From Methanosaeta sp. PtaB.Bin039 (lineage in GTDB: Archaea > Halobacteriota > Methanosarcinia > Methanotrichales > Methanotrichaceae): DNA of 64,000 bases. The stretch lies in assembly GCA_002067795.1 (NCBI GenBank), contig MVQI01000082.1, positions 124,001-188,000 on the forward strand, written 5' to 3'. The notes beneath the pieces are model-generated. The model saw only the letters and a list, made by a program, of their open reading frames with translations. It was not told where the DNA came from and searched no databases. Of the stretch, positions 1 through 64,000 are shown piece by piece. The position numbers and the translations under genes are program-made. Each line of letters starts with the position of its first letter. The stretch's first letter is position 1.

Positions 1-1944
1 GATGCGAAGGTGGTTCATCTGGTGATCTTCGCATCTCTTATCCACAACCAGTATGGTCCCGAACTTGGGAAGCGGCAGTGTGAAGCGGCAGTCGGGATAT
101 CCCGAGCAGCCGATGAATCTGCCGCCCCTCCTGCTGCGGCGAATGATAAGATCCGATCCGCATGTCTGGCATCTGCCCACTATCTTGTCGTCACGCAGAC
201 CCTCTTTCAGGGACTTCTCGATCTCAGACCGGTGGCCGAGAAGGTCGGAGAAGACTGATTCCAGCATCAGTCGGGACTCTTCAATCACTTCGTCCTGCTT
301 GACCTCGCGGGCTGAGATCCTGGTCATATCCTTCTCCAGCGTCCTTGTCATATCCGGCTTGGTTATCGTGGGAGCATAGCGCTGAAGCGTATCCACAACT
401 GCATAAGCGGTATTGGTTGGTCTGATGGGATTTCCCTGGACGTATGCCCGGGCGTATAGCTTGCTGATTATGTCGTGGCGGGTTGACTTTGTGCCCAGAC
501 CAAGCTCGTCCATCAGCTTGACCAGGCGTCCCTGGCCGTAACGGGAGGGGGGTTGTGTCTCCTTTGCAGCCACCTCATGCCCCAGCACGGTCAGCCGATC
601 GCCCTTGGCCAGTGGCGGAAGGATCCTCTCCTCAGCCTTGCTATACGGATAATACCTGCGCCAGCCCATCTCCACCATCCTGGCCCCATTGGCTTTGAAT
701 GGCTCAGGTCCAATATCCACTCTGAGGTCAGTGATCTCCCACTGGCATTCCCCGGAAAGCGTGGCGAAGAACCTCCTCACCACCAGCTCGTATATCCTCC
801 ACTGGTCCTCCTTCAGCTCCTCTTTGGAGGCCAGCGTGGTTGGGTATATGGGCGGGTGGTCGGTGGTGGAGCGCTTGCCCCGGCTGGGGGTCAGGCTTCC
901 TTTCATCAGCTCCTTTGCATCCTCACCAAATGGGCCTGACAGGAATAGGCTGACAAGCGCCCGCAGATCTATGGATGGGGGATAGACCGTGTTATCAGTA
1001 CGCGGATAGCTGATGAAACCGTTGGTGTACAGGGTTTCGGCAATCCTCATGGCATTGGCTGCTGAAAAGCCTATACCGCTTGCAGCACTGATGAAAGCCG
1101 TGGTATCAAACGGCGATGGTGGTCTGTCTTTGCGGGATTTCTTCTCAAGCGACCTGACGATCGCCATCTCTTCAAGGACGGAGACTATCCGGTCTGCTTC
1201 TTGTCTCTCCCATATGCGGCCGGATGCATGCTGTACCCTGACGGGATCGTCCTTCTTTCCCTTTCGCACGTCAGCATATATCTCCCAGTAAGGGCGTGGG
1301 GTGAAGGCGTTTATCTCCCTCTCCCTATCGACTATCAGGGCGAGGGTGGGCGACTGAACACGCCCTACCGAGAGGAACTCTTTTCCCAGCCTTCCGGAGG
1401 TGAGCGAGATGTAGCGGGTGAGCGCAGCTCCCCACACAAGATCGACCACCTGTCTGGCCTGGCCAGAGGCTGCCAGATCGAAGTCCACCTCCTCGGGATG
1501 GGAGAATGCCTTGGAAATCTCCTCCTTCGTTATGGCGCTGAAGCGGACCCGGTCTGCCTTTAGCCCAGGATTTGCCTCCCTTGCGATATCCAGGGCCTCA
1601 GCTCCGATCAATTCCCCTTCCCGGTCGAAGTCCGTGGCAATGGTGATCCGGTCGGCCTTCTCCCCCAGGCTCTTGAGGGCTGAGATTATCTTCTCCTGCG
1701 TTGCCCTGGTGACAACATCCGCCCTGATGAGGTCTCGGAAGTCCACCTTCTGCCAGTTGTTGTATCCGGACGGGAAATCCACACCCACGATGTGCCCGCT
1801 AAGCCCGATTACCACCTCGTCGCCAAACCGGAATGTCTCCACCCCGCTAACCCGGCTGGATTTCGGTTGGCCGCCGGCCAGTATATGGGCGATCCTCTTG
1901 GCAGCATCGTGCTTCTCGGCAATGATCAGATGCATCTGTTCCAT
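1..1944 (-). CDS. topA: DNA topoisomerase I (type IA), 3' end outside window
   Basis: Relaxes negatively supercoiled DNA through a covalent 5'-phosphotyrosine intermediate. The minus-strand frame starts at an ATG at 1944 and stays open to the window edge, giving about 648 visible residues. An N-terminal TOPRIM domain begins IIAEKHDAAKRIAHIL and carries the acidic TDFDREGE motif near residue 115. The catalytic tyrosine lies in SYPRTD near residue 313. A C-terminal zinc-finger region with CQTC and CSGYPDC is visible near residues 590-615, as in archaeal TopA. The start is supported by the IIAEK motif lying directly behind it; the second ATG (1935) would only remove three residues. The gene is divergent from the mcr operon. 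The C-terminus is missing only because the window ends. Confidence 0.93.
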   Translation of the reverse strand, partial: MEQMHLIIAEKHDAAKRIAHILAGGQPKSSRVSGVETFRFGDEVVIGLSGHIVGVDFPSGYNNWQKVDFRDLIRADVVTRATQEKIISALKSLGEKADRITIATDFDREGELIGAEALDIAREANPGLKADRVRFSAITKEEISKAFSHPEEVDFDLAASGQARQVVDLVWGAALTRYISLTSGRLGKEFLSVGRVQSPTLALIVDREREINAFTPRPYWEIYADVRKGKKDDPVRVQHASGRIWERQEADRIVSVLEEMAIVRSLEKKSRKDRPPSPFDTTAFISAASGIGFSAANAMRIAETLYTNGFISYPRTDNTVYPPSIDLRALVSLFLSGPFGEDAKELMKGSLTPSRGKRSTTDHPPIYPTTLASKEELKEDQWRIYELVVRRFFATLSGECQWEITDLRVDIGPEPFKANGARMVEMGWRRYYPYSKAEERILPPLAKGDRLTVLGHEVAAKETQPPSRYGQGRLVKLMDELGLGTKSTRHDIISKLYARAYVQGNPIRPTNTAYAVVDTLQRYAPTITKPDMTRTLEKDMTRISAREVKQDEVIEESRLMLESVFSDLLGHRSEIEKSLKEGLRDDKIVGRCQTCGSDLIIRRSRRGGRFIGCSGYPDCRFTLPLPKFGTILVVDKRCEDHQMNHLRI

Positions 1945-2134
1945 CGGTCCGCGTCCTGACCATATAAGTAACTATCGACGCAGTCGGCTCGATTGGCCAA
2001 GGCACGATTCGGTTGAGGCCGGGAAATTCTGGCAGCCCGACCAGCCGCCGGGCAGCGATCTCCTGCGGGGCTGAATAGGCGTGGAATGAATTGCAAATGG
2101 GTCTTGCACGTCTCGATGTCTCGAACGTCGCCTG

Positions 2135-2446
2135 AATCCGGTGGATTATATGACTATGGGTTTATGTTCGAATTGTTTATGCTAAAATATATAATAAATA
2201 TAATTAAATAAATCAGATTAGCATTTATATATAGTGCTAAAGTATAGCGCTAAAGTATAATTAATGAATATGTACTATGGTCAAGATATGTACATCATAG
2301 CGTTATGAGATTCATTAAATATACTTTTTTAAATATAATTTTTTTAAAAAAATATTTACTGCAATTGAAGTGTAATGGTATCGTAATATTACTAATTATA
2401 GAATAAATATATTATATTCAATATATTATAATATATTATGTAATAT
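2135..2446. other. AT-rich intergenic core with short tandem repeats
   Basis: This roughly 310-base stretch is extremely AT-rich compared with the GC-rich surroundings and contains no convincing gene. It has a 13-base tandem repeat (TAGYGCTAAAGTA, 2232-2244 and 2245-2257) with an imperfect relative near 2179, and a palindromic run of ATATTA units at 2405-2445. It may hold promoters for the flanking topA and for the GC-rich island to its right. No Cdc6/Orc1 gene or recognisable origin-recognition box is seen nearby, so I do not call it an origin. Confidence 0.5.
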
Positions 2447-2612
2447 GTCCAATGGTCCCTCTCTCACTCTGCGCCCTCTCGGTCCTATCGTCAGTCGCCC
2501 AAGCACACGTCTCCGCCGGAGTGGTGAGCCGTCCCCTTTTCGGGGACGTCTGCAGCTCTCGTGCGGTCTCTGTTCTATTATGTATCGGGCTTTATCTTCC
2601 CGAGGTTTTTTC
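2447..2612 (+). ncRNA. Candidate structured small RNA (GC-rich island)
   Basis: A sharp GC-rich island directly follows the AT-rich core. It contains a perfect 7-bp hairpin (CGTCCCC 2530-2536 with GGGGACG 2542-2548) and a smaller CTCC/GGAG stem just before it. Its right end is a 5-bp stem (TCGGG 2585-2589, CCCGA 2599-2603) followed by a run of T at 2606-2611, which looks like a plus-strand terminator. The TATA-like AT-rich sequence upstream could be its promoter. I could not match it to tRNA, SRP RNA or RNase P RNA. The ends are estimates; transcription is inferred. Confidence 0.35.
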
Positions 2613-3490
2613 ATGTGGCAACCTTTATCTGCTCAGATCAGTCTGAAGATCTCATATTCAATTAATATTAGTTAATTGTAAATCTACAATGATTTCGTCA
2701 CCGTGGGGCTTTCGTTATCTGCATAGCCCAGCTGACCTGCATTCAACTGTAAATATCGGATTAATTTCTCGGTATTGGCTTCTGAACGTAAGTATCTTGA
2801 TGGATGCCAACTTACAATCCCCTTTTGGGCTGAATGCCTGATATGACGAAATATTAATGGCTAAACGCTTATAATGTGTTGAATTGGCTTAATCAACGGC
2901 GTTAACTGGCCTCAGCATCGGTATACAGATCTCTTCGATCGGTTTCAAACACGACGGGCGATATTCTCGTTCTTTATCGGCTTAGTTGTCTCTGGGAATC
3001 GCTTTTGATCTATGCAGTGCTGGTATCCTGTCGATCTCCTCAACAGTATGCGATTTTCCTCTGGGAATTATCGGTGCTGGGTCGATCTCGAGCTGTCATA
3101 CCTTTCAATTGCATGGGGCACGTATGGTTTGCCGATGGTACAGGAAAACGCTATGGGGGTCGATAAAGGACGTTGATTGGCAGGCTTGCTGCCCGGCTAT
3201 TTGCCAGAATCCGACAAATTCCCCTGGGGCTCGTGAACCGCTATTCAGCGTCGCTGGGCGTCGTCATACCATGCAGGGTGTTTGGCAGGTCTTTGTCGCA
3301 TCCAGACGTTTTGTCTCCTTTCGACTCCACGGCGCTGCTTTTTCTCTGGGGCAGTCTCCGTCGCAAATCCCATCCGGGCGCATATGCGAAGTGATAATTT
3401 CCGAGCAGATTCGTAAAAATCTTTGTTAATTTGGGCGATCAGACTTGTTAAGCATTTATGAACTCTGAGCAGCAGCCTCCGCCTCACTCA
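2613..3490. other. Long gene-free stretch upstream of mcr
   Basis: No open frame here has a credible start, Shine-Dalgarno site or recognisable protein. The base composition is intermediate and no clear repeats are seen. It most likely is untranslated spacer or decayed sequence before the mcr promoter. Confidence 0.4.
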
Positions 3491-3496
3491 TAAGGT

Positions 3497-3504
3497 TTAA
3501 GTAG
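3497..3504 (+). promoter_or_regulatory. Predicted TATA box of the mcr operon
   Basis: TTTAAGTA preceded by a purine-rich BRE-like AAGG. An archaeal start of transcription about 25 bases downstream (near 3528) would give a leader of about 125 bases before mcrB, long for an archaeal mRNA. Inferred from the sequence only. Confidence 0.5.
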
Positions 3505-3652
3505 CTAAGCCACCGTATAGAAAGCGGCGGGAGGTTGTAATGAACCGGTCTAGTGCTGGGTGCTACTGCCATCAGATTATGCATTAGCATCATCGCTCCA
3601 GCGTAGGCTTCATTGCATTTCTACTGCTAAAAAGGTAAAGGAGGAAAAGTAC

Positions 3653-4957
3653 GTGTCTGAAAAGATAGACCTATATAGTGACCGTGGAGTTCTTCTGAAG
3701 AGCGACGTCGACTTGATGGCCGTCAGCCCTCTTAAGAACGCCGCGATGAAGAAGCTCATCAGCCTGACAAAGCGAACGGTCGCCGTCAACCTGGCCGGAA
3801 TCGAGAACGCCCTGAAAACCGGTAAGGTGGGCGGAAACCGCAGGCAGATCAAGGGACGCGAGCTCAAATACGATGTTGTTGCCAACGCCCCCGCTCTTGC
3901 TGAGAAGATAAAGGGCCTGCTGCAGGTAGCCCCAGGCGACGACACCAACGTTCAGGTCCTCGGCGGCGGCAAGCAGCTGCTGGTTCAGATCCCCACCGCA
4001 AGGGTAGATGTCGCTTCCGAGTTCGTGGTTGGCATGACCGCCGCTGCCGCGGCCACCGTAGAGGCCATGATCACCTTCTTCAAGGCCGGCATGTTCGACG
4101 CACCCATGGTCCACGCCTCCGTATGGGGCGAGTACCCGCAGACTGTGGGCATGAACGGCGGAAACGTAGCCTCTGTGCTCAACATCCCCCAGAACGACGA
4201 GGGTCTGGGCTTCGCACTGAGAAACATCATGGCTAACCACCTGGCTGTCATCACCAAGAAGAACGCCATGAACGCTGCAGCTCTGGCATCCATCTTCGAG
4301 CAGATCGGCGAGTTCGAGATGGGCAACGCCATGGGAATATTCGAGCGCCACCAGGTCCTGGGCATGGCAATGCAGGGACTCAACGCCAACAACATGGTCT
4401 ATGATCTGGTAAAGACCAACGGCAAGACCGGAACCATCGGCACTGTGGTCCAGTCCGTAGTCGAGAGGGCCATTGAGGACAAGGTCATCAAGGCCGGCAA
4501 GAAGTTCCCATCCGGATTCGTCATGTACGAGGCCAACGACGTCTCCAAGTGGAACGCCTACTGCGCAGCAGGCGTACTGGCTGCCACCATGGTCAACTGC
4601 GGTGCTCTCAGGGGCGCTCAGGCTGTGTCCTCCACGCTTCTGTACTACAACGACCTGATCGAGAAGGAGACTGCTCTGCCTGGATGCGACTTCGGCCGTG
4701 TCATGGGTACTGCGGTCGGATTCTCGTTCTTCAGCCACTCAATCTACGGCGGCGGCGGCCCCGGTGTGTTCAACGGCAACCACGTGGTCACCAGGCACTC
4801 CAGAGGATTCGCCATTCCCTGCGTAGCTGCTGCGGTAGCCCTGGACGCTGGAACTCAGATGTTCACCCCAGAGATGACCTCCGGACTTGTCGGAGCCATC
4901 TACGGCGAGATCAAGGAGTTCCGCGAGCCCATAGTGTCCGTTGCGGAGGCCGTCTAA
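3653..4957 (+). CDS. mcrB: Methyl-coenzyme M reductase, beta subunit
   Basis: Beta subunit of the (alpha-beta-gamma)2 enzyme that converts methyl-CoM and CoB to methane and the heterodisulfide. The 434-residue length is typical. I chose the GTG at 3653 because GGAGG (3640-3644) lies 8 bases upstream and the protein then starts [12 protein letters not shown], the usual McrB N-terminus; the upstream in-frame extension has no family similarity. The conserved glycine-rich segment YGGGGPGVF near residue 364 and the following [13 protein letters not shown] form part of the F430/CoB pocket region. First gene of mcrBDGA. Codon use is strongly biased, as expected for a very highly expressed gene. Confidence 0.97.
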
Positions 4958-4971
4958 AACAGGCGAACAAT

Positions 4972-5478
4972 ATGGTCACTAAATCAGACACGGAACCAGT
5001 CCAGGTGGAGATCTTTCCCAGCAGGTTCTTGACCCCTGAGACTGCTCAGCGGCTGCTCAACGAGATCTACAGCGGCGGTGGAATCGTCAGGATCATGATC
5101 CAGGGTCCGAACCTGCCCAAGACCATTACATACGGTCCGGGCAAGGGTACCCCAATAGACGAAAATCGCGATCTGCTCATCGAGCTGGGTGGGCAGGCGT
5201 TTGAGCTTCGGGTCAAAGTGGGGCGAATTCGCCTCGAGCTGGAAGGGGAGGAGCATCTCAAGGGAGTGCAGGAAGCGTGTGAGCGAGCGCTTCCCTTCAG
5301 CTTCCGCATCAAAAGGGGACGTTTCTTCCGCGATTTCTCCACCATCACCGATTATGCCAAGTACGGGCGCAACATCGAGGATCGAAGATTGCTCGGACTG
5401 GTGGACCCCAAGGCCAAGAAAGAGAAGAGTTTGGCTGTCCTGTCTGATGAAGTGAACAAGTCCAATGAGGAGAGATAG
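4972..5478 (+). CDS. mcrD: Methyl-coenzyme M reductase operon protein D
   Basis: A 168-residue McrD protein. It is not part of the purified catalytic MCR; the family is thought to help deliver F430 or to assemble and activate the enzyme. The start is the ATG at 4972, 14 bases after mcrB, giving MVTKSDTEPVQVEIFP. The family core with NEIYSGGGIVRIMIQGPNLP and GPGKGTP is present. A longer frame reaching back into mcrB is out of frame with it and is ignored. Codon use is less biased than in mcrB, G and A, consistent with lower expression. No strong Shine-Dalgarno site is visible, so translation may be coupled to mcrB. Confidence 0.93.
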   Translation: MVTKSDTEPVQVEIFPSRFLTPETAQRLLNEIYSGGGIVRIMIQGPNLPKTITYGPGKGTPIDENRDLLIELGGQAFELRVKVGRIRLELEGEEHLKGVQEACERALPFSFRIKRGRFFRDFSTITDYAKYGRNIEDRRLLGLVDPKAKKEKSLAVLSDEVNKSNEER

Positions 5479-5481
5479 ATT

Positions 5482-6249
5482 ATGGCATACACACCACAAT
5501 TTTACCCCGGAAACACCTCCGTTGGTATCAACAGGCGGAAGCATATGTCCGGCAACATCGAGAAGCTCAGGGATGTCCCGGAGGCCGATGTTGTAACGAT
5601 AATGGGCCACAGGGCCCCTGGTGCTGACTACCCGAGCACCCACCCGCCCCTTAAGGAGATCGGCGAGCCCAAATGCCCGGTCAGAGAGCTAGTAGCCCCA
5701 ACCTCAGGCGCTGCTACCGGTGACCGTGTCAGGTACAACCAGTTTGCTGACTCCATGTACTTCGCCCCCTCCATTCCCTACTGGAGGTCCTACTGGGCAG
5801 CCATCAACTGCAGAGGCTGCGACCCAGGCACCCTGTCCGGAAGGCAGATCATCGAGGCCAGGGAGCGAGACTTAGAGGCATACACCAAGAAGCTCATGGA
5901 CTCTGAGATGACCGATGTCGCCCTCTGTTCCATGAGGGGCTGCACTGTGCACGGCCACTCACTGCGTCTTGAGGAGAACGGCATGATGTTCGACATGCTG
6001 GCCAGGACGGAGATGGGCAAGGACGGCAACATCTACTACGTAAAGGACCAGGTGGGCATCCCCCTGGACAAGAAGGCCAACGTGGGCAAGCCCATGTCCG
6101 AGGCCGAGGCCAAGAAGAGGACCACGATCTTCCGGGTCGACGGCGTTGCCTTCGGCGGCAAGACCGGAGCCCGCAAGTTCGACGAGGCCCTCGAGGCACT
6201 GCACCACATGTGGGAGTACAGGTCCAAGTGGGGATTCAGGCCGGAGTAA
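5482..6249 (+). CDS. mcrG: Methyl-coenzyme M reductase, gamma subunit
   Basis: Gamma subunit of methyl-CoM reductase, 255 residues, which lies against the alpha/beta core and contributes to binding F430 and coenzyme M. The N-terminus MAYTPQFYPGNTSVGINRRK and the motif GHRAPGADYPSTHPPL are characteristic. It begins 3 bases after the mcrD stop, with GAGGAGAG inside the end of mcrD as ribosome-binding site. mcrG follows mcrD directly: the mcrC gene that lies between D and G in many methanogens is absent here. Confidence 0.97.
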   Translation: MAYTPQFYPGNTSVGINRRKHMSGNIEKLRDVPEADVVTIMGHRAPGADYPSTHPPLKEIGEPKCPVRELVAPTSGAATGDRVRYNQFADSMYFAPSIPYWRSYWAAINCRGCDPGTLSGRQIIEARERDLEAYTKKLMDSEMTDVALCSMRGCTVHGHSLRLEENGMMFDMLARTEMGKDGNIYYVKDQVGIPLDKKANVGKPMSEAEAKKRTTIFRVDGVAFGGKTGARKFDEALEALHHMWEYRSKWGFRPE

Positions 6250-6265
6250 GAGGAGGATGATATAA

Positions 6266-7945
6266 ATGGCTAAGATGCACACCAAGAAGATGTTCATAAG
6301 GGCTCTCAACAAGAAGTTCGGCAAGGACTTTGACCTGGCGAGCCAGAAGACCGAGTACAAGAGGCTGGGACCCGAGCAGAGCGCCAGGAAGCGGGAGTTC
6401 ATGGAGTACTCCAGGAAGCTCGAGGGCAAGCGTGGCGTCTCCTTCTACAACCCCTATGTCCACGCAGGCGGCATTCCCCTGGGTCAGAGGCAGCTCGTAC
6501 CCTACAAGCTCTCCGGAACCGAGTACATCGTAGAGGGCGACGACCTTCACTTCGTGAACAACCCGGCTATGCAGCAGATGTGGGACGACATCCGCCGGAC
6601 CATCGTGGTCGGCCTGGACATGGCCCACGAGGTGCTGGAGAAGCGTCTGGGCAAGGAGGTCACACCTGAGACCATCAACAACTACCTTGAGATCCTCAAC
6701 CACGCCATGCCCGGCGCAGCCGTGGTTCAGGAGCACATGGTGGAGACCCACCCCGGACTGGTGGACGACTGTAACGTTCGGATATTCACCGGTGACGACG
6801 ACTTGGCTGACGAGATCGACCCGCAGTACCTGGTTGACATCAACAAGCTCTTCCCGGCCGACCAGGCCGAGCAGCTCAAGGCCGCCATCGGCAAGACCAC
6901 CTGGCAGGCCATCCACATCCCCACCATAGTCGTTAGGTCCTGCGACGGCGGCACCACCTCCAGGTGGAGCGCCATGCAGCTGGGTATGACCTTCATCGAC
7001 GCCTACAACATGGCTGCCGGTGAGGCCGCTGTGGCCGACCTGGCCTACGCTGCCAAGCACGCCGCTGTGCTGCAGATGTCCGACATGCTGCCCGCTCGCC
7101 GGGCCCGTGGACCCAACAACCCCGGCGGTCTGTCCTTCGGATTCCTGTCCGACATGGTCCAGACCTCCAGGACCGCACCCGCGGATCCCACCAAGGTCGC
7201 CCTGAACGTGGTCGCCGCAGGCGCCATGCTCTACGACCAGATCTGGCTGGGCAGCTACATGTCCGGAGGCGTCGGGTTCACCCAGTACGCCACCGCAGCC
7301 TACACCAACGATGTCCTCGACGACTTCTGCTACTACGGTGCAGACTACTTCGTCGACAAGTTCGGCGGATTTGCCAAGGCCCCCGCCACCCTGGACATGG
7401 TCAAGGACGTAGCTACCGAGGTCACCCTGTACGGCATGGAGCAGTACGAGGAGTTCCCGACCCTGCTTGAGGACCACTTCGGCGGATCCCAGAGGGCTTC
7501 CGTGCTGGCTGCCGCTGCCGGTATCTCCTGCGCAATGGCCTCTGGAAACAGCCAGGCTGGCCTTGCCGGCTGGTACCTGAGCATGCTCCTGCACAAGGAA
7601 GGCTGGGGACGCCTGGGCTTCTTCGGCTACGACCTGCAGGACCAGTGCGGTCCGACCAACGTGTTCTCCTATCAGTCCGACGAGGGCAACCCCGACGAGC
7701 TGAGGGGCGCCAACTACCCGAACTACGCCATGAACGTGGGCCACCAGGGCGAGTACGCCGGCATTGCCAGCTCCGCTCACGCTGCCCGTGGCGACGCGTT
7801 CGCTCTGAACCCCCTCATCAAGGTAACCTTCGCCAACCCCGGCCTGGTCTTCACCTGGGACGATGTCAGGGGAGCCTTCGGCAAGGGCGGTGCTCGGGAG
7901 TTCCGCGCTGCTGGAGACAGGGCACTGGTCATGCCCGCCCTGTAG
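6266..7945 (+). CDS. mcrA: Methyl-coenzyme M reductase, alpha subunit
   Basis: Catalytic alpha subunit, 559 residues. AGGAGGATGAT lies 6 bases before the ATG. Residues known to be modified or catalytic in the family are visible: the F430-axial glutamine in VVQEHM (about 154), the methyl-histidine in YAAKHA (about 266), the methyl-arginine in [11 protein letters not shown] (about 280), the conserved [14 protein letters not shown] active-site segment (about 334), a glutamine in GGSQR (about 409) and the thioglycine site in [11 protein letters not shown] (Gly about 454, Cys about 461). The sequence is of the acetoclastic/methylotrophic type by general resemblance; I see nothing suggesting an alkane-type MCR. 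Last gene of the operon. Confidence 0.98.
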
Positions 7946-7983
7946 GCGAGAGTTCGCCTACAACCCCCTTTTTTCTTTTTTTC
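7941..7983 (+). terminator. mcr operon terminator overlapping the mcrA stop codon
   Basis: A perfect 9-bp stem, TGTAGGCGA (7941-7949) with TCGCCTACA (7954-7962), is followed by CCCCC and long T runs to 7983. The mcrA stop TAG (7943-7945) lies inside the 5' arm of the stem. Confidence 0.8.
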
Positions 7984-8128
7984 CCCATCCGATCCGTTAT
8001 TTTGATGCAGGCCGATCCTTGCCGGGGGAATAGTTTTTGTAGGGGTTATGGCAATCGATAAATTGGAAACTATCATGCCTTTGTAAGGCCGGCTCATATT
8101 GTTTATCCTGGCCGGACTGGAGGGAATC

Positions 8129-9244
8129 ATGTCAAAAATCACCGTCAGCCTGATCAAAGCGGATGTAGGCGGTTGGCCCGGCCACTGCTCGGTCCACCCG
8201 GCCCTGATAGAGAGAGCTGAGGAGGTACTGAACGAAGCAAAGGCCTCGGGCGCCATTATGGACTTTAGGGTCCTGGCCTGCGGGGACGATCTTGAGCTCA
8301 TAATGAGCCATGACCGAGGAGTGGACGATGCCGAGATCCATGGTCTGGCCTGGCAGGCCTTCGAGATGGCCACCTCAGTCGCCAAGGGACTCAAGCTCTA
8401 CGGGGCAGGCCAGGACATGCTCTGCGATGCATTCTGCGGAAACATCAGGGGAATGGGGCCTGGGGTTGCGGAGATGGAGTTCACCGAGCGAGGTGCTGAG
8501 CCCCTTGTGGCTTTCATGATGGACAAGACCGAGCCGGGCGCTTTCAACCTGCCCATATACAAGATCTTTGCCGATCCCTTCAATACCGCCGGCCTCGTCA
8601 TAGACCCGTCAATTCACCACGGCTTCATATTCGAGGTCTGGGACGTATTGGAGCACAAGAAGGTGCTCATGTCAAGCCCTGAGGAGATGTACGATATCCT
8701 GGCCCTGATCGGAGCCAAGTCCCGTTACGTCATCAAGCGCGTATTTCCAAAGCCCGGCAAGCTGCCTGCTGATGAGCCGGCTGCGGTGATCAGCACAGAG
8801 AAGCTCTACCAGACCGCCGGGACCTACGTAGGGAAAGACGATCCTGTGGCGCTGGTACGCTGCCAGTCCGGGCTGCCGGCATTGGGCGAGGTGCTGGAGC
8901 CTTTCGCCCTCGGCCACCTGGTATCCGGGTGGATGAGAGGCTCACACAACGGTCCTCTGCTGCCCTGTGGATTTGACTACGCTCATCCGACCCGTTTCGA
9001 TGGTCCTCCCCGAGTTGTGGCAGCCGGATTCCAGATCTGCAACGGCATGCTGAACGATCCTGTAGACCTCTTTGCCGATATCGCATTCGACCTTACGAGG
9101 ATGCGGGTGCTGGAGATCGCAGACTATATGCGTGCCCACGGGCCGTTTGAGCCGCATCGCCTGCCGATGGAGGACATGGAGTACACAACTCTGCCCCACG
9201 TCACCAAGAAGCTGGCCGATCGTTTCCAGACGGCTGGCAGCTAG
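8129..9244 (+). CDS. fbp: Fructose-1,6-bisphosphate aldolase/phosphatase (archaeal type V)
   Basis: Bifunctional gluconeogenic enzyme that condenses triose phosphates to FBP and hydrolyses it to fructose 6-phosphate in one active site. The 371-residue product starts MSKITVSLIKADVGGWPGH, the hallmark N-terminus whose Asp and His bind catalytic Mg2+. The ATG at 8129 follows GGAGGG at a good distance; an upstream in-frame ATG (8099) adds ten residues without family similarity. The segment YGAGQDMLCDAFCGNIRGMGPG and the C-terminal GFDYAHPTRFDGPPRV are typical. Single gene between the mcr operon and the ferredoxin/AOR pair. It supports gluconeogenesis from acetyl-CoA and pyruvate in a methanogen. 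Confidence 0.96.
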   Translation: MSKITVSLIKADVGGWPGHCSVHPALIERAEEVLNEAKASGAIMDFRVLACGDDLELIMSHDRGVDDAEIHGLAWQAFEMATSVAKGLKLYGAGQDMLCDAFCGNIRGMGPGVAEMEFTERGAEPLVAFMMDKTEPGAFNLPIYKIFADPFNTAGLVIDPSIHHGFIFEVWDVLEHKKVLMSSPEEMYDILALIGAKSRYVIKRVFPKPGKLPADEPAAVISTEKLYQTAGTYVGKDDPVALVRCQSGLPALGEVLEPFALGHLVSGWMRGSHNGPLLPCGFDYAHPTRFDGPPRVVAAGFQICNGMLNDPVDLFADIAFDLTRMRVLEIADYMRAHGPFEPHRLPMEDMEYTTLPHVTKKLADRFQTAGS

Positions 9245-9703
9245 GGGATCTTTCGCCATCCTCTACATTTTTCCAGTGCATCTTCTATATCGGGCTATCT
9301 TCAAGACGGCTACAGGGAAAATCATCTGGCATAGCCTTGCGAACTCCTGTATATTTTTTCCACGACGAAGTGGGCCTTTTTTTCGGAAATGCTGCCCTGC
9401 ACAAGCTGGCGTTTCGGTCGTATTTCAGCCATTCCCAGGCGGCATCAGGCGCATGGCGCGCTGGAATGCGAAGATCTTGAGGTCCAACCTCCCTTCAGAA
9501 GACCGATCTCTTACATGGAGATCTCGAATTTTGGCTCCGATGCCCAGATAATCTGACGGTAACCGATATGAAGGTTGGCGACAATAATGCATTTCATTAT
9601 TTGCTTCCGGATTTAGGGTGGCTGGATCGATCCCCATCTCCGGGCGGACGTTGCGACCTTGTGAGAACTATATGGCGGATAATTGGTCCAGGAGGCCGTA
9701 GGA
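9245..9703. other. Gene-free spacer
   Basis: About 460 bases between the FBP aldolase/phosphatase and the polyferredoxin. Overlapping short frames run in several directions but none has family resemblance. I see no clear terminator or repeat. Confidence 0.4.
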
Positions 9704-10234
9704 TTGTCAGTGGCAGGACAGAATCGGGCTAACGGGTCGGATGTCTTGGTCGATGAACCGGTTAAAGAATCGGCCAGGTCTCCGATAGAGCCTTCAGGCT
9801 CCACACTTTGCCGCCGGCGTCGATTGAAGGTGGCCCATCCGGAGAGATGCATCGGCTGCCTTAGCTGCATGTTTGCCTGCAGCAGAATAAACACCGGCCA
9901 CGCCTCTTTGGAGCGGTCTGCCATCAAGATTCGCACCCAGGGTGGGATAGAGGGCGATCCGTACGTGGTCGTCTGCCATGACTGCCAGGACCCCTCGTGT
10001 GTGCGGGCCTGTCCTGCGGGGGCGCTCTGCCGGCGGCCTGAAGGCGGTGTGGAGTTCAAGCGTGATCTGTGCACCGGTTGCGGCGAGTGCACAAAAGCCT
10101 GTCTTGTCGGGGCAATATCCCTGGACTGCGAGGGAAAGGCGGTGAAGTGCCGGCACTGTGGGGCATGCGTGGCATTCTGCCCTCATGCCGTGCTCCGGCT
10201 GGAGGACGTGCCGGCCTCGCCAGGTCCGCGATGA
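9704..10234 (+). CDS. Polyferredoxin-type electron-transfer subunit for AOR
   Basis: A 176-residue protein with four cysteine clusters for [4Fe-4S] centres: CIGCLSCMFAC, CHDC...CVRACP, CTGCGECTKAC and CRHCGACVAFCP. This pattern matches the four-cluster FeS subunits that accompany aldehyde:ferredoxin oxidoreductases in several anaerobes. Start choice: GGAGG at 9691-9695 lies 8 bases before TTG 9704, better than TTG 9683 or GTG 9710. The first 45 or so residues lack known motifs. The stop overlaps the next gene's ATG (ATGA), so the two are translationally coupled. It probably carries electrons between the oxidoreductase and a ferredoxin or other partner. Confidence 0.85.
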   Translation: MSVAGQNRANGSDVLVDEPVKESARSPIEPSGSTLCRRRRLKVAHPERCIGCLSCMFACSRINTGHASLERSAIKIRTQGGIEGDPYVVVCHDCQDPSCVRACPAGALCRRPEGGVEFKRDLCTGCGECTKACLVGAISLDCEGKAVKCRHCGACVAFCPHAVLRLEDVPASPGPR

Positions 10235-11988
10235 TTCTGGTTGGCGATGATATGCTTCGAAGAGTCCTTTTCATAGATCTGAGCAAGGAAGAGAGCTGGG
10301 TGGAGGAGCGAGACCGGCTATTCGAGACCTGGCTGGGAGGCACAGGAGTTGCCACCCAACTTCTGCTGGAGGAGTGCCCATCTGGGGCCGATCCCCTATC
10401 ACCGCAGGCGCCCATAGTGCTGGCAATCGGCCCGCTCAACTCCCTATTTCCTGCTATCACCAAGACGGTCGCCCAGTTCAAGTCCCCTCTGACCGGAGAG
10501 CTGGGCGAGAGCTATGCTGGCGGACGTCTGGCCATGGCCATGCGCTTTGCCGGTCATGAGGCCATCGTGATAAAGGGCCGGGCCCAGCGCCCTTGCTATA
10601 TCTCCATCGCTGACGAGAGCGTGAGAATCAGGGACGCCAGCTCCATCTGGGGGATAAGCGCTGTTCGGGCGGGAGTTATACTCAGAGACGTGGAGGCTGG
10701 GGTAGGACGGCGAAGCATTATCCGCATAGGCCCGGCTGGAGAGAGGCAGGTGCGCTACGCTTCGGTCACAGTTGACACATATCGCCACTTCGGCCGCTTG
10801 GGGCTTGGGGCGGTCTTCGGTTCCAAGAACCTGAAGGCCTTGGTGGTATCTGGGACCGAGGATGTGGTCCTTCCAGAACCCCGCCGCTACCGTGAGGTCT
10901 ATAACCGGCTCTATCGCCAGGTTGTGCGGACCGACGCCATGGAGAAGTATCACGATATAGGCACTCCTATAAATATAAATGTTTTAAACCAGCAACAAGC
11001 CCTGCCCACCCGGAACTTCCAGTCCACCACATTCGATCAGGCAGACAGTATCAGCGGCGAGACACTGGCAGATCATTACCTATTCCGCCGCGTATCCTGC
11101 GCCCACTGCCCCATTGGATGTATTCATATAGCAATGCTCAAGACGGCGTTTACCCCCCACCACGAGTTTGAGGTTCAGAAGGTGGGCTACGACTTCGAGC
11201 TGATCTACTCCCTTGGCACAAACCTGGGGATTTCAACTCCTGAGGGCCTTCTGCAGTTGATAGAGACCTGCGAGCGGCTGGGGCTGGATGCCATAAGCGC
11301 CGGTGTAGCCCTGGCGTGGGCAACGGAAGCCCAGGAAAAGGGCCTGATCAGCGAGAAGGATACCCTCGGCATCGCTCTCCGGTGGGACGACGTCCCTGGT
11401 TATGTCAAGGCCCTGGAGAACCTGGCAGCCACCGCATCGGATTTTTATGCCGACCTGGCCCGAGGAGTGGAGCATGCTCAAGGGCGCTATGGGGGGGCGG
11501 ACTTTGCAATGGCGCTGGGAAAGAACGAGGTGGCTGGATACCATACCGGTCCTGCCTCAATCCTTGGGCAGACTGTTGGTGTGCGGCACTCCCACCTGGA
11601 CAACGCCGGCTACAGCATCGATCAGAAGGCTGCCAAGAAGCGGATGGACCCGGCGGATATGGTGGCTCAGATCATACGTGAAGACGACAGCCGGGGGGTC
11701 TACAACTCCCTGGTGGGCTGCCTATTCGCACGCGGCGTATATAGCGATTCCAATATAATAGACGCGCTGGCTGCAGTGGGCATAAGCAAGACCAGCGAGG
11801 AGCTGGCATCCCTGGGCCGGTCCATCTTTCAGGAGAAGTATCGCTTCAAGGTGCGGGAAGGCTTCGACCTATCCGGCGTCCGTTTTCCAGCACGCTTCTT
11901 CGAGACGGTCACCCCTCTGGGCAAGCTGGACAGATCGGCATTGGAGGAGATGCTGGCCATCTACCGGAAAGCCCGCGGTTGGAGCTGA
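10231..11988 (+). CDS. aor: Aldehyde:ferredoxin oxidoreductase, tungsten-pterin family
   Basis: A 585-residue AOR-family enzyme that would interconvert aldehydes and carboxylates with ferredoxin. The pterin-binding region SYAGGRLAMAMRFAGHEAIVIKG lies near residue 90. The cubane cluster ligands appear as CAHCPIGC near residue 289 and a lone Cys in LVGCLFAR near residue 495, the usual CxxCxxxC...C arrangement. The start at 10231 overlaps the ferredoxin stop; MLRRVLFIDLS at 10252 is an alternative start that looks more like the family N-terminus. The aldehyde substrate cannot be read from the sequence. The coupled polyferredoxin argues for a heteromeric AOR rather than a single-subunit enzyme. 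Confidence 0.93.
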   Translation: MILVGDDMLRRVLFIDLSKEESWVEERDRLFETWLGGTGVATQLLLEECPSGADPLSPQAPIVLAIGPLNSLFPAITKTVAQFKSPLTGELGESYAGGRLAMAMRFAGHEAIVIKGRAQRPCYISIADESVRIRDASSIWGISAVRAGVILRDVEAGVGRRSIIRIGPAGERQVRYASVTVDTYRHFGRLGLGAVFGSKNLKALVVSGTEDVVLPEPRRYREVYNRLYRQVVRTDAMEKYHDIGTPININVLNQQQALPTRNFQSTTFDQADSISGETLADHYLFRRVSCAHCPIGCIHIAMLKTAFTPHHEFEVQKVGYDFELIYSLGTNLGISTPEGLLQLIETCERLGLDAISAGVALAWATEAQEKGLISEKDTLGIALRWDDVPGYVKALENLAATASDFYADLARGVEHAQGRYGGADFAMALGKNEVAGYHTGPASILGQTVGVRHSHLDNAGYSIDQKAAKKRMDPADMVAQIIREDDSRGVYNSLVGCLFARGVYSDSNIIDALAAVGISKTSEELASLGRSIFQEKYRFKVREGFDLSGVRFPARFFETVTPLGKLDRSALEEMLAIYRKARGWS

Positions 11989-12015
11989 GGATTGGATAAG
12001 AGGTGGGCCCTTTAC

Positions 12016-12558
12016 TCAGCGGCTTTTAGCCAGCCTCTCCTTGATCATGACCCGGACCTCCTTTTCCTCTGCTCCGAATACCTCTCCAAGCAGCTCGATC
12101 GCCACCGCCAGCTGCCTCTCCATCATCCTGCTCTCTGGCGTTGCAGAGACCTCGGCCAGCAGGCGGTCCAGAGGCCTGTCTGCCAGCTGCGAAAAGAAGC
12201 GGTCGTCCTGACCCTTCTTGACCTCCAGCATGCAGAATATGTGTGCTGCAAGCGGCGAGGTATTATCCAGGCAGAAGAACGTGCCGGTCTTGCGCTTATC
12301 CGCACCGGTGGCGGATGGCACGATCCGGCGCTCCTCTCTCAAGATGCCCAGCAGTGCTAGCTTCTTGAGCTTGTTGATCAGGGTTGTCTGATTCCAGAAC
12401 GGGCCCTTTTTGGCCGGCCCCAGGTCCTTCCAGATACGGTTGAGCTGTACCGGGCCTCCGCTGCGTTTGAGATATACCAGCAGGGCAGCTAAGGGTTTCT
12501 GGTCACGCTGCAGGGCGAAGTACCGTCTGATCTCCTCAACCATGACAACTTCATCCAT
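12016..12558 (-). CDS. Predicted winged-helix DNA-binding regulator
   Basis: A 180-residue cytosolic protein not recognised as a named family. Residues 8-95 look like a winged helix: helices around YFALQRDQKPLAALLVYLKR and TTLINKLKKLALLGIL, then a basic beta-wing (REERRIVPS). The C-terminal half is mostly helical, with MMERQLAVAIELLGEVFG and a charged tail, possibly for dimerisation. It converges on the AOR gene and is divergent from the GlmU-like gene at 12725, sharing a 166-base promoter region, so it may control one of these. Its start region is a 15-base tandem duplication (12541-12570), which makes two candidate ATGs, 12558 and 12543. Confidence 0.6.
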   Translation of the reverse strand: MDEVVMVEEIRRYFALQRDQKPLAALLVYLKRSGGPVQLNRIWKDLGPAKKGPFWNQTTLINKLKKLALLGILREERRIVPSATGADKRKTGTFFCLDNTSPLAAHIFCMLEVKKGQDDRFFSQLADRPLDRLLAEVSATPESRMMERQLAVAIELLGEVFGAEEKEVRVMIKERLAKSR

Positions 12559-12570
12559 GACAACTTCATA
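12541..12570. repeat. 15-base tandem duplication over the regulator start
   Basis: CATGACAACTTCATC (12541-12555) is followed at once by CATGACAACTTCATA (12556-12570). Each copy holds a minus-strand ATG for the winged-helix gene. It could be a recent slippage duplication or a double operator for autoregulation. Confidence 0.7.
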
Positions 12571-12610
12571 TTTGTCAGAAACCCCAAAAGTGTTTTTCGG
12601 TACAATTTGG

Positions 12611-12617
12611 TATAAAT
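12611..12617 (+). promoter_or_regulatory. Predicted TATA box for the GlmU-like gene
   Basis: TATAAAT following TTTGG, reading toward the gene at 12725. The expected start near 12640 gives a leader of about 85 bases. Confidence 0.4.
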
Positions 12618-12724
12618 CCCGCGAAAGATCTTTCTACTACTCCGTCCCCTCTGGTCTCCTGGAGAAGCGCCGCCAGACTGCCTTTTTCCGCAGTCTTCTT
12701 TGGCTGGCGGTTTGCCCTAGTGAT

Positions 12725-13933
12725 ATGCAAGCAATTGTGCTCGCCGCTGGCGAGGGATCAAGGATGAGGCCTCTGACCAGGTCGAGGCCCAAGGTGATGC
12801 TGCCCGTTGGAGGGATTCCCCTGCTCGAGGAGATCCTGACCCGGGCCAAGAGCGCGGGAGTTGACGACTTTGTCCTGGTGGTGGGTTACTGCCAGGAGGC
12901 GGTCAGGGCTCATTTCGGGGACGGTTCGGCATTTGGGTTCCGCATCCGATATGCCTACCAGGAGGAGCAGCGGGGCACAGGCCACGCTCTGGCGGTTTCT
13001 GAGGACCTGGCCCAGGAGCGGTTCCTGGTCTTAAATGGCGATATACTGCCGGATCTGGCTGCCCTTCGTGAGATGGCGAAGGCAGGAGAGCCTGCAGTAT
13101 CAGCATTTCGGGTGGCGGACCCATGCCGATACGGCGTCTTTCTGATCAGGGACGGCATGCTTGAGTCTGTGGTGGAGAAATGCGATGATCCCCCCACCGA
13201 CCTGGCCAACGCCGGCATATACCTGCTGGATCGACGGATATTCGGGGCGCTGCAATCGGTCCCACTCTCGTCCAGGGGTGAGTACGAGCTTACCGACGCC
13301 CTAAACGCCCTTGTCAGGGCCGGTGCACGCATGAAGGTGCAGGAGCTGCAGGAGTGGATAGAGGTGGGCCGGCCCTGGGACATCCTCACAGCCTCAGCCT
13401 CCGTCCTTGCCTGCCGCAGTTTTGAGGTTGATGGGGTTGTTGAGGCCGGCGCCTATCTCGGGGGGCAGGTCCATGTGGGTTCCGGGACGGTCGTTCGGTC
13501 CGGCTCATACATAGAGGGCCCTGTGTGGATTGGGCGGGACTGCGACATCGGCCCCAACTGCTACATCAGGTCGGGAACCTGTCTTGGGGATCGGGTCCGC
13601 GTGGGAAACGCAGTCGAGGTAAAGAACTCCACGGTCATGGATGGGACCAAGATTGGTCACCTGTCCTACATAGGGGACAGCGTTATCGGCTCAGGCTGCA
13701 ACTTCGGGGCAGGCACCATAGTCTCCAATCTGCGCCACGACGATCGTCCTGTCCCTTCCTTCGTCAAGGGGGAGCGTGTGGATAGCGGCCGGCGCAAGCT
13801 CGGGGTGATCATGGGGGACGACGTGAAGACCGGAATCCATACCACAATCTACCCGGGAACGGTGATCGAGGCGGGCTTTCGTTCCAGGCCGGGTGAAGTC
13901 CTGCGCGGCTATCTCCGGTCGCCCCAGCTTTAG
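12725..13933 (+). CDS. Bifunctional sugar-1-phosphate nucleotidylyltransferase/acetyltransferase (GlmU-like, copy 1)
   Basis: A 402-residue two-domain protein of the archaeal GlmU type, which in characterised homologues acetylates GlcN-1-P and couples GlcNAc-1-P to UTP to make UDP-GlcNAc. The N-terminal Rossmann-like domain begins MQAIVLAAGEGSRMRPLTRSRPK with the nucleotide-binding G-x-G-x-R motif and catalytic Lys. Residues about 235-400 form a left-handed beta-helix with hexapeptide repeats (IGRDCDIGPNCYIRSG and similar). The ATG at 12725 is directly before the conserved motif; there is no Shine-Dalgarno site. A second, related protein is encoded at 20800-21996. Which copy is the real GlmU, or whether one acts on glucose-1-phosphate, cannot be decided from sequence. 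Confidence 0.88.
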   Translation: MQAIVLAAGEGSRMRPLTRSRPKVMLPVGGIPLLEEILTRAKSAGVDDFVLVVGYCQEAVRAHFGDGSAFGFRIRYAYQEEQRGTGHALAVSEDLAQERFLVLNGDILPDLAALREMAKAGEPAVSAFRVADPCRYGVFLIRDGMLESVVEKCDDPPTDLANAGIYLLDRRIFGALQSVPLSSRGEYELTDALNALVRAGARMKVQELQEWIEVGRPWDILTASASVLACRSFEVDGVVEAGAYLGGQVHVGSGTVVRSGSYIEGPVWIGRDCDIGPNCYIRSGTCLGDRVRVGNAVEVKNSTVMDGTKIGHLSYIGDSVIGSGCNFGAGTIVSNLRHDDRPVPSFVKGERVDSGRRKLGVIMGDDVKTGIHTTIYPGTVIEAGFRSRPGEVLRGYLRSPQL

Positions 13934-13938
13934 GCAAT

Positions 13939-13962
13939 AATCATCAATATTAGTTGATGATT
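13939..13962 (+). terminator. Perfect inverted repeat after the GlmU-like gene
   Basis: AATCATCAA (13939-13947) pairs with TTGATGATT (13954-13962) in a 9-bp stem with a 6-base loop. No long T run follows, so it may be an attenuating hairpin or an operator for the aminotransferase gene as well as a terminator. Confidence 0.45.
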
Positions 13963-14021
13963 TCCATCGGAGGACAAAGCTTTTCCGGCGGGCCGCCACT
14001 GCCCCTGATAGAGGAGATCTG

Positions 14022-15116
14022 ATGGATTTCATTCCCATAGCCAAGCCCCTGGTGGGCGATGAGGAGATCGCAGCAGTAGGCGAGGTGATGAGGTCCGGAA
14101 TGCTGGTTCAGGGTGAGGCGGTCCGGCGCTTCGAGGAGGCCTTCTCCTCATATCTGGGTGTGGGAGCCTCCGTGGCCGTTAGCAACGGCACCGTAGCCCT
14201 GGACCTGGCCTTAAAAGCCCTGGGCATAGGCGTGGGTGACGAGGTGATATGCCCGGCTTTCACATTCATAGCCACAGCCAATGCGGTGCTCTATCAGGGC
14301 GCAAGGCCGGTCTTTGCCGATGTGGACAGCCGGACGTTCAACCTGGACCCTGAGGATCTGGCTGAGAAGGTGACATCACGCACCCGGGCGGTTTTGGGGG
14401 TCCACCTATACGGCCAGCCGATGGATATGAAGGCGGTGCAGGAGATCTGCATGGACCGGGATTTGATGCTCGTCGAGGACTGCGCTCAGGCTCACGGAGC
14501 CGAGTACAGAGGCAAGAAGGTTGGAAGCTTCTCAACTGGTTGCTTCTCCTTCTACCCGACCAAGAACATGACGACAGGCGAGGGTGGCCTCATCACCACA
14601 AGCGATGAGTCCCTGGCTTCCAGGGCCCGCCTGTTGCGAAACCACGGGGATTTGGGCAAGTACAATCACCAGATGGTGGGCTACAATTACCGGATGACCA
14701 ACATACAGGGCGCAATTGGACTTGTCCAGATGAAACGGCTGGAGCAGTTCATCGAGGCGCGGATCAGGAACGCCGAGTTCCTGAGCTCACATATCATGCG
14801 TGATGGGCTGACAACTCCCTATCGAATGCCGGCTGCCCGTCATGTTTACAACCAGTACGTGCTGAGGGTGGAAGAGGGCTTTCCTCTCTCCCGTGACGCC
14901 TTGGCTGAGAGGCTGCAGGGGATGGGCATAGGGACCGGGATCCATTATCCAAAGGCAGTCTATCAGCAGGCGATCTACCGGGAGATGGGGCTGACCGGAT
15001 CATGCCCCGTTGCCGAGGACGTATCCCTGCGGGTCTTGAGCCTGCCGGTCCACCCGGCGCTTTTGCCCGAGCAGCTGGCTTACATAGCAGATACGGTGAA
15101 CTCCCTGGAGGCCTGA
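14022..15116 (+). CDS. DegT/DnrJ/EryC1/StrS sugar aminotransferase (WbpE-like)
   Basis: A PLP-dependent nucleotide-sugar aminotransferase of 364 residues. The PLP lysine is K181 in YPTKNMTTGEGG; VEDCAQAHGAEYRGKKVG before it and the IHYPKAVYQQ segment near the C-terminus are family signatures. GAGGAGAT lies just before the ATG. The next gene, an Idh/MocA-type oxidoreductase, starts one base after the stop, followed by a hexapeptide acetyltransferase. This order equals the WbpB/WbpE/WbpD logic: oxidise C3 of UDP-GlcNAcA, aminate it, then acetylate. I therefore infer a UDP-2-acetamido-3-oxo-glucuronate aminotransferase, with other 3- or 4-amino sugars as alternatives. Confidence 0.88.
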   Translation: MDFIPIAKPLVGDEEIAAVGEVMRSGMLVQGEAVRRFEEAFSSYLGVGASVAVSNGTVALDLALKALGIGVGDEVICPAFTFIATANAVLYQGARPVFADVDSRTFNLDPEDLAEKVTSRTRAVLGVHLYGQPMDMKAVQEICMDRDLMLVEDCAQAHGAEYRGKKVGSFSTGCFSFYPTKNMTTGEGGLITTSDESLASRARLLRNHGDLGKYNHQMVGYNYRMTNIQGAIGLVQMKRLEQFIEARIRNAEFLSSHIMRDGLTTPYRMPAARHVYNQYVLRVEEGFPLSRDALAERLQGMGIGTGIHYPKAVYQQAIYREMGLTGSCPVAEDVSLRVLSLPVHPALLPEQLAYIADTVNSLEA

Positions 15117-15117
15117 G

Positions 15118-16029
15118 ATGGACGTAGGCGTAATCGGTGTCGGGTCTATGGGCCGCAATCACGCCCGGGTTTATTCAGAGCTCAAGGGTGTGGACCAGCT
15201 CTATGTATACGATCCGCTGGCCAAGAACGCGGACGGCGCCCGGGAATATGCGGTCGTGTGCTCCTCTTCATCCGAGCTCTTAAAGAGCTGCGAGGCGGTA
15301 TCCATCTGCGTTCCGACCAGCCTGCACTTCCAGGTCGCAAAGGAGGCCATAGCAGCTGGTGTGCATATGCTGATCGAAAAGCCCATAACCCTGACCGTTG
15401 AGGAGGGTCATAGGCTGCTCGCCCTTCTCAAGGGCCAGGACCTGGTGGTTGGAGTCGGTCACATCGAGAGGTTCAATCCCATAGTCTCGGAGATAGCCAG
15501 GATCGTGTCGGCTCCTGCTTACGTGGAGATCAAGCGGCACAATCCATCGTCAGCCCGCATAACCGATACAACGGTTGTAGAGGACCTGATGATCCATGAC
15601 ATCGATATAGTCTTCAACGTTCTTTTCGCCGGGCGAAGCGACTACCGCATATTCAGCGCAGGCAGCCGCAACATATGCGAGGCGGTGGCGGTCTTCGGAT
15701 CGTCCGTTGTCTCCTTATCCGCCAGCCGCCTATCTTCCAAGAAATTCCGCACGTTCTACGTCGAGGAGGAGGGGGCAACCACCGAGGGCGACTTCATGAC
15801 CCAGGAGGTATTCGTCTATCGAAAGCCGGAACGCTATTTGAAGGAGAACGAACGATACCTCCAGGAGAACATCATAGAGAAGGTCCTGGTGAACAAGGTC
15901 GAGCCATTGAAGGTTGAGCTGAAGGCATTTCTGGAGAGCGCCAGGTCGGGCAGGCCTTTCCCGGTTACCCCAGATCAGGCCCTGAGAAACCTGGCCGTCT
16001 GCAAAGAGATCTCCCGGGGCCTGGCCTGA
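15118..16029 (+). CDS. Gfo/Idh/MocA-family nucleotide-sugar oxidoreductase (WbpB-like)
   Basis: A 303-residue NAD(P)-dependent dehydrogenase. The N-terminal Rossmann fold starts VGVIGVGSMGRNHARVYSEL, the EKP motif (IEKPITLT) follows near residue 90, and the catalytic-site histidine is in IHDIDIVFNVL. In the WbpB family this enzyme oxidises the 3-hydroxyl of UDP-GlcNAcA. It starts one base after the aminotransferase stop, so the two are surely co-transcribed and the pairing oxidoreductase + aminotransferase supports the 3-amino-sugar pathway. Confidence 0.87.
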   Translation: MDVGVIGVGSMGRNHARVYSELKGVDQLYVYDPLAKNADGAREYAVVCSSSSELLKSCEAVSICVPTSLHFQVAKEAIAAGVHMLIEKPITLTVEEGHRLLALLKGQDLVVGVGHIERFNPIVSEIARIVSAPAYVEIKRHNPSSARITDTTVVEDLMIHDIDIVFNVLFAGRSDYRIFSAGSRNICEAVAVFGSSVVSLSASRLSSKKFRTFYVEEEGATTEGDFMTQEVFVYRKPERYLKENERYLQENIIEKVLVNKVEPLKVELKAFLESARSGRPFPVTPDQALRNLAVCKEISRGLA

Positions 16030-16091
16030 CCTGGAATCGACAGCTTTGAGAATGATGTGGCGTTTATGGCTTTTTGGCAGGTGAGTTGTAA

Positions 16092-16673
16092 GTGAGCTAC
16101 AAAGCGCATCCGACGGCCGTGGTGGAGGACGCAGAGATCGATGAGGGCACAAGTATCTGGCACTTCGCTCATATCAGGGAAGGGGCCCGCATCGGGAGGA
16201 ACTGCAATGTTGGCAAGAGCGCCTACGTGGATACCGGGGTGGTCATAGGTGACAACGTGAAGATACAGAACTTCGTCTCCATATACCATGGCGTACAGAT
16301 CGAGGACGATGTCTTCATAGGCCCATCTGCGACCTTCACAAACGACCTCTACCCCCGGGCTTTCCGCTGGTCTGATGATCTTCTCGTATCCACCCGGGTC
16401 TGCCGGGGTGCCAGCATCGGGGCCAACGCCACCATCATCTGCGGCATCACCATCGGCCGCTATGCAATGATCGGGGCGGGCTCGGTTGTCACCTGCGATG
16501 TGCCTCCCCATGGGCTTGTCATCGGAAATCCGGCCCGCCTGAGTGGATTTGTATGCTTCTGCGGCCGAAAGCTGGGTCATCCGGTCTCCGAGGACGAGCG
16601 GGACCAGGTATACAGCTGCGACGAGTGCCAGGAGACGGTCCACATCCACAAGCCGTACATCAGGCCGTTTTAG
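16092..16673 (+). CDS. Nucleotide-sugar N-acetyltransferase, left-handed beta-helix (WbpD-like)
   Basis: A 193-residue hexapeptide-repeat acyltransferase. The repeats start almost at once (AVVEDAEIDEGTSIWHFAHI) and continue through IGRNCNVGKSAYVDTGVVIG to IGANATIICGITIGRYAMIGAGSVV, closed by GNPARLSGFVC. The catalytic histidine in WHFAH is typical of WbpD-type 3-N-acetyltransferases. A C-terminal extension with CFCGRKL and CDECQE could bind zinc. GTG start at 16092 with GGTGAG upstream. Expected role: acetyl-CoA-dependent acetylation of the 3-amino group made by the upstream enzymes, giving a 2,3-diacetamido-uronic acid. Confidence 0.87.
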   Translation: MSYKAHPTAVVEDAEIDEGTSIWHFAHIREGARIGRNCNVGKSAYVDTGVVIGDNVKIQNFVSIYHGVQIEDDVFIGPSATFTNDLYPRAFRWSDDLLVSTRVCRGASIGANATIICGITIGRYAMIGAGSVVTCDVPPHGLVIGNPARLSGFVCFCGRKLGHPVSEDERDQVYSCDECQETVHIHKPYIRPF

Positions 16674-17053
16674 CACTGGACTTTCGCGTGGGACCGAAAT
16701 GGCAGACGCGGATCTCCATTAAGGCGGCATATCTCCAGATGGATCCGAATAGCGTTGGATTCGGCCGGAGCCTATGTTTCAGCCAGTCTCATCGTCAGGC
16801 GGTGGGGTGGCCGCTGTCTGGTCAGTGGTTGGCGATTGATCTGCCTAACTGCAGCCAGACCGCATGACGATCATCGGGTCTTCTCAAGGAAATGCTTCGA
16901 TGGATGGTATGACTCATGGAGGCATCAAGCGCCGATCGCTTTGCCAGAGGATTCTGCCAAGGGCCGGATCACCTCGTTTGCGGGGCAGCTTCGATCTGAG
17001 CGGCGGCGCAGAAAAACTGGGACGTGAGCTTTAAAAGCCTCATTTCTGAATGG
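16674..17053. other. Gene-free spacer
   Basis: About 380 bases between the acetyltransferase and the sugar dehydrogenase. The open frames are short, without ribosome-binding sites or recognisable protein. It ends in the dehydrogenase promoter. Confidence 0.4.
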
Positions 17054-17065
17054 TTTTTAAAATAT
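17054..17065 (+). promoter_or_regulatory. TATA box for the UDP-sugar dehydrogenase
   Basis: TTTTTAAAATAT, centred about 25 bases before the ATG at 17085. This spacing predicts a leaderless transcript, in keeping with the lack of a Shine-Dalgarno site. Confidence 0.6.
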
Positions 17066-17084
17066 CGGACTTGGATTATAGGTC

Positions 17085-18263
17085 ATGGTGATATTTACGA
17101 AGATCGCAGTGGTGGGACTGGGAAACGCCGGGCTTCCCCTGGCGGCGGTGATCGCCGACTCCGGCCAGAGTGTGGTCGGAGTGGACATCGACAGGCATAG
17201 GTGCGAGAGGATCAACCGTGGGGAAAATCCGATACCTCAGGAGGCCGGGCTCGACCAGCTCCTTAAGATGCATGGCGGCCAAAGCCTGCTGGCCACGGCG
17301 GATTTTTCCGACGCTGCCTCCTGTACCGTCTTCATAGTCATCGTCCCCCTATTCGTGGACGACATGTTCAACCCGGACTTTTGCATTCTCGAGTCGGCCT
17401 TCCGTTCGGTGGGCAGTATCCTCAAGGAGGGCGATCTGGTGGTCCTTGAGACCACGGTGCCGCCGGGGACCACCGATGATAAGGTCAGATCGTGGCTGCA
17501 GAGTGCTAGCGGCCTATCTTCTGGCCAGTTCTTCTTGGCATACTCGCCGGAGCGGATAATGACCGGCTACAGCATCTCACGCCTGCGTGAGTTCCCAAAG
17601 GTAATAGGCGGAGCCGATCAGGAGAGCGGGATTGCAGCTTATCAAGTGTACAGGCAGTTCATCCCCAACCTGAAGCTGGTCTCCTCTGCTCGGGTCGCCG
17701 AGATGATCAAGGTGATGGAAGGGTGCTACAGGGATGTGAACATAGCCCTGGCAAACGAGCTGTACCGGATAGCTGAGGAGCTGGGCGTGGACTTCGCCGA
17801 GGCCAGGGCGCAGGCAAACCACCCATACTGTCACATACATCTCCCCTCAACCGGTGTGGGCGGTCATTGCATACCGGTTTACCCCTGGTTCCTGATCCGG
17901 GAGATGGAGAGAAGAGAGTGTTTCGATCGCTGTCGCCTGCTGCGTCTTGCCCGCGAGCAGAACGACCTGATGATCGATCACTGGGCCCAGAGGATCCTGC
18001 TCGAGTGCATGCGCGTGGATAAGCCGCTTGGTCAGGTCAGGATCTGCGTCAAGGGCATAACCTACCGCCAGGGCGTAAAAGAGTTCCATCATAGCCGAAA
18101 CCTGGCTCTGGCGCACCTGCTGGCAAAGAAGGGCCTGGACGCCCGCGCCTGGGACGAGCTTTTATCCAAGGAGGAGGTGGAGGCCAAGGGATTGCGCTGG
18201 ATGCTGCCGGAGGATGCGGATATTGTCTTCGACTCCTTCGAGCTGGAGATAAGACTGCGGTGA
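17085..18263 (+). CDS. UDP-N-acetyl-hexosamine 6-dehydrogenase (UDP-Glc/GDP-Man dehydrogenase family)
   Basis: A 392-residue NAD-dependent enzyme that oxidises C6 of a UDP-amino-sugar twice to give the uronic acid. The Rossmann motif GLGNAGLPLA lies at residues 11-20, VVLETTVPPGTTD and YSPERIMTGYS follow, and the catalytic Cys262 is in GGHCIPVYPWF. The family includes WbpA/WecC, which act on UDP-GlcNAc or UDP-ManNAc. With the adjacent aminotransferase, 3-oxidoreductase and acetyltransferase it completes the set needed for UDP-GlcNAc(3NAc)A, a sugar known from methanogen N-glycans. Its substrate is inferred from that context; UDP-ManNAc is the main alternative. Confidence 0.9.
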   Translation: MVIFTKIAVVGLGNAGLPLAAVIADSGQSVVGVDIDRHRCERINRGENPIPQEAGLDQLLKMHGGQSLLATADFSDAASCTVFIVIVPLFVDDMFNPDFCILESAFRSVGSILKEGDLVVLETTVPPGTTDDKVRSWLQSASGLSSGQFFLAYSPERIMTGYSISRLREFPKVIGGADQESGIAAYQVYRQFIPNLKLVSSARVAEMIKVMEGCYRDVNIALANELYRIAEELGVDFAEARAQANHPYCHIHLPSTGVGGHCIPVYPWFLIREMERRECFDRCRLLRLAREQNDLMIDHWAQRILLECMRVDKPLGQVRICVKGITYRQGVKEFHHSRNLALAHLLAKKGLDARAWDELLSKEEVEAKGLRWMLPEDADIVFDSFELEIRLR

Positions 18264-18366
18264 GAAGCCAGCCTAAGACGAGGTGGTCCTTTGTCCAGAT
18301 GGCCTCCTTTACCCTGGCATGTTTTGGGGCCACACGTGCGTGGCTGGCGTCTCTTCGTCCAGGGAA

Positions 18367-18825
18367 TCAGGTCCCGATCCGATCGGCGGATGTCGCCTCT
18401 TGGGCGATCTCAACGAGGATTATATCGAATATGAGGTCCTGGCCGGCAAGTGGATGATTGAAGTCAAGCGTGACCTCGTCTTGCGCCGCTTCCATCACGA
18501 TTGCGTACCGAATCCCGCTTGGCGTCTGCACCTGAAGCACGTCGCCTTCCTGCGGATCCATATCCGGAGGCATGAGGGATCGGTCCACCCTGGTCACCAT
18601 CTCCTCCTTCCTCGGGCCATAGGCCTGATCCATATCAACGTGGATAGTGCGGCACTGGCCCGGGCCCATCCCCCGCACTGCCTGCTCGAATCCCGGGATC
18701 ATGCTCCCCTCCCCTATTACGAACTCGAGCGGCTCCCGCCCTTCCGAACAATCAAACACACTCTCGTCCGACAGCTTGCCTGTATAGTGGACCCTGACGG
18801 TATCTCCTTCTTGTGCCAGTCTCAT
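18367..18825 (-). CDS. FKBP-type peptidyl-prolyl cis-trans isomerase (SlyD-like)
   Basis: A 152-residue cytosolic protein-folding helper. It starts MRLAQEGDTVRVHYTGKL with the FKBP core DGxxFDxS represented by DESVFDCSEGREPLEFVIGEG and PGFEQAVRGMGPG. Residues about 70-130 form the insert-in-flap domain of archaeal short FKBPs (EEMVTRVDRSLMPPD...). The ATG at 18825 follows GAGG at about 8 bases; a longer frame upstream has no family similarity. It lies downstream of glmS on the same strand, 167 bases away, with its own TATA-like TTTTATAC near 18863. Confidence 0.93.
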   Translation of the reverse strand: MRLAQEGDTVRVHYTGKLSDESVFDCSEGREPLEFVIGEGSMIPGFEQAVRGMGPGQCRTIHVDMDQAYGPRKEEMVTRVDRSLMPPDMDPQEGDVLQVQTPSGIRYAIVMEAAQDEVTLDFNHPLAGQDLIFDIILVEIAQEATSADRIGT

Positions 18826-18992
18826 CACAAAATCCTCGTCGGTCGGTGAGGCGGTTGTAGTATAAAACTCCTTGTATATCAAAGATGCCCGGCTGCACCC
18901 AGGTTTGGGATCGAGTCGAGGATGATATCTACCCCGGCCATGTGCCCGTATGGAAAAGCCATGCAGCCGGGGATAGATGCCCTGCCTATAAG

Positions 18993-20798
18993 CTACTCCA
19001 CAGTCACGCTCTTGGCCAGGTTTCGCGGCTTGTCGATCTCGCAGCCCAGCTCCCGGGCTGTGTAGTAGGCAAGCATCTGCACAGCTACCGAGGCCAGCAC
19101 AGCAGAGTAGATCGGCCTGGTGGCAGGCAGCTCCACAACCGTCCCGGCGATCTTTGGTATATCCTGATCCCCTTCTGTTGCAAAGGCAATCAGCTCTCCG
19201 CCCCTTGCCCGCACCTCTTTCATGTTGGACTGGATCTTCTTGCCGCATGTGGCCAGGGCTACCACCGGGGTTCCCTCGGTTATCAGGGCCAGAGGCCCGT
19301 GTTTCAGCTCTCCGGCCGCATAGCCCTCGGCAGGGATATATGCTATCTCCTTCATCTTGAGCGCTCCTTCGAGGGCTATGGGGTAAAGCACGTCCCTGCC
19401 GATGAAGAAGTAGCTGCCAAAGCGTGCGTAGGATTTTGCTATCTCTTCGATCTGATCCTTCTTGCGCAGCACCGTCTGGACCAGGCCCGGCAGCCTGGAA
19501 AACTCTGCCAGCATCTTGCGCCCCTCCTCAGGCATCAGATGGTTGCGGGCTCGGCCAAGGCGTATGCCGAGGAGGTAGAGCGCGGCCAACTGGCCTGTGA
19601 ACGTCTTGGTCGCTGCCACACCGATCTCCGGGCCGCATCGTGTGAATATGTTGCTGTCAACAAGCGAAGTGACTGTCGATCCCACAACATTGGTGATGGC
19701 CATGGACCGAACCCCGCATGTCTTGGCCTTCTTGAGTGCTACAAGCGTGTCGGCAGTCTCCCCTGACTGGGATATGGTGACCAGCAGGGCTCCTGGACGC
19801 AGCTGGATGTGGTGGAACTCGGAAGCCACCTCCACGTCGGTCGGAAGACCGACCGCCCGCGGGAAGAAGTATCTTGCCACAAGCCCGGCGTGGTAGGAGG
19901 TTCCACATGCTACTATGGATATGCGCTGAAGCGTGGAGATCTCCCAGGGATTCATTCCCAGATCGAGCCTTACGTCTCCCTCGATCTCAGAGATCCTCCC
20001 AGCCAGCGTCTCTGAAAGAGCCCTGGGCTGTTCGTGGATCTCCTTTAGCATGAAGTGGGGATAGCCACCCTTCTCTGCAGCGTCCACGTCCCAGTCTATC
20101 CTCTCCGGGTCCAGGTCACGGGGCTGCCCCTGGCTGTCAAGGATGGTTACCTGGCCAGCTGAGATCAGGGCCATCTCTTTGTCGCGGAGACGGGCAACGC
20201 TGCGTGTGTAGGGCAGCAATGCCGGCACATCTGAGGCCACGTAGTTGGAGCCTTGTCCGATGCCGATAACAAGGGGGCTGTCCTTGCGGGCGCAGACAAT
20301 GTAAGGAGACCTTGCGGAGAGGACGGCGACGGCATAGGAGCCCTCTACCACCTGGATCGCCTTGGACACAGCCTGGGACAGGTCGGACCGATAATTGTGA
20401 TTGATGAGGTGAGCCAGGACCTCGCTGTCGGTCTCTGATAAGAACTCATAGCCCAGGGCAGTCAGCTCATCGCGCAGCTCCAGGTAGTTCTCGATGATCC
20501 CGTTGTGGACTATCGCCAGATCTCCGGAGATATGGGGGTGAGCGTTCTCATCGCTGGGCCTGCCGTGGGTGGCCCACCGTGTGTGCCCGATGCCCATCCT
20601 CTCGCCTGGGGACCCCATCTTCTTGTAGGCCTTCTCCAGGTCGGCTATCCTGCCTGCCGACTTGAAGACCTCTATGCCCCCATTGCAGCGAACAGCGATC
20701 CCTGCCGAATCGTAACCCCGGTACTCCAGCCGCTTCAGCGTGTCGAAGAGGATCGGTCCGGCCTTCTCAAGTCCAGCATAAGCCACGATTCCGCACAT
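18993..20798 (-). CDS. glmS: Glutamine--fructose-6-phosphate aminotransferase (isomerising)
   Basis: Makes glucosamine 6-phosphate from fructose 6-phosphate and glutamine, the first step to UDP-GlcNAc. 601 residues, the usual length. The N-terminal nucleophile is Cys2 in MCGIVAYAG; the class II glutamine amidotransferase domain shows GHTRWATHG and HNGIIENY. Two SIS sugar-isomerase domains follow (around 275-410 and 445-590), with SQSGETADTLVAL and ending in PRNLAKSVTVE. It starts one base after the stop of the upstream GlmU-like gene, so the two form an operon supplying UDP-GlcNAc to the surrounding glycan genes. Confidence 0.97.
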   Translation of the reverse strand: MCGIVAYAGLEKAGPILFDTLKRLEYRGYDSAGIAVRCNGGIEVFKSAGRIADLEKAYKKMGSPGERMGIGHTRWATHGRPSDENAHPHISGDLAIVHNGIIENYLELRDELTALGYEFLSETDSEVLAHLINHNYRSDLSQAVSKAIQVVEGSYAVAVLSARSPYIVCARKDSPLVIGIGQGSNYVASDVPALLPYTRSVARLRDKEMALISAGQVTILDSQGQPRDLDPERIDWDVDAAEKGGYPHFMLKEIHEQPRALSETLAGRISEIEGDVRLDLGMNPWEISTLQRISIVACGTSYHAGLVARYFFPRAVGLPTDVEVASEFHHIQLRPGALLVTISQSGETADTLVALKKAKTCGVRSMAITNVVGSTVTSLVDSNIFTRCGPEIGVAATKTFTGQLAALYLLGIRLGRARNHLMPEEGRKMLAEFSRLPGLVQTVLRKKDQIEEIAKSYARFGSYFFIGRDVLYPIALEGALKMKEIAYIPAEGYAAGELKHGPLALITEGTPVVALATCGKKIQSNMKEVRARGGELIAFATEGDQDIPKIAGTVVELPATRPIYSAVLASVAVQMLAYYTARELGCEIDKPRNLAKSVTVE

Positions 20799-20799
20799 C

Positions 20800-21996
20800 T
20801 CAGATCACTCTCGATCCCCTCTCCACCGATCCTCTAACAGTGACACCGGATCCTATGCGGCAGTCGGTGCCGATCATGGTTCCCGGCAGCATCAGGGCCC
20901 GGCTGCCGACACACGAGTGGTCGGCCACAACCGATCCGAACTCGGCCCGGCGGCATATATCCTCAACCTCAACAATTGACGATCCGGACTCCGCCAGGAA
21001 CTGATCGCCGATGGAGCAGTCGGCCCCGATCACCGAGTCGGAGATGATGCAGCCTGAGCCCACACGGGTGCCTGGCATGATTATGCTGTTGCGGATCTCG
21101 GTGTGTGAGCCCACACGTGCCGAGTCGCAGATGGTCGACGATGGCAGGACGATGGCATTTGGTCCGATGTCGCAATTGCGGCCGATGCTCACTGGGCCCA
21201 CTATGTAGCAGCCGGCCCGGATGATCGAACCCTTGCCCACCTCCACCGGGCCGCGCAGCTGGGCGCCATCTTCCACATTGCCCTTGACCTCCATCTCCCG
21301 CAGCCCATTGGCTATGCTGTTGGCGCTGAGCAGATCCCATACGAATATGGCGTCGGCCCAAACCCCGTCGGTTACATGAGCCCTCACCTCCCAGCCGGCA
21401 TCGATCATCCGGGCCAGGGTCTGCGTCAGCTCGTAAGATCCCCTCTCCGATATGGGCGTGCGTGGCAGCTCCTGGAATATGTCGAGTCCGAAGCGATAGG
21501 CGCCCGTGTTCAGAATGCCTGCGCAGGGGCGGCCGGGCTTCTCGGCTATCGCAACCACCCGGTTCTCCTCCACGGTGAGAACGCCATAATCTCCTGTTGT
21601 GCGGCGCATGGCCGCCAGGATGACGTATTCTCCTGGGGCCGCAATCAGCTCGGATACAGCCTTCTCATCCAGCAGGTTGTCCCCGCTGAGAACCAGAAAG
21701 TCCCCATCGATTTCATCCTTCACCCTCGAGAGGGCGTGGGCGGTGCCTAATATCTCGTCTTGGACCACATAGCTGATCCTGACCCCGTAGCGGAGACCGT
21801 CCTCGAAGTGGTCCATTATCCGCTCCTTTTGGTACCCCACCACGACGATCAGGTCCCGGATACCGTTGGCTGCCAGGGCTCTGATCACATGCTCCATGAA
21901 AGGCCTGTTGCCCACCGGCAGCATGACTTTGGACCTGGTCTGAGTGAGGGGCCGACACCGGCGTCCCTCACCGGCTGCAAGTATAACCGCCTTCAT
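20800..21996 (-). CDS. Bifunctional sugar-1-phosphate nucleotidylyltransferase/acetyltransferase (GlmU-like, copy 2)
   Basis: A 398-residue protein with an N-terminal nucleotidyltransferase domain (MKAVILAAGEGRRCRPLTQTRSK) and a C-terminal left-handed beta-helix from about residue 235 (EVGKGSIIRAGCYIVG and many similar repeats). It is a paralogue of the protein at 12725-13933. The ATG at 21996 directly precedes the conserved loop; the frame is open 87 codons further upstream but without family similarity. It is translationally close to glmS (one-base gap), so this copy is the better candidate for the true GlmU of UDP-GlcNAc synthesis. A strong TATA box lies about 50 bases upstream. Confidence 0.9.
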   Translation of the reverse strand: MKAVILAAGEGRRCRPLTQTRSKVMLPVGNRPFMEHVIRALAANGIRDLIVVVGYQKERIMDHFEDGLRYGVRISYVVQDEILGTAHALSRVKDEIDGDFLVLSGDNLLDEKAVSELIAAPGEYVILAAMRRTTGDYGVLTVEENRVVAIAEKPGRPCAGILNTGAYRFGLDIFQELPRTPISERGSYELTQTLARMIDAGWEVRAHVTDGVWADAIFVWDLLSANSIANGLREMEVKGNVEDGAQLRGPVEVGKGSIIRAGCYIVGPVSIGRNCDIGPNAIVLPSSTICDSARVGSHTEIRNSIIMPGTRVGSGCIISDSVIGADCSIGDQFLAESGSSIVEVEDICRRAEFGSVVADHSCVGSRALMLPGTMIGTDCRIGSGVTVRGSVERGSRVI

Positions 21997-22042
21997 TAAT
22001 CGCACCCAGCGTGAGTTGATTCCAGGAAAAAAGAGCGGTCTC

Positions 22043-22052
22043 TTTATATAAC
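22043..22052 (-). promoter_or_regulatory. TATA box for the glmU-like/glmS operon
   Basis: On the minus strand GTTATATAAAG reads toward the gene starting at 21996, giving a transcript start near 22021. Confidence 0.6.
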
Positions 22053-22198
22053 TAGCTGGCTGTGGCGAGCGCCAAAAATAGCCGGCATCGGTCGCAGACA
22101 CCGCTTCGGGGAGATTTGGCTTGGTGTTTGGCCGGATCGCGAAGGCGCCCGTGGCATATCCGATCCTCCGATTTCGGCCGCCTCTCGCCTGGCATAGG

Positions 22199-22206
22199 AA
22201 TTTAAA
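22199..22206 (+). promoter_or_regulatory. TATA box for the glycosyltransferase operon
   Basis: AATTTAAA, reading toward the gene at 22257. The expected transcript start is near 22230. It is divergent from the glmU/glmS promoter. Confidence 0.5.
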
Positions 22207-22256
22207 GGCCAGAGGGAGATAGGGCCGGTACGATCGATACGTTTCAGGACGAGGCA

Positions 22257-23396
22257 ATGAATATACTGGTCATACCCACCACGGACTGGATACGCCACCC
22301 GTTTCCCAATCGGCTCAACTTCATCTTCGATATACTGGCCGAGAGGCACAGCGTCCACGTCCTGCACTTCGAGCTGTCCCGCTTCAGGGACAACCCGCCC
22401 CGGGAGACCCGATGCAATCTTCATAAAGCCGGATCGGTACAGGCCGGGGACCCTTCCGTTTACTATCTCAAGAGCGCTCTTGTCCACTGGCAGGCGATCC
22501 AAAGGGTGATCCGCGAGGAAGGCATCGAGGTCATCCTCTCCGCAAACATCATGCCGTCCTTTCTGGCAAGCCTGACCGGCGTGCCGGTGGTCTTCGATTA
22601 CCTGGACCACCTGGAGGAGTCGGCCTCAATATACTATCCCGGCTCCATCCGTGGTGAAGCGGTGAAGCGGGGGGTGCGCATGATCACCAGGCACAACCTT
22701 CGGCAGGCCAGAGAGGTGATCACGGTGACAAATGAGCTTCGGGACTTTCTGCAGGGTCTAGGGGTTACGAGTGTGGAGGTGATCCCCAACGGTGTGGACA
22801 CCACGCTCCTGCAACCAATGGACATGTCCGAGGCGAAGCGGGCTTTAGGCCTGCGTGGGCCGGTGATAGGCTATGTGGGCTCTCTGGAGTACTGGGTCGA
22901 CCTTGAGATGGTTGTGGGGGCACTGCCAAATCTCGACGTCACCCTTCTGGTGGTGGGCCCCGGGCTGTTCACCGATTATGGAGAGCGCATACAGGGAGAG
23001 GCCCGGTCACTTGGTGTGGCCGACCGCGTGGTCTTCACCGGCGCCGTTCCCTATGCCCAGCTGGGACGGTACATATCGGCCATGGATATCGGGCTCAATC
23101 CACTCAAGATGATGAAGAAGAACGAGTATGCTGCCGGAGGCAAGATATTCAACTACCTGTCCTGCGGCCGGCCTGTCCTTTCCAGCCGGATGATCTCTCT
23201 GGAGCGGCTGCTTGGCGACGGCCTGCGATACTATGACGATCAGGAGAGCTTCGTCTCCAATGTGAGGTCCATGCTCTCGAAGCCAGAGGAACCGGAGAAG
23301 AACCGGGCAATAGCTGAGAGATTCGATTGGCGGTCCCTGGCCAAGCAGTACGAGGCGGTGCTTACGCGGGCCAAGACGACCAGGGTGATATCATGA
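22257..23396 (+). CDS. Glycosyltransferase, GT4 type (GT-B fold)
   Basis: A 379-residue predicted retaining glycosyltransferase. The N-terminal half carries a Rossmann-like start (MNILVIPTTDWIRHPFPNR); the C-terminal nucleotide-sugar domain has VIPNGVDTTLLQP, then GYVGSLEYWVDLEM and the donor-binding segment KIFNYLSCGRPVLSS near residue 295. No membrane segment is evident, so it likely acts on the cytosolic side of the membrane. Donor and acceptor are unknown. It is first in a run of glycosyltransferase, second glycosyltransferase, asparagine synthetase and third glycosyltransferase, all plus strand and closely spaced. Confidence 0.87.
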   Translation: MNILVIPTTDWIRHPFPNRLNFIFDILAERHSVHVLHFELSRFRDNPPRETRCNLHKAGSVQAGDPSVYYLKSALVHWQAIQRVIREEGIEVILSANIMPSFLASLTGVPVVFDYLDHLEESASIYYPGSIRGEAVKRGVRMITRHNLRQAREVITVTNELRDFLQGLGVTSVEVIPNGVDTTLLQPMDMSEAKRALGLRGPVIGYVGSLEYWVDLEMVVGALPNLDVTLLVVGPGLFTDYGERIQGEARSLGVADRVVFTGAVPYAQLGRYISAMDIGLNPLKMMKKNEYAAGGKIFNYLSCGRPVLSSRMISLERLLGDGLRYYDDQESFVSNVRSMLSKPEEPEKNRAIAERFDWRSLAKQYEAVLTRAKTTRVIS

Positions 23397-23427
23397 ATGG
23401 CCGAGATGCGGCGCTGAGGCGATTTCA

Positions 23428-24411
23428 GTGAAGGTGATGCTTCTGGCCAACCAGCCTGAGCGGACCACCCGGCTTCAGCTCTTCCGGTCCACGCTACAGG
23501 AGCTGGGCTACGAGGTGGTGGTTCCGTCCTTCGGAACCTCCAACTGGCTCGCCATCACCAGGGCATCCCAGGAGATGGTCAGGCGGGAGGAGCCGGACGT
23601 GCTGCATATATTCAACGTGCCTGACATAATCTACCACAAGATGCCTCAGCTTCGGGGGCGGTTTCGCCGGCTGATATACGACTACCGCTCCCCCTGGGGG
23701 GTGGAGACCCAGATGAGGTTTGGCCAGGCTGGCCTGGCTTTTTGCGAGCGTTTCGAGTCTGAGCTGGCCAGGTCGGCGGATCTGATAACCACGGTAAATT
23801 CACCTCTAAGGGATAAGGCCCTGGCCTTCGCTCCAGACAAATCCGTGCACATAATCCCCAACTACCCTTCTCAGAGCTTCCTTAAGATGGGCCAGGAGAG
23901 CTCCGGCCTTGACCTGGGTGAGGGGTCGGTCATCTTCGTTGGCAGGGTCTGCGAGCAGGAGGGGGTCGGAAACCTGCTGAGGATCGCAAGGGCGTGCCCG
24001 GATCAGCAGTTCTGGATAGTTGGCGGCGGCCCGTTCTCCTGGTGGTATCTGAAGAGGTGCCCCCCCAACCTGCGCTCGCTTGGGTGGCAGCCCCACGTCA
24101 AGGTAGCCTCGCTTGTCAGGCAGGCGGCGCTCTGTCTTATCCCCCGCGAGGAGAACGTTCTTACCCCCTATTCAACCGACCTGAGCATCTGGAAGCTAAA
24201 CGAGTACCTGAATATGGGCAAGGCCGTTCTTGCTTCCGGTATCACCAGGGAGGGGGATCGCAAGAACCTTGAGGTTGTGAAGAGCAGCCGTCTGGCAGAG
24301 CGGGTCGGGCCCTGGCTTGAGCGGGGGCCGCAGCCGCTGGGCGGAAGCGATCTGCGGTTCTGGGAGTCCAACCGGGAGCTGATCGAGAAGGTGTATCAGG
24401 AAGTCGTCTGA
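23428..24411 (+). CDS. Glycosyltransferase family 4-like protein
   Basis: A 327-residue GT-B-type protein. The start is the GTG at 23428 (MKVMLLANQPERTTR); no good ATG exists. PDVLHIFNVPD and IPNYPSQSF mark the two Rossmann-like halves; VIFVGRVCEQEGVGNLLRIA and KLNEYLNMGKAVLAS mark the donor-binding domain. It is shorter than most GT4 proteins, but both halves seem present. Its stop overlaps the asparagine synthetase start by one base (TGATG), so translation is coupled. Confidence 0.83.
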   Translation: MKVMLLANQPERTTRLQLFRSTLQELGYEVVVPSFGTSNWLAITRASQEMVRREEPDVLHIFNVPDIIYHKMPQLRGRFRRLIYDYRSPWGVETQMRFGQAGLAFCERFESELARSADLITTVNSPLRDKALAFAPDKSVHIIPNYPSQSFLKMGQESSGLDLGEGSVIFVGRVCEQEGVGNLLRIARACPDQQFWIVGGGPFSWWYLKRCPPNLRSLGWQPHVKVASLVRQAALCLIPREENVLTPYSTDLSIWKLNEYLNMGKAVLASGITREGDRKNLEVVKSSRLAERVGPWLERGPQPLGGSDLRFWESNRELIEKVYQEVV

Positions 24412-26246
24412 TGTGCGGGATAAACGGGTTCTCCTGGGACGACCCCTTGCTTGTCCAATCCATGAACGGGGTCCTGCGGCATCGGGGACCGGACGACGAA
24501 GGGACCTTCTGCGACGGTCGGGCCACGCTTGGCCACTGCAGGCTCTCCATCATCGACCTGTCAGCCCAGGGGCATCAGCCCATGAGCAACGAGGACAAGA
24601 ACCTCTGGATAACCTACAACGGCGAGATCTATAACTTCTCCTCCATCCGATCCGAGCTTCAGGAGATGGGGCACCGGTTCGCCTCCCGCACCGACACCGA
24701 GGTGATAATCCATTCATATGAGCAGTGGGGGCCCTCATGTGTGGATAGGTTCAACGGGATGTGGGCGTTCGCGCTCTACGATCAAGAGAAAGGGCAGATA
24801 TTTCTATGCCGGGACAGGTTCGGCGTAAAGCCCCTCTACTATCACCATGACAGCAGAGGCCTGATCTTCTCCTCAGAGATCAAGGCCCTTCTCCCTGCCC
24901 TTCCCAGCCTCTCTGCCCATCCGCGGGCTGTATACGAGTACCTGGCATTTGGCTTCACCGACCATCTGCGGGAGACCTTTTTATCGGGGGTGGACAGGCT
25001 GATGCCCGGGGAGTGGATGATCTACGATCTGTCGACCGGCCGGATCAGGCTGAATCGATGGTACGGTCTGCCAGATCGGCTGAAGGCGGGGGAGGTCCCG
25101 GACGATCCCACCCAGCAGGTTCGATCGCTGTTCCTTGACAGCGTGCGCTGCCGCCTCGTCTCAGACGTTGCGGTGGGCTCTTGCCTCAGCGGCGGCATCG
25201 ACTCCTCTGCCATAGTCTATGCCATGCGTGCAGTCAGCCCCAAGTCACGGATCAAGACATTCTCCATGGTATTTCCAGGGCATAGGCTTGACGAGTCGCG
25301 ATTCGTGGAAAAGGTGGTTGAGGATGTCGGAGCCGAATCGTTCCTTGTCACTCCCTCTGCAGAGGAGCTCATGCAGGACCTGCAGGATCTGGTCTGGTCG
25401 CAGGAGGAGCCTTTCCGTTCGATAAGCATATACGGGCAGTACAGGGTGATGAGGCTTGCACATGAGCACGGCATGAAGGTGCTCTTGGACGGCCAGGGCT
25501 CAGACGAGCTATTCGCCGGCTATTTCATCTACTTCAAGTATTACCTCTTCGAGTGCCTGAGAAAGGGGCGCTTTGATGAGGCTCTGGCAGCGGCCAGGGC
25601 CATTGGTTACAATCCGTCCGACCTGGTGGTCTTCCCGCTGGCTACCCTGGGCTTCCGCATGGGGCTCGGAGGCCTGCTCAAATACATCTGGAATCGGGGT
25701 CTGGGCTACCTCAGGCCGTTTTACCAGGGTCCCACCTCCACCCCTTTTGCAGAGCGGGGATTTGATCTCAATTCGGCGTTGATCTCAGATCTTCTCTGCT
25801 ACAGCATCCCTCAGCTCCTGCGCTACGAGGACAAGAACTCGATGCGCTGGTCCGTAGAGACAAGGGTGCCCTTCCTGGACTTCCGCCTGGTGGAGTTGGC
25901 CGAGTCGCTGCCTTCCGGCCTGAAGATTCATGGCGGCGGCACAAAGCATGTCCTGCGCCAGGCCCTTGAGGGGCTTGTCTCCTCTCTCATACTTGGCCGC
26001 AGAGACAAGATCGGCTTCGCAACTCCGGATGGAGATTGGCTCAGCACGCCGGAGATCACCTCGATATTCGATGAGATCTTCGCCTCACCCGAATTTCGGT
26101 CCCGGCCTTACTGGGATGCGGACCGTGTGGCTGCAGCCTTTCAGGATTGTAAGGCCGGCCGCCGCCAGAGCGGCGAGCAGCTGTGGAGGATAGTGAACAC
26201 CGAGCTGTGGCTTCGAGCGTTTGTGGATGGGGGTCATGGGTCTTGA
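24411..26246 (+). CDS. asnB: Asparagine synthetase (glutamine-hydrolysing), AsnB type
   Basis: 611 residues. The class II amidotransferase domain starts with Cys2 in MCGINGFSW and shows RHRGPDDEG and YNGEIYN. The ATP-pyrophosphatase loop SGGIDSSAIVYA lies near residue 262. AsnB-like proteins within glycan clusters often amidate sugar uronic acids or unknown substrates rather than aspartate. Here it sits between glycosyltransferases and starts one base before the end of the upstream gene, so a role in making a uronamide in the glycan is as plausible as asparagine synthesis; amidated uronic acids are known in archaeal glycans. The sequence alone does not decide this. Confidence 0.88.
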   Translation: MCGINGFSWDDPLLVQSMNGVLRHRGPDDEGTFCDGRATLGHCRLSIIDLSAQGHQPMSNEDKNLWITYNGEIYNFSSIRSELQEMGHRFASRTDTEVIIHSYEQWGPSCVDRFNGMWAFALYDQEKGQIFLCRDRFGVKPLYYHHDSRGLIFSSEIKALLPALPSLSAHPRAVYEYLAFGFTDHLRETFLSGVDRLMPGEWMIYDLSTGRIRLNRWYGLPDRLKAGEVPDDPTQQVRSLFLDSVRCRLVSDVAVGSCLSGGIDSSAIVYAMRAVSPKSRIKTFSMVFPGHRLDESRFVEKVVEDVGAESFLVTPSAEELMQDLQDLVWSQEEPFRSISIYGQYRVMRLAHEHGMKVLLDGQGSDELFAGYFIYFKYYLFECLRKGRFDEALAAARAIGYNPSDLVVFPLATLGFRMGLGGLLKYIWNRGLGYLRPFYQGPTSTPFAERGFDLNSALISDLLCYSIPQLLRYEDKNSMRWSVETRVPFLDFRLVELAESLPSGLKIHGGGTKHVLRQALEGLVSSLILGRRDKIGFATPDGDWLSTPEITSIFDEIFASPEFRSRPYWDADRVAAAFQDCKAGRRQSGEQLWRIVNTELWLRAFVDGGHGS

Positions 26247-27187
26247 AAGGTCACGATCCCATAAGGGGCTCGGTTCTTCATGTGGGTGATACGGCAGGAG
26301 TCCCTCGTGTGCTGTCTTTGGCCCAGCGCGGGCTCGGCATGAAGAGCGATGTCATCGCGTTTCAACATCACAAGTTCGGTTACGAAGCGGATTTTCTCAG
26401 GCCGACCAAGACTCCTTTTCCCTTTCGTTGTCTGGAGAGGATATTGAGCTTATCAAAGTTGGTCGATGAGTACGATATACTCCATTTCCATTACTCGTCT
26501 GCCTTACCGATGGGACTGGATATCCCTCTCTGGAAGAGGATGGGCAAGAAGATCGTGATCCATCATAAGGGCGACGATATAAGGGGAAAGGGGGAAGGAT
26601 ATCTCTTTTCGCATCTGTCAGATGGGATCATCGTATCCACACCGGATTTGCTGGAGTGGTCTGAGGATGCGATATGGGTGCCGAATCCAATAGATCTCGA
26701 CTCCTGTCCACCGATAGGGATTCCCGAGCATTCCGGACCCTTACGAATCGTTCACGCCCCAAGCGATAGAAGGATCAAGGGAACTGAACATGTGATACGT
26801 GCCGTAGATGAGATCCAAAAGGAAGGGTATTATGTGGAGCTGATAATGGTAGAGAACACGCCTCATGAGGAGGCCAGAAAGCTCTACATGGGTGCAGATA
26901 TCATGGTCGATCAGCTTCTAGTCGGGTGGTATGGGAACTTCGCCATTGAGGCAATGGCCCTTGGCAAGCCGGTATGCGCGTTCATCAGGGAGGACCTGGC
27001 GTCGTATCTCGATGGAGCACCCGTGATCAATACGGGGCCCATAGATCTCGCGGCCAAGCTCAAGTCGCTGGTGGAGGATGCCTCGTGGAGGCGGTCACTT
27101 GGCCGAGCTGGCCGGTCTTATGTTGAGAGACGGCACCGGAGCGATCTGGTGGCAAAGTATATTATTAAGTATATTTATAATTTATAA
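26243..27187 (+). CDS. Glycosyltransferase, GT4-like
   Basis: A 314-residue predicted GT-B protein. I chose TTG 26243, which overlaps the asnB stop (TTGA), because the product then begins LKGHDPIRGSVLHVGDTAGVP, a normal glycosyltransferase N-terminus; the longer in-frame extension lies inside asnB. Later motifs are HFHYSSALPMGLD, VPNPIDLDSCPP and MVDQLLVGWYGNFAIEAMALGKPV, the conserved donor site. Base composition falls clearly at this gene: A and T in third positions are frequent, unlike asnB directly before it. This marks the left border of an AT-richer glycan segment. Confidence 0.82.
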   Translation: MKGHDPIRGSVLHVGDTAGVPRVLSLAQRGLGMKSDVIAFQHHKFGYEADFLRPTKTPFPFRCLERILSLSKLVDEYDILHFHYSSALPMGLDIPLWKRMGKKIVIHHKGDDIRGKGEGYLFSHLSDGIIVSTPDLLEWSEDAIWVPNPIDLDSCPPIGIPEHSGPLRIVHAPSDRRIKGTEHVIRAVDEIQKEGYYVELIMVENTPHEEARKLYMGADIMVDQLLVGWYGNFAIEAMALGKPVCAFIREDLASYLDGAPVINTGPIDLAAKLKSLVEDASWRRSLGRAGRSYVERRHRSDLVAKYIIKYIYNL

Positions 27188-27409
27188 TTATTATTTAGGG
27201 TATATTTCCTTTTCGGCAGGAACTCCGCTTGGGATATCTTATTATACTTGGCAGCATTATTTCTCGCTCTAAGCATTGAAACAGTCGTTGACGGGTTACC
27301 CTCAGCACGTGATACGAGATGATCTGTTATTCTCATCGTTATCAATGTTATTGTGATTGCCTATTCAGCTGCTTTACTTTTAGGAAATAGATCCAATTTG
27401 TGACCAAAT

Positions 27410-28144
27410 ATGAACCTGGATGATGCGATTTATCCGTATGTGCGGGGGGAGCGGTTTTCCAACGGTTTGAAGGTAAAACTGGCCGATGTTAATGGCGAAT
27501 CTATCTATAGGATAGAGCTTCTTGAGTCCCTTGTAAAAGGTAAGCGTATTATACATTTAGGCTGTCTGGATCACATTCCACTGATATCCTCAAAGATAGA
27601 ATCAAACATCTGGCTTCATAAAAGGCTTGATGATGTGGCCTCTCGATGTCTTGGGGTAGATATAAACGAAGATGGGATCAGGTACGTAAGAGATCAGCTT
27701 GGTTTTAACGATGTGATCTGCGGCGACGTGGTCAAAGATGACATCCCCGAAATACGAGATAATATTTGGGATCTTATATTGGTAGGTGAAGTATTAGAGC
27801 ACGTCGATAATCCTGTGGACTTTCTTCATGGTATCGGGATGAGGTATGCTGGAATCATACGCCAGGCAATAATCACAGTTCCGAACGCTTTTCGCATTTC
27901 GAATTTCAACTATGCGTTTCATGATATGGAAATTATAAATAGTGATCACAGGTACTGGTTCACGCCATATACTCTCTGGAAGGTGATCGACAGGGCTGGC
28001 CTATCCTTGATCGATATCAAAATGTGCCAATCTTTTCGAACAAAACGGCCTCTTCTCAATCGAAATTTTCTGGACTCCATTCGCATCTTGAGACACCCTA
28101 TCTTGAGAGAATGCATTGTTGCCAGGTGCCAGTTGCCGGTGTAG
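27410..28144 (+). CDS. SAM-dependent class I methyltransferase
   Basis: A 244-residue cytosolic methyltransferase. Motif I is IIHLGCLDH (about residues 46-54), the acidic strand end is LGVDINEDG, and WDLILVGEVLEHVDNP is motif IV with a typical LEH sequence. It fits the Methyltransf_11/23 group that methylates sugars in glycan clusters; the acceptor is not known. It is preceded by 220 bases of AT-rich spacer and followed by a glycosyltransferase that starts within its 3' end. AT-rich codon use. Confidence 0.78.
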   Translation: MNLDDAIYPYVRGERFSNGLKVKLADVNGESIYRIELLESLVKGKRIIHLGCLDHIPLISSKIESNIWLHKRLDDVASRCLGVDINEDGIRYVRDQLGFNDVICGDVVKDDIPEIRDNIWDLILVGEVLEHVDNPVDFLHGIGMRYAGIIRQAIITVPNAFRISNFNYAFHDMEIINSDHRYWFTPYTLWKVIDRAGLSLIDIKMCQSFRTKRPLLNRNFLDSIRILRHPILRECIVARCQLPV

Positions 28145-29423
28145 GTTCATTTTTGGGGGCGAAATAATAGTATTAAATCAAAAGAACATATTTCTGTTTA
28201 CGTATACCTATCCGTATGGTGATGGCGAGCAGTTCATCGAAACAGAGCTCGTCCATCTTAAACGCAAATTTGGACACGTGATACTTGTCCCCAGCAAGAT
28301 CGAAGGTTCAAGAAGGCCAATGCCAACTCCTGTTGAGGTCGATCTATCCCTTGCGAAAAATGGACTCAAAGCAGGAGTGCTGGCTAAATCCGCGGCACTT
28401 TCGCTCAGCTCCAGGGTACTGCTTGAGGAGATATCCCAAAGGCCGGTCTCAGTAATGCACAGGAAGTCTTTCATTGCTATCTGTTCGTATCTATATTGGG
28501 CTATAAAATCCCGTGACTGGGTGCTCTCTTATATATCCGACAATGATATAGATATAAACGATAGTATATTTTATACTTACTGGCTGGGGGAGGTTACGAT
28601 GGGATTGATACTGGCAAAGGGAAAGAATAGCCAGATTAAGGTCGTTTCGCGTGTTCATGGAGCAGATCTATACGAGGAGCGGCATATTCCGCAATATCTC
28701 CCATTCAGGACGTTCATTTTTAAAAATATTGATAATATATTTACTATTTCTGAAAATGGACGTTCGTATCTTCGAGCGAGGTTCAACGGTCTCTCAGACA
28801 AATTCGTACTATCGAGGCTGGGTGTGGATGATCCCTCAGACGAGGCGAGTCCGTCAGAGGACGGGAAATTCAGAATACTATCCTGTTCGTTCATCTCCCC
28901 TGTCAAACGCCTGGGCCTCCTGATAGAAGGGATCAGGGAATTTGGGGAAAGGCATCCTGATACTTCTGTAGAATGGCAGCATATCGGAGACGGTCCCGGG
29001 AGATCCTCGCTTGAAGAGGCAGCAAGCAGGCTACCACAATCGATCGAATACGGCTTCCTGGGGACGCTGGCCCACCAAGATGTCGTTGATTATTACAGAA
29101 CTCACCCAATAGACGTTTTTATAAATGTTAGTGAAATGGAAGGGCTCCCGGTCTCTATAATGGAAGCCCAGAGTTTTGGCGTGCCCGTAATAGCCACTGC
29201 AGTTGGAGGAACGCCTGAGATTGTCACGGAAGATAATGGCATTCTATTGCCTTCCAATCCATCTCCGGATGACATCTCCCGCGCTCTGGAGTCCTTCACA
29301 TCAGACAGAACTCTCATGATGGCGAAAAGAAAACAGAGCAGATTGAATTGGCGCTTGAATTACGATTCAAAATCGAATTATGTCAAATTCTGCAAATATC
29401 TCCAGGAAATTCTTGCGAAATGA
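28116..29423 (+). CDS. Glycosyltransferase, GT4 (GT-B fold)
   Basis: About 420-435 residues. The C-terminal donor domain is clear: FRILSCSFISPVKRLGLLI, the HIGDGPG turn, and the signature SEMEGLPVSIMEAQSFGVPV with catalytic-region glutamates, then AVGGTPEIV. The N-terminal half with YTYPYGDGEQFIETEL and VHGADLYEERH resembles GT4 acceptor domains. The start is uncertain: ATG 28116 overlaps the methyltransferase by 29 bases, and the protein proper seems to begin near the codons after 28164 where no standard start occurs. Likely transfers a sugar to a lipid-linked glycan at the cytosolic membrane face. Confidence 0.85.
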   Translation: MLPGASCRCRFIFGGEIIVLNQKNIFLFTYTYPYGDGEQFIETELVHLKRKFGHVILVPSKIEGSRRPMPTPVEVDLSLAKNGLKAGVLAKSAALSLSSRVLLEEISQRPVSVMHRKSFIAICSYLYWAIKSRDWVLSYISDNDIDINDSIFYTYWLGEVTMGLILAKGKNSQIKVVSRVHGADLYEERHIPQYLPFRTFIFKNIDNIFTISENGRSYLRARFNGLSDKFVLSRLGVDDPSDEASPSEDGKFRILSCSFISPVKRLGLLIEGIREFGERHPDTSVEWQHIGDGPGRSSLEEAASRLPQSIEYGFLGTLAHQDVVDYYRTHPIDVFINVSEMEGLPVSIMEAQSFGVPVIATAVGGTPEIVTEDNGILLPSNPSPDDISRALESFTSDRTLMMAKRKQSRLNWRLNYDSKSNYVKFCKYLQEILAK

Positions 29424-29652
29424 TGATTCCATATCACCCCTCACCATTAATTTATAGTAATATAATTTATAAATTCACAATCCCCATGTGACACCCTTTT
29501 TCAGTCTGCTCTTGGGTGGCTGCTATGCAAGTATTGACTGGTGCTTGCGGTATGGTGCGGAAAGAAGAATCCAGCTGCTGCGATTAAGAGTCCTGGGACC
29601 GTCGGAGAAATGCCTGGCTGAAGAACATCAAATATTATATTATTTGCAATAA

Positions 29653-30576
29653 TCAGCTATTGGTGTAATCTTGTGCTAACTGCTCTGCCGTTTTCTGGAG
29701 TCCCCGCTCTAAGCTAACCTCTGGCTCCCACCCCATTCGAAGTATCTTGGAGATGTTGGCCGCCGAATGGCGCACGTCACCTGGGCGGGCCGGTTGGCGC
29801 AAAGGACTCAGCGCTCTTCCAGTGACGTTTTCCACAATCCTCAAGAGCTCATTGATACTGGTGCTGATACCCGATGCCACGTTGTACAGACCGGGGGCCT
29901 TCCATCTGGCAGCAAGCAGATTCGCAGCGACCACGTCCTCCACATACACGAAATCTCGGGTTTGTTCGCCGTCACCGTATATCACCGGCGTTCTATTCCG
30001 CAGCGCAGCCGTGATGAACTTGGGGACGACCGCTGCGTACTCCGAGGACGGGTCCTGCCCTGGCCCGTAGACGTTGAAGTAGCGCAATGCCGAATTCTCC
30101 ATTCCATAGAGGCGGTTGTAAGCCAGAACATAGCCCTCACCAGCCAGCTTGGATACGGCATAAGGCGACATAGGCTCCGGTTGCATATCTTCCGACTTGA
30201 GCTGATCGATACCGTTTCCGTAGACTGCCGTGGACGAGGAGAATATTACGCGCTTCGCACCGGCTGCCCTGGCTGCCTCCAGGACGTTGAGGGTGCCCAT
30301 CGCATTCACCCAGGATGTGCCGACGGGATCTGCAATCGACTGCGTCACCGAAGCCACCGCAGCCAGGTGAAAGACCATATCAGCTCCTGCGAAAGCCCGG
30401 GACAGAAGATCGGGGTCGAGTACGGACCCTATATGCAGCTTTACCGAGGCGCCAGACAGGTTCTCCATCCGCCCGGCAGAGAGATCGTCAATCACAATCA
30501 CCTCATGCTCCTTTGCCAGAGATAGAGATAGATGCGACCCGATGAATCCGGCTCCGCCTGTTACGACTGCTCTCAT
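29653..30576 (-). CDS. NAD-dependent epimerase/dehydratase (UDP-glucose 4-epimerase type)
   Basis: A 307-residue extended short-chain dehydrogenase. The NAD-binding motif is GGAGFIGSHLS at residues 7-17; the catalytic set is visible as SSSTAVYG and YAVSKLAGE (Tyr and Lys). ALRYFNVYGPGQDPSSEYAAVV and GDGEQTRDFVYVEDV are typical of UDP-hexose 4-epimerases. It probably interconverts UDP-Glc/UDP-Gal or the GlcNAc/GalNAc pair. GC content is higher than in its neighbours on the left. A minus-strand TATA-like GATATATACC near 30636 could start it. Confidence 0.9.
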   Translation of the reverse strand: MRAVVTGGAGFIGSHLSLSLAKEHEVIVIDDLSAGRMENLSGASVKLHIGSVLDPDLLSRAFAGADMVFHLAAVASVTQSIADPVGTSWVNAMGTLNVLEAARAAGAKRVIFSSSTAVYGNGIDQLKSEDMQPEPMSPYAVSKLAGEGYVLAYNRLYGMENSALRYFNVYGPGQDPSSEYAAVVPKFITAALRNRTPVIYGDGEQTRDFVYVEDVVAANLLAARWKAPGLYNVASGISTSINELLRIVENVTGRALSPLRQPARPGDVRHSAANISKILRMGWEPEVSLERGLQKTAEQLAQDYTNS

Positions 30577-31067
30577 TGCTGACTCTCTCTATGCAGATTT
30601 TTGGGAAATATCGAGCGGCTGCGCAAGCATACAGGTATATATCTCAGCGCCTGACACACTGATCATATATTGCGGCATATCATGATGGGCAATTCGATGT
30701 GCACACGCTACCCGAGCTTCCTTTGCTGGTTGGCCGGCGGCAGATAGCATCGACCGTGAAATTTCGGCAGATCCGTGCTGCGCCTTTTCATTTATTGGCA
30801 TCACCCAATCCATTTAAAAGGCTGTTGGTTTCATAACGTAATTCCCAAAACAATTCGATCAAACGATTTTCATGGATATCTGCTCTTAGCTCATCGGCTC
30901 TGCATATTTGGGCCGCAGCTGGCCGATCCTAAGAAATGTCGCCTGCATAATCCTTGGAGAGAGGATGCCTGTTGAAGGAGAACTTGCTGCTTTTTTATAC
31001 GATCTGGCTGGAAAAGGCTGTTCTGCCCCGGCAGCCTGCTGCAATCTGTCGTCGCCTGCTGGCTATC
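30577..31067. other. Gene-free spacer between epimerase and flippase
   Basis: 490 bases with only short open frames lacking start signals or recognisable protein. It contains the epimerase promoter near 30632-30641. It may be decayed sequence within the glycan region. Confidence 0.4.
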
Positions 31068-32510
31068 TCATCTCGCCAGCTGCTTTAGGAATAGGATCTC
31101 TTCTTTGCTGATGCCTCCTATGGCAAAGAGTGATATTAAATATATTATTGCCGATATGATAATTGCGCCCAGGATACCCTGGGCAGAAACGGGTCTTGTT
31201 GCCATCAGGAATCCAGACATTATCAAGGCGGATATCGTGCACTTGACGATAAACGCCCTGTCAAGCTGTATGTCGATCTCGGTCTCTATGACGTGGCATG
31301 CAACGATATAGGCAAAAGCATATGCCAGGAGTGTTGTCAATGCAGCTCCAGTTATTCCCATGATAGGAACTGCTATGATAGTTGATCCCAGATTGAGCGC
31401 CGCAGTCAATATCAAAATGGTTCCCATCGCTTTGGTCTTCTTTTCAAGTATCAGACGCTGGGACAGGATCGCATAACCGCCAATGAATATGGCAGAAAGG
31501 GCCACGAATGGGGTCACCAGAAATCCTTCTTTGGCAATCTCAGGTGTGGCCAGGATCTCCAGGATCGGTCTTGATAGGACGCTTATGCCAAAGGCAGAGG
31601 GGATTGCCAAAGTCAGGAAGAGCCTCATGGAATATCCGATTATGCGGATAACCGATTCCTTCTCATCATTGTCGTATAGCCTGGACAGAGCTGATGGGAG
31701 CAGAAAGGACAGAGGGGTTACGAAGATATTGATGATATTTCCAAGAGTATATCCCGGCGAATAATAACCCACGGCAGCGGTGCCCAAAAGTATAGTTATG
31801 ACGTAACGATCGCTATAGCTCACGGCCCATCCAGAGAGGTTGCCCGGAACGGTGGGAAATCCGAATGAAAGATATTCCCTGATCCGATCGAAACGCGGAT
31901 AGGTTATCCCTATCTCATTGATCACGATCATGGCGGTTATGCAGGCCACCAGTGATGTGGCTGCCAGCATGCCCACCAAGGCTCCTGTTATCCCGTATCC
32001 GGCGGTCACAAGATATCCGATCGATATTATTATAATTATTGATCTCGATGAAAGGAACAGCGAGTGCTTTTTGATCTGCTGGGTAGATCTAAAGTAATTC
32101 ATTGTAATTTGAAGAATACATTCAAAAAATATAATTAATGATAGTGTCTTTACTGCAACTATATCTCCCCCAAAAAGCACCCTTGAAAGCGGTTGTGCGA
32201 ATATATATATCGCGGCTGAAGAGAAAATACCGCACAGTGACATCGCAGCTGCAATGGGGTAGAATATCTGGGCTGCCTCTTCCCTATTTCTGGCAGGTGC
32301 CAGGAATCTCACCATGGAATACTGCAGGCCCAGCAATGCCAGTGCGGGTATAAGGCCAACGGTGACGTATATCTGTACCCATACCCCGTATTCGGATATG
32401 GACATATTCTTGACCAGAATCGGAAGCAATATCAGGCCGTAGAGCTCGCTAACCAGATTGGCGACCGCTACCAGGCCAATCCGCTTGGCCAGGAGATTTA
32501 CGTCCTTCAT
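31068..32510 (-). CDS. Oligosaccharide flippase (Wzx/polysaccharide transporter family)
   Basis: A 480-residue integral membrane protein with about 12-14 hydrophobic helices spread along its full length. It starts MKDVNLLAKRIGLVAVANLVSELYGLILLPILVKNMS, the usual first helix of MOP-superfamily flippases, with conserved polar segments such as FGFPTVPGNLSGWAVSYSDRYVI in the middle. Expected to move a lipid-linked oligosaccharide across the membrane. Clustering with glycosyltransferases supports this. AT-rich codon use. Confidence 0.88.
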   Translation of the reverse strand: MKDVNLLAKRIGLVAVANLVSELYGLILLPILVKNMSISEYGVWVQIYVTVGLIPALALLGLQYSMVRFLAPARNREEAAQIFYPIAAAMSLCGIFSSAAIYIFAQPLSRVLFGGDIVAVKTLSLIIFFECILQITMNYFRSTQQIKKHSLFLSSRSIIIIISIGYLVTAGYGITGALVGMLAATSLVACITAMIVINEIGITYPRFDRIREYLSFGFPTVPGNLSGWAVSYSDRYVITILLGTAAVGYYSPGYTLGNIINIFVTPLSFLLPSALSRLYDNDEKESVIRIIGYSMRLFLTLAIPSAFGISVLSRPILEILATPEIAKEGFLVTPFVALSAIFIGGYAILSQRLILEKKTKAMGTILILTAALNLGSTIIAVPIMGITGAALTTLLAYAFAYIVACHVIETEIDIQLDRAFIVKCTISALIMSGFLMATRPVSAQGILGAIIISAIIYLISLFAIGGISKEEILFLKQLAR

Positions 32511-32758
32511 TCTATTGGGTGTATATCCACATATACTAAATTGCTATCGGATGATCCGTCGTTGGTGGAGTTACGAAAATAACTGCCTGGCTTTCACATG
32601 GAAGCCGCTCTTTGCCAGGACCATCGCCCCTTTTGCCGCTCAGACGATCACCGATCGGATTTTCGGGAAAAGCAGGGCCATCATCACCTGCTATCCCGAG
32701 CGATGATTCTAAATGCCTTTCCTCATCTGCCTTTTTGTCTCTCGATGGCAAGAACGCT

Positions 32759-33895
32759 TTACCCAACCATCCTTCCAATCCTTCGCAGCGCCTCGGTCAG
32801 ACGCTCCTGCGAGGTGGCGTAAGAGAGCCGGACATAGTCTGCGCCGCCCGGCCCAAACGCGGAACCTGGAGTGGCCGCCATCAGCCCCTCCTTTAGCAGC
32901 CTCTGGGCGAATGAATCGCCGCCTCCGAGTGCGCTGACATCGGGGAACACATAGAAAGCGCCGCCAGGCATGGCGCATGGTATGCCCAGTGACTGCAGGC
33001 CGCTTACCAGCAGATCCCGCCGAATCCGGAACTCCTTCACCATCCGGTCAGCCTCCTCCTGGGGTCCTTCCAGAGCTGCCACACCGGCTCGCTGGACGAA
33101 GGTGGTGGCTGAGGATACGGAATGAGAGAGCAGCCGTGACACGTACTTCATAATCTCCTTTGGCCCGGCCAGGTAACCGAGGCGCCACCCGGTCATGGCA
33201 TAAGATTTGGAGAAGCCGTTTATGGTCACTGTTCGGTCGGCCATATCGGGGAGCGAGCCGATGCTGATGTGCTCCTCGCCGTAGATGATCTTCTCATATA
33301 TCTCATCCGATATGACCAGAAGATCGTGGTCGATCGCCAGGTCCCGGATCTCCTGCAGCATACGACGCCCGAACACGGCACCGGTTGGGTTTCCAGGAGA
33401 GTTGACGACTATCAGGCGGGTCCGAGAGGTGATCGCCTCAGCCAGGTCCAGGGGCTGAAATCTCTGGTCCACCGATGCCCAGGATACCTGGCCGCCTGCA
33501 AAGGTTATGCATGGCTCATAGCTGACCCACGACGGGCCTATCAGCACGCACTCGTCCCCCTGGTCCATCATGGCCTGGATGGCGGCGAATACCGCCATCT
33601 TTGCCCCTGGCGTCACCGCCACGTCGTCCGGGGTGACCGGGAGATTGTTCTCGGTTCGCAGCTTCTTTGCAATGGCCTTCCTCAGATCGGGGATTCCGTT
33701 GGTGGGGGCATAATGCGTCTCACCATCGAGCATCGATCGGTAAGCAGACTCAATTATATGTCTCGGGGTGTCGAAGTCCGGCTCTCCCACGCCCATATCT
33801 ATGACGTCCAGCCCTTCAGCAGCCAGCCTCTTCGCCTCCGCCGATATCTTGAGCGTGGTCGATTCCTGGATGGATGCCATTCGTTCCGATACCAT
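32759..33895 (-). CDS. Class I pyridoxal-phosphate aminotransferase (aspartate aminotransferase-like)
   Basis: 378 residues. It starts with the AspC-type N-terminus (ESTTLKISAEAKRLAAEGLDVIDMGVGEPDFDTP), has NSPGNPTGAVF, and the PLP lysine is K230 in FSKSYAMTGWRLGYLAG; the C-terminal arginine lies in YVRLSYATS. Likely transfers amino groups between aspartate or a related amino acid and 2-oxoglutarate. The ATG at 33895 has GGAGGAGG six bases upstream, embedded in the 3' end of ribH; the genes are one base apart and form an operon. Confidence 0.92.
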   Translation of the reverse strand: MVSERMASIQESTTLKISAEAKRLAAEGLDVIDMGVGEPDFDTPRHIIESAYRSMLDGETHYAPTNGIPDLRKAIAKKLRTENNLPVTPDDVAVTPGAKMAVFAAIQAMMDQGDECVLIGPSWVSYEPCITFAGGQVSWASVDQRFQPLDLAEAITSRTRLIVVNSPGNPTGAVFGRRMLQEIRDLAIDHDLLVISDEIYEKIIYGEEHISIGSLPDMADRTVTINGFSKSYAMTGWRLGYLAGPKEIMKYVSRLLSHSVSSATTFVQRAGVAALEGPQEEADRMVKEFRIRRDLLVSGLQSLGIPCAMPGGAFYVFPDVSALGGGDSFAQRLLKEGLMAATPGSAFGPGGADYVRLSYATSQERLTEALRRIGRMVG

Positions 33896-33896
33896 C

Positions 33897-34307
33897 TCAA
33901 TCCTCCTCCATCCGGCCTGTCATCTTGACCGCAGCCTCCACAGCCCGCTTGGCATTCTCCACTCGCTTATGGGCATCGGGCCTGGACATGCGGGGTCCGG
34001 TGATGCCCAATGCCACCGGTTTTCCGTATTCCAGTGCCAGGTCCATTATCTTCCTTGCGGCATGCTGGGCAACCAATTCGTCATGTCCGGTGTCTCCCTG
34101 GATGACGCAGCCTATGGTGACAACGGCGTCCACGTCATCGCGACGCAGGAGCTTGCGCACAGCCAGTGGCATATCGAATACGCCCGGGACCGTTATGGTC
34201 GATACCACCTCCGCCCCGAGAAAGCGCGCATGTTCACGGCCCAAAAGCTCCATCTGATACGTGATATCCCTATTGAACTCCGAGACCACAAAACCAAGTC
34301 TTGCCAT
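33897..34307 (-). CDS. ribH: 6,7-dimethyl-8-ribityllumazine synthase
   Basis: Condenses 5-amino-6-ribitylaminouracil with 3,4-dihydroxybutanone phosphate; the product feeds riboflavin, FAD and, through the shared precursor, F420 metabolism. 136 residues. Family motifs: SEFNRDIT, VPGVFDMPLAVRKLL, GCVIQGDTGHDELV with the catalytic His, and the C-terminal ENAKRAVEAAVKM. Archaeal riboflavin synthase is a distant relative but lacks these motifs. First gene of a two-gene unit with the aminotransferase. Confidence 0.92.
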   Translation of the reverse strand: MARLGFVVSEFNRDITYQMELLGREHARFLGAEVVSTITVPGVFDMPLAVRKLLRRDDVDAVVTIGCVIQGDTGHDELVAQHAARKIMDLALEYGKPVALGITGPRMSRPDAHKRVENAKRAVEAAVKMTGRMEED

Positions 34308-34407
34308 AGGTCCAACACCGCCGCTGATCCCAGCCGAGGATGTAACCCCTTGCCTCTTCCACTCCTATAATAAACCCATCGATGAACCGGGCGTGGCATC
34401 AAAACTC

Positions 34408-34415
34408 ATTTATCC
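34408..34415 (+). promoter_or_regulatory. TATA-like box for ilvE
   Basis: ATTTATCC about 28 bases before the ilvE ATG. The spacing predicts a leaderless mRNA; no Shine-Dalgarno site is present. Confidence 0.45.
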
Positions 34416-34438
34416 TAGGCAATGGTGCCCTTTGATCC

Positions 34439-35311
34439 ATGAGCCTGATTTACATGGATGGCAAATACGTCACCAGGGAGGAGGCGGCAGTCTCGGTCTT
34501 CGACCATGGCTTCCTCTATGGTGACGGCGTCTTCGAGGGCATTCGCGCCTACGGCGGGCGGGTCTTCCGTCTGGAAGCCCACGTCCGTCGCCTCTTCGAT
34601 TCTGCCCAGGCCATCCTGCTGAAGATACCCATGACCCAGCAGGAGATGAGCGATGCTATATTGGAGACGCTGCGCCGCAACAACCTGAAGGATGCTTATA
34701 TCCGGCCCATCGTCACCAGGGGTATCGGAGACCTGGGGCTTGATCCACGCAAGTGCATGGTCGCATCGGTCATCATAATCGCGGTCGAGTGGGGCGCCAT
34801 GTACGGCGATCTGTATGAGACTGGCCTGACCGGGGTCACCGTCACAGTCCGCCGCAACTCTCCTGCAGCTCTGCCCCCAAACATCAAGTCGCTGAACTAT
34901 CTCAACAACATCTTGGGCAAGATCGAGGCCAACATAAAGGGCGGCGACGAAGCGATCTTCCTGGATGCAGACGGAACAGTCTCCGAGGGCTCCGGGGACA
35001 ACATCTTCGTGATCAGAGACGGCGTCATAAACACCCCGCCCACACTTAACAACCTGCGCGGCGTCACCCGCCAGGCTGTCATTGATACCGCCCGGGCAGC
35101 TGGAATGCCGATCCGGGAGATCCAGCTCGGTCTCTTCGACCTTTATACGGCGGACGAGATCTTCGTCACAGGAACAGCTGCCGAGCTTGCCCCTGTGGTC
35201 AAGATCGATGGCCGGATTATAGGGAGCGGAAAGCCCGGCCCGATCACCAGGCTGCTGTCCAAGCAGTTCGCCGAGTGCACCCGCAGCGAGGGTACCCCAA
35301 TCTGGCCTTAA
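34439..35311 (+). CDS. ilvE: Branched-chain amino acid aminotransferase
   Basis: Last step of Val, Leu and Ile synthesis. 290 residues of fold-type IV PLP enzyme. Conserved segments are [23 protein letters not shown], the PLP lysine K150 in [25 protein letters not shown] and the C-terminal [15 protein letters not shown]. Stand-alone gene, divergent from ribH. D-amino acid transaminase or aminodeoxychorismate lyase are less likely because the YxxxFEGIRAY pattern is of the IlvE type. Confidence 0.94.
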
Positions 35312-35500
35312 GCCCCTCCCGGGATCATCCATCTTTTTTCTGGCAATAACGTCGTCTGCAGGCTGGTACCATTTCTCTGCGTTATCAGGAATTGGGGTGG
35401 TCTCTCTAAATGCCAGCGTAAGGCGCTAATCCCTGCTTTGCAGCGTATCAGCCTGCAGCCGAGGCTCCAATACAGGAACGGCCGTCTTTTGGCCTGCCCT

Positions 35501-35881
35501 TTACGCCGAAATTACCCTTACCCCGACCTGGCGCATCCTTGGGCCGTCCAGCTCCAGAAACAGGATCTGCTGCCAGGTACCCAGCAGCAGCCTACCTCTT
35601 TCAACCGGCAGGACTGCGCTGTTTCCAAGGAGCGCTGCCTGGATGTGGGATGGTCCGTTCTCGCCATGCCGATAGCCACCATTCGGCAGCAGCCGGTCCA
35701 TCTGGTCCATAAGGTCCTGCCGCAGCCCAGCCTCGCCCTCGTTTACGATTATGGCGGTGGTGGTATGCAGAGTGTGGATCAGGGCCAGGCCTTCCTTGAT
35801 CCCGCTGGCCTCCACCTCTCGCTGGACCTCTTGTGTTATGTCCAGCACATCTCTCTCGCTTTCGGTCTCTATCTTGATCAT
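35501..35881 (-). CDS. YjbQ family protein (UPF0047, secondary thiamine-phosphate synthase)
   Basis: A 126-residue protein with the invariant family residues: HTLHTTTAIIVNE, ENGPSHIQAALLGNS and LGTWQQILFLELDGP. Some members show weak thiamine-phosphate synthase activity; the physiological role is not settled. The ATG at 35881 is chosen since the family N-terminus (MIKIETES) starts there and a TATA box lies about 27 bases upstream, which predicts a leaderless mRNA. Confidence 0.9.
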   Translation of the reverse strand: MIKIETESERDVLDITQEVQREVEASGIKEGLALIHTLHTTTAIIVNEGEAGLRQDLMDQMDRLLPNGGYRHGENGPSHIQAALLGNSAVLPVERGRLLLGTWQQILFLELDGPRMRQVGVRVISA

Positions 35882-35903
35882 GGGTGTACGATATGCGTGC
35901 GGA

Positions 35904-35912
35904 GGATATAAG
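35904..35912 (-). promoter_or_regulatory. TATA box for the YjbQ-family gene
   Basis: CTTATATCC on the minus strand, placing the transcript start at about 35881, on the start codon. Confidence 0.55.
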
Positions 35913-36106
35913 CAGGGTGGGGAGAATGTCTGCGCATCCCTCCCCATCCCGGACCAATCCCTTCTATTTCTTAGTTGGTCCACGATTTTGTCCAGGGATT
36001 ATATCTAAAAAACGATATCTATAGGTGGTATTTTGTTTTGTTGGTCATTTAACCGTTATAGTTAAATACCTTTTTGCAAGAATAAGAAATACACCGGTAA
36101 TGGCGG

Positions 36107-36331
36107 GTGGCAGCCATCCAAACCCGTCTTCACCGGCAGTTTGGGGTGGATGAATTGATCACTGGAATTACCGACGCCATGATGCAGTATGAAAGGGCCA
36201 ACGAGGAGATGCTGAAGAAGTATCGCCGCAAGCACCAGTCCCAGGGCATCCGTCTTCCCGAGAGCCATAATGTAATCGGGGCTCTCTGTGTGCTGTTCCT
36301 GGTATTCGTGGTGCTGTGGGAGCTGGCCTGA
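36107..36331 (+). CDS. Small single-span membrane protein, unknown function
   Basis: A 74-residue open frame from GTG 36107, with a charged, probably helical N-terminal part (residues 25-45, MMQYERANEEMLKKYRRK) and one hydrophobic helix at the C-terminus (ALCVLFLVFVVLWELA). A TATA-like TTATAGTTAAATA lies near 36055-36067, and a hairpin with a T run follows the stop, so it looks like a complete small transcription unit. ATG 36178 is an alternative, shorter start. It is not recognised. It stands 425 bases upstream of the acetate transporter gene, but separated by the terminator. Confidence 0.5.
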   Translation: MAAIQTRLHRQFGVDELITGITDAMMQYERANEEMLKKYRRKHQSQGIRLPESHNVIGALCVLFLVFVVLWELA

Positions 36332-36342
36332 TCGGCTTAGAG

Positions 36343-36374
36343 ATCTCAGTTTGAGATTAGTCCTTCTTTTTTTT
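36343..36374 (+). terminator. Terminator after the small membrane-protein gene
   Basis: ATCTCA (36343-36348) pairs with TGAGAT (36352-36357), followed by T8 at 36367-36374. Confidence 0.6.
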
Positions 36375-36471
36375 GACAGCTCGTGATGCGCAGCATTGGG
36401 TGCCTCCTGTCCCTTTTACACATTCAAGCATGGGGCAGTCATTGGCCAGGATGCGGCTTCTCAAGAAATAC

Positions 36472-36513
36472 CTACTCTGTGTCTCCTACTCCGTGGCTCC
36501 TACTCTGTGGCTT
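36472..36513. repeat. 14-base tandem repeat, three copies
   Basis: CTACTCTGTGTCTC, CTACTCCGTGGCTC and CTACTCTGTGGCTT follow each other in the spacer before the acetate transporter gene. The rest of 36375-36640 shows no gene. Confidence 0.75.
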
Positions 36514-36755
36514 CTTGTTCTCATCAAGCACTGTTCACTCTATCTGGAAAAATTGCATTATCTCCTGTCACGAAATTGGACATTATTTATCGTTTAATTT
36601 GCTATAAATTGATTCTCAATGGCCCGATCTGGAGCAATTCTCACTATTTTTAATTTATATCTTTAGGGTAACAAATTAATATTATGAACTGAAAAGGGCC
36701 GTGGGAATAGGAGGGAATTGCAACGGCAATCGATACCAAGAGGGCGGCCGACCTC

Positions 36756-37325
36756 ATGACCATAAAGGACACCACGGCCAATCCTGCCCCGCTGGGGCTT
36801 ATGGGTTTTGGAATGACCACGGTTCTATTGAACCTGCATAACGCAGGCTACTTCGAGCTGAGCACCATGATCCTGGCCATGGGCATATTCTATGGGGGAA
36901 TTGCCCAGATAATCGCCGGAATCATGGAGTGGAAGAAAGCCAACACCTTCGGGACCACGGCTTTTACCTCTTACGGCCTGTTCTGGCTGACCCTGGTGGG
37001 TCTGATCCTGATGCCCGGAGTTGGACTTGGGGAGAAGGCGTCCCTTCCGGCCATGACCGCTTACCTCTTCATGTGGGGACTCTTTACCGCCCTGATGTTC
37101 TTCGGGACGCTGAAGGCCAACCGGGCTCTGCAGTTTGTCTTCCTCTCGCTGGCCATACTATTCTTCCTGCTAGCGGCCCGGGATGCCACCGGAAGCGCTT
37201 TTATTGGCACCCTTGCCGGATACGAGGGGATAATCTGCGGCCTTTCGGCCATCTACACAGCCATGGCCCAGGTGCTCAACGAGGCCCACGGTCGCGTAGT
37301 CCTGCCGCTGGGGCCTGTCAAATAG
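36756..37325 (+). CDS. satP: Acetate uptake transporter, SatP/YaaH (GPR1/FUN34) family
   Basis: A 189-residue membrane protein with six predicted helices. The family signature [21 protein letters not shown] lies at residues 10-30. Members carry acetate or succinate with protons; this suits an acetoclastic methanogen. The ATG at 36756 lacks a good Shine-Dalgarno site. GGAGGG at 36710-36715 lies further up, beside an in-frame ATT at 36717, so the real N-terminus may be up to 13 residues longer by a non-standard start, or the site may serve a mini-ORF. A TATA-like TTTATATC near 36653 is a candidate promoter. Confidence 0.93.
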
Positions 37326-37489
37326 ATACCGAGGTTTTTTGGCGGACGGGGTGTCCTATCAGATCCCCCGAACCACTCCGTCTTTTTCGTTTGATTCAGC
37401 AGGAGCAACCACCGCCCTTTCCGGAGCCAGGAAACGGTTCTATCCCATGATGCGAAAAGCTATTTTCCTTCAGATCAAAGTAGCATGGC

Positions 37490-39523
37490 ATGTCGTCCCA
37501 GCCCAACCGCCTGATCAGGGAGAACAGCCCCTACCTGCGCCAGCATGCCTTCAATCCGGTCGACTGGTACCCCTGGTCGGATGAGGCTTTCGCCAGGGCA
37601 CGGGAATTGGATCGACCGATCTTTCTGTCCATAGGATATTCCACATGCCACTGGTGCCACGTGATGGCCAAGGAGTCCTTCATGGACCAAGAGGTGGCCA
37701 ATCTGCTCAACCGGGCCTTCATAAGCGTAAAGGTTGACCGGGAAGAGAGGCCTGACCTGGACCGCATATACATGGAGGTCTGCCAGCGGATGACTGGCCG
37801 GGGCGGGTGGCCTCTCACCGTAATAATGACACCAAAACGGCGTCCGTTCTTCGCTGCCACCTACATCCCCCGTCAGAGCCGCTACGGCATCCAGGGGCTA
37901 TTGGAGCTGCTGCCAGCGGTTGAATCCCTCTGGAGGACCAGGCGATCCGATCTGTTGAACACGGCAGATCAGATCCTCTCAGCTCTATCCTCGCGGCAAC
38001 GCCAGGAATCCAAAGAGATGGGCATGGAAGTGCTGGAGAGGGCCTACTTGGACCTTGCAGCCAGATTCGACTGGCAGAGCGGGGGCTTTGGCGGATCTCC
38101 TAAGTTTCCCTCGGCCCACAACCTGCTATTTCTGCTGCGATGGTGGGACAGGTCGTCTCAGCCTGATGCGCTCGAGATGGTGACGATCACGCTGCAGGCC
38201 ATGCGGGAAGGTGGCATCTTCGACCAGGTTGGCGGGGGCTTTCATCGCTACAGCACCGATGCCGGATGGAACGTGCCGCATTTCGAGAAGATGCTCTACG
38301 ATCAGGCCCTGCTTTCCATCGCATACCTGGAGGCTGCTGCAGCCACCGGCCAGCCTGAATATGCCTCGGTTGCCGCGGAGATATTCCGCTTTGTGAGAAG
38401 GGAGCTTCGCTCGGCACAGGGTCCGTTCTTCTCAGCGCTTGATGCGGACAGCGAGGGAGAGGAGGGTCGCTATTACCTGTGGACCTCCCAGCAGATCCGG
38501 TCGGCTTTAGGGGATGATGCACCTTTATTTTACAGGGTATTCTCCTTGGAGTCCGATCTTGGCGACGGCACTGGCCGTGCAGTCCTCCGCATGAGAGGCA
38601 CCTGGGACGACCTTGCCTCTTCACTTGGCTGGGATGAGGGACGACTCAGAGAGCGGGTTGATAACTGGCGGCAGATCCTCTGGAAAGTTCGGGAAAGCCG
38701 TGTCAGGCCAGCCAGGGACGAGAAGATCCTGACCGATGGAAATGGGCTGATGATCGCAGCCCTGGCCCGTGGATCCATGATTCTTGAAGGAGCAGATGCG
38801 GAGCTGGCCCTGGCCGATGCCCTCAGCGCCGCAGATTATCTCCTTTCCCTCTCCACACTGGTGCACAGCACCGGAAGTGGTGGCATCGCTTTCCTGGACG
38901 ATTATGCCTTCCTTATCTGGGGACTTATCGAGCTATACTGGGCCAGCTTTGATGATCGATACCTGAGGTCTGCCGAAGGGCTGGCCCAAAAGATGTTGGC
39001 CAGCCTAAAAGATCCTGATGGCGGCCTGTTCTTCTCGCCTGACCAGCCCGACCTCCTGGTGCGCCAAAAGGAGTTTCACGATGGGGCAATACCATCGGGA
39101 AATGCGGTAGCGGCTTACGATCTCCTCTGTCTTGCTCACATCTTGGGCCGCCCGGACCTGGATGAGCGGGCACAGTCCATATTCAGAGATGCTTCCGGGC
39201 AGGTCTCAAAGTCTCCGGCCGCCTTTGTCGGGCTTCTGTCAGCCCTGGACTTCGCGCTCGGGCCGGCTCAGCAGGTCGCGATAACCGGCCTGCCAGATGA
39301 GCCGGGATTTCAGGCTATTCGCCAGGCTCTCTTTCGGGCCTTCCTGCCGAGAAAAGCGGTGGTCGGAGCCGGATCTGAGCTTGCGGATTGGACAGTGGGC
39401 CTAAAGATGCTGGATGGAAGGGCGACAGCCTACGTATGCGCCGGCAACACCTGCTCCCTTCCGACCACCGATCCGGTCCATATGATGAGGCTTCTTGGGA
39501 TACCGAGAGATTCCTCTCCTTGA
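37490..39523 (+). CDS. YyaL family protein with thioredoxin-like and six-hairpin domains (DUF255)
   Basis: 677 residues, the usual length for this widespread family (human relative SPATA20). The N-terminal thioredoxin-like domain shows [24 protein letters not shown] and the C53-H-W-C56 motif in [11 protein letters not shown]. The rest resembles an (alpha/alpha)6 barrel of glycosidase type with [19 protein letters not shown] and [26 protein letters not shown]. No signal peptide, so cytosolic. The molecular role is unknown; a sugar-binding or protein-folding function has been suggested for the family. Confidence 0.93.
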
Positions 39524-39551
39524 CTCGCCCCATTTCCCCCTCGACGATAAA

Positions 39552-39560
39552 ATCTAAATA
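39552..39560 (+). promoter_or_regulatory. Predicted TATA box for the small-ORF/RLAN/ATP-grasp operon
   Basis: TCTAAATAC, giving a start near 39583 and a leader of about 35 bases before the small ORF at 39619. Confidence 0.45.
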
Positions 39561-39618
39561 CATCCACCAGGGTAGTTCACTGTTTGACGATTCGTAAATC
39601 TCTTTCGAGGATAACCTT

Positions 39619-39756
39619 ATGGGAGATCGGAACGAATTTCGCAAACGCCGTGACAAACACCGTAGCAAGCACCGTAGCGGAGTGACTAAGTCACCGATAT
39701 TGGCCTCAAGCAACTGCCCTCTCTTCTGTGTTACGGGGTCAGCGGTGATGAAATAA
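39619..39756 (+). CDS. Putative 45-residue basic small protein before the RLAN/ATP-grasp genes
   Basis: A short open frame that begins ATG at 39619 with GAGG (39607-39610) 8 bases upstream, and ends TAA at 39754-39756, so that the next gene's ATG follows at once. The N-terminal half is very basic (RNEFRKRRDKHRSKHRSG); the C-terminal half has two Cys (SSNCPLFCVTGS). The Shine-Dalgarno site GGTGAT of the RLAN gene lies inside its last codons. The position makes it a candidate leader, regulator, or substrate peptide of the ligase genes that follow. Its third codon positions are less GC-biased than in its neighbours, so a non-coding leader is possible. Confidence 0.4.
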   Translation: MGDRNEFRKRRDKHRSKHRSGVTKSPILASSNCPLFCVTGSAVMK

Positions 39757-40407
39757 ATGAATAAACGAAAGAAGGATCATATTCCCAAGCGGGACATCAT
39801 GTATGCGGTCAACAAGAACGATTCCGTATACATTATCAATGAGGATTATTTCTACAAGACCGAGCCCTACTACACGATAGTCCAAAACGAGTTTCAGGGG
39901 ATCAGGACTGTGCCGAGCAGCGGCGACGTCTTAGATGCCTACATAGTGCCCATCTGCCTGGAGAAGGCCAAGATGGCTGGTATATCGGTCTGCGAGTGGG
40001 TGATATCCTACTCTTACGTAACCCTTCCGGCAATCGTCTATGGGCTGAACTACTTCTCCACTCCTTCAGACCACTTCGTGGTCAACGACTACCCCAGCGC
40101 AAAGAAGGTCATCCGTCATGTGACCAACTTCGGAAAGTACCCCTTCTGCTATCAGAAGATGTCCAGCGGCTCTGAGATTGAGACATACGTCTCGATCTTC
40201 GGCAAGACGGTCAATAGCAGCCCTGAGGTAGCCTCCATGTCAGAGAAGATATATTCGGTCTTTCAGATACCCCTGGTCACGATAGTTCTTGTGAGAGACG
40301 GTGGGGGATATTATCTGTCCTCACTGGCTCCCGTTAGATACTCCCAGCTGACCCGGGAAGAGACCGAGCTCTTACAGAGCTTTCTGGAGACGAGGGTGAA
40401 TCATTGA
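39757..40407 (+). CDS. RLAN-domain protein (RimK-like ATP-grasp N-terminal domain), stand-alone
   Basis: 216 residues resembling the RLAN domain that in many bacteria is fused to the N-terminus of a RimK-like ATP-grasp ligase. Supporting segments are VYIINEDYFYKTEPYYTIVQNEF, YIVPICLEKAKMAGISVCEW and SAKKVIRHVTNFGKYPFCYQKM. Here the domain is a separate gene, directly upstream of and overlapping the ATP-grasp gene (ATTGA). The domain function is not established; it probably binds the substrate or positions the ligase. GGTGAT sits 7 bases before the ATG. Confidence 0.68.
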   Translation: MNKRKKDHIPKRDIMYAVNKNDSVYIINEDYFYKTEPYYTIVQNEFQGIRTVPSSGDVLDAYIVPICLEKAKMAGISVCEWVISYSYVTLPAIVYGLNYFSTPSDHFVVNDYPSAKKVIRHVTNFGKYPFCYQKMSSGSEIETYVSIFGKTVNSSPEVASMSEKIYSVFQIPLVTIVLVRDGGGYYLSSLAPVRYSQLTREETELLQSFLETRVNH

Positions 40408-41429
40408 GCAAGCTTGGAATATTCGTGAATAGACAGACATTGAGCAGCTCTGAGCAGCTATCGGCCCTGATCAAATGCCGGGACGTAGCTGAAAGCATGG
40501 GCCACACCGCAGAGTTCATCTTTCCAGTTGACATCAAGAAGATCCCCAAGCTGGATGCCCTGTTCATCAGGGCCAACACCGATCCCATGAATGCCACCTA
40601 TGTGGCAGCCCGCATGGCCAGCCTATATGGTGTCCCTGTGATCGACGACCCGCTCTCGATTCAGATATGTTCCGACAAGGTCAATATGTACATGCATCTG
40701 ATGAAGCGGGAGCTGCCCATGCCCAGGACGGTATTTCCCAGTAAGGAGAAGATATCCGCCGATTACGCCAGGGAGCTCTTTGAGGAGATGGGCTCGCCCC
40801 TCGTGCTCAAGGAACCCTCTACCTCGTTCTCGGCCCGTGTGGAGAAAGCCTCCACCGTCCCTGAGTTCATGAGGATAGCCAAGAGGTTCTTGCGCCTATC
40901 AGATTGGGTGGTCGTACAGCAGTACATACCCAGCCGCTTCGACTGGCGTATCGGCGTCCTCAATGGGGAGTTCCTCTACGCCTGTCGATACGTCATACCC
41001 TCCCAGACCTTCAAGATCCAGGCCTCCGTCAATGGCCATCTCGTCTATTGCGGTGTTGAGAGCGTGCCTCCGGAGGAAGTCCCATCCGAGATCATCGACC
41101 TCGGGATCGAGGCTGGTCGGGCCATCGGCAGTGGGCTTTACGGAGTTGATATAAAGGAGAGAGATGGCAGGCTGTACGTGATAGAGGTCAATGACAACCC
41201 GTCATTGGACGGCGGCGAGGATGTGCATTATCCTGACGTCTACCACCGCATAATCTCCTTCCTGATAAGCGGCGATTCCCACATGGACACTCGCAGCTAT
41301 ATACCCTCCCGCATCTACAGCCCATTCCAGTCGAGCCGGTATAACGCATCCACCGACCTGGTGCCAGAGGGCGCACGAATGCTGGTGGGCGAGGAGATAA
41401 GCTCCTGCTGGATAGACTTCGAGAGATGA
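40404..41429 (+). CDS. RimK-like ATP-grasp ligase
   Basis: A 341-residue ATP-grasp enzyme that would form an amide or peptide bond through an acyl phosphate. TTG start at 40404, overlapping the RLAN stop by four bases. The ATP-binding lysine lies in SPLVLKEPSTSFSARVEKAS, the second lysine-rich part and WVVVQQYIPSRFDWRIGVLNGEF follow, and Mg2+ ligands are in YGVDIKERDG and YVIEVNDNPSLDGG. Relatives add glutamate or other amino acids to protein C-termini, small molecules or peptides; the target here is unknown. The C-terminal 60 residues (SRIYSPFQSSRY...) extend beyond the usual fold. Confidence 0.88.
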   Translation: MSKLGIFVNRQTLSSSEQLSALIKCRDVAESMGHTAEFIFPVDIKKIPKLDALFIRANTDPMNATYVAARMASLYGVPVIDDPLSIQICSDKVNMYMHLMKRELPMPRTVFPSKEKISADYARELFEEMGSPLVLKEPSTSFSARVEKASTVPEFMRIAKRFLRLSDWVVVQQYIPSRFDWRIGVLNGEFLYACRYVIPSQTFKIQASVNGHLVYCGVESVPPEEVPSEIIDLGIEAGRAIGSGLYGVDIKERDGRLYVIEVNDNPSLDGGEDVHYPDVYHRIISFLISGDSHMDTRSYIPSRIYSPFQSSRYNASTDLVPEGARMLVGEEISSCWIDFER

Positions 41430-41513
41430 TCAGCCGACCTGGCATACGTTTGCGGCCCGTTACCCCTATAATGGGTGGCAGGACCAGCGTAAAGGCCATC
41501 TCTCACCCCATCC

Positions 41514-41522
41514 TTTTATAAA
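41514..41522 (+). promoter_or_regulatory. TATA box for the YkgJ/GCS2 gene pair
   Basis: TTTTATAAA, about 45 bases before the TTG start at 41563, giving a start near 41543. It implies that this pair can be transcribed apart from the ATP-grasp operon. Confidence 0.55.
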
Positions 41523-41562
41523 CGGACTAAAGGAAGCACTTTTCGATAAGAGATGATGTCTC

Positions 41563-42057
41563 TTGAGCGATATCGATCTGAGTTCAATCTGTGCCCGCTG
41601 CACACTGGGCGGCGGGTGTTGTAGCCATGCCCATCCACCACTGACGCCCCGGAGAATGGCCATGCTCCGCGAGGCAGGGGTGCCGGACGATGCTATTGAG
41701 ATGGCCGGCTACCATCGGCTGGCGGTCAAAGACGACGGTTTTTGCATACTGTTCCGGGAGGGCGGCTGCACCGTCCACCCGGTCAAGCCCGAGACCTGCG
41801 TAGCCGGGCCTTTCACCTTCGACATTCATGATGATCTGCTGGAGATATACCTGAAAAAGGAGAGCATATGCCCGATGGTCCCTCATCTCGTGAAGGATGC
41901 ACCTGCTTATAAGGAGCAGTTCGACCGGGCTGTAGAGATGATCATGGCACTTGTTCGGGAGCTGCCGGCAGAGGAGCTGGCAGTGGTGCTTCAGGTGGAG
42001 GAGCCGGATACGATAAAGGTGGCAGAGATCTCGCTCTTTAAGGACGGTGAGGTATGA
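41563..42057 (+). CDS. YkgJ-type cysteine-rich protein (zinc/iron-chelating domain)
   Basis: 164 residues. It carries the cysteine pattern of the CxxCxxxxCC domain family: CARCTLGGGCC at residues 10-20, DGFCILFREGGCTVHPVKPETC, and SICPM. Members are thought to bind Zn or an Fe-S cluster and often accompany peptide-modifying enzymes; no activity is established. TTG start at 41563; the two upstream ATGs (41552 and 41555) are in other frames. The stop overlaps the ATG of the GCS2-like gene (ATGA), so the two are translated together. Confidence 0.8.
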   Translation: MSDIDLSSICARCTLGGGCCSHAHPPLTPRRMAMLREAGVPDDAIEMAGYHRLAVKDDGFCILFREGGCTVHPVKPETCVAGPFTFDIHDDLLEIYLKKESICPMVPHLVKDAPAYKEQFDRAVEMIMALVRELPAEELAVVLQVEEPDTIKVAEISLFKDGEV

Positions 42058-43157
42058 TCGGGACCGAACACGAGTATTCCATCAACGACGATAACTTCTG
42101 TCCTCTTCCCATATCAGATAGGCTGATCGAGCGAGTGGCAGGCAACGTCTCGGATGAGATACCCTTTGGCGGGGTGAGGCTATCCAAGGAGCTGCAAAAA
42201 CACGTATTGGAGCTTGTGCCGCCGCCCCAGACAAGCCTGAGCGAGCTTGAGCTGCTGCTGCAGGCAGGGGTGGACCGCATGCACAGATGCTTTGGTGACA
42301 TGCATTTCCTGGGTCTGGGAATGCACCCGCTTCTGACGCTCGACCAGACCACATGGTGGGATCATGACGAGGGGGAGTACTACGATGCCTATAACCGCCT
42401 CTTCAACCTGCGCCAGCACGGCTGGCTGAACATCCAGGCACTGCAGATAAACTTCCCGTACGGCGACAACTCAGGCCTTGTGCAGATGTTTAATCGGGTG
42501 AGGTCTCTGATTCCATATCTGGTGGCGGTATCCGCCTCCTCCCCATTCGTCGAGGGCCGGGCTACTGGGTATGCGGACAACCGTCTGATCTATTACCGGG
42601 ATAACCAGAAGGAGATCCCTCAGATCTGCAACGATATCCTGCCTGAGCGGCTATCCAGCCACCGGGATTGGGTGCGGATAAACCGGAGTATATACCGGGA
42701 GCTGAAGGCAAAGAAGGCAGACGTCCTTTGCAGGGAGTGGGTGAACTCCCGGGGGGCCATAGTGCGCTTCACCAGAGGCTGCATAGAGGTCAAGGCCCTG
42801 GATGAACAGGAGTGCATAAGGTCGGATATGGCCATGACCGCCTTTTTATTGGCGCTTCTGAAAAGCCCGCTTCCGCTGGAGGATGATGAGGCTGCTCTGC
42901 GTGCACTGCTAAAGACCGCCATATCATCTGGCACCGACCGCCTCCAGCCGGAGCTGCAGAGGCTATGCGATGAGGCTGAGAGGCGGGCAAGCCCAGATCA
43001 GATGGCGTATCTTCCTGTCGTGCGTCAGCGCATAGAGGGGGGAAGCCTCTCCCAGATCCTTGTTGAGCGCTACCGTGATTCAGGAGATATGCGAGTCGTA
43101 CTTGCTGAAGCGGATCGGGCGCTGCGCCAGAATATCCCTATGCTCAACCGTTCTTGA
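42054..43157 (+). CDS. Glutamate-cysteine ligase-like protein, GCS2 family
   Basis: 367 residues of the carboxylate-amine ligase family related to glutamate--cysteine ligase. It starts MIGTEHEYSI, with the acidic metal-binding GxExE-like motif, and has LGMHPLLTLDQT and LQINFPYGDNSGLVQMFNRVRSLIPYLVAVSASSPF, the middle segment of this family. Such enzymes use ATP to join glutamate to an amine. Methanogens usually lack glutathione, so another substrate is likely. It follows the YkgJ-like gene by overlap and the RLAN/ATP-grasp pair by 600 bases; together they suggest two ligases acting in one pathway. The 3' end overlaps the convergent gene by 14 bases. Confidence 0.8.
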   Translation: MIGTEHEYSINDDNFCPLPISDRLIERVAGNVSDEIPFGGVRLSKELQKHVLELVPPPQTSLSELELLLQAGVDRMHRCFGDMHFLGLGMHPLLTLDQTTWWDHDEGEYYDAYNRLFNLRQHGWLNIQALQINFPYGDNSGLVQMFNRVRSLIPYLVAVSASSPFVEGRATGYADNRLIYYRDNQKEIPQICNDILPERLSSHRDWVRINRSIYRELKAKKADVLCREWVNSRGAIVRFTRGCIEVKALDEQECIRSDMAMTAFLLALLKSPLPLEDDEAALRALLKTAISSGTDRLQPELQRLCDEAERRASPDQMAYLPVVRQRIEGGSLSQILVERYRDSGDMRVVLAEADRALRQNIPMLNRS

Positions 43158-43620
43158 GGGCGATGATCTCAACAACCCTGACAAGTCTCCAAATCAGGAT
43201 ATCATCTGCTTCGAACAGGGCTTCAGGTGGCTGGTCCGGCCGCAGGCCCAGGGCCACCATGATGGCTGGGGAGATCTCCTTGTGTCGGATGAGGTCCACG
43301 AAGCTCTGGCGGACAGCCCTGGCCTGATCCGCATCCTCTACAAGGGCCAGACTGCCTCTAAGTGTAACGAAGCAGAATGAGGAGAGGTCTGGGGAGTAGC
43401 GCTCCACCTCCACCGAGACCCTTGGGTCCTGGCCGAAGTAGCGGATCTTGCGGCCGTATCGGGTGGAGATAAAGTACATGTGCCTTTTGTCGAATGTGTA
43501 GAGGAACGGTGCGATGTGGGGGTGGCTCTCCCCCCGAAAGGCGATGCGGCATATGTGCTCCTCCTCAATCAGCCGGTCGTATTCGGCCTTCTCCATGCGT
43601 GGAAGCTTGAGCGATCCCAT
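43144..43620 (-). CDS. Pyridoxamine 5'-phosphate oxidase-like FMN-binding protein
   Basis: A 158-residue split-barrel flavoprotein. EEHICRIAFRGESHPHIAPFLYTFDKRHMYF, GRKIRYFGQDPRVSVEVE and SFCFVTLRGSLALVED match the family in which FMN, F420 or heme is bound. I chose ATG 43620 because a TATA box (TATAAA, 43652-43647) sits about 27 bases before it, giving a leaderless mRNA; ATG 43638 would lie within the promoter. The substrate is unknown. It converges on the GCS2-like gene with a 14-base overlap. Confidence 0.85.
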   Translation of the reverse strand: MGSLKLPRMEKAEYDRLIEEEHICRIAFRGESHPHIAPFLYTFDKRHMYFISTRYGRKIRYFGQDPRVSVEVERYSPDLSSFCFVTLRGSLALVEDADQARAVRQSFVDLIRHKEISPAIMVALGLRPDQPPEALFEADDILIWRLVRVVEIIALKNG

Positions 43621-43771
43621 GTGGTGTATCTGCTGCATTTATTGCGTTTATAGATACCCGGGATCTGGCGATCTGACCCGGTTCATGGGATAATGGATCA
43701 TTTTTGGTTGCCGCCTTCACTTTCGCCCCGCTGGGGCATGAGCTATCTAGCTGAGCCGCGATCGCATATCG

Positions 43772-45004
43772 ATGGTCGCCTTAGAGAAGCTGATCCGCCT
43801 GTCACAGGGCTGCTACGACAAGGCCGGGCCTGACATAGGCCAAAGACCGCCGGACGAGGAAGATCCATGGCCGGATGAAGGCAAGGTGCGTGCCCTTGGT
43901 CTGGGCACCAGGCATGATGTCTGCGCCTCCTCTGCGAGTCCCAGGGGATCGGACGATATATCTGCGGCTGCATCTGTAGCTCGTTCTGGGATATGTCATG
44001 CCTTCACACACAGCGGACGATGCGTCAGCCTGTTCAAGACGCTATATACCAACCGCTGCTTCCACCAGTGCGGTTACTGTTCCAATGCATCGGGCTGCAG
44101 AGAGCGCGACCTGTCCTATACCCCGCAGGAGCTGGCCAGGGCGACCATGGCCCTCTACCAGGGGAACTACGTTGAGGGATTGTTCCTGAGCTCAGGGCTT
44201 GGACGGGACCAGGATCATGTTATGGAGGAGATGCTGGAGGCAGTCAGGCTCTTGCGAAATGTGTACAGCTTCAAGGGCTATATTCATTTCAAGATCCTGC
44301 CTGGGGCTGCGCGTCACCTGATCGAGGAGGCCATGAGCTACTCCGACCGGGTGAGCATCAATGTTGAGGCTGCGTCCGCCAGCCTGCTGGATGAGATCAG
44401 CCCAAGCAAGGACTACGAACGGGATATACTGCAGAGGCAGCGTTACATCCGGGATCTGCAGGACAAAGTCCCGCTTCCTGCCGGTCAGACTACCCAGTAC
44501 GTGGTCGGGGGCGCAGGAGAGGCCGACCTGGAGATATTCCAATCCCTCGTCCGGGAGTACCGGGAGATGGGGATTCGGAGAGCCTACTTCAGCTCGTTCT
44601 CCCCTCTGCCCAACACACATCTCGCCGACCTGCCGAGCCAGCCTGGATGGAGGGAAGCCCGGCTCTATCAGGTGGACTGGCTTTATCGTGTATACCGCTT
44701 CTCCGTAAAGGAGATCGAGGCGGCATTTGACCAGAATGGTTTTTTGCGGGACCAAGATCCCAAGGTGGCGGTGGCCAGGTCAGCGCTTGATGGTCCAGTG
44801 GATCCGAATCAGGCTTCATATGCGGAGTTGATCAGAGTTCCTGGGATTGGTCCCAGGGGAGCAAAGCGGATACTGTCACTTCGCAAAAGCTGCACGATCA
44901 AGAGCGCTGCGCAGCTGGCATCGCTGGGGGTGAGAAGGGCTGCGCTATCCTATCTGAAGCTGAACGGATGGGCTCCGACAACGCTCGACCGGTGGTGCCG
45001 ATGA
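43772..45004 (+). CDS. Radical SAM protein with helix-hairpin-helix, DNA modification/repair type
   Basis: 410 residues. The radical-SAM cluster is C96xxxC100xxC103 in RCFHQCGYC. FLSSGLGRDQDHVMEEMLEAVRLLR and VSINVEAASASLL follow in the TIM-barrel. The C-terminus has a helix-hairpin-helix motif, LIRVPGIGPRGAKRIL, as in DNA-binding proteins. This architecture matches the family annotated as a putative DNA modification/repair radical SAM protein, which is nearly always next to a uracil-glycosylase-linked or DUF4130 protein, as here. Residues about 15-45 seem to be an extra insertion. The substrate is unknown. Confidence 0.88.
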   Translation: MVALEKLIRLSQGCYDKAGPDIGQRPPDEEDPWPDEGKVRALGLGTRHDVCASSASPRGSDDISAAASVARSGICHAFTHSGRCVSLFKTLYTNRCFHQCGYCSNASGCRERDLSYTPQELARATMALYQGNYVEGLFLSSGLGRDQDHVMEEMLEAVRLLRNVYSFKGYIHFKILPGAARHLIEEAMSYSDRVSINVEAASASLLDEISPSKDYERDILQRQRYIRDLQDKVPLPAGQTTQYVVGGAGEADLEIFQSLVREYREMGIRRAYFSSFSPLPNTHLADLPSQPGWREARLYQVDWLYRVYRFSVKEIEAAFDQNGFLRDQDPKVAVARSALDGPVDPNQASYAELIRVPGIGPRGAKRILSLRKSCTIKSAAQLASLGVRRAALSYLKLNGWAPTTLDRWCR

Positions 45005-45564
45005 TACCGGAGGATTTTCTGGTTGTTCTGCAGGCTCACCGAGACTGCTCAAAGCGGCTGCTTGAGGCAGCTGCAAAGCGGACGCCTCGTGAGGTGGAAC
45101 TAGGCCAAAGTCGGCTTGACCAAACCGTCAGGACCATGGTGAGAGAGGTGCTGGGCGAGGCGCACCGCATGAAAGGGATGGTCAGGCTCTCTTCAGCTGG
45201 GGAGGCGACATTATGCGGATATCTTAGGCCCCGGCATGATATCGGCTTTATGGTTGCCGGGCACCTTGCCAGGCGCTTCTCCGGCACTGTGATAGTGCTC
45301 GGCAATGCCGCGGAGAGCTGGGCCTGCCTATGTCTGGCCGGCAGGCTTTACTTCAGCAGTGGAGGGCCGCTATTCGAGATGCCGGATGTCCAGAGATCTG
45401 ATCTGAAGGACAAGGCGGCTGCCCTCTGGGATGCGTATTACCAGAGCCGGGACACCGGTGGCAGCACACTCGAGGCATTTTCAAGACGTATGCCTGCAAC
45501 AGCCAGGCGCGCTGCCATGTCCAGAGAAAGACGTACCGGCTCATCTCTTGAGGATTTCATATGA
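45001..45564 (+). CDS. DUF4130-type partner of the radical SAM protein
   Basis: A 187-residue protein beginning MIPEDFLVVLQAHRDC; the ATG at 45001 overlaps the radical-SAM stop (ATGA). The central segment EAHRMKGMVRLSSAGEATLCGYLRPRHDIGFMVAGHLARRF fits the DUF4130 pattern of proteins paired with the repair-type radical SAM enzymes. The uracil-DNA-glycosylase-like extension found in many partners is not present. Sequence similarity is moderate, so this assignment rests partly on context. The function is unknown. Confidence 0.65.
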   Translation: MIPEDFLVVLQAHRDCSKRLLEAAAKRTPREVELGQSRLDQTVRTMVREVLGEAHRMKGMVRLSSAGEATLCGYLRPRHDIGFMVAGHLARRFSGTVIVLGNAAESWACLCLAGRLYFSSGGPLFEMPDVQRSDLKDKAAALWDAYYQSRDTGGSTLEAFSRRMPATARRAAMSRERRTGSSLEDFI

Positions 45565-45629
45565 CGCAAGAGATATGCCGAGGTCAGGTTGAAACGACCT
45601 CTTGGGCATCCTTGTGTATCGAGACCTAT

Positions 45630-45945
45630 ATGAAGGGATTTGAGCGGCCAAGTGTGGAGTTCTCCCGGTGCATAGAGTTCGATGCGTGCCGATATGACGG
45701 TTCCATGATCTCGTCCGTGTTTGTCCGCTCGCTCCGTCAGCCCGTCGATCCCGTACCGACCTGATCTGCCCGGAGTTCGAGCTGGAGCTGGGATTGCCGC
45801 GAGAGCCCATACGCATCGTCAATCAGATGGGCGACGACCGGCTGATCCAGCCAGCCATAAAGCGGGATCTGACCAGGAAAATGGCGCGGTTCTGCGACGA
45901 CTTCCCGTCCGGGCACTCCCCATTCCCGCAAACTCGAAGTTCAAA
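45630..45945 (+). pseudogene. Frameshifted and truncated DUF523 (YbbK-like) gene
   Basis: Two frames carry the two halves of a DUF523 domain. The first (from 45630) reads RPSVEFSRCIEFDACRYDGSMISSVFVRSLRQPVDPVP and then stops near 45764. The second, in another frame, continues DLICPEFELELGLPREPIRIVNQMGDDRLIQPAIKRDLTRKMARF to about 45900, matching the family order (SRCLGFxxCRYNG..., CPEVEIGLG, PREPIRLV, QPATGRDLT). One frameshift near 45757-45770 joins them. The DUF1722 part found in full-length relatives is missing. Hence an inactivated remnant, unless the frameshift is a sequencing error. Confidence 0.7.
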
Positions 45946-46056
45946 ATGCGTCATTCTCATAGGCCGCCAAACCTTTCGGCTAGCACTAAGCTCATGCTGC
46001 GGGGAATACAGGCGCTATTGCCTAAAAAAAGGAGGGGGTGAAAGGCAGCGTAATCC

Positions 46057-46479
46057 TCAGGTCTTGCGGAAGGTGTACTCAGCAGCGTAGTTAGTCCTGC
46101 CGCTGGAGTCGGTGAATACGTTGAGTGACACCACCCTCAAGATGTTTCTTGAAATGGTCAGGACCAGGGTGGTCTCCTTGAAGTCCTCTGGAAATATTGC
46201 TTTAATTGCATTGGCGGTACTGGCCAGGTCTGAGTCCACGCTTGGCGCAAAGGCCATAGCCCTGACTGTGCCCCAATCACAATCGGTGGGGTGGCACTTT
46301 CCCCAGGCCTGAACTGCCACCTTTGTCCCTGATACGTCTATCTTGATCTTGGTAATGCCCGATGTCCCTGCATCTGTATTGACCCAGATTCCTTGAAACT
46401 GCGCCAGGCTGGCGCAAGCGCTTGAGATCAGCAGCACGCCTATGAGCAGTGCACTCGCAAGGACGATCCTATTCTTCAT
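46057..46479 (-). CDS. Secreted protein of unknown function
   Basis: 140 residues with a clear signal peptide (MKNRIVLASALLIGVLLISSACA, residues 1-23 or so; possible lipobox-like SAC-A). The mature part is beta-rich, with a conserved-looking WGKCHPTDCDWG motif near residue 59 and a C-terminal beta strand pair (RNILRVVSLNVFTDSSGRTNYAAEYTF). Similar short extracellular proteins with a CHPTDCDWG motif occur in archaea and bacteria; no function is known to me. AGAGGT lies 5 bases before the ATG. The following T-rich stretch (minus strand, about 46040-46022) may end the transcript. Confidence 0.75.
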   Translation of the reverse strand: MKNRIVLASALLIGVLLISSACASLAQFQGIWVNTDAGTSGITKIKIDVSGTKVAVQAWGKCHPTDCDWGTVRAMAFAPSVDSDLASTANAIKAIFPEDFKETTLVLTISRNILRVVSLNVFTDSSGRTNYAAEYTFRKT

Positions 46480-46530
46480 TCATATACCTCTCAGGGATTA
46501 TCCCCAATCCATAATTGTAATCCATTTCAT

Positions 46531-46720
46531 TTAACTCTTAGGATTGCGAAGGACGAAGCAGGAAGCCCCCTGTTTCAGTATGGAGATGAAATCGGAGTCC
46601 TTTGCCAGGATTGAATTATGATTCAAAGCGCAGAGTTCCATGGCCAAAGTTCGGCCTGATTTTAAAAAATCTGCGATCAGGGAATTGGCGCGATCCGATA
46701 CCGATCTTGTCGGCCGGGAA
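46531..46720 (-). pseudogene. Possible remnant of a PIN-like (DUF5615) toxin gene
   Basis: The frame ends MELCALNHNSILAKDSDFISILKQGASCFVLRNPKS, which resembles the C-terminal part of DUF5615 PIN-like proteins (…VTKDSDF…). The upstream half lacks the family's N-terminal catalytic aspartate motif, so only a fragment seems to remain. The rest of 46480-46846 holds the promoter of the secreted protein and nothing else I can recognise. Confidence 0.3.
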
Positions 46721-46846
46721 ATCCTTCTCGATCCTGGACGGGCGGTCATCGGTAGGGGGGTGAGGCCGGCCTTGGCTGTTCCCGGGCCGACCTTGGATCT
46801 TAAGCAGATATTCTCGAAATCAGCCAACCACATTCGCCGATTTGGC

Positions 46847-48058
46847 CTAGCACTCCGTGCCTGCGCACTGTCTTACCTCTCCGACGATCGGCCCTTCGAA
46901 GCTGCATCCGACAGTCTCATTCTCATGGAATGGCGCCTCATGGATCTTTGTCAGCTTCTGCACCTCGAAGGCGCCGGTAAAGCGCTGGTGGCTCTTGATA
47001 TCCTTTTGAAGCGTCACGTGCCACCTGGAGTCCATCCCCCATGTACCCCTAAACTCGTTCTTCGTATCGATACCAAGAAGGTGGCTCGGCGATGCCTCCT
47101 GCAGGGCTGCGAAGCTCTCAAATCCGTTTGAAGCAGCCCATTCCTCTCGCGCTATCGGATCGGTCCAGTGACCCACCGCATCGGTGGCAGAGAAGAAGAC
47201 CGATTGATTCTTCTCGATCTCTGCTGTGGCAAACGTCTCCTGGATCTTGGCCCCAATTCCGCCGAATACCGTTTGAGACTCAAGCTTGCGGGATCCCACA
47301 AGCGGCACGTCTCCTGCGTAGCTGATCTTTGAGCTCTCGAAAAGGTTCAGAGGCACTTTATCGTCTCCTACGTTCCTGATCAGCTTGCTGGCGTTCTCGG
47401 AGAGGGCGTTTTCCCCTTCGATCTCGAAATCCCCGCTGCCCAATAGCTGGTTGTTGTACCTCAGGGCTATCTTTCGGTCGATCATACGGGTGGCTATATC
47501 CACATCTCCTTCTCCTGCCACCTTCTGGCTGTGGCAGTACTGCTGGTACTGGATGGGCTCGTCGCTTGGGCTCAGAATCTTTATCACCTCTATATCGCTG
47601 GCCAGGCCCACCAGCTCGCCGCATGGGTCGGTCGCACTGACCTCCACATGGTTCGCAGAATCGTTGGCTCCCACGGCTGGCTGGGTTCCCTTGAAAACCC
47701 AAACCTCGCTCAAGTTGAGCCACCCATCACCGTTATCATCTCCGGAGTCGTAGACCACCGGATCGACCAGGTCGTCGTACACAACAACGTTGGTCAGGTT
47801 CACATCGCCTCTGTTTGTCACGATGTATGTGTAATTCTGTGGGACGCCGGCGTAAATTATCTGATCCAGCTGCTCGTCGGCCTCAGTCTGCTCCTCGGCA
47901 TATCCGATCGATATCAGGAAGAGAACCCCGATGCAGATGGCAGCGGAAAGCGTCCCGATGAACCGCCCCTCTGCGTTTGCATTATCGGCCCGAGCGGGCG
48001 AAAAAATAGTATTACATTTATTATTTAAATACAGCAGGATTAAGCCTATTCCCATCAT
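46847..48058 (-). CDS. Large extracellular protein with a DUF11-like beta domain
   Basis: About 403 residues. The N-terminus holds a hydrophobic segment (FIGTLSAAICIGVLFLISIGYA) near residues 34-55, a signal peptide or anchor. Residues about 70-165 resemble a DUF11/isopeptide-type surface repeat: QIIYAGVPQNYTYIVTNRGDVNLTNVVVYDDLVDPVVYDSGDDNGDGWLNLSE, with a calcium-loop-like DNGDG. The remainder is polar and not recognised. The ATG at 48058 has GAAGGGG upstream, better than GTG 48064. Probably exposed on the cell surface; similar proteins are numerous in Methanosarcinales. Confidence 0.72.
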   Translation of the reverse strand: MMGIGLILLYLNNKCNTIFSPARADNANAEGRFIGTLSAAICIGVLFLISIGYAEEQTEADEQLDQIIYAGVPQNYTYIVTNRGDVNLTNVVVYDDLVDPVVYDSGDDNGDGWLNLSEVWVFKGTQPAVGANDSANHVEVSATDPCGELVGLASDIEVIKILSPSDEPIQYQQYCHSQKVAGEGDVDIATRMIDRKIALRYNNQLLGSGDFEIEGENALSENASKLIRNVGDDKVPLNLFESSKISYAGDVPLVGSRKLESQTVFGGIGAKIQETFATAEIEKNQSVFFSATDAVGHWTDPIAREEWAASNGFESFAALQEASPSHLLGIDTKNEFRGTWGMDSRWHVTLQKDIKSHQRFTGAFEVQKLTKIHEAPFHENETVGCSFEGPIVGEVRQCAGTEC

Positions 48059-48487
48059 TACCACCCCTTCGACAGGATGTTATCAACGCCAATTATTAAT
48101 ACTTTTTGATTAATTTAATTCTTTAATGAAATACTTCTGCTAATATACCCGTTTACTTGGATTGAGTTTGTGGCTGTAATTGGCGGATGAAAATCGTCCC
48201 AATATAAGGGGCGGGTGGCCGAAAAGACGTTGCAGATATATTGCCACGCAAAGAACCTGGCCCGGGATCCACCTTCATAGATCGACGCGCCTCGACTTGC
48301 CGTCTCTTCGGTCGGTGCTGTACCAGACGACTGTTCCCCCGTGAGATGGGGCCCTGTTGCCATGGTCTTCGAAGCCGGGAATTATGTCTGCGTAACTTCC
48401 ATTCGATCGGCCGCCATTTCGATCCATAAGGTCGGGCAGGAGCGGCGCGATGTAGTATTTAATTAAAAGGGCTTTCATTCGGAGATC
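48059..48487. other. Gene-free spacer
   Basis: Over 400 bases with AT-rich edges. The short frames on both strands have no start signals or recognisable product. Confidence 0.4.
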
Positions 48488-48508
48488 CCCCGCTGCCCTG
48501 CAGCGGGG
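48488..48508 (-). terminator. Hairpin downstream of the amphi-Trp protein gene
   Basis: CCCCGCTG (48488-48495) and CAGCGGGG (48501-48508) form an 8-bp stem with a 5-base loop, about 50 bases beyond the stop of the minus-strand gene; a T/A-rich stretch follows further on. Confidence 0.5.
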
Positions 48509-48555
48509 AAGAAGTGCAACAATCCAGCTTCCCCGTTGAATCCAAATATCGTATC

Positions 48556-48831
48556 TCAGGGAAACTCCTTGAGCTTGAACTGAACTTCCAGCTCCCTCTT
48601 ATCGGTCTTGTATTGGACCTCTATCTTAAGGGGCTCGCAGGGGCTGACGCCCACGCTGTGGCTATCCCAGGATGCCTCAACCCTTCCTCCAGCCTCGATC
48701 TCAGCCGCCAGGTCACGCAGAACCTGGGCCATCTCTGCACGGGTGGCGTAGAACTCCTGTTCGAACTTGCCCGGCCCAAAGGGCGTCCCATCTGACTTTC
48801 CCGGCTTTCCTGTTATCTGCACTGTTTTCAC
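48556..48831 (-). CDS. Amphi-Trp domain protein
   Basis: A 91-residue small protein starting at GTG 48831 (MKTVQITGKPGKSDG). EFYATRAEMAQVLRDLAAEIEAGGRVEA and the alternating hydrophobic C-terminal strands RELEVQFKLKEFP fit the short amphi-Trp domain proteins common in haloarchaea and methanogens, though the hallmark terminal tryptophan is not present. Function unknown. Single gene, with a hairpin downstream. Confidence 0.6.
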   Translation of the reverse strand: MKTVQITGKPGKSDGTPFGPGKFEQEFYATRAEMAQVLRDLAAEIEAGGRVEASWDSHSVGVSPCEPLKIEVQYKTDKRELEVQFKLKEFP

Positions 48832-48943
48832 CTCAAAAGTCTATTTTCCTTTTTACCTAAAAGCTTGTCTATCGAATGCCATTTAGATTACGATTATCTC
48901 TGGACAATATCGGCATTTTGGCCACTATTGGCCACAAATCCGT

Positions 48944-49978
48944 CTACTGCCCCCTCAGACCCTTGGGCTTCCTTGCCTTTCCATCGGCAGGCTTATCGGC
49001 GGCCCTGCTCCTCCCTCCAGCAGTGGAGATTATGGTCAGAAGCGGGCCTATCAGCAGACCGCTCCCGGCAAGCAGTGCGAGCACTCCCACTATCCGCAAG
49101 CCAACCTTCTCCCTGACCGAGAACTCGCGATCCCGGCCCCGCAGAGCCAAATAGAGAGCTGCTGCCCCAATGGTTGCGGAGATGGCAGCGAATATGGCCG
49201 TTATATATGCTTCTTCCCCTCCGGACGATCGTGTGAGGGCGTAGGTCATCTGATAAAGGATTGAGGCGCAGCTGCCCAAGAAGAGGAGGCCAGCTAAGGA
49301 AGCAAGGGCTCTGGGCTGTGACAGATCTGGCCGCCGCCTGTTAAGGAAATAGTATCCTGCCACCAGAACTGCCAGTATGGGAGCAAATACTGCGGGCAGG
49401 CTCTGCCCCTCCCAGCGATATACCGAGATCAGACGCAGGGGAAGAAGTATCCACTCCTCGAGGGTGAAAGCCTCTTCAAAGCCAACCACCAGCCCGTAGT
49501 TCCCCACGCTCGGGGCAAATACGGCAACAAGATATTCTCCCGCCTGAGGGGCCTGCATGTCCAGCCCCCCAAGCTTCCTGTATGCAGAAGGGGCGAATGG
49601 CTCGTAAACGGCGTCGTCTGGCACCGAGCCGTTGACCAGCACCGCGCCGTAGCCTTCCGGCACCACAATATCCGGTCGAAGCGCGACACCCTTGGGCAGC
49701 CCTGCCCCCATCAGGACGAAGCCTGGTGCGAATGCCGGGTCCTGGGGTGAGGTTATGATCTCCAGATGTATGCGCTGGCCCGCCTCCCGGTCGAAGCGGT
49801 AGTAATGGATGGCACCTTGCGGAAGCAGTGCGTATGCAGCCCAGGACTTGTTGGCATCTTCAATCTGGACCGCGGCGTCAGGCTGTATTCCTGGGCTGGG
49901 CAGGAGGGGGACATGCCCCTGGACGACGCCCAAAAGCAGAAGCAACATAAGCAGAAAGACAGGCAGCACGTGTCTCAT
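48944..49978 (-). CDS. Membrane protein with extracellular beta domain and C-terminal helices
   Basis: 344 residues from ATG 49978 (MRHVLPVFLLMLLLLLGVVQG, a signal peptide). Residues about 25-195 are a beta-rich extracellular domain (SWAAYALLPQGAIHYYRFDREAGQRIHLEI... and AGEYLVAVFAPSVGNYGLVVGFEEAFTLEEW). Four transmembrane helices follow, and a basic tail (RSRAADKPADGKARKPKGLR) lies in the cytosol. Not recognised as a named family, but the domain order recalls archaeal proteins with a pre-peptidase-like sensor. The start at 50035 would add 19 residues before the signal peptide. Confidence 0.7.
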   Translation of the reverse strand: MRHVLPVFLLMLLLLLGVVQGHVPLLPSPGIQPDAAVQIEDANKSWAAYALLPQGAIHYYRFDREAGQRIHLEIITSPQDPAFAPGFVLMGAGLPKGVALRPDIVVPEGYGAVLVNGSVPDDAVYEPFAPSAYRKLGGLDMQAPQAGEYLVAVFAPSVGNYGLVVGFEEAFTLEEWILLPLRLISVYRWEGQSLPAVFAPILAVLVAGYYFLNRRRPDLSQPRALASLAGLLFLGSCASILYQMTYALTRSSGGEEAYITAIFAAISATIGAAALYLALRGRDREFSVREKVGLRIVGVLALLAGSGLLIGPLLTIISTAGGRSRAADKPADGKARKPKGLRGQ

Positions 49979-50107
49979 GGCCTTAATGTTTCCGGCTCCC
50001 TGGGCATTAGGTTTTCGAGGGATGATGGACTCCAACTTTGGCTGCGTTCATCTCCACATGTGTTAATGGAAAGGCTTTAGACGGATCGGGCCAAGACAAG
50101 ATACCGG

Positions 50108-50722
50108 ATGTTTTCCGGCGTCACCGTTGTCATAGTGCTCTACCTGCTGGCCTTCTCCGCCCTTCACAGCCTGCTCGCCAGCATCAAGTCCAAGAGGGCA
50201 TTGCAGGCCTTCTTTGGCCCCCGCATAGACCGCTTTTACCTGCCGGCCTTCAGCGTTGTCGCAGCCGTCACCCTTCTGCCCCTTCTCGTCCTTATCTATC
50301 TGAATCCAGGCCCACTTCTCTACCTGGTCCCCTCCCCCTGGCGCTATATTATGATAGCCGGCCAGCTGCTGGTGGCTGCCTGGTCATTGCGGGCCTTTAT
50401 CGATGCTCCTCACCGCTTTTTAGTGACTGCGCAGCTCTCCGGGCCGCATCCTCCAGGGACATTGGATATACGGGGCATATACTGCTCTGTCCGCGACCCT
50501 TTCCTCCTCTCCGGGCTCCTGCTGATCTGGATGACCCCATTTCTGACCGAGAATATGCTCGCAGTATTCTGCGTGGCCACGATCTACCTGTTCCTTGGTT
50601 CGCTTCACTGGGAAAGCCGTCTGCTGGCTCAGTTCGGGGACGACTATCGCAAGTATCAACGATCTGTCCCCCGCTTAATCCCCCGGAGCCGCCGCTGCCC
50701 GCCCGCCTCCAAGACCTCTTGA
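50108..50722 (+). CDS. Isoprenylcysteine carboxyl methyltransferase-like membrane protein
   Basis: 204 residues with about five hydrophobic helices. The ICMT/NnrU-type C-terminal region is clear: IYCSVRDPFLLSGLLLIWMTPF, then the SAM-site ending ESRLLAQFGDDYRKYQRSVPRLIP. These enzymes methylate small thiols, lipids or prenylated residues at the membrane. The substrate is unknown in methanogens. The downstream DUF362 fragment starts one base after its stop. Confidence 0.82.
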   Translation: MFSGVTVVIVLYLLAFSALHSLLASIKSKRALQAFFGPRIDRFYLPAFSVVAAVTLLPLLVLIYLNPGPLLYLVPSPWRYIMIAGQLLVAAWSLRAFIDAPHRFLVTAQLSGPHPPGTLDIRGIYCSVRDPFLLSGLLLIWMTPFLTENMLAVFCVATIYLFLGSLHWESRLLAQFGDDYRKYQRSVPRLIPRSRRCPPASKTS

Positions 50723-50723
50723 A

Positions 50724-51158
50724 ATGGGGATAGTATCCGACCAGCCCACGTCCCGGCTGGGCAAAAGCACCGGCAGAGCTCACAACACCGTTGCCGCTGG
50801 AGGCATGGGAGCGGAGATGGCCGGGACCAGGATGCCGGACCTCAGTATAATGGATGCCATCTGGATCAATGCAGCGCCGGGCAATGGGCCGTCCACCTCC
50901 TGCGAGGAGGCCAAGCTCGCTAAAGTGGTGGCCGCAAGCACTGATCCGGTGGCTTTGGACGCCTGGGCTGCCGGGGAGATCCTCATGCCAGCCGCTTCGG
51001 CTGCCGGCTATTCCGATCTCTCCTCCATCGACCCGAACACGCGAAAGTACAAGTCCTTCAGCAGCTGGCTGAACCTATCCTGTCAGGAGCTAAGGCTTGC
51101 CGGGATGAGCTGCACCGCCGATCCGAAATATGCCAGCGTCTTCCTGGCCCGGCTCTGA
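50724..51158 (+). pseudogene. C-terminal fragment of a DUF362 protein
   Basis: 144 residues matching only the C-terminal part of DUF362 proteins: GDxPT-like ISDQPTSR, PDLSIMDAIWIN, GNGPSTSCEEAKLAKVVAASTDPVALDAWAA. The N-terminal half, normally 150-200 residues, is absent; upstream is the ICMT-like gene. The frame is intact and starts one base after that gene, so it could still be translated, but it is most simply a truncated gene. Its last 69 bases overlap the convergent TPR gene. Confidence 0.65.
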
Positions 51159-51824
51159 GTGTTGAAACAATTCGTACTGCATGGATTGCAATGCACGGTC
51201 ACGATTGCGCCTTGCCAGGGCACAGCTCGGGTCCAGAGCCAGGGCCCGGTTATAGCTATCCACTGCCTCCAGGTATCTGCCCATATGGGCAAAGACGTTT
51301 CCCTGGTTGATCCAGGCAAGGCGAGACTGGCTGTTCAGAAGCACTGCTCTCTCCAGACACTCGCTGGCCTCCTCATACCTGCCGGCCATGCCCAGGGCTG
51401 CACCCAGGTTGGTCCATACGAATCCGTCGCCCGGTGTCAATCGAAGCGCTGTCCGAAATGCCTCTATGGCCTCTGGCAGAAGGTCGAGGTCCTGAAAGGC
51501 GAGGCCAAGGTTAATCCAGGCCGGGCCTGCAAGAGGATCTATCTCAAGGGCCCGCAAGTAGCATCTTTTGGCCTCCTCTGCTCTTCTTAGCCTTGCCAGG
51601 GCGTTGCCCCGGTTGAACCACGTGGGAGCCGAGTCGCTGTCCACCTGTACTGCCAGGCCGTAGCAGTCAAGGGCCTCGCTGTCCCGTCCCATCCGGCTCA
51701 GTGCCAGGGCCTTGAGCTGAAGCGCGGGAGATGAGGTTGGGCAGAACGACAGGGCCGCTTCCGAGCACTGCAGCGCCCGAAGATAGGAGCGGCCGGCCAG
51801 GTATTGCATGCCTCTGTCTATCAT
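51090..51824 (-). CDS. Tetratricopeptide-repeat protein
   Basis: 244 residues made almost entirely of about six TPR units of 34 residues, e.g. APTWFNRGNALARLRRAEEAKRCYLRALEIDP and GPAWINLGLAFQDLDLLPEAIEAFRTAL. It likely is a protein-interaction scaffold in the cytosol. ATG 51824 is chosen because TTTATTAA lies about 28 bases upstream, for a leaderless mRNA; ATG 51860 adds 12 residues inside that box. The 3' end overlaps the convergent DUF362 fragment. Methanothrix-type genomes hold many such proteins. Confidence 0.85.
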   Translation of the reverse strand: MIDRGMQYLAGRSYLRALQCSEAALSFCPTSSPALQLKALALSRMGRDSEALDCYGLAVQVDSDSAPTWFNRGNALARLRRAEEAKRCYLRALEIDPLAGPAWINLGLAFQDLDLLPEAIEAFRTALRLTPGDGFVWTNLGAALGMAGRYEEASECLERAVLLNSQSRLAWINQGNVFAHMGRYLEAVDSYNRALALDPSCALARRNRDRALQSMQYELFQHSEPGQEDAGIFRIGGAAHPGKP

Positions 51825-52026
51825 GCTTATCGATCTTATGCGATTAATGTTAATAAACATTTCTTATAGATAGGGCACCGACATAATATATTAAAATATA
51901 TATTTATTAAAATAATATATGCTTTAAAAAATCATCGGCACTTGAGGCCGGCAGAACTTGAATGATGCAGAACTTTCGCCTGTTTACATTCAGGATCTCG
52001 GAGCGGTGAGAGTCGTGCCCCCTTTC

Positions 52027-53466
52027 TCAAGCCGTCTTCCTCAGTCTCTGAAGAGCTCCTTCTGCCTTCTCTCGGCGCTGGTCCGACCTCTTCTGGGCCT
52101 GACGGATCAGGCTGCGACGTCGGCGAACCATCCGGCGGACCTCGGAAGGAGCCGGACCTCCGGGGCGGTTCCTGACAGCAACGTTGCCATGCGGATCGAG
52201 CGCATGGCGCAGCATATCGGCGCTGTAGCCCATCTGGCTCGGCTTTACTTTAGCGACCTCCTGCCCTGCCCGGTCAAGATCGTCCGGATTTGGGGCCTGG
52301 CCAGCGGCAGCCAGCCTGCCCACGATCTGATGAGCGGTGCGAAAAGGTATGCCAGTGACCCTCACCAGGGAATCGGCAAGCTCGGTTGCCGTGGAGAATC
52401 CTGCCCCGGCGCTCTCTTCCAGACGGGCCAGGGAGAAGCGCAGGCTCTGGTAGCAGCCGTCCATTATGCGCAGGGCCGACCTGGCGATAGAGACGGCTCT
52501 CCACAGGTTTGGAGTTATCTCCTGCAGATCCCGATTGTAGCTCATTGGGAGGGCTTTGGCAGTTGCCAGGGCGCTGACAAGGCACCCGATCACCGAGCCG
52601 GTCTTGCCACGCACAAGCTCGGCTGTATCAGGATTCTTCTTCTGGGGCATTATGGACGATGTGGAGGCGAACAGGTCGTCGATCTCCAGGTATCCGAACT
52701 CCTGGGTTGACCACAGGATGACCTCCTCTGCCATGCGGCTCAGGTTAACCATCATTATGGAAAGCGCGCACAGGGTCTCCAGGAGGAAGTCGCGGGACGA
52801 TACTGCATCCATGCTGTTCTCCACCAGCCCGTCAAAGCCCAGCAGCTCAGCGGTGCGATCTCGGTCGATAGGAAACCCGGTGGAGGCAAAGGCTGCCGCC
52901 CCAAGCGGGGAGCGGTTGATCCTGGAATAGGCATCCTCCAGCCGCTGGCAGTCCCTGTGCAGGGCGTCGGCGTGGGCCAGCAGATGGTGGCCGAGGGTAG
53001 TTGGCTGAGCATGCTGGAGATGGGTGAATCCCGGAACCAGGTCAGCGGCATGCCTGGCTGCCAGCTCCACAAGCGTGCTCTCCAGGCTCAGAAGCTCGTC
53101 AAAGAGGCCCAGCATCTGACCGCGCAAGGCGAGGCGTATGCAGGTGGCCACCTCGTCGTTTCTGGACCTGCCGGTGTGCATCCGCCCTCCTGACGGACCG
53201 GCCCTGGCGATCACGTAGGCCTCGATAGCCTCGTGCACATCCTCCCCCTCCCCAAGCAGGTTCGGATCCGCCTCGATCTCGGAGATAGCCTGCCATATCA
53301 GCCCTCTCTCCTGGGGCCCGATCAGACCCTGCTCCTGAAGCATGACCAGGTGAGCCCTGTCCACATCCAGGTCGGCCTGGGTTATCCAGGCGTCCGCCTC
53401 CCTTGAGGAGATGAACTCCAGCACGTCGGAATCTATCCCTCCCAGCCTTCCCTTGCGCAGCAGCAT
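52027..53466 (-). CDS. argH: Argininosuccinate lyase
   Basis: Last step of arginine synthesis: argininosuccinate to arginine and fumarate. 479 residues. The fumarase/lyase signature SSIMPQKKNPD lies near residue 275; GGRMHTGRSRNDEVAT near residue 95 and HLQHAQPTTLGHHLLAHADAL near residue 150 contain the catalytic His and Ser environment. Third gene of a minus-strand unit argC-argJ-argH, 24 bases after argJ, with GGAAGAGAG before the ATG. The C-terminus has a basic extension (SLIRQAQKRSDQRREKAEGA) not typical of the family core. Confidence 0.96.
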   Translation of the reverse strand: MLLRKGRLGGIDSDVLEFISSREADAWITQADLDVDRAHLVMLQEQGLIGPQERGLIWQAISEIEADPNLLGEGEDVHEAIEAYVIARAGPSGGRMHTGRSRNDEVATCIRLALRGQMLGLFDELLSLESTLVELAARHAADLVPGFTHLQHAQPTTLGHHLLAHADALHRDCQRLEDAYSRINRSPLGAAAFASTGFPIDRDRTAELLGFDGLVENSMDAVSSRDFLLETLCALSIMMVNLSRMAEEVILWSTQEFGYLEIDDLFASTSSIMPQKKNPDTAELVRGKTGSVIGCLVSALATAKALPMSYNRDLQEITPNLWRAVSIARSALRIMDGCYQSLRFSLARLEESAGAGFSTATELADSLVRVTGIPFRTAHQIVGRLAAAGQAPNPDDLDRAGQEVAKVKPSQMGYSADMLRHALDPHGNVAVRNRPGGPAPSEVRRMVRRRRSLIRQAQKRSDQRREKAEGALQRLRKTA

Positions 53467-53490
53467 GATACTCTCTTCCGGCAGCCTTTT

Positions 53491-55128
53491 TCAGGTGGTG
53501 TACTTGGCGTTTATATCCACGTACTCATGGGTCAGGTCGCATCCGAAAGCCCGGGCGCTGGCCTCTCCATCGCCCAGACGCAAACGGATGATGATCTCTT
53601 CGGATCCCATCAGGGCCTTTGCCTGGTCGAGCACGCCTTCCTGGATCTTTCCTTCATCCACCAGGGTCACCGATCTGCCTTCAGCCTGGAATATCAGGGT
53701 TACCTTATCGGGGTCGAACTTTGCGCCGGAGTAGCCGGCTGCACAGACGATCCTGCCCCAGTTGGGGTCCTGACCGTAGAGCGCCGTCTTGACAAGGCTG
53801 GACCTGGCAACGGCCTTGGCCGCAAGCCTGGCGTCGCCGATGCTCTTTGCCCCTTCCACTATCACCTCCATGGCCTTGGAGGCGCCCTCTCCGTCCCTTG
53901 CCATCTTCCTTGCCAGGGCGGTGCAGACGTGGTCTAAGGCCTCCTGGAAGTCTCCTCTCTGGCAGGGCACCTTTCCAGTCGAGATTATGATCACCATATC
54001 GTTGGTGCTCGTATCCCCATCCACGGTGAGCATATTGAAGCTGCCATCCACAGCTTCCCTCAACGCCTCATCCAGGTTCTCCCTGGAGACGGCGGCATCT
54101 GTGAATAGGAATCCCAGCATAGTGGCCATGTGGGGTTCTATCATCCCGGCGCCCTTGCATATCCCGGCCACACAAAATCCCCTGAACTTTACAGCCGCCT
54201 CCTTGACACGGGTATCGGTGGTCATGATGGCGGTGGCCGCTTCGGGGCTGGCGGAAGGATCTGACCGCAGACGGGCCGCAGCCTCCTTGGCCAGACCCTC
54301 AACCAGGCCCAGGTCCATGTATCTCCCTATTACCCCTGTGGAGGCCACTCCAACCAGCTCTGGCTGGCATCCCAGGATGGTCCCCAGTATCGCGGCCATC
54401 TCTCTTGCGTCCGCTATCCCCTGCGGCCCGGTATACGCGTTGGCACAGCCGCTATTAGCGATTATTCCCTCCAGCCGCCCCTGGTTCGCCACGTTGTCCT
54501 GGGTGAAAAGAACTGGAGCTGCCCTCACCAGGTTTGTGGTGAACACACCGGCAGCGGTCCCCGAGCATGCTATCAGGGCCACCCCGTTTTTGCCCTGCTT
54601 TATCCCGCTTGCCCTGACTCCCTGAACCGCGCATATGCCGCCTTCGATCTCCTTTATGCCCTCCCTTGCCCCAAGGGCAGAGATGATGTCCCCTCTGGTC
54701 ACGATGCCCACAAGCCTCCCATCCTCGACCACCGGCAAGCGGTTGACCCGGTGCCTCGTCATCAGGGTGGCAGCCTCTTCCAGGCTGTAGTCTGGTGAGG
54801 CGCTCCAGACATGCCGGTTCATAACGTCCGAGACCTTCTTGCCGGATATCTCCTCCAGCGACGACTTCATCCTCTCCCAGCGGATCAGGTCGCGCACCGG
54901 GACCTCCAGGATCTCAAAGGGGCTTGGCAACCACAGCCCCCCTTCCTCGTCCGGCACCTTTAGCAATCGGAGCAGGTCCGATTCTGAGACCACGCCGACA
55001 AGGCGATCCCCATCCAGGACCGGCATGCCGCTTATGCCCTTCTCCCGCAGGATGCGGGACGCTTCGCTGACCGGGGCGGCAGCCTGACAGGCAACGGGCT
55101 CCGGGTTCATGACCTCTCTGACCTTCAT
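53491..55128 (-). CDS. argJ: CBS-pair/ArgJ fusion: bifunctional ornithine acetyltransferase/N-acetylglutamate synthase
   Basis: 545 residues with two parts. Residues 1-155 are a CBS pair (MKVREVMNPEPV..., GDRLVGVVSESDLLRLL, VEDGRLVGIVTRGDII), which in other proteins binds adenosyl ligands. Residues about 158-545 are full-length ArgJ: it transfers acetyl from N-acetylornithine to glutamate. The autocleavage site is in HMATML, before T336; KGAGMIEPHMATMLGF and TSTNDMVII are family motifs. No stop separates the parts. An ATA codon (54657-54655) with a purine-rich GGGAGGG before it stands where a free ArgJ would have its ATG (IKEIEGGICAVQG), so a non-standard internal start is the alternative. 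It lies between argC and argH. Confidence 0.92.
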   Translation of the reverse strand: MKVREVMNPEPVACQAAAPVSEASRILREKGISGMPVLDGDRLVGVVSESDLLRLLKVPDEEGGLWLPSPFEILEVPVRDLIRWERMKSSLEEISGKKVSDVMNRHVWSASPDYSLEEAATLMTRHRVNRLPVVEDGRLVGIVTRGDIISALGAREGIKEIEGGICAVQGVRASGIKQGKNGVALIACSGTAAGVFTTNLVRAAPVLFTQDNVANQGRLEGIIANSGCANAYTGPQGIADAREMAAILGTILGCQPELVGVASTGVIGRYMDLGLVEGLAKEAAARLRSDPSASPEAATAIMTTDTRVKEAAVKFRGFCVAGICKGAGMIEPHMATMLGFLFTDAAVSRENLDEALREAVDGSFNMLTVDGDTSTNDMVIIISTGKVPCQRGDFQEALDHVCTALARKMARDGEGASKAMEVIVEGAKSIGDARLAAKAVARSSLVKTALYGQDPNWGRIVCAAGYSGAKFDPDKVTLIFQAEGRSVTLVDEGKIQEGVLDQAKALMGSEEIIIRLRLGDGEASARAFGCDLTHEYVDINAKYTT

Positions 55129-55207
55129 GTCTATCCATCCACCGGGTATTCCAAATTATCCTGAAAACTTCAGGGGCAAACACCTGTGCGAACTCTCCGG
55201 TCCCAAA

Positions 55208-56233
55208 TCAGGGCGCTCCGCCAGGGAACCACAGGCCTGCGGTCTCGTCTATTCCCATCATGATGTTCATGTTCTGAATGGCCTGGCCAGCAGCCCCCTT
55301 CACAAGGTTGTCTATTGCCGAGATCACAACCAGGCGGTCTGTACCTTTCTCCGGCTCAAGGCCTATGTCGCAGAAGTTCGATCCCCTCACGTTCATCAGC
55401 ATCGGGACTGTGCCAGTCATCCGGACGAAGCGGGACTTGGCATAGAATTGCCGGTACATCTCCTCCATGCCGGCCTTGTCCTGTATCTTGCTCTCAAATC
55501 CCGGCTTGACAAAGACGTGAGCTGTTGTGAGAATGCCTCTGACAGCTGCGATGACGTGGGGGGTAAAGCTGATGCGTATATCGCTCTGCAGCTTGCCAAG
55601 CTCCTGCTTGATCTCCGGGACGTGACGGTGACTGGTCACCTTGTAGCAGCGTATATTCTGGGCCAGGTTTGGGTAATGGCTGGTCTCCGTAGGCTCCACC
55701 CCGGCTCCTGAGATGCCCGACTTGGAGTCGAAGACCACCCTGTCGACCATCCCTGCGGCAGCCAGGGGGGCAAGGGCGAGCGTGGCGCCTGTTGGGTAGC
55801 AGCCCGGATTTCCAACCAGCCGGGCCGACGCCACCTCCGGGTGCAGCTCGGGCAGCCCGAAGACGGCCTGGCGGGGAGCCTTGTGCTTCATCCCATAGGT
55901 CTTCTCAAAGACATCGACTGGCAGTCGGTAGTCCGAGCTCAGATCGATGACCTTCGTGCCTGCGTCCAGGAGTGCGGGCACCCAGTCCATTGCGGTACCG
56001 TGAGGCACTGCGGTAAAAACAATATCGCAGCGCTGTGCCACCTCCTGGGCGGCGGGGGCCTCGAACTTGAGGTCGTAGAGGGCCCGCAGGTGCTCATGAA
56101 CCGCTTCGACTGGCTTTCCTGCCAGCTTTCTGGAGGTGACGCAGACCACCCTGGCCTCGGGATGAGTGGAAAGGAGACGGAGAAGCTCTCCGCCGGTGTA
56201 ACCGGATCCGCCTACAATGCCTACTTTTATCAT
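55208..56233 (-). CDS. argC: N-acetyl-gamma-glutamyl-phosphate reductase
   Basis: NADPH-dependent reduction of N-acetyl-glutamyl phosphate to the semialdehyde. 341 residues. The dinucleotide-binding motif VGIVGGSGYTGGELLRLL opens the protein; the catalytic cysteine is in GNPGCYPTGATLALAPLAAAG near residue 145. HRHVPEIKQELGKL and FTPHVIAAVRGILTT follow as in ArgC. First gene of the arginine unit; 79 bases separate it from the CBS-ArgJ gene. LysW-dependent relatives (LysY) exist in archaea, but the ArgJ and ArgH neighbours argue for arginine. Confidence 0.96.
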   Translation of the reverse strand: MIKVGIVGGSGYTGGELLRLLSTHPEARVVCVTSRKLAGKPVEAVHEHLRALYDLKFEAPAAQEVAQRCDIVFTAVPHGTAMDWVPALLDAGTKVIDLSSDYRLPVDVFEKTYGMKHKAPRQAVFGLPELHPEVASARLVGNPGCYPTGATLALAPLAAAGMVDRVVFDSKSGISGAGVEPTETSHYPNLAQNIRCYKVTSHRHVPEIKQELGKLQSDIRISFTPHVIAAVRGILTTAHVFVKPGFESKIQDKAGMEEMYRQFYAKSRFVRMTGTVPMLMNVRGSNFCDIGLEPEKGTDRLVVISAIDNLVKGAAGQAIQNMNIMMGIDETAGLWFPGGAP

Positions 56234-56330
56234 GATCTGGCTCTCACGAGCTCTACCTATAAATTCGCGGCGCTTACGGCCGGCCGATTTGGGAAACGGC
56301 CTGAAAATGCATCCGTAAGACCTAATATTT

Positions 56331-57277
56331 CAGTCAGGTATCATGGCAGACAGATCTGCCAGGCCGCCTGCGGTTCTCTCCAGCCTCTGCCGCCCCTCCA
56401 GGACCTCCAGCCAGCGATTGGGTATCCAGCCTGATCCACAGGCTGCCCCGGCGAGCGCCCCGGCTATAGATGCTATCGAATCGGTGTCGCCTCCGGCTGA
56501 GGCTCCAGCTATCAGGGCCTCTTCCGGCTCGTGGGCCAGATGGCAGTAGAATGCTGCGGCCACCGTATCCTTGGCCTCCGGAGAGGTCCCGGTTATGGAG
56601 AAGGCCAGCTCCTCATCCATATCGAGCAGGTCCGGCACTCTTTGCAGATGCTCTCGCATTGGCGGCCAGACCTTGCCTGCTTGCTCGGCAGCCATCTCAA
56701 GCACCCGTATCCTGTTGAGACTCAGCAGGGATAGGGATACGCCCACCGCAACGGCGACAGCCCCGGCAGCAGCGGCTGCTGAGCAGTGTGTTGGCGCGGC
56801 CTGGAGCTTGGCGTAGCTGGCAACGAGTGAGAGGTCGCGGTGATAGACCAGGCCCACCGGGGCGACACGCATGGCTGCGCCGCATGTTGGCAAGACGACC
56901 CCAGTCTCCTGCCAGTCTCGGCCAGCCATCATCGCCTCCACCGCAGAGCGGGTTGCCAGGCCTGCACCCCGGCTGCAGGAGGTATCAAGCTTCCAGGCCT
57001 CTCCCCAGGCCCGCAGGCCATCGCAGAAGCGAGCGGCTGAGAAGCCGCCCGCTTCGATCATGCCCTCGGCCAGGATAAGGGTCTGCAAGGTATCGTCGGT
57101 GTACTGGCCGGCGCGCAGGCCTGCATGAAAATGGCCGACCGGTGCAGGCATCATATCCTGCACCCTGCCCACAACGCTCTTGATCTCCCTTCTGCTCAGC
57201 CCTTCCACCGGCATGCCCAGGGCATCTCCGGCTGCCAGGCCCAAAAGACACCCCCGGAACCTATCCAGCAGATCCAT
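56331..57277 (-). CDS. ADP-ribosylglycohydrolase family protein
   Basis: About 315 residues of an all-helical ADP-ribosyl hydrolase. GLAAGDALGMPVEG (residues about 13-26), GQYTDDTLQTLILAEG (about 57) and the C-terminal GGDTDSIASIAGALAGA (about 263) provide the acidic residues that bind two Mg2+ ions. It would remove ADP-ribose from a protein or small molecule; a DraG-like role in nitrogenase control cannot be shown, as no nif gene is near. I chose ATG 57277 (MDLLDRFRGCLLG), although ATG 57313 is possible. The longer frame upstream is antisense to the methyltransferase gene. Confidence 0.9.
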
Positions 57278-57366
57278 GGCTGCATCTTGGAGCGCCACAC
57301 CACTAATAATCATCGGCAAACAGGCGCAAGCGATTTGGCTCACGAGCTGCTCAGTCCAGAGCTGGC

Positions 57367-58005
57367 ATGAAACCGGATCGGTATCTGGCCTGGGACAGGG
57401 AGTATGCCAGGCGGGGACGGCTGTGGGGTGGAGCATCGCCAATTCCAAAGCTCTCAGAAGGCGCGGCTGTACTGGAGCTTGGATGCGGGGACGGAAAGAC
57501 GCTGTCAGTGGCCGGTGGCAGAGGCTGGAAGCTGGTCGGGCTGGACCTGTCAATTCCTGCCCTGCAGCTGGCCCGCCCGGCATGTCCTGGGGCAGCTCTC
57601 GTGGCAGGGGACGCCTCTTCACTGCCCTTCCAGAACAGCGCGTTTGATGCCCTTTTCGCCTTTCATGTGGCAGGCCACATGCTAAAAGCCGACCGGCGCT
57701 GTCTGGGGGAGGAAGCCGCACGGGTGCTGCGGCCTGGGGGTTTGCTGTTCTTTCGTGACTTCTCAAGAGAGGACATGCGGGCAGGCAGGGGATTGGAGGT
57801 GGAGCCCTGCACGTATCGGAGGGGCAGCGGGGTGATCGCCCATTACTTCAGCCCCGAGGAGGTGGCGGACCTGTTCTATCCTCTTTGCCCCATGAACATC
57901 AAGACGGTTCGCTGGAGGATGCGGATTCGCGGGCAGGACATGATTCGTGCGGAGGTCGAGGGCCTGTTTTCCGCTCGGGGCATCCCTGCGGATCTACCCC
58001 TCTGA
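57367..58005 (+). CDS. SAM-dependent class I methyltransferase
   Basis: 212 residues. Motif I is VLELGCGDGKTL (residues 35-46), the acidic residue after strand 2 is in GLDLS, motif for the adenine is GDASSLPFQNSAFDALFAFHVAGHM. The Methyltransf_11 type cannot be linked to a substrate; tRNA or small-molecule methylation are both possible. It is divergent from the ADP-ribosylglycohydrolase gene and its 3' end overlaps the convergent MFS-like gene by 12 bases. Confidence 0.82.
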   Translation: MKPDRYLAWDREYARRGRLWGGASPIPKLSEGAAVLELGCGDGKTLSVAGGRGWKLVGLDLSIPALQLARPACPGAALVAGDASSLPFQNSAFDALFAFHVAGHMLKADRRCLGEEAARVLRPGGLLFFRDFSREDMRAGRGLEVEPCTYRRGSGVIAHYFSPEEVADLFYPLCPMNIKTVRWRMRIRGQDMIRAEVEGLFSARGIPADLPL

Positions 58006-58554
58006 CCCTTCCCGCTCAAGAATAAGCAGAATCCCGGATCCCAGAGCACACATCAGGCTTGTGAATACGAAGGTGCTTGTGAATCCCACAATGCTGGCAA
58101 GTGCAGCGCCGGCAGCGGCAGTCGCAGCGGTGCCAAGGCCTGTGGCTGTTGAGTAGACCGACCATTCGAAGCCCTCCTGCCCCTTGTTCAGGTTTGCGCT
58201 CCAAAGCCCCATCCAAGTCGGGTAAGCCAGGCCGCTGCCAAGCCCGTACAATATCTCTGCCAGGAACACCTGATAGATATGGTCTATGAAGATATAGAGC
58301 ATGGGCACAATCGTTATCAGGCCTGTTCCCAGGAGGAGCCAGCGGGCTTTATCACGCCTCCGATCTATGAACTGGGAGAACGGCAGCTGCACCAGGGACT
58401 TGGTCAGCAAAAAGAGCGTGCTGGCAAGCCCGGCAGCCAGGACGTCTCCTCCCTGCACATCGTTTATATAGATCGCCAGGATCGGCGTGACCAGGCCAAA
58501 GCCTGTGAGTACAAGCAGATCTGAGATCAGCAGGAGTTTCTGGGTGCGGTTCAT
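57994..58554 (-). CDS. Half-size major facilitator superfamily protein
   Basis: A 186-residue membrane protein with six predicted helices: the N-terminal half of an MFS fold. It begins MNRTQKLLLISDLLVLTGFGLVTPILAIYIND, contains the MFS signature-like loop DRRRDKARWLLLG between helices 2 and 3, and ends just after helix 6 (ALGSGILLILEREG). Full MFS carriers have twelve helices. It either works as a dimer or is a truncated gene; similar short proteins do occur in methanogen genomes. The sequence downstream on this strand is the methyltransferase gene, so no second half is present. Confidence 0.78.
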   Translation of the reverse strand: MNRTQKLLLISDLLVLTGFGLVTPILAIYINDVQGGDVLAAGLASTLFLLTKSLVQLPFSQFIDRRRDKARWLLLGTGLITIVPMLYIFIDHIYQVFLAEILYGLGSGLAYPTWMGLWSANLNKGQEGFEWSVYSTATGLGTAATAAAGAALASIVGFTSTFVFTSLMCALGSGILLILEREGSEG

Positions 58555-59191
58555 GGCGTATTCACCTCCATAATCTATTTATTAATTTATTATTATATTA
58601 CTAACTTTAATCGTGTGTTGGAATGGAAGCCCTCCGGATGATCGGGCTATTAGATCGGCATTGCCGCCAGGGATGTATGCGAATTCAGTCCGAAATGGCA
58701 AACTCAAGTCCTGGAAGGTTGCCGAAGAAGAAGAGCTGCGCTATAACCCGCCTCTGACATTCTGGCAAAAGAATATCATGTGGATGGCCATAACTATCAG
58801 TAACTCCTTTCATGACCTGTGATTTAAACCTTTCATTTGAGAGAAATTCCAATCCCCTTAACCTGCAGGCAGCGTATGCAAAAGCGAGCATCACCTTCGG
58901 CCATGGGTTTTTGCCTTCCGTTTCCAATAGCAATATAATTCTCATACACAATCCAGCATTACCTGCTGCCAAGGCTCCAGTTTTTGCCCGATCCCCCTGG
59001 AGAACTCATAGAGGTCTCCGTCCAAATCTCGCTACCCGCATATATGAAAATCGTCCTTCTTGGCTGTCCAGATTCGCTTCCTGGCGAGATGAATTTGATG
59101 ATCTCCTCAGCTTTGGGGGTTGAGATCTTCTCATAAGGATTAAATAGGATACAACCATGCTATGAATTAGCATTGTAGTATTAATTATAAA
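58555..59191. other. Gene-free stretch with AT-rich promoters at both ends
   Basis: 640 bases. The left end (58560-58610) is AT-rich, probably the promoter of the MFS-like gene; GGATTAAATAGG near 59138 is a candidate TATA box for cooS. The frames in between lack start signals or recognisable family similarity and may be decayed sequence. Confidence 0.45.
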
Positions 59192-61063
59192 ATGGTGATA
59201 ATGATGAAGGGCGTCAAGGATAGATCGATAGACCCGGCCAGCCAGGAGATGCTGGCATCGGCATCTCGTGCTGGCCTGGAGACTGCCTGGGACCGGTTCG
59301 ACAAGCAGCAGCCACAGTGTGGGTTCGGCGAGCTTGGCCTCTGCTGCCGCCACTGCAACATGGGTCCCTGCCGCATCGACCCATTCGGAGAGGGACCGGC
59401 ACGTGGGGTATGCGGTGCCGATGCCGATGTTATGGCGGCGCGTGGACTTTTGAGGGCGCTTGCCGCAGGAGCTGCAGCTCATTCCGACCACGCCAGGGAC
59501 GTCGCCCTAACCTTCCAGATGATGGCAGATGGACGGGCTCCGTCTTATCAGGTGAAGGACAAGGCCAAGATGAAGCGCCTGGCGGCAGAGTACGGCATAG
59601 CCGGCGACTCCCCTACCATGATGCAGGACCTTGCAAAATCCGTTCTCTCCGAGTTCGGCCAGCAGCAAGGGACCATTTGCTTCACGAGGCGGGCCCCTGC
59701 CAAGCGGGTGGCCATCTGGCAGAGACTGGGGATCGATCCGCGGGGCATAGACCGGGAGATCGTGGAGTGTCTGCACCGCAGCCACATGGGAGTCGATGCC
59801 GATTACGTGAACCTGATACTGCACGGCCTGCGCACCGCCCTGGCCGACGGCTGGGGCGGCTCCATGATAGCCACCGAACTGCAGGATGTCATGTTCGGGG
59901 TGCCTACCCCCATCAGGTCCAGGGCCAATCTCGGTGTGCTGCAGGCCGATTCGGTCAACGTGATAGTCCACGGCCATGAGCCGCTTCTCTCGGAGATGAT
60001 CGTTGCGGCGGCGGCAGATCCTGAGTTGATTGCCCTGGCTAAGAGCAAGGGGGCGGCGGGAATAAACGTGGCCGGAATCTGCTGCACCGGAAACGAGGTC
60101 TTGATGCGCCACGGAGTTCCTGTAGCCGGAAATTTCCTCCAGCAAGAGCTGGCTATTGCCACCGGGGCGGTTGAGGCCATGGTGGTTGACGTTCAGTGCG
60201 TCATGCCTGCCCTGCAAAGCGTAGCATCCTGCTTCCACACCAAGCTGATAACCACCTCTCCCAAGGCAAAGGTTCCCGGGGCCACCCATATGGAGTTCCA
60301 TGAAGAGAGTGCTCTGGATACGGCCAGGGAGATCGTTCGGGCGGCGGTGGAGAATTATCCGCAAAGAAACCGGGACCGCGTGCAGATACCCGACTTCAGC
60401 TCGGAGGTTATGATCGGGTTCAGCGTGGAGGCCATACTGAGCGCCCTGGGCGGAAGCCTGGACCCGTTGCTTGGTGCGATCAAGAACGGCTCGGTCAGGG
60501 GCATAGCCGCCGTTGTGGGCTGCAATAATCCCAAGGTCAAGCAGGACTTCGGCCACGTAAACCTGGTCAAGGAGCTGATCAAGAACGACGTGCTGGTGGT
60601 CAGCACCGGTTGCAGCGCCCAGGCCTGTGCCAAGGCCGGCCTCCTGTTGCCCGAGGCGGCAGGGATGGCAGGAGAAGGCCTGAGAGGTGTATGCCAGGCG
60701 CTGGGCATTCCGCCTGTCCTGCACATGGGCTCTTGTGTTGACATAAGCAGGATTCTCGTGGCCTGCGCGGCGATAGCCAATGCCCTGGGAGTGGATATCA
60801 GCGACCTGCCTGCAGCGGCCGCGGCGCCTGAGTGGATGTCGGAAAAAGCGGTCTCCATCGGCGCCTATGCGGTGGCCTCAGGCGTTCTGACAGTCCTGGG
60901 CACGGTGCCGCAGGTCCTGGGATCTGCCAACGTGACTGCTCTGCTGACCAAGGGAGCTGCAGGCGTTGTTGGAGGGCGCTTTGCAGTTGAACCAGACCCG
61001 TTCTCGGCTGCCAGAGTGATGATCGACCATATAGACAGCCAGCGGGCAAGGCTCGGCATCTGA
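59192..61063 (+). CDS. cooS: Carbon monoxide dehydrogenase, Ni-Fe catalytic subunit (monofunctional)
   Basis: Oxidises CO to CO2 or the reverse. 623 residues, CooS length, without the acetyl-CoA synthase part. The D/B cluster cysteines are in CGFGELGLCCRHCNMGPC (residues 43-60). The C-cluster ligands are all visible: His260 in VIVHGHEP, and Cys in GICCTGNE, DVQCVMP, VVGCNN, STGCSAQ and MGSCVD. Start: three in-frame ATGs (59192, 59201, 59204); GGTGAT at 59194-59199 would favour 59204. It heads an operon with a CooF-like ferredoxin and a formate-dehydrogenase-like subunit. This is separate from the CODH/ACS complex of acetoclastic methanogenesis. Confidence 0.95.
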   Translation: MVIMMKGVKDRSIDPASQEMLASASRAGLETAWDRFDKQQPQCGFGELGLCCRHCNMGPCRIDPFGEGPARGVCGADADVMAARGLLRALAAGAAAHSDHARDVALTFQMMADGRAPSYQVKDKAKMKRLAAEYGIAGDSPTMMQDLAKSVLSEFGQQQGTICFTRRAPAKRVAIWQRLGIDPRGIDREIVECLHRSHMGVDADYVNLILHGLRTALADGWGGSMIATELQDVMFGVPTPIRSRANLGVLQADSVNVIVHGHEPLLSEMIVAAAADPELIALAKSKGAAGINVAGICCTGNEVLMRHGVPVAGNFLQQELAIATGAVEAMVVDVQCVMPALQSVASCFHTKLITTSPKAKVPGATHMEFHEESALDTAREIVRAAVENYPQRNRDRVQIPDFSSEVMIGFSVEAILSALGGSLDPLLGAIKNGSVRGIAAVVGCNNPKVKQDFGHVNLVKELIKNDVLVVSTGCSAQACAKAGLLLPEAAGMAGEGLRGVCQALGIPPVLHMGSCVDISRILVACAAIANALGVDISDLPAAAAAPEWMSEKAVSIGAYAVASGVLTVLGTVPQVLGSANVTALLTKGAAGVVGGRFAVEPDPFSAARVMIDHIDSQRARLGI

Positions 61064-61072
61064 GGTGGATTC

Positions 61073-61576
61073 ATGCCGGAGATATTCGTTCGCCTGGACC
61101 GCTGTGTAGGCTGCCGCTCCTGCGAGATGGCCTGCGCGACGGAGCATTCTGCTGGAAAATCCCTGATCTCGGCAGCCTCAGAGCACCCAAGGCCTCGCAA
61201 GAGGCTTTACGTGGAGATGGCTGAAGGGACCAAGCTTCCAATGGTCTGCAGGCATTGCGAGGACGCGCCCTGCGCCTCTGTCTGCCGGACCGGTGCCATG
61301 ACCCAGGATCCAGAGACCCATATAGTGACCAGGGATGCCGAGAAATGCATCGGGTGCTGGATGTGCGCCATGGTCTGCCCTTACGGAGTCGTCGGACGAA
61401 CAGCCGAAGGTCGGGTCGCCCTGAAATGCGACCGCTGTCCAGACCTGGACGTGCCGGCCTGCGTAGCTGCCTGCCCTACCCATACACTGGTCTTCATGGA
61501 GGCTGAGGACTTCTCCGAGCTCCTGCGCGTCGATGCGGCTGCCAGGCTTGCCAGGGGCTACCGCAGCCGTGCCTGA
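61073..61576 (+). CDS. cooF: CooF/HycB-like four-cluster ferredoxin
   Basis: 167 residues with four [4Fe-4S] cysteine groups in the DMSO-reductase beta-subunit arrangement: CVGCRSCEMAC, CRHCEDAPCASVC, CIGCWMCAMVCPYG and CDRCPDLDVPACVAACP. In CooS systems this subunit takes electrons from CODH and passes them to a hydrogenase or other acceptor; here the next gene is a molybdopterin oxidoreductase. It starts 9 bases after cooS, with GAGGTGGAT before the ATG. Confidence 0.92.
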   Translation: MPEIFVRLDRCVGCRSCEMACATEHSAGKSLISAASEHPRPRKRLYVEMAEGTKLPMVCRHCEDAPCASVCRTGAMTQDPETHIVTRDAEKCIGCWMCAMVCPYGVVGRTAEGRVALKCDRCPDLDVPACVAACPTHTLVFMEAEDFSELLRVDAAARLARGYRSRA

Positions 61577-61580
61577 GGTG

Positions 61581-63626
61581 ATGTCAGTGTCTGATGAGTC
61601 AGACCGGTCGATGGTGGCAACCATATGCCCCTACTGCGCCTGCGGTTGCGGATTTTATCTGGAGGTAGAGCGCGGGCAGGCAAGGAGGATAATCCCCCGG
61701 TCCGACCATCCTGTCAATCAGGGCGCGCTCTGCCCGAAGGGATGGGCATCGCTGGAGATGATTCACCACCCGGAGCGTCTGAAGTGGCCTCTTCGGCGGA
61801 CGGCCGACGGCTGGGAGAGGCTATCCTGGCAGCAGGCACTTCAGATCCTGGCCGATAACCTGAGGCGGATCGGGGACACGCGTGGCCCAGACGCGCTGGG
61901 ATTTCTCTCATCCACCAAATGCACCAACGAGGAGAACTACCTGATCCAGAAGCTGGCCCGGACCATGGGCTGCGCCAATGTGGACAGCTGCGCTCGCCTC
62001 TGCCACGCCTCGACGGTAGTTGGCCTGCGCCGCTCAATGGGATCATGCAGCGTCACCAACCCACTGTCTGACCTTGCCAACTCCCGGTGCATACTTGTCA
62101 TCGGCTCCAACTTCGCCGAGAACCATCCAATCCTCGCCCGCTGGGTGCTGCAGGCCAAGGAAGCCGGTGCCACCCTGATCGTTGCAGACCCACGTCGCAC
62201 TCCTACCGCCTGGCTGGCTGACCAGCACCTGCCTCTGCGCCCGGGAACCGATGTTGCGCTGCTCAATGGTATGGTTCGGCACATACTTGACCAGGGCCTT
62301 CATGACCGGGATTTCGTGCAGCGCCGCACAACGGGCCTTGAACAGCTCCGGTCCAGCCTCGCCGACTTCTCTTTGGCTCGGGCTGAACGGATAACCGGGG
62401 TTTCAGCCGGTGAGCTTGCCAGAGCTGCCAGGGCCTACGCCAGCTCCCCGGCCTCGGCTGTGGTCTACGGCATGGGGGTAACCCAGCACGCCTCTGGAAC
62501 CGCGGGTGTTGAAGCCGTGGCAAACCTGGCCTTGCTCTGCGGCCAGTTGGGCAGGCCTGGGACAGGCATTTTGCCCATGAGAGGACAGAACAACGTCCAG
62601 GGGGCCTGCGATATGGGGGCCATGACCGAGTTTTACCCTGGATATCGCCTGCCAGAGGACCCTCGCACGGTCCAGGTATTCGGGGCTGCCTGGGGATCGA
62701 CATGCCTGCCTGCCAGAAAGGGACTGACCTCTATGGAGATGATGGATGCTGCCCTCTTTGGCACACTGAAAGCCATGTATATCGTAGGCGAGGATCCAAT
62801 ATGCTCGCATCCCGATCAATCCCGTACCAGGCAGGCCCTTCAGTCCCTTGACTTCCTGGCGGTGCAGGATATATTCATGACAGAGACTGCAGAGATGGCT
62901 GATCTGGTGCTTCCAGCGGCCTGCTGGGCTGAGAAGGAGGGCACCTTCACATCTGCCGAGAGACGCGTTCAGCGCATATACAGGGCCACCGATCCACCTG
63001 GTGAAGCCAGGGAGGATCTCTGGATAGTCAGCAATCTTGCACGCACCCTGGGGCTAAATTTCCCATATACGGATGCATCATCCGTATTTCAGGAGATTTG
63101 CCGCAGGGTCACCATATACAAGGGCTTGGTCGATCTGGGAGACTTTGGCGGTTTTTGGCCCTGCTTGGAGCCCGGCAAATGGAATGAAATCCTCCATCAG
63201 GATTGTTTCCCAACCGAGGGAGGCCTTGCCAGGTTCTTGCCTGCAACCTATTGCCCCTCCACCCAAGAGCCAGGAGCTGACTACCCCCTCCTCCTCACCA
63301 CAGGGCGAAAGGTATGTCACTTCAATTCCGGCTCCATAACCCGCCGCACACCCTCACTGCTTGCCATATCCGATCATCTGGTGGTGGAGATGAACCCGGA
63401 GGACGCCGCCGTCCTGGAGATCGTTGAGGGGGACAGGGTTTGGGTGAAGACCGTCCAGGGGTCAGCTAGCGGGTACGCCCACGTCTCCGGGTCCATTCCC
63501 GCAGGCGTTGTGTTCATGCCGTTTCACTTCCCTGCCACAAATCGGCTGACAGGGGATGCCCGAGACCCCATCTCGCATATACCTGAGCTGAAGGCCTGGG
63601 CCTGCCAGGTCAAGAAGGAGGTCTGA
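61581..63626 (+). CDS. Formate dehydrogenase-like molybdopterin oxidoreductase, catalytic subunit
   Basis: 681 residues of the FdhF/FdhA group. An N-terminal [4Fe-4S] site is CPYCACGCG (from residue 16) plus Cys in QGALCPKGW. The Mo/W ligand position has cysteine: Cys141 in ARLCHASTVVGL, where many formate dehydrogenases have selenocysteine. Later motifs include GSNFAENHPI, GTGILPMRGQNNVQGACDMG and GEDPICSHPD, typical of cytosolic FDH. Start ATG 61581 is just behind GAGGTG; GTG 61587 is an alternative. Joined to cooS and two ferredoxins, it probably exchanges electrons between CO and formate/CO2. Other substrates are possible, since FDH-like proteins vary. Confidence 0.9.
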   Translation: MSVSDESDRSMVATICPYCACGCGFYLEVERGQARRIIPRSDHPVNQGALCPKGWASLEMIHHPERLKWPLRRTADGWERLSWQQALQILADNLRRIGDTRGPDALGFLSSTKCTNEENYLIQKLARTMGCANVDSCARLCHASTVVGLRRSMGSCSVTNPLSDLANSRCILVIGSNFAENHPILARWVLQAKEAGATLIVADPRRTPTAWLADQHLPLRPGTDVALLNGMVRHILDQGLHDRDFVQRRTTGLEQLRSSLADFSLARAERITGVSAGELARAARAYASSPASAVVYGMGVTQHASGTAGVEAVANLALLCGQLGRPGTGILPMRGQNNVQGACDMGAMTEFYPGYRLPEDPRTVQVFGAAWGSTCLPARKGLTSMEMMDAALFGTLKAMYIVGEDPICSHPDQSRTRQALQSLDFLAVQDIFMTETAEMADLVLPAACWAEKEGTFTSAERRVQRIYRATDPPGEAREDLWIVSNLARTLGLNFPYTDASSVFQEICRRVTIYKGLVDLGDFGGFWPCLEPGKWNEILHQDCFPTEGGLARFLPATYCPSTQEPGADYPLLLTTGRKVCHFNSGSITRRTPSLLAISDHLVVEMNPEDAAVLEIVEGDRVWVKTVQGSASGYAHVSGSIPAGVVFMPFHFPATNRLTGDARDPISHIPELKAWACQVKKEV

Positions 63627-63628
63627 GA

Positions 63629-64000
63629 ATGCCGGTATACGTCGATGTGGGCAGATGTGTGGCCTGCCACGGCTGCGAGATGGCCTGCAGTGTCTCTCAT
63701 CAGGGCAGAAGCGGTGTATTTGTCCAGGTGGTTGACGACCTTGTTGGCGTCTCCATGATCTGTCGGCACTGTCAGGATGCCCCATGCATCCGCGTCTGTT
63801 ATGCCGGGGCTTTGCAGCAGGAGGGGACCGAGGTGGTCCTGGACGAGACACTATGCACTGGATGCGGCCTGTGCCAGGCAGCCTGTCCATTCGGCCTCAT
63901 ATCAGGCGGGACAAGGCCATTCAAATGCGACCTGTGCCCGGGTCTGCAGACCCCGCTATGCGTCACCACCTGTCCGTCAGGCGCACTGTCCGACGGTCCC
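63629..64000 (+). CDS. Multi-cluster ferredoxin, 3' end outside window
   Basis: Starts ATG at 63629, two bases after the preceding stop, and stays open to the window edge (124 codons). Four cysteine groups are visible: CVACHGCEMAC, CRHCQDAPCIRVC, CTGCGLCQAACPFG and CDLCPGLQTPLCVTTCP, the same HycB/CooF architecture as the protein at 61073. A second electron-transfer subunit of the CODH/FDH-like complex is likely. Confidence 0.9.
   Translation, partial: MPVYVDVGRCVACHGCEMACSVSHQGRSGVFVQVVDDLVGVSMICRHCQDAPCIRVCYAGALQQEGTEVVLDETLCTGCGLCQAACPFGLISGGTRPFKCDLCPGLQTPLCVTTCPSGALSDGP

Follow-up and report, generated by a model that had tools for sequence, protein, structure and literature searches.

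An archaeal form of a predicted amide-ligase system: linked genes for RLAN, RimK-type ATP-grasp, YkgJ-like and GCS2-type proteins in Methanosaeta and its relatives

What is made by an archaeal locus in which two ATP-dependent ligases of different folds are encoded beside an RLAN protein, a YkgJ-like protein and a very small open reading frame? The locus lies in a 64,000-nt stretch of Methanosaeta sp. PtaB.Bin039 (MVQI01000082.1:124,001-188,000, forward strand), referred to here as the window, and all coordinates are positions in the window. An earlier note on this DNA had described five frames in tight order, and a sequence check located each of them where the note had placed it. The overlaps that it claimed are also present, as the RLAN and ATP-grasp genes share 4 bp (TTGA) and the YkgJ and GCS2 genes share 4 bp (ATGA). 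Amino-ligase neighbourhoods of the RLAN/ATP-grasp/GCS2 type are said to have been predicted by Iyer et al. in 2009 (Mol. BioSyst.); the RLAN domain (PF14401) was named in no paper found by our literature search. The unit described here is a new archaeal form of this predicted type of amide-ligase system, and the linked genes probably make a small amide or peptide compound.

Profile searches for the RLAN, RimK-type ATP-grasp, CxxCxxCC and GCS2 families, proposed in the earlier note as a check, all gave scores above the Pfam gathering cut-offs. The ATP-grasp protein (341 aa, TTG start; 40404..41429, + strand; PF08443/PF02655) matches Pfam ATP-grasp_3/RimK with an E value of 2e-8, and its ATP/metal residues K136, D249, E261 and N263 are invariant or nearly so in alignments, in which the C-terminal ~50 aa are variable. 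It thus belongs to the RimK-type ATP-grasp proteins and, with these motifs kept, is predicted to be a carboxylate-amine ligase, for which LysX, ArgX and RimK are the nearest solved relatives among the PDB matches. The score against TIGR00768 (RimK family alpha-L-glutamate ligase) was 75 bits, below the subfamily cut-off of 143.4, and the amino acid that is added is therefore not predicted.

The second ligase (367 aa; 42054..43157, + strand) is firmly a GCS2 carboxylate-amine ligase rather than a member of another family, with an E value of 2e-42 and 146 bits against PF04107 (cut-off 21). Its AlphaFold2 model has a pLDDT of 93, and in Foldseek it is closest to YbdK-type structures (1tt4/1r8g, TM 0.73-0.80), followed by the plant glutamate-cysteine ligase 2gwc and then by PafA/Dop. 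Alignments and predicted models together show a protein that keeps the fold and conserved residues of YbdK and glutamate-cysteine ligases. Every NCBIfam cut-off for glutamate-cysteine ligase equivalogs was missed by far, since even the highest score, against the YbdK subfamily, reached 55 bits where 176 are required, and family f22, which we take to be haloarchaeal GshA, gave only weak matches (E ~1e-6). The E-x-R motif of the GCS2 family usually has Arg; the residue at this position here is K247, a Lys that is conserved in the clade.

The RLAN protein (216 aa; 39757..40407, + strand) matches PF14401 with an E value of 6e-8 and 32.9 bits (cut-off 25), and its homologues reach 49 bits (L191) and 82 bits (L143), so that it is placed in the RLAN family. 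A structure was predicted for the read-through chain of window positions 39619-40404, with the TAA taken as Gln, and the pLDDT was mostly above 90 across the RLAN part. A Foldseek search with the RLAN model gave 448 matches at E <= 0.001, of which the best 50 were all ATP-grasp-type enzymes, with LysX/ArgX and RimK at the top (E 1e-9 to 1e-8). The ATP-grasp catalytic residues are missing from RLAN in an alignment read by eye. From the model and the fold search, RLAN is predicted to have a degenerate ATP-grasp fold of its own, apparently without catalytic residues, and RLAN and the ATP-grasp protein look like a pair of one dead and one live member. When the two were compared as profiles in hhalign the register was the expected one but the similarity was weak (E 0.04, probability 1%); the sequence link is thus weak against a strong resemblance seen by fold comparison only, which counts against the pathway favoured below. 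The earlier note regarded a separate RLAN gene as unusual; instead, every archaeal and Zixibacteria group inspected has the two genes split as a rule, and fused RLAN-RimK proteins are found in Proteobacteria.

The YkgJ-like protein (164 aa; 41563..42057, + strand) matches the CxxCxxCC family PF03692 (E 7e-8, 33.5 bits, cut-off 23), and Cys10, 13, 19, 20, 61, 69, 79 and 103 as well as His72 are invariant in its alignment. It is missing beside the ligases in several Methanoregula-type loci (L114, L115, L117, L136 and L161) and is therefore not always needed. The YkgJ gene is separated from the ATP-grasp gene by a gap of 133 bp that contains a TATA-like element, TTTTATAAAC (41514..41523, + strand), and because of this gap the locus may, judged from sequence, consist of two transcription units, with YkgJ-GCS2 under a possible promoter of its own. 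A second promoter is also suggested by several Archaeoglobaceae in which the RLAN/ATP-grasp and YkgJ/GCS2 pairs are separate units.

The four genes are inherited together. The unit occurs in 9 of the 11 Methanotrichales genera and in Methanoregulaceae, and the genes stand together at 19 of the 20 Methanotrichales loci inspected, the exception (L038) being a contig cut inside the ATP-grasp gene. All four are missing together from genera g7 and g11, and across Methanotrichales they are co-present or co-absent except in two incomplete or split cases (G018 and G019). Additionally, the 18 sampled Methanoregulaceae genomes with RLAN are the same 18 that carry this GCS2 clade, which is almost confined to genomes with RLAN and ATP-grasp, and the four proteins have correlated evolutionary distances (r 0.82-0.95). 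In Archaeoglobaceae the genes are often linked as the two pairs. The homologues are therefore clustered or paired rather than scattered, and the two ATP-dependent carboxylate-amine ligases of different folds claimed in the earlier note are borne out as parts of a conserved, co-inherited unit. The recurrence of the four genes, together with small ORFs under purifying selection before RLAN, makes the locus more than a chance arrangement. A CitMHS-like carboxylate transporter gene (assigned by a Pfam run on the L191 copy) is found directly 5' of GCS2 at L190, L191, L192 and L194, all four of the Archaeoglobaceae loci that were read completely, and a small carboxylate substrate or product is therefore favoured. 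A thioredoxin-like DUF255 gene lies near RLAN in most Methanotrichales loci, upstream in the present case; it was ruled out as a member of the unit, as it was not found next to RLAN outside Methanotrichales.

Several bacterial systems resemble this locus in part. In Legionella adelaidensis (L137) the RLAN, RimK-type ATP-grasp and GCS2 genes also adjoin and overlap, in agreement with the earlier note's view that such neighbourhoods occur in bacteria. However, RLAN and RimK are fused there and split here, an N-formylglutamate amidohydrolase (FGase) takes the place of YkgJ, and the ATP-grasp and GCS2 proteins are only ~35% identical to the present ones. The Zixibacteria unit has RLAN and ATP-grasp split as here but a GNAT acetyltransferase in place of GCS2 and YkgJ, and when 9 more Zixibacteria loci were read, GNAT adjoined RLAN-ATP-grasp in every one (confirmed with Pfam in L133 and L142). 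Azospirillum has a GNAT-peptidase C39 protein with RLAN-RimK, sharing RLAN and RimK-type ATP-grasp but lacking GCS2 and YkgJ. GCS2 shares its fold and most conserved positions with YbdK and the GCS2 glutamate-cysteine ligases (GshA of plants, cyanobacteria and haloarchaea) but forms a separate clade under every equivalog cut-off.

These comparisons bear on whether the product is a glutathione-like thiol, with GCS2 making gamma-glutamyl-cysteine and the ATP-grasp protein adding a third residue. The fold pair is that of GshA/GshB, the nearest solved structures to GCS2 are YbdK and the plant enzyme, YkgJ is rich in cysteine and DUF255 is nearby in Methanotrichales. We consider such a thiol improbable, as the glutamate-cysteine ligase cut-offs are missed, K247 replaces the usual Arg throughout the clade, the ATP-grasp protein fits RimK/LysX models and not GshB, GNAT replaces GCS2 in Zixibacteria and DUF255 is unlinked outside Methanotrichales.

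The small ORF (45 aa, MGDRNEFRKRRDKHRSKHRSGV...AVMK; 39619..39756, + strand) ends, as the earlier note had it, exactly at the RLAN start, its TAA lying directly 5' of the RLAN ATG in the same frame; in most loci the two genes abut or overlap at this point. A candidate promoter of the small ORF/RLAN unit that matches the consensus only, the TATA-like box CTAAATAC (39554..39561, + strand), precedes it, and CTAAATAC or ATAAATAC is found 5' of the small ORF in relatives. A candidate ribosome-binding site, GAGGAT (39607..39612, + strand), stands 6 nt 5' of the ATG, a spacing that is kept in Methanothrix g8 loci (GAGGAG-6nt-ATT) and g9 loci (GAGGAT-6nt-ATG). A tblastn search with the 45-aa peptide found nothing in relatives; leader comparison found homologous small ORFs 5' of RLAN in Methanotrichales and Methanoregulaceae. 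Read in the coding frame, they have a pN/pS of 0.37 in g8 and 0.28 in Methanolinea; in the other frames it exceeds 1. The small ORF is thus one of a family of small coding frames that are kept by purifying selection among relatives, so that the earlier note's frame is real, and a chance frame was dropped as an explanation. The N-terminal part is conserved, and the middle and C-terminus are variable. Within it a direct repeat, CACCGTAG (39658-39665 and 39670-39677, + strand), codes for His-Arg-Ser and is kept at the DNA level in Methanotrichales, where its Arg codons are nearly all CGT, although core genes use CGT for 3.6% of their Arg residues. This constraint points to selection on the mRNA; the coding signal rules out a purely non-coding role as the sole explanation of the repeats, and the non-coding role is kept as an extra constraint.

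The earlier note suggested the small peptide as the substrate of the ligases. A ribosomal peptide given amino acids or cross-links by ATP-grasp and GCS2, as in RiPP-like or tagging systems, would fit a coding ORF that two orders have kept, that mostly stands coupled to the ligase genes and that resembles a leader and core in its conserved N-terminal and variable remaining parts; the GCS2 fold is also like that of the Pup ligase PafA. We nevertheless regard this as unlikely. The C-termini differ by genus (AVMK, WWPLV, AVMI and LILS), unlike those of LysW, Pup and S6, and the conserved Thr/Ser/Lys and Asp/Glu pattern of graspetide cores (RiPP precursors with ATP-grasp), with its repeated Thr/Ser-Glu/Asp, is absent from the small-ORF set. 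LysW, the small protein beside LysX/ArgX, always ends in Glu and carries a zinc finger; the small ORF also stands beside an archaeal RimK-type ATP-grasp but has neither feature, and no lysine or arginine genes were seen beside the unit. Moreover, among the Archaeoglobaceae loci read, which have both ligases, no coupled ORF was noticed 5' of RLAN, the unit has no protease or exporter, and the CGT constraint suggests selection at the mRNA level. That the peptide is the acceptor of both ligases, so that a dead/live pair of ATP-grasp proteins and a GCS2 of PafA-like fold would amidate or glutamylate it, is likewise improbable; if true, it would be a new archaeal peptide-modification or tagging system in methanogens.

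Because its tail is variable, the small ORF is likelier to be a detached RLAN N-terminus or a coupling leader. The former, a segment that acts in trans after fission of the gene within a variable linker, is a serious though tentative possibility. The small ORF is present where RLAN lacks the acidic N-terminus (MIIVSEDEDD...) of Methanocella and the f4 family, and the Methanoregula small-ORF profile aligns with that N-terminus, start to start, with a score of 15.4, reached by 0 of 60 column-shuffled profiles (7.6, sd 2.2). However, 16 of 60 shuffles did as well as the Methanothrix profile, the comparisons with Archaeoglobaceae are not above shuffles either, acidic sequences match easily, and the small ORF is disordered in the read-through model, in which RLAN folds without it; a role as a missing RLAN strand was ruled out by this disorder. 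A regulatory leader, whose translation would control RLAN through a hairpin over its ribosome-binding site, is possible but somewhat more doubtful. The candidate site, GGTGAT (39744..39749, + strand), lies in the small-ORF end, is conserved as GCGGTGATG in relatives and is predicted within a local hairpin in g8 leaders, with a mean pairing of 0.89 against 0.70 when shuffled. The abutting stop and start, an apparent ATT start in 27 of 27 Methanothrix g8 loci and the CGT codons also fit control by translation. Against this, the gain in pairing over shuffled sequence is modest and does not hold for L087 and L089, Rfam has no family matching the leader or the CACCGTAG repeats, and N-terminal conservation across two orders suggests that the peptide itself matters.

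We favour, with moderate confidence, a two-step amide-bond pathway whose main substrate is something other than the small-ORF peptide. RLAN and ATP-grasp, which are fused in Proteobacteria, would form a dead/live heteromer that works in the manner of LysX and RimK, activating a carboxylate as an acyl phosphate and then linking it to an amine; LysX/ArgX are the nearest solved relatives of the ATP-grasp protein and, by fold, of RLAN. GCS2 would add a second amide bond to the same molecule, filling the position that the GNAT acetyltransferase has in Zixibacteria, and we infer that both ligases act on a common substrate. YkgJ may hold a metal or Fe-S centre and support GCS2 or the substrate, and the small ORF would serve as a detached RLAN N-terminal piece and/or as a leader that, when translated, frees the ribosome-binding site of RLAN. 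The product is more likely to be a metabolite, either an amide or a small capped peptide, than a modified protein, although RimK relatives also modify proteins and the substrate may be a protein.

If this pathway is right, several widespread methanogens (Methanothrix, Methanoregula and Methanolinea) and relatives of Archaeoglobus produce an amide-linked compound that has not been described before. The whole unit is short enough for expression and cultured hosts exist, so that the product can be sought directly. The RLAN family would also gain a structural meaning, as the inactive partner of an ATP-grasp enzyme in archaea and bacteria alike.

The unit in the window is, as judged from its sequence, a new archaeal form of the amide-ligase neighbourhood reportedly predicted for bacteria by Iyer et al. 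in 2009. It comprises a small ORF of 45 residues (39619-39756), RLAN (39757-40407), an ATP-grasp (40404-41429), the CxxCxxCC protein YkgJ (41563-42057) and GCS2 (42054-43157), and the five frames and their overlaps were all found in the window sequence as the earlier note had placed them. Its assignment of RLAN, RimK ATP-grasp and GCS2 is borne out by Pfam, where the RLAN, RimK/ATP-grasp_3, CxxCxxCC and GCS2 proteins each score over cut-off. The ATP-grasp reached 75 bits against NCBIfam rimK_fam (cut-off 143) and GCS2, the sole GCS2 gene found in its genome, 55 bits against the YbdK subfamily (cut-off 176); since all NCBIfam matches are sub-threshold, no equivalog name is justified. Directly upstream of the unit is a DUF255 gene (thioredoxin-like, YyaL type; 37490-39523) that also lies upstream of RLAN in most Methanotrichales loci and is preceded in several by an acetate transporter gene (36756-37325 in the window). 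At 43144-45564 a Radical SAM protein gene (TIGR03916-like, a type linked to DNA repair glycosylases) overlaps a DUF4130/TIGR03915-like gene, and a divergent gene for a PPOX-type protein precedes them; L042 and L050 have this trio close to the unit too.

Nine of the eleven Methanotrichales genera jointly hold GCS2, ATP-grasp and RLAN as close homologues, and none of the three occurs in genera g7 and g11; the exceptions are two genomes with part of the set (G018 and G019). The genes that the earlier note had grouped are clustered across the order: RLAN, ATP-grasp, YkgJ and GCS2 keep this order in 19 of 20 loci, the remaining one (L038) being a contig that ends inside the ATP-grasp. A scan of genome contigs extended the range of the ATP-grasp to Methanoregulaceae, Methanoregula and Methanolinea among them, at 64-70% identity over ~290 residues; there RLAN is 5' of it and YkgJ and GCS2 are usually 3'. 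Five loci are without YkgJ (L114, L115, L117, L136 and L161). In a phylum sample of 340-345 genomes, the GCS2 clade of the unit (E < 1e-20) is limited to Methanotrichales, Methanoregulaceae, f23 and f7, the last of which we take to be Archaeoglobaceae, and in Methanoregulaceae RLAN is found in the same 18 genomes as this clade. The Archaeoglobaceae arrangement is two pairs, RLAN-ATP-grasp and GCS2-YkgJ, close by on opposite strands in L190, L191 and L196 and in a single run in L147, L150, L195 and L197. GCS2 is away from YkgJ and RLAN-ATP-grasp in L192, L193, L194 and L198, and in two genomes with such a detached GCS2 (G138 and G216) RLAN-ATP-grasp is convergent with YkgJ elsewhere (L148 and L149). 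Pairwise distances among the four proteins (52 loci) show correlations of 0.82-0.95, to which host relatedness alone contributes and which shared inheritance would predict.

AlphaFold2 modeling of the read-through chain of small ORF and RLAN resulted in a confident RLAN (most blocks > 90) and a disordered small ORF segment. Only ATP-grasp-type enzymes are among the best 50 PDB matches listed by Foldseek for the RLAN model, the first being LysX/ArgX and RimK (E 2e-9; TM ~0.5, normalised on a query with about a fifth disordered). Direct profile comparison of RLAN with the ATP-grasp gave a weak alignment (E 0.04) in the expected register that pairs 'PAIVYGLNYFS' of RLAN with 'PLVLKEPSTSFS' of the ATP-grasp; in our reading of the alignment 'LVTIVLVRDGGGYYLSSLAPV' corresponds to 'LYGVDIKERDGRLYVIEVNDN', and the Lys, Asp and Glu-x-Asn residues retained in the ATP-grasp are gone from RLAN. 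RLAN is probably a degenerate ATP-grasp, and because its modeled fold is ATP-grasp-like and its catalytic residues are gone while the partner keeps them, the two may be read as a pseudoenzyme/enzyme pair.

The stop codon of the small ORF abuts the RLAN ATG in the same reading frame. Relatives were missed by tblastn with the small-ORF peptide; the DNA upstream of RLAN is conserved across Methanotrichales, and an ORF of at least 28 codons ends at or near the RLAN start codon in 55 of 65 distinct loci, most with the family motif (an acidic run, then HR) and a few without it that may be due to chance. The small-ORF frame in Methanothrix g8 has a pN/pS of 0.37 and zero stops, and the other two frames have 1.24 (114 stops) and 1.07 (18 stops); the values are 0.28 vs. 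1.70 and 1.11 in Methanolinea, and 0.74 vs. 0.69 and 0.97 in Methanoregula, a set too small and diverged to tell. No ATG, GTG or TTG start is common to all Methanothrix g8 small-ORF sequences. An ATT is invariant in the 27 distinct sequences (leaders of L040-L112), is as far from GAGGAG as the window ATG is from GAGGAT, and in the alignment falls on the ATG of Methanolinea MSEPE...; from its invariance, its ribosome-binding-site distance and this alignment we infer that the Methanothrix g8 small ORF starts at ATT. This apparent ATT would be a rare initiation codon and could be regulatory in itself. Two Arg codons may be constrained at the nucleotide level because CGT is near-fixed at the HR/RR positions (25/27 and 27/27 Methanothrix g8 sequences, which are related) although core genes use it for 3.6% of their Arg codons. 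The RLAN ribosome-binding site sits within the end of the small ORF and has a somewhat higher predicted pairing than shuffles (0.89 vs. 0.70). The Methanoregula small-ORF N-terminus is like the RLAN N-terminus of Methanocella and family f4 (0 of 60 shuffles as high), which the Methanoregula RLAN itself is without; the Methanothrix and Archaeoglobaceae comparisons gave no such likeness over shuffles. Taken together, the coding, CGT, ribosome-binding-site and N-terminus comparisons lead us to read the small ORF as more likely a detached N-terminal piece of RLAN and/or a leader for coupling, which are not mutually exclusive, than a substrate.

The closest solved folds to the GCS2 model (pLDDT 93) are, in turn, the YbdK type, plant glutamate-cysteine ligase, and other GCLs with Pup ligase/deamidase. 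Arg is the usual residue of the GCS2 'E-x-R' motif, and the clade-wide Lys247 within 'EVKALDEQE' stands in its place, hinting at a different substrate for this clade. Methanocella, as we take the L143-L146 genomes to be, and the f4 locus L142 have RLAN-ATP-grasp without an adjacent GCS2, and a GNAT acetyltransferase is convergent in L142. In Zixibacteria the ATP-grasp occurs in 27 of 80 genomes of the phylum, and RLAN, ATP-grasp and GNAT are found in 9/9 loci read besides L133 (L200-L207 and L209), with RLAN and ATP-grasp as split genes; the L133 ATP-grasp shares 54% identity with that of the methanogens, which suggests transfer between domains. Proteobacteria have an RLAN-RimK fusion, which is accompanied by GCS2 and N-formylglutamate amidohydrolase in a Legionella plasmid record and by a GNAT-peptidase C39 protein in Azospirillum but is without GCS2, GNAT or hydrolase neighbours of that kind in Pseudomonas. 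Because GCS2, GNAT and hydrolase partners swap across lineages, our reading is that an RLAN/RimK core would team with a second enzyme of the amide- or acyl-forming kind (GCS2 or GNAT), and at times with a hydrolase as well.

In Archaeoglobaceae, each of four fully read loci has a CitMHS-like carboxylate transporter directly upstream of, or overlapping, GCS2 (7541-9840 in L191; also L190, L192 and L194), with the assignment made by Pfam for one copy. The ligase neighbourhood proposed in the earlier note is real and conserved, the note's interpretation of it is borne out in part, its small peptide is disfavoured as the substrate, and the transporter adjoining GCS2 would favour a small-molecule substrate or product for the system.
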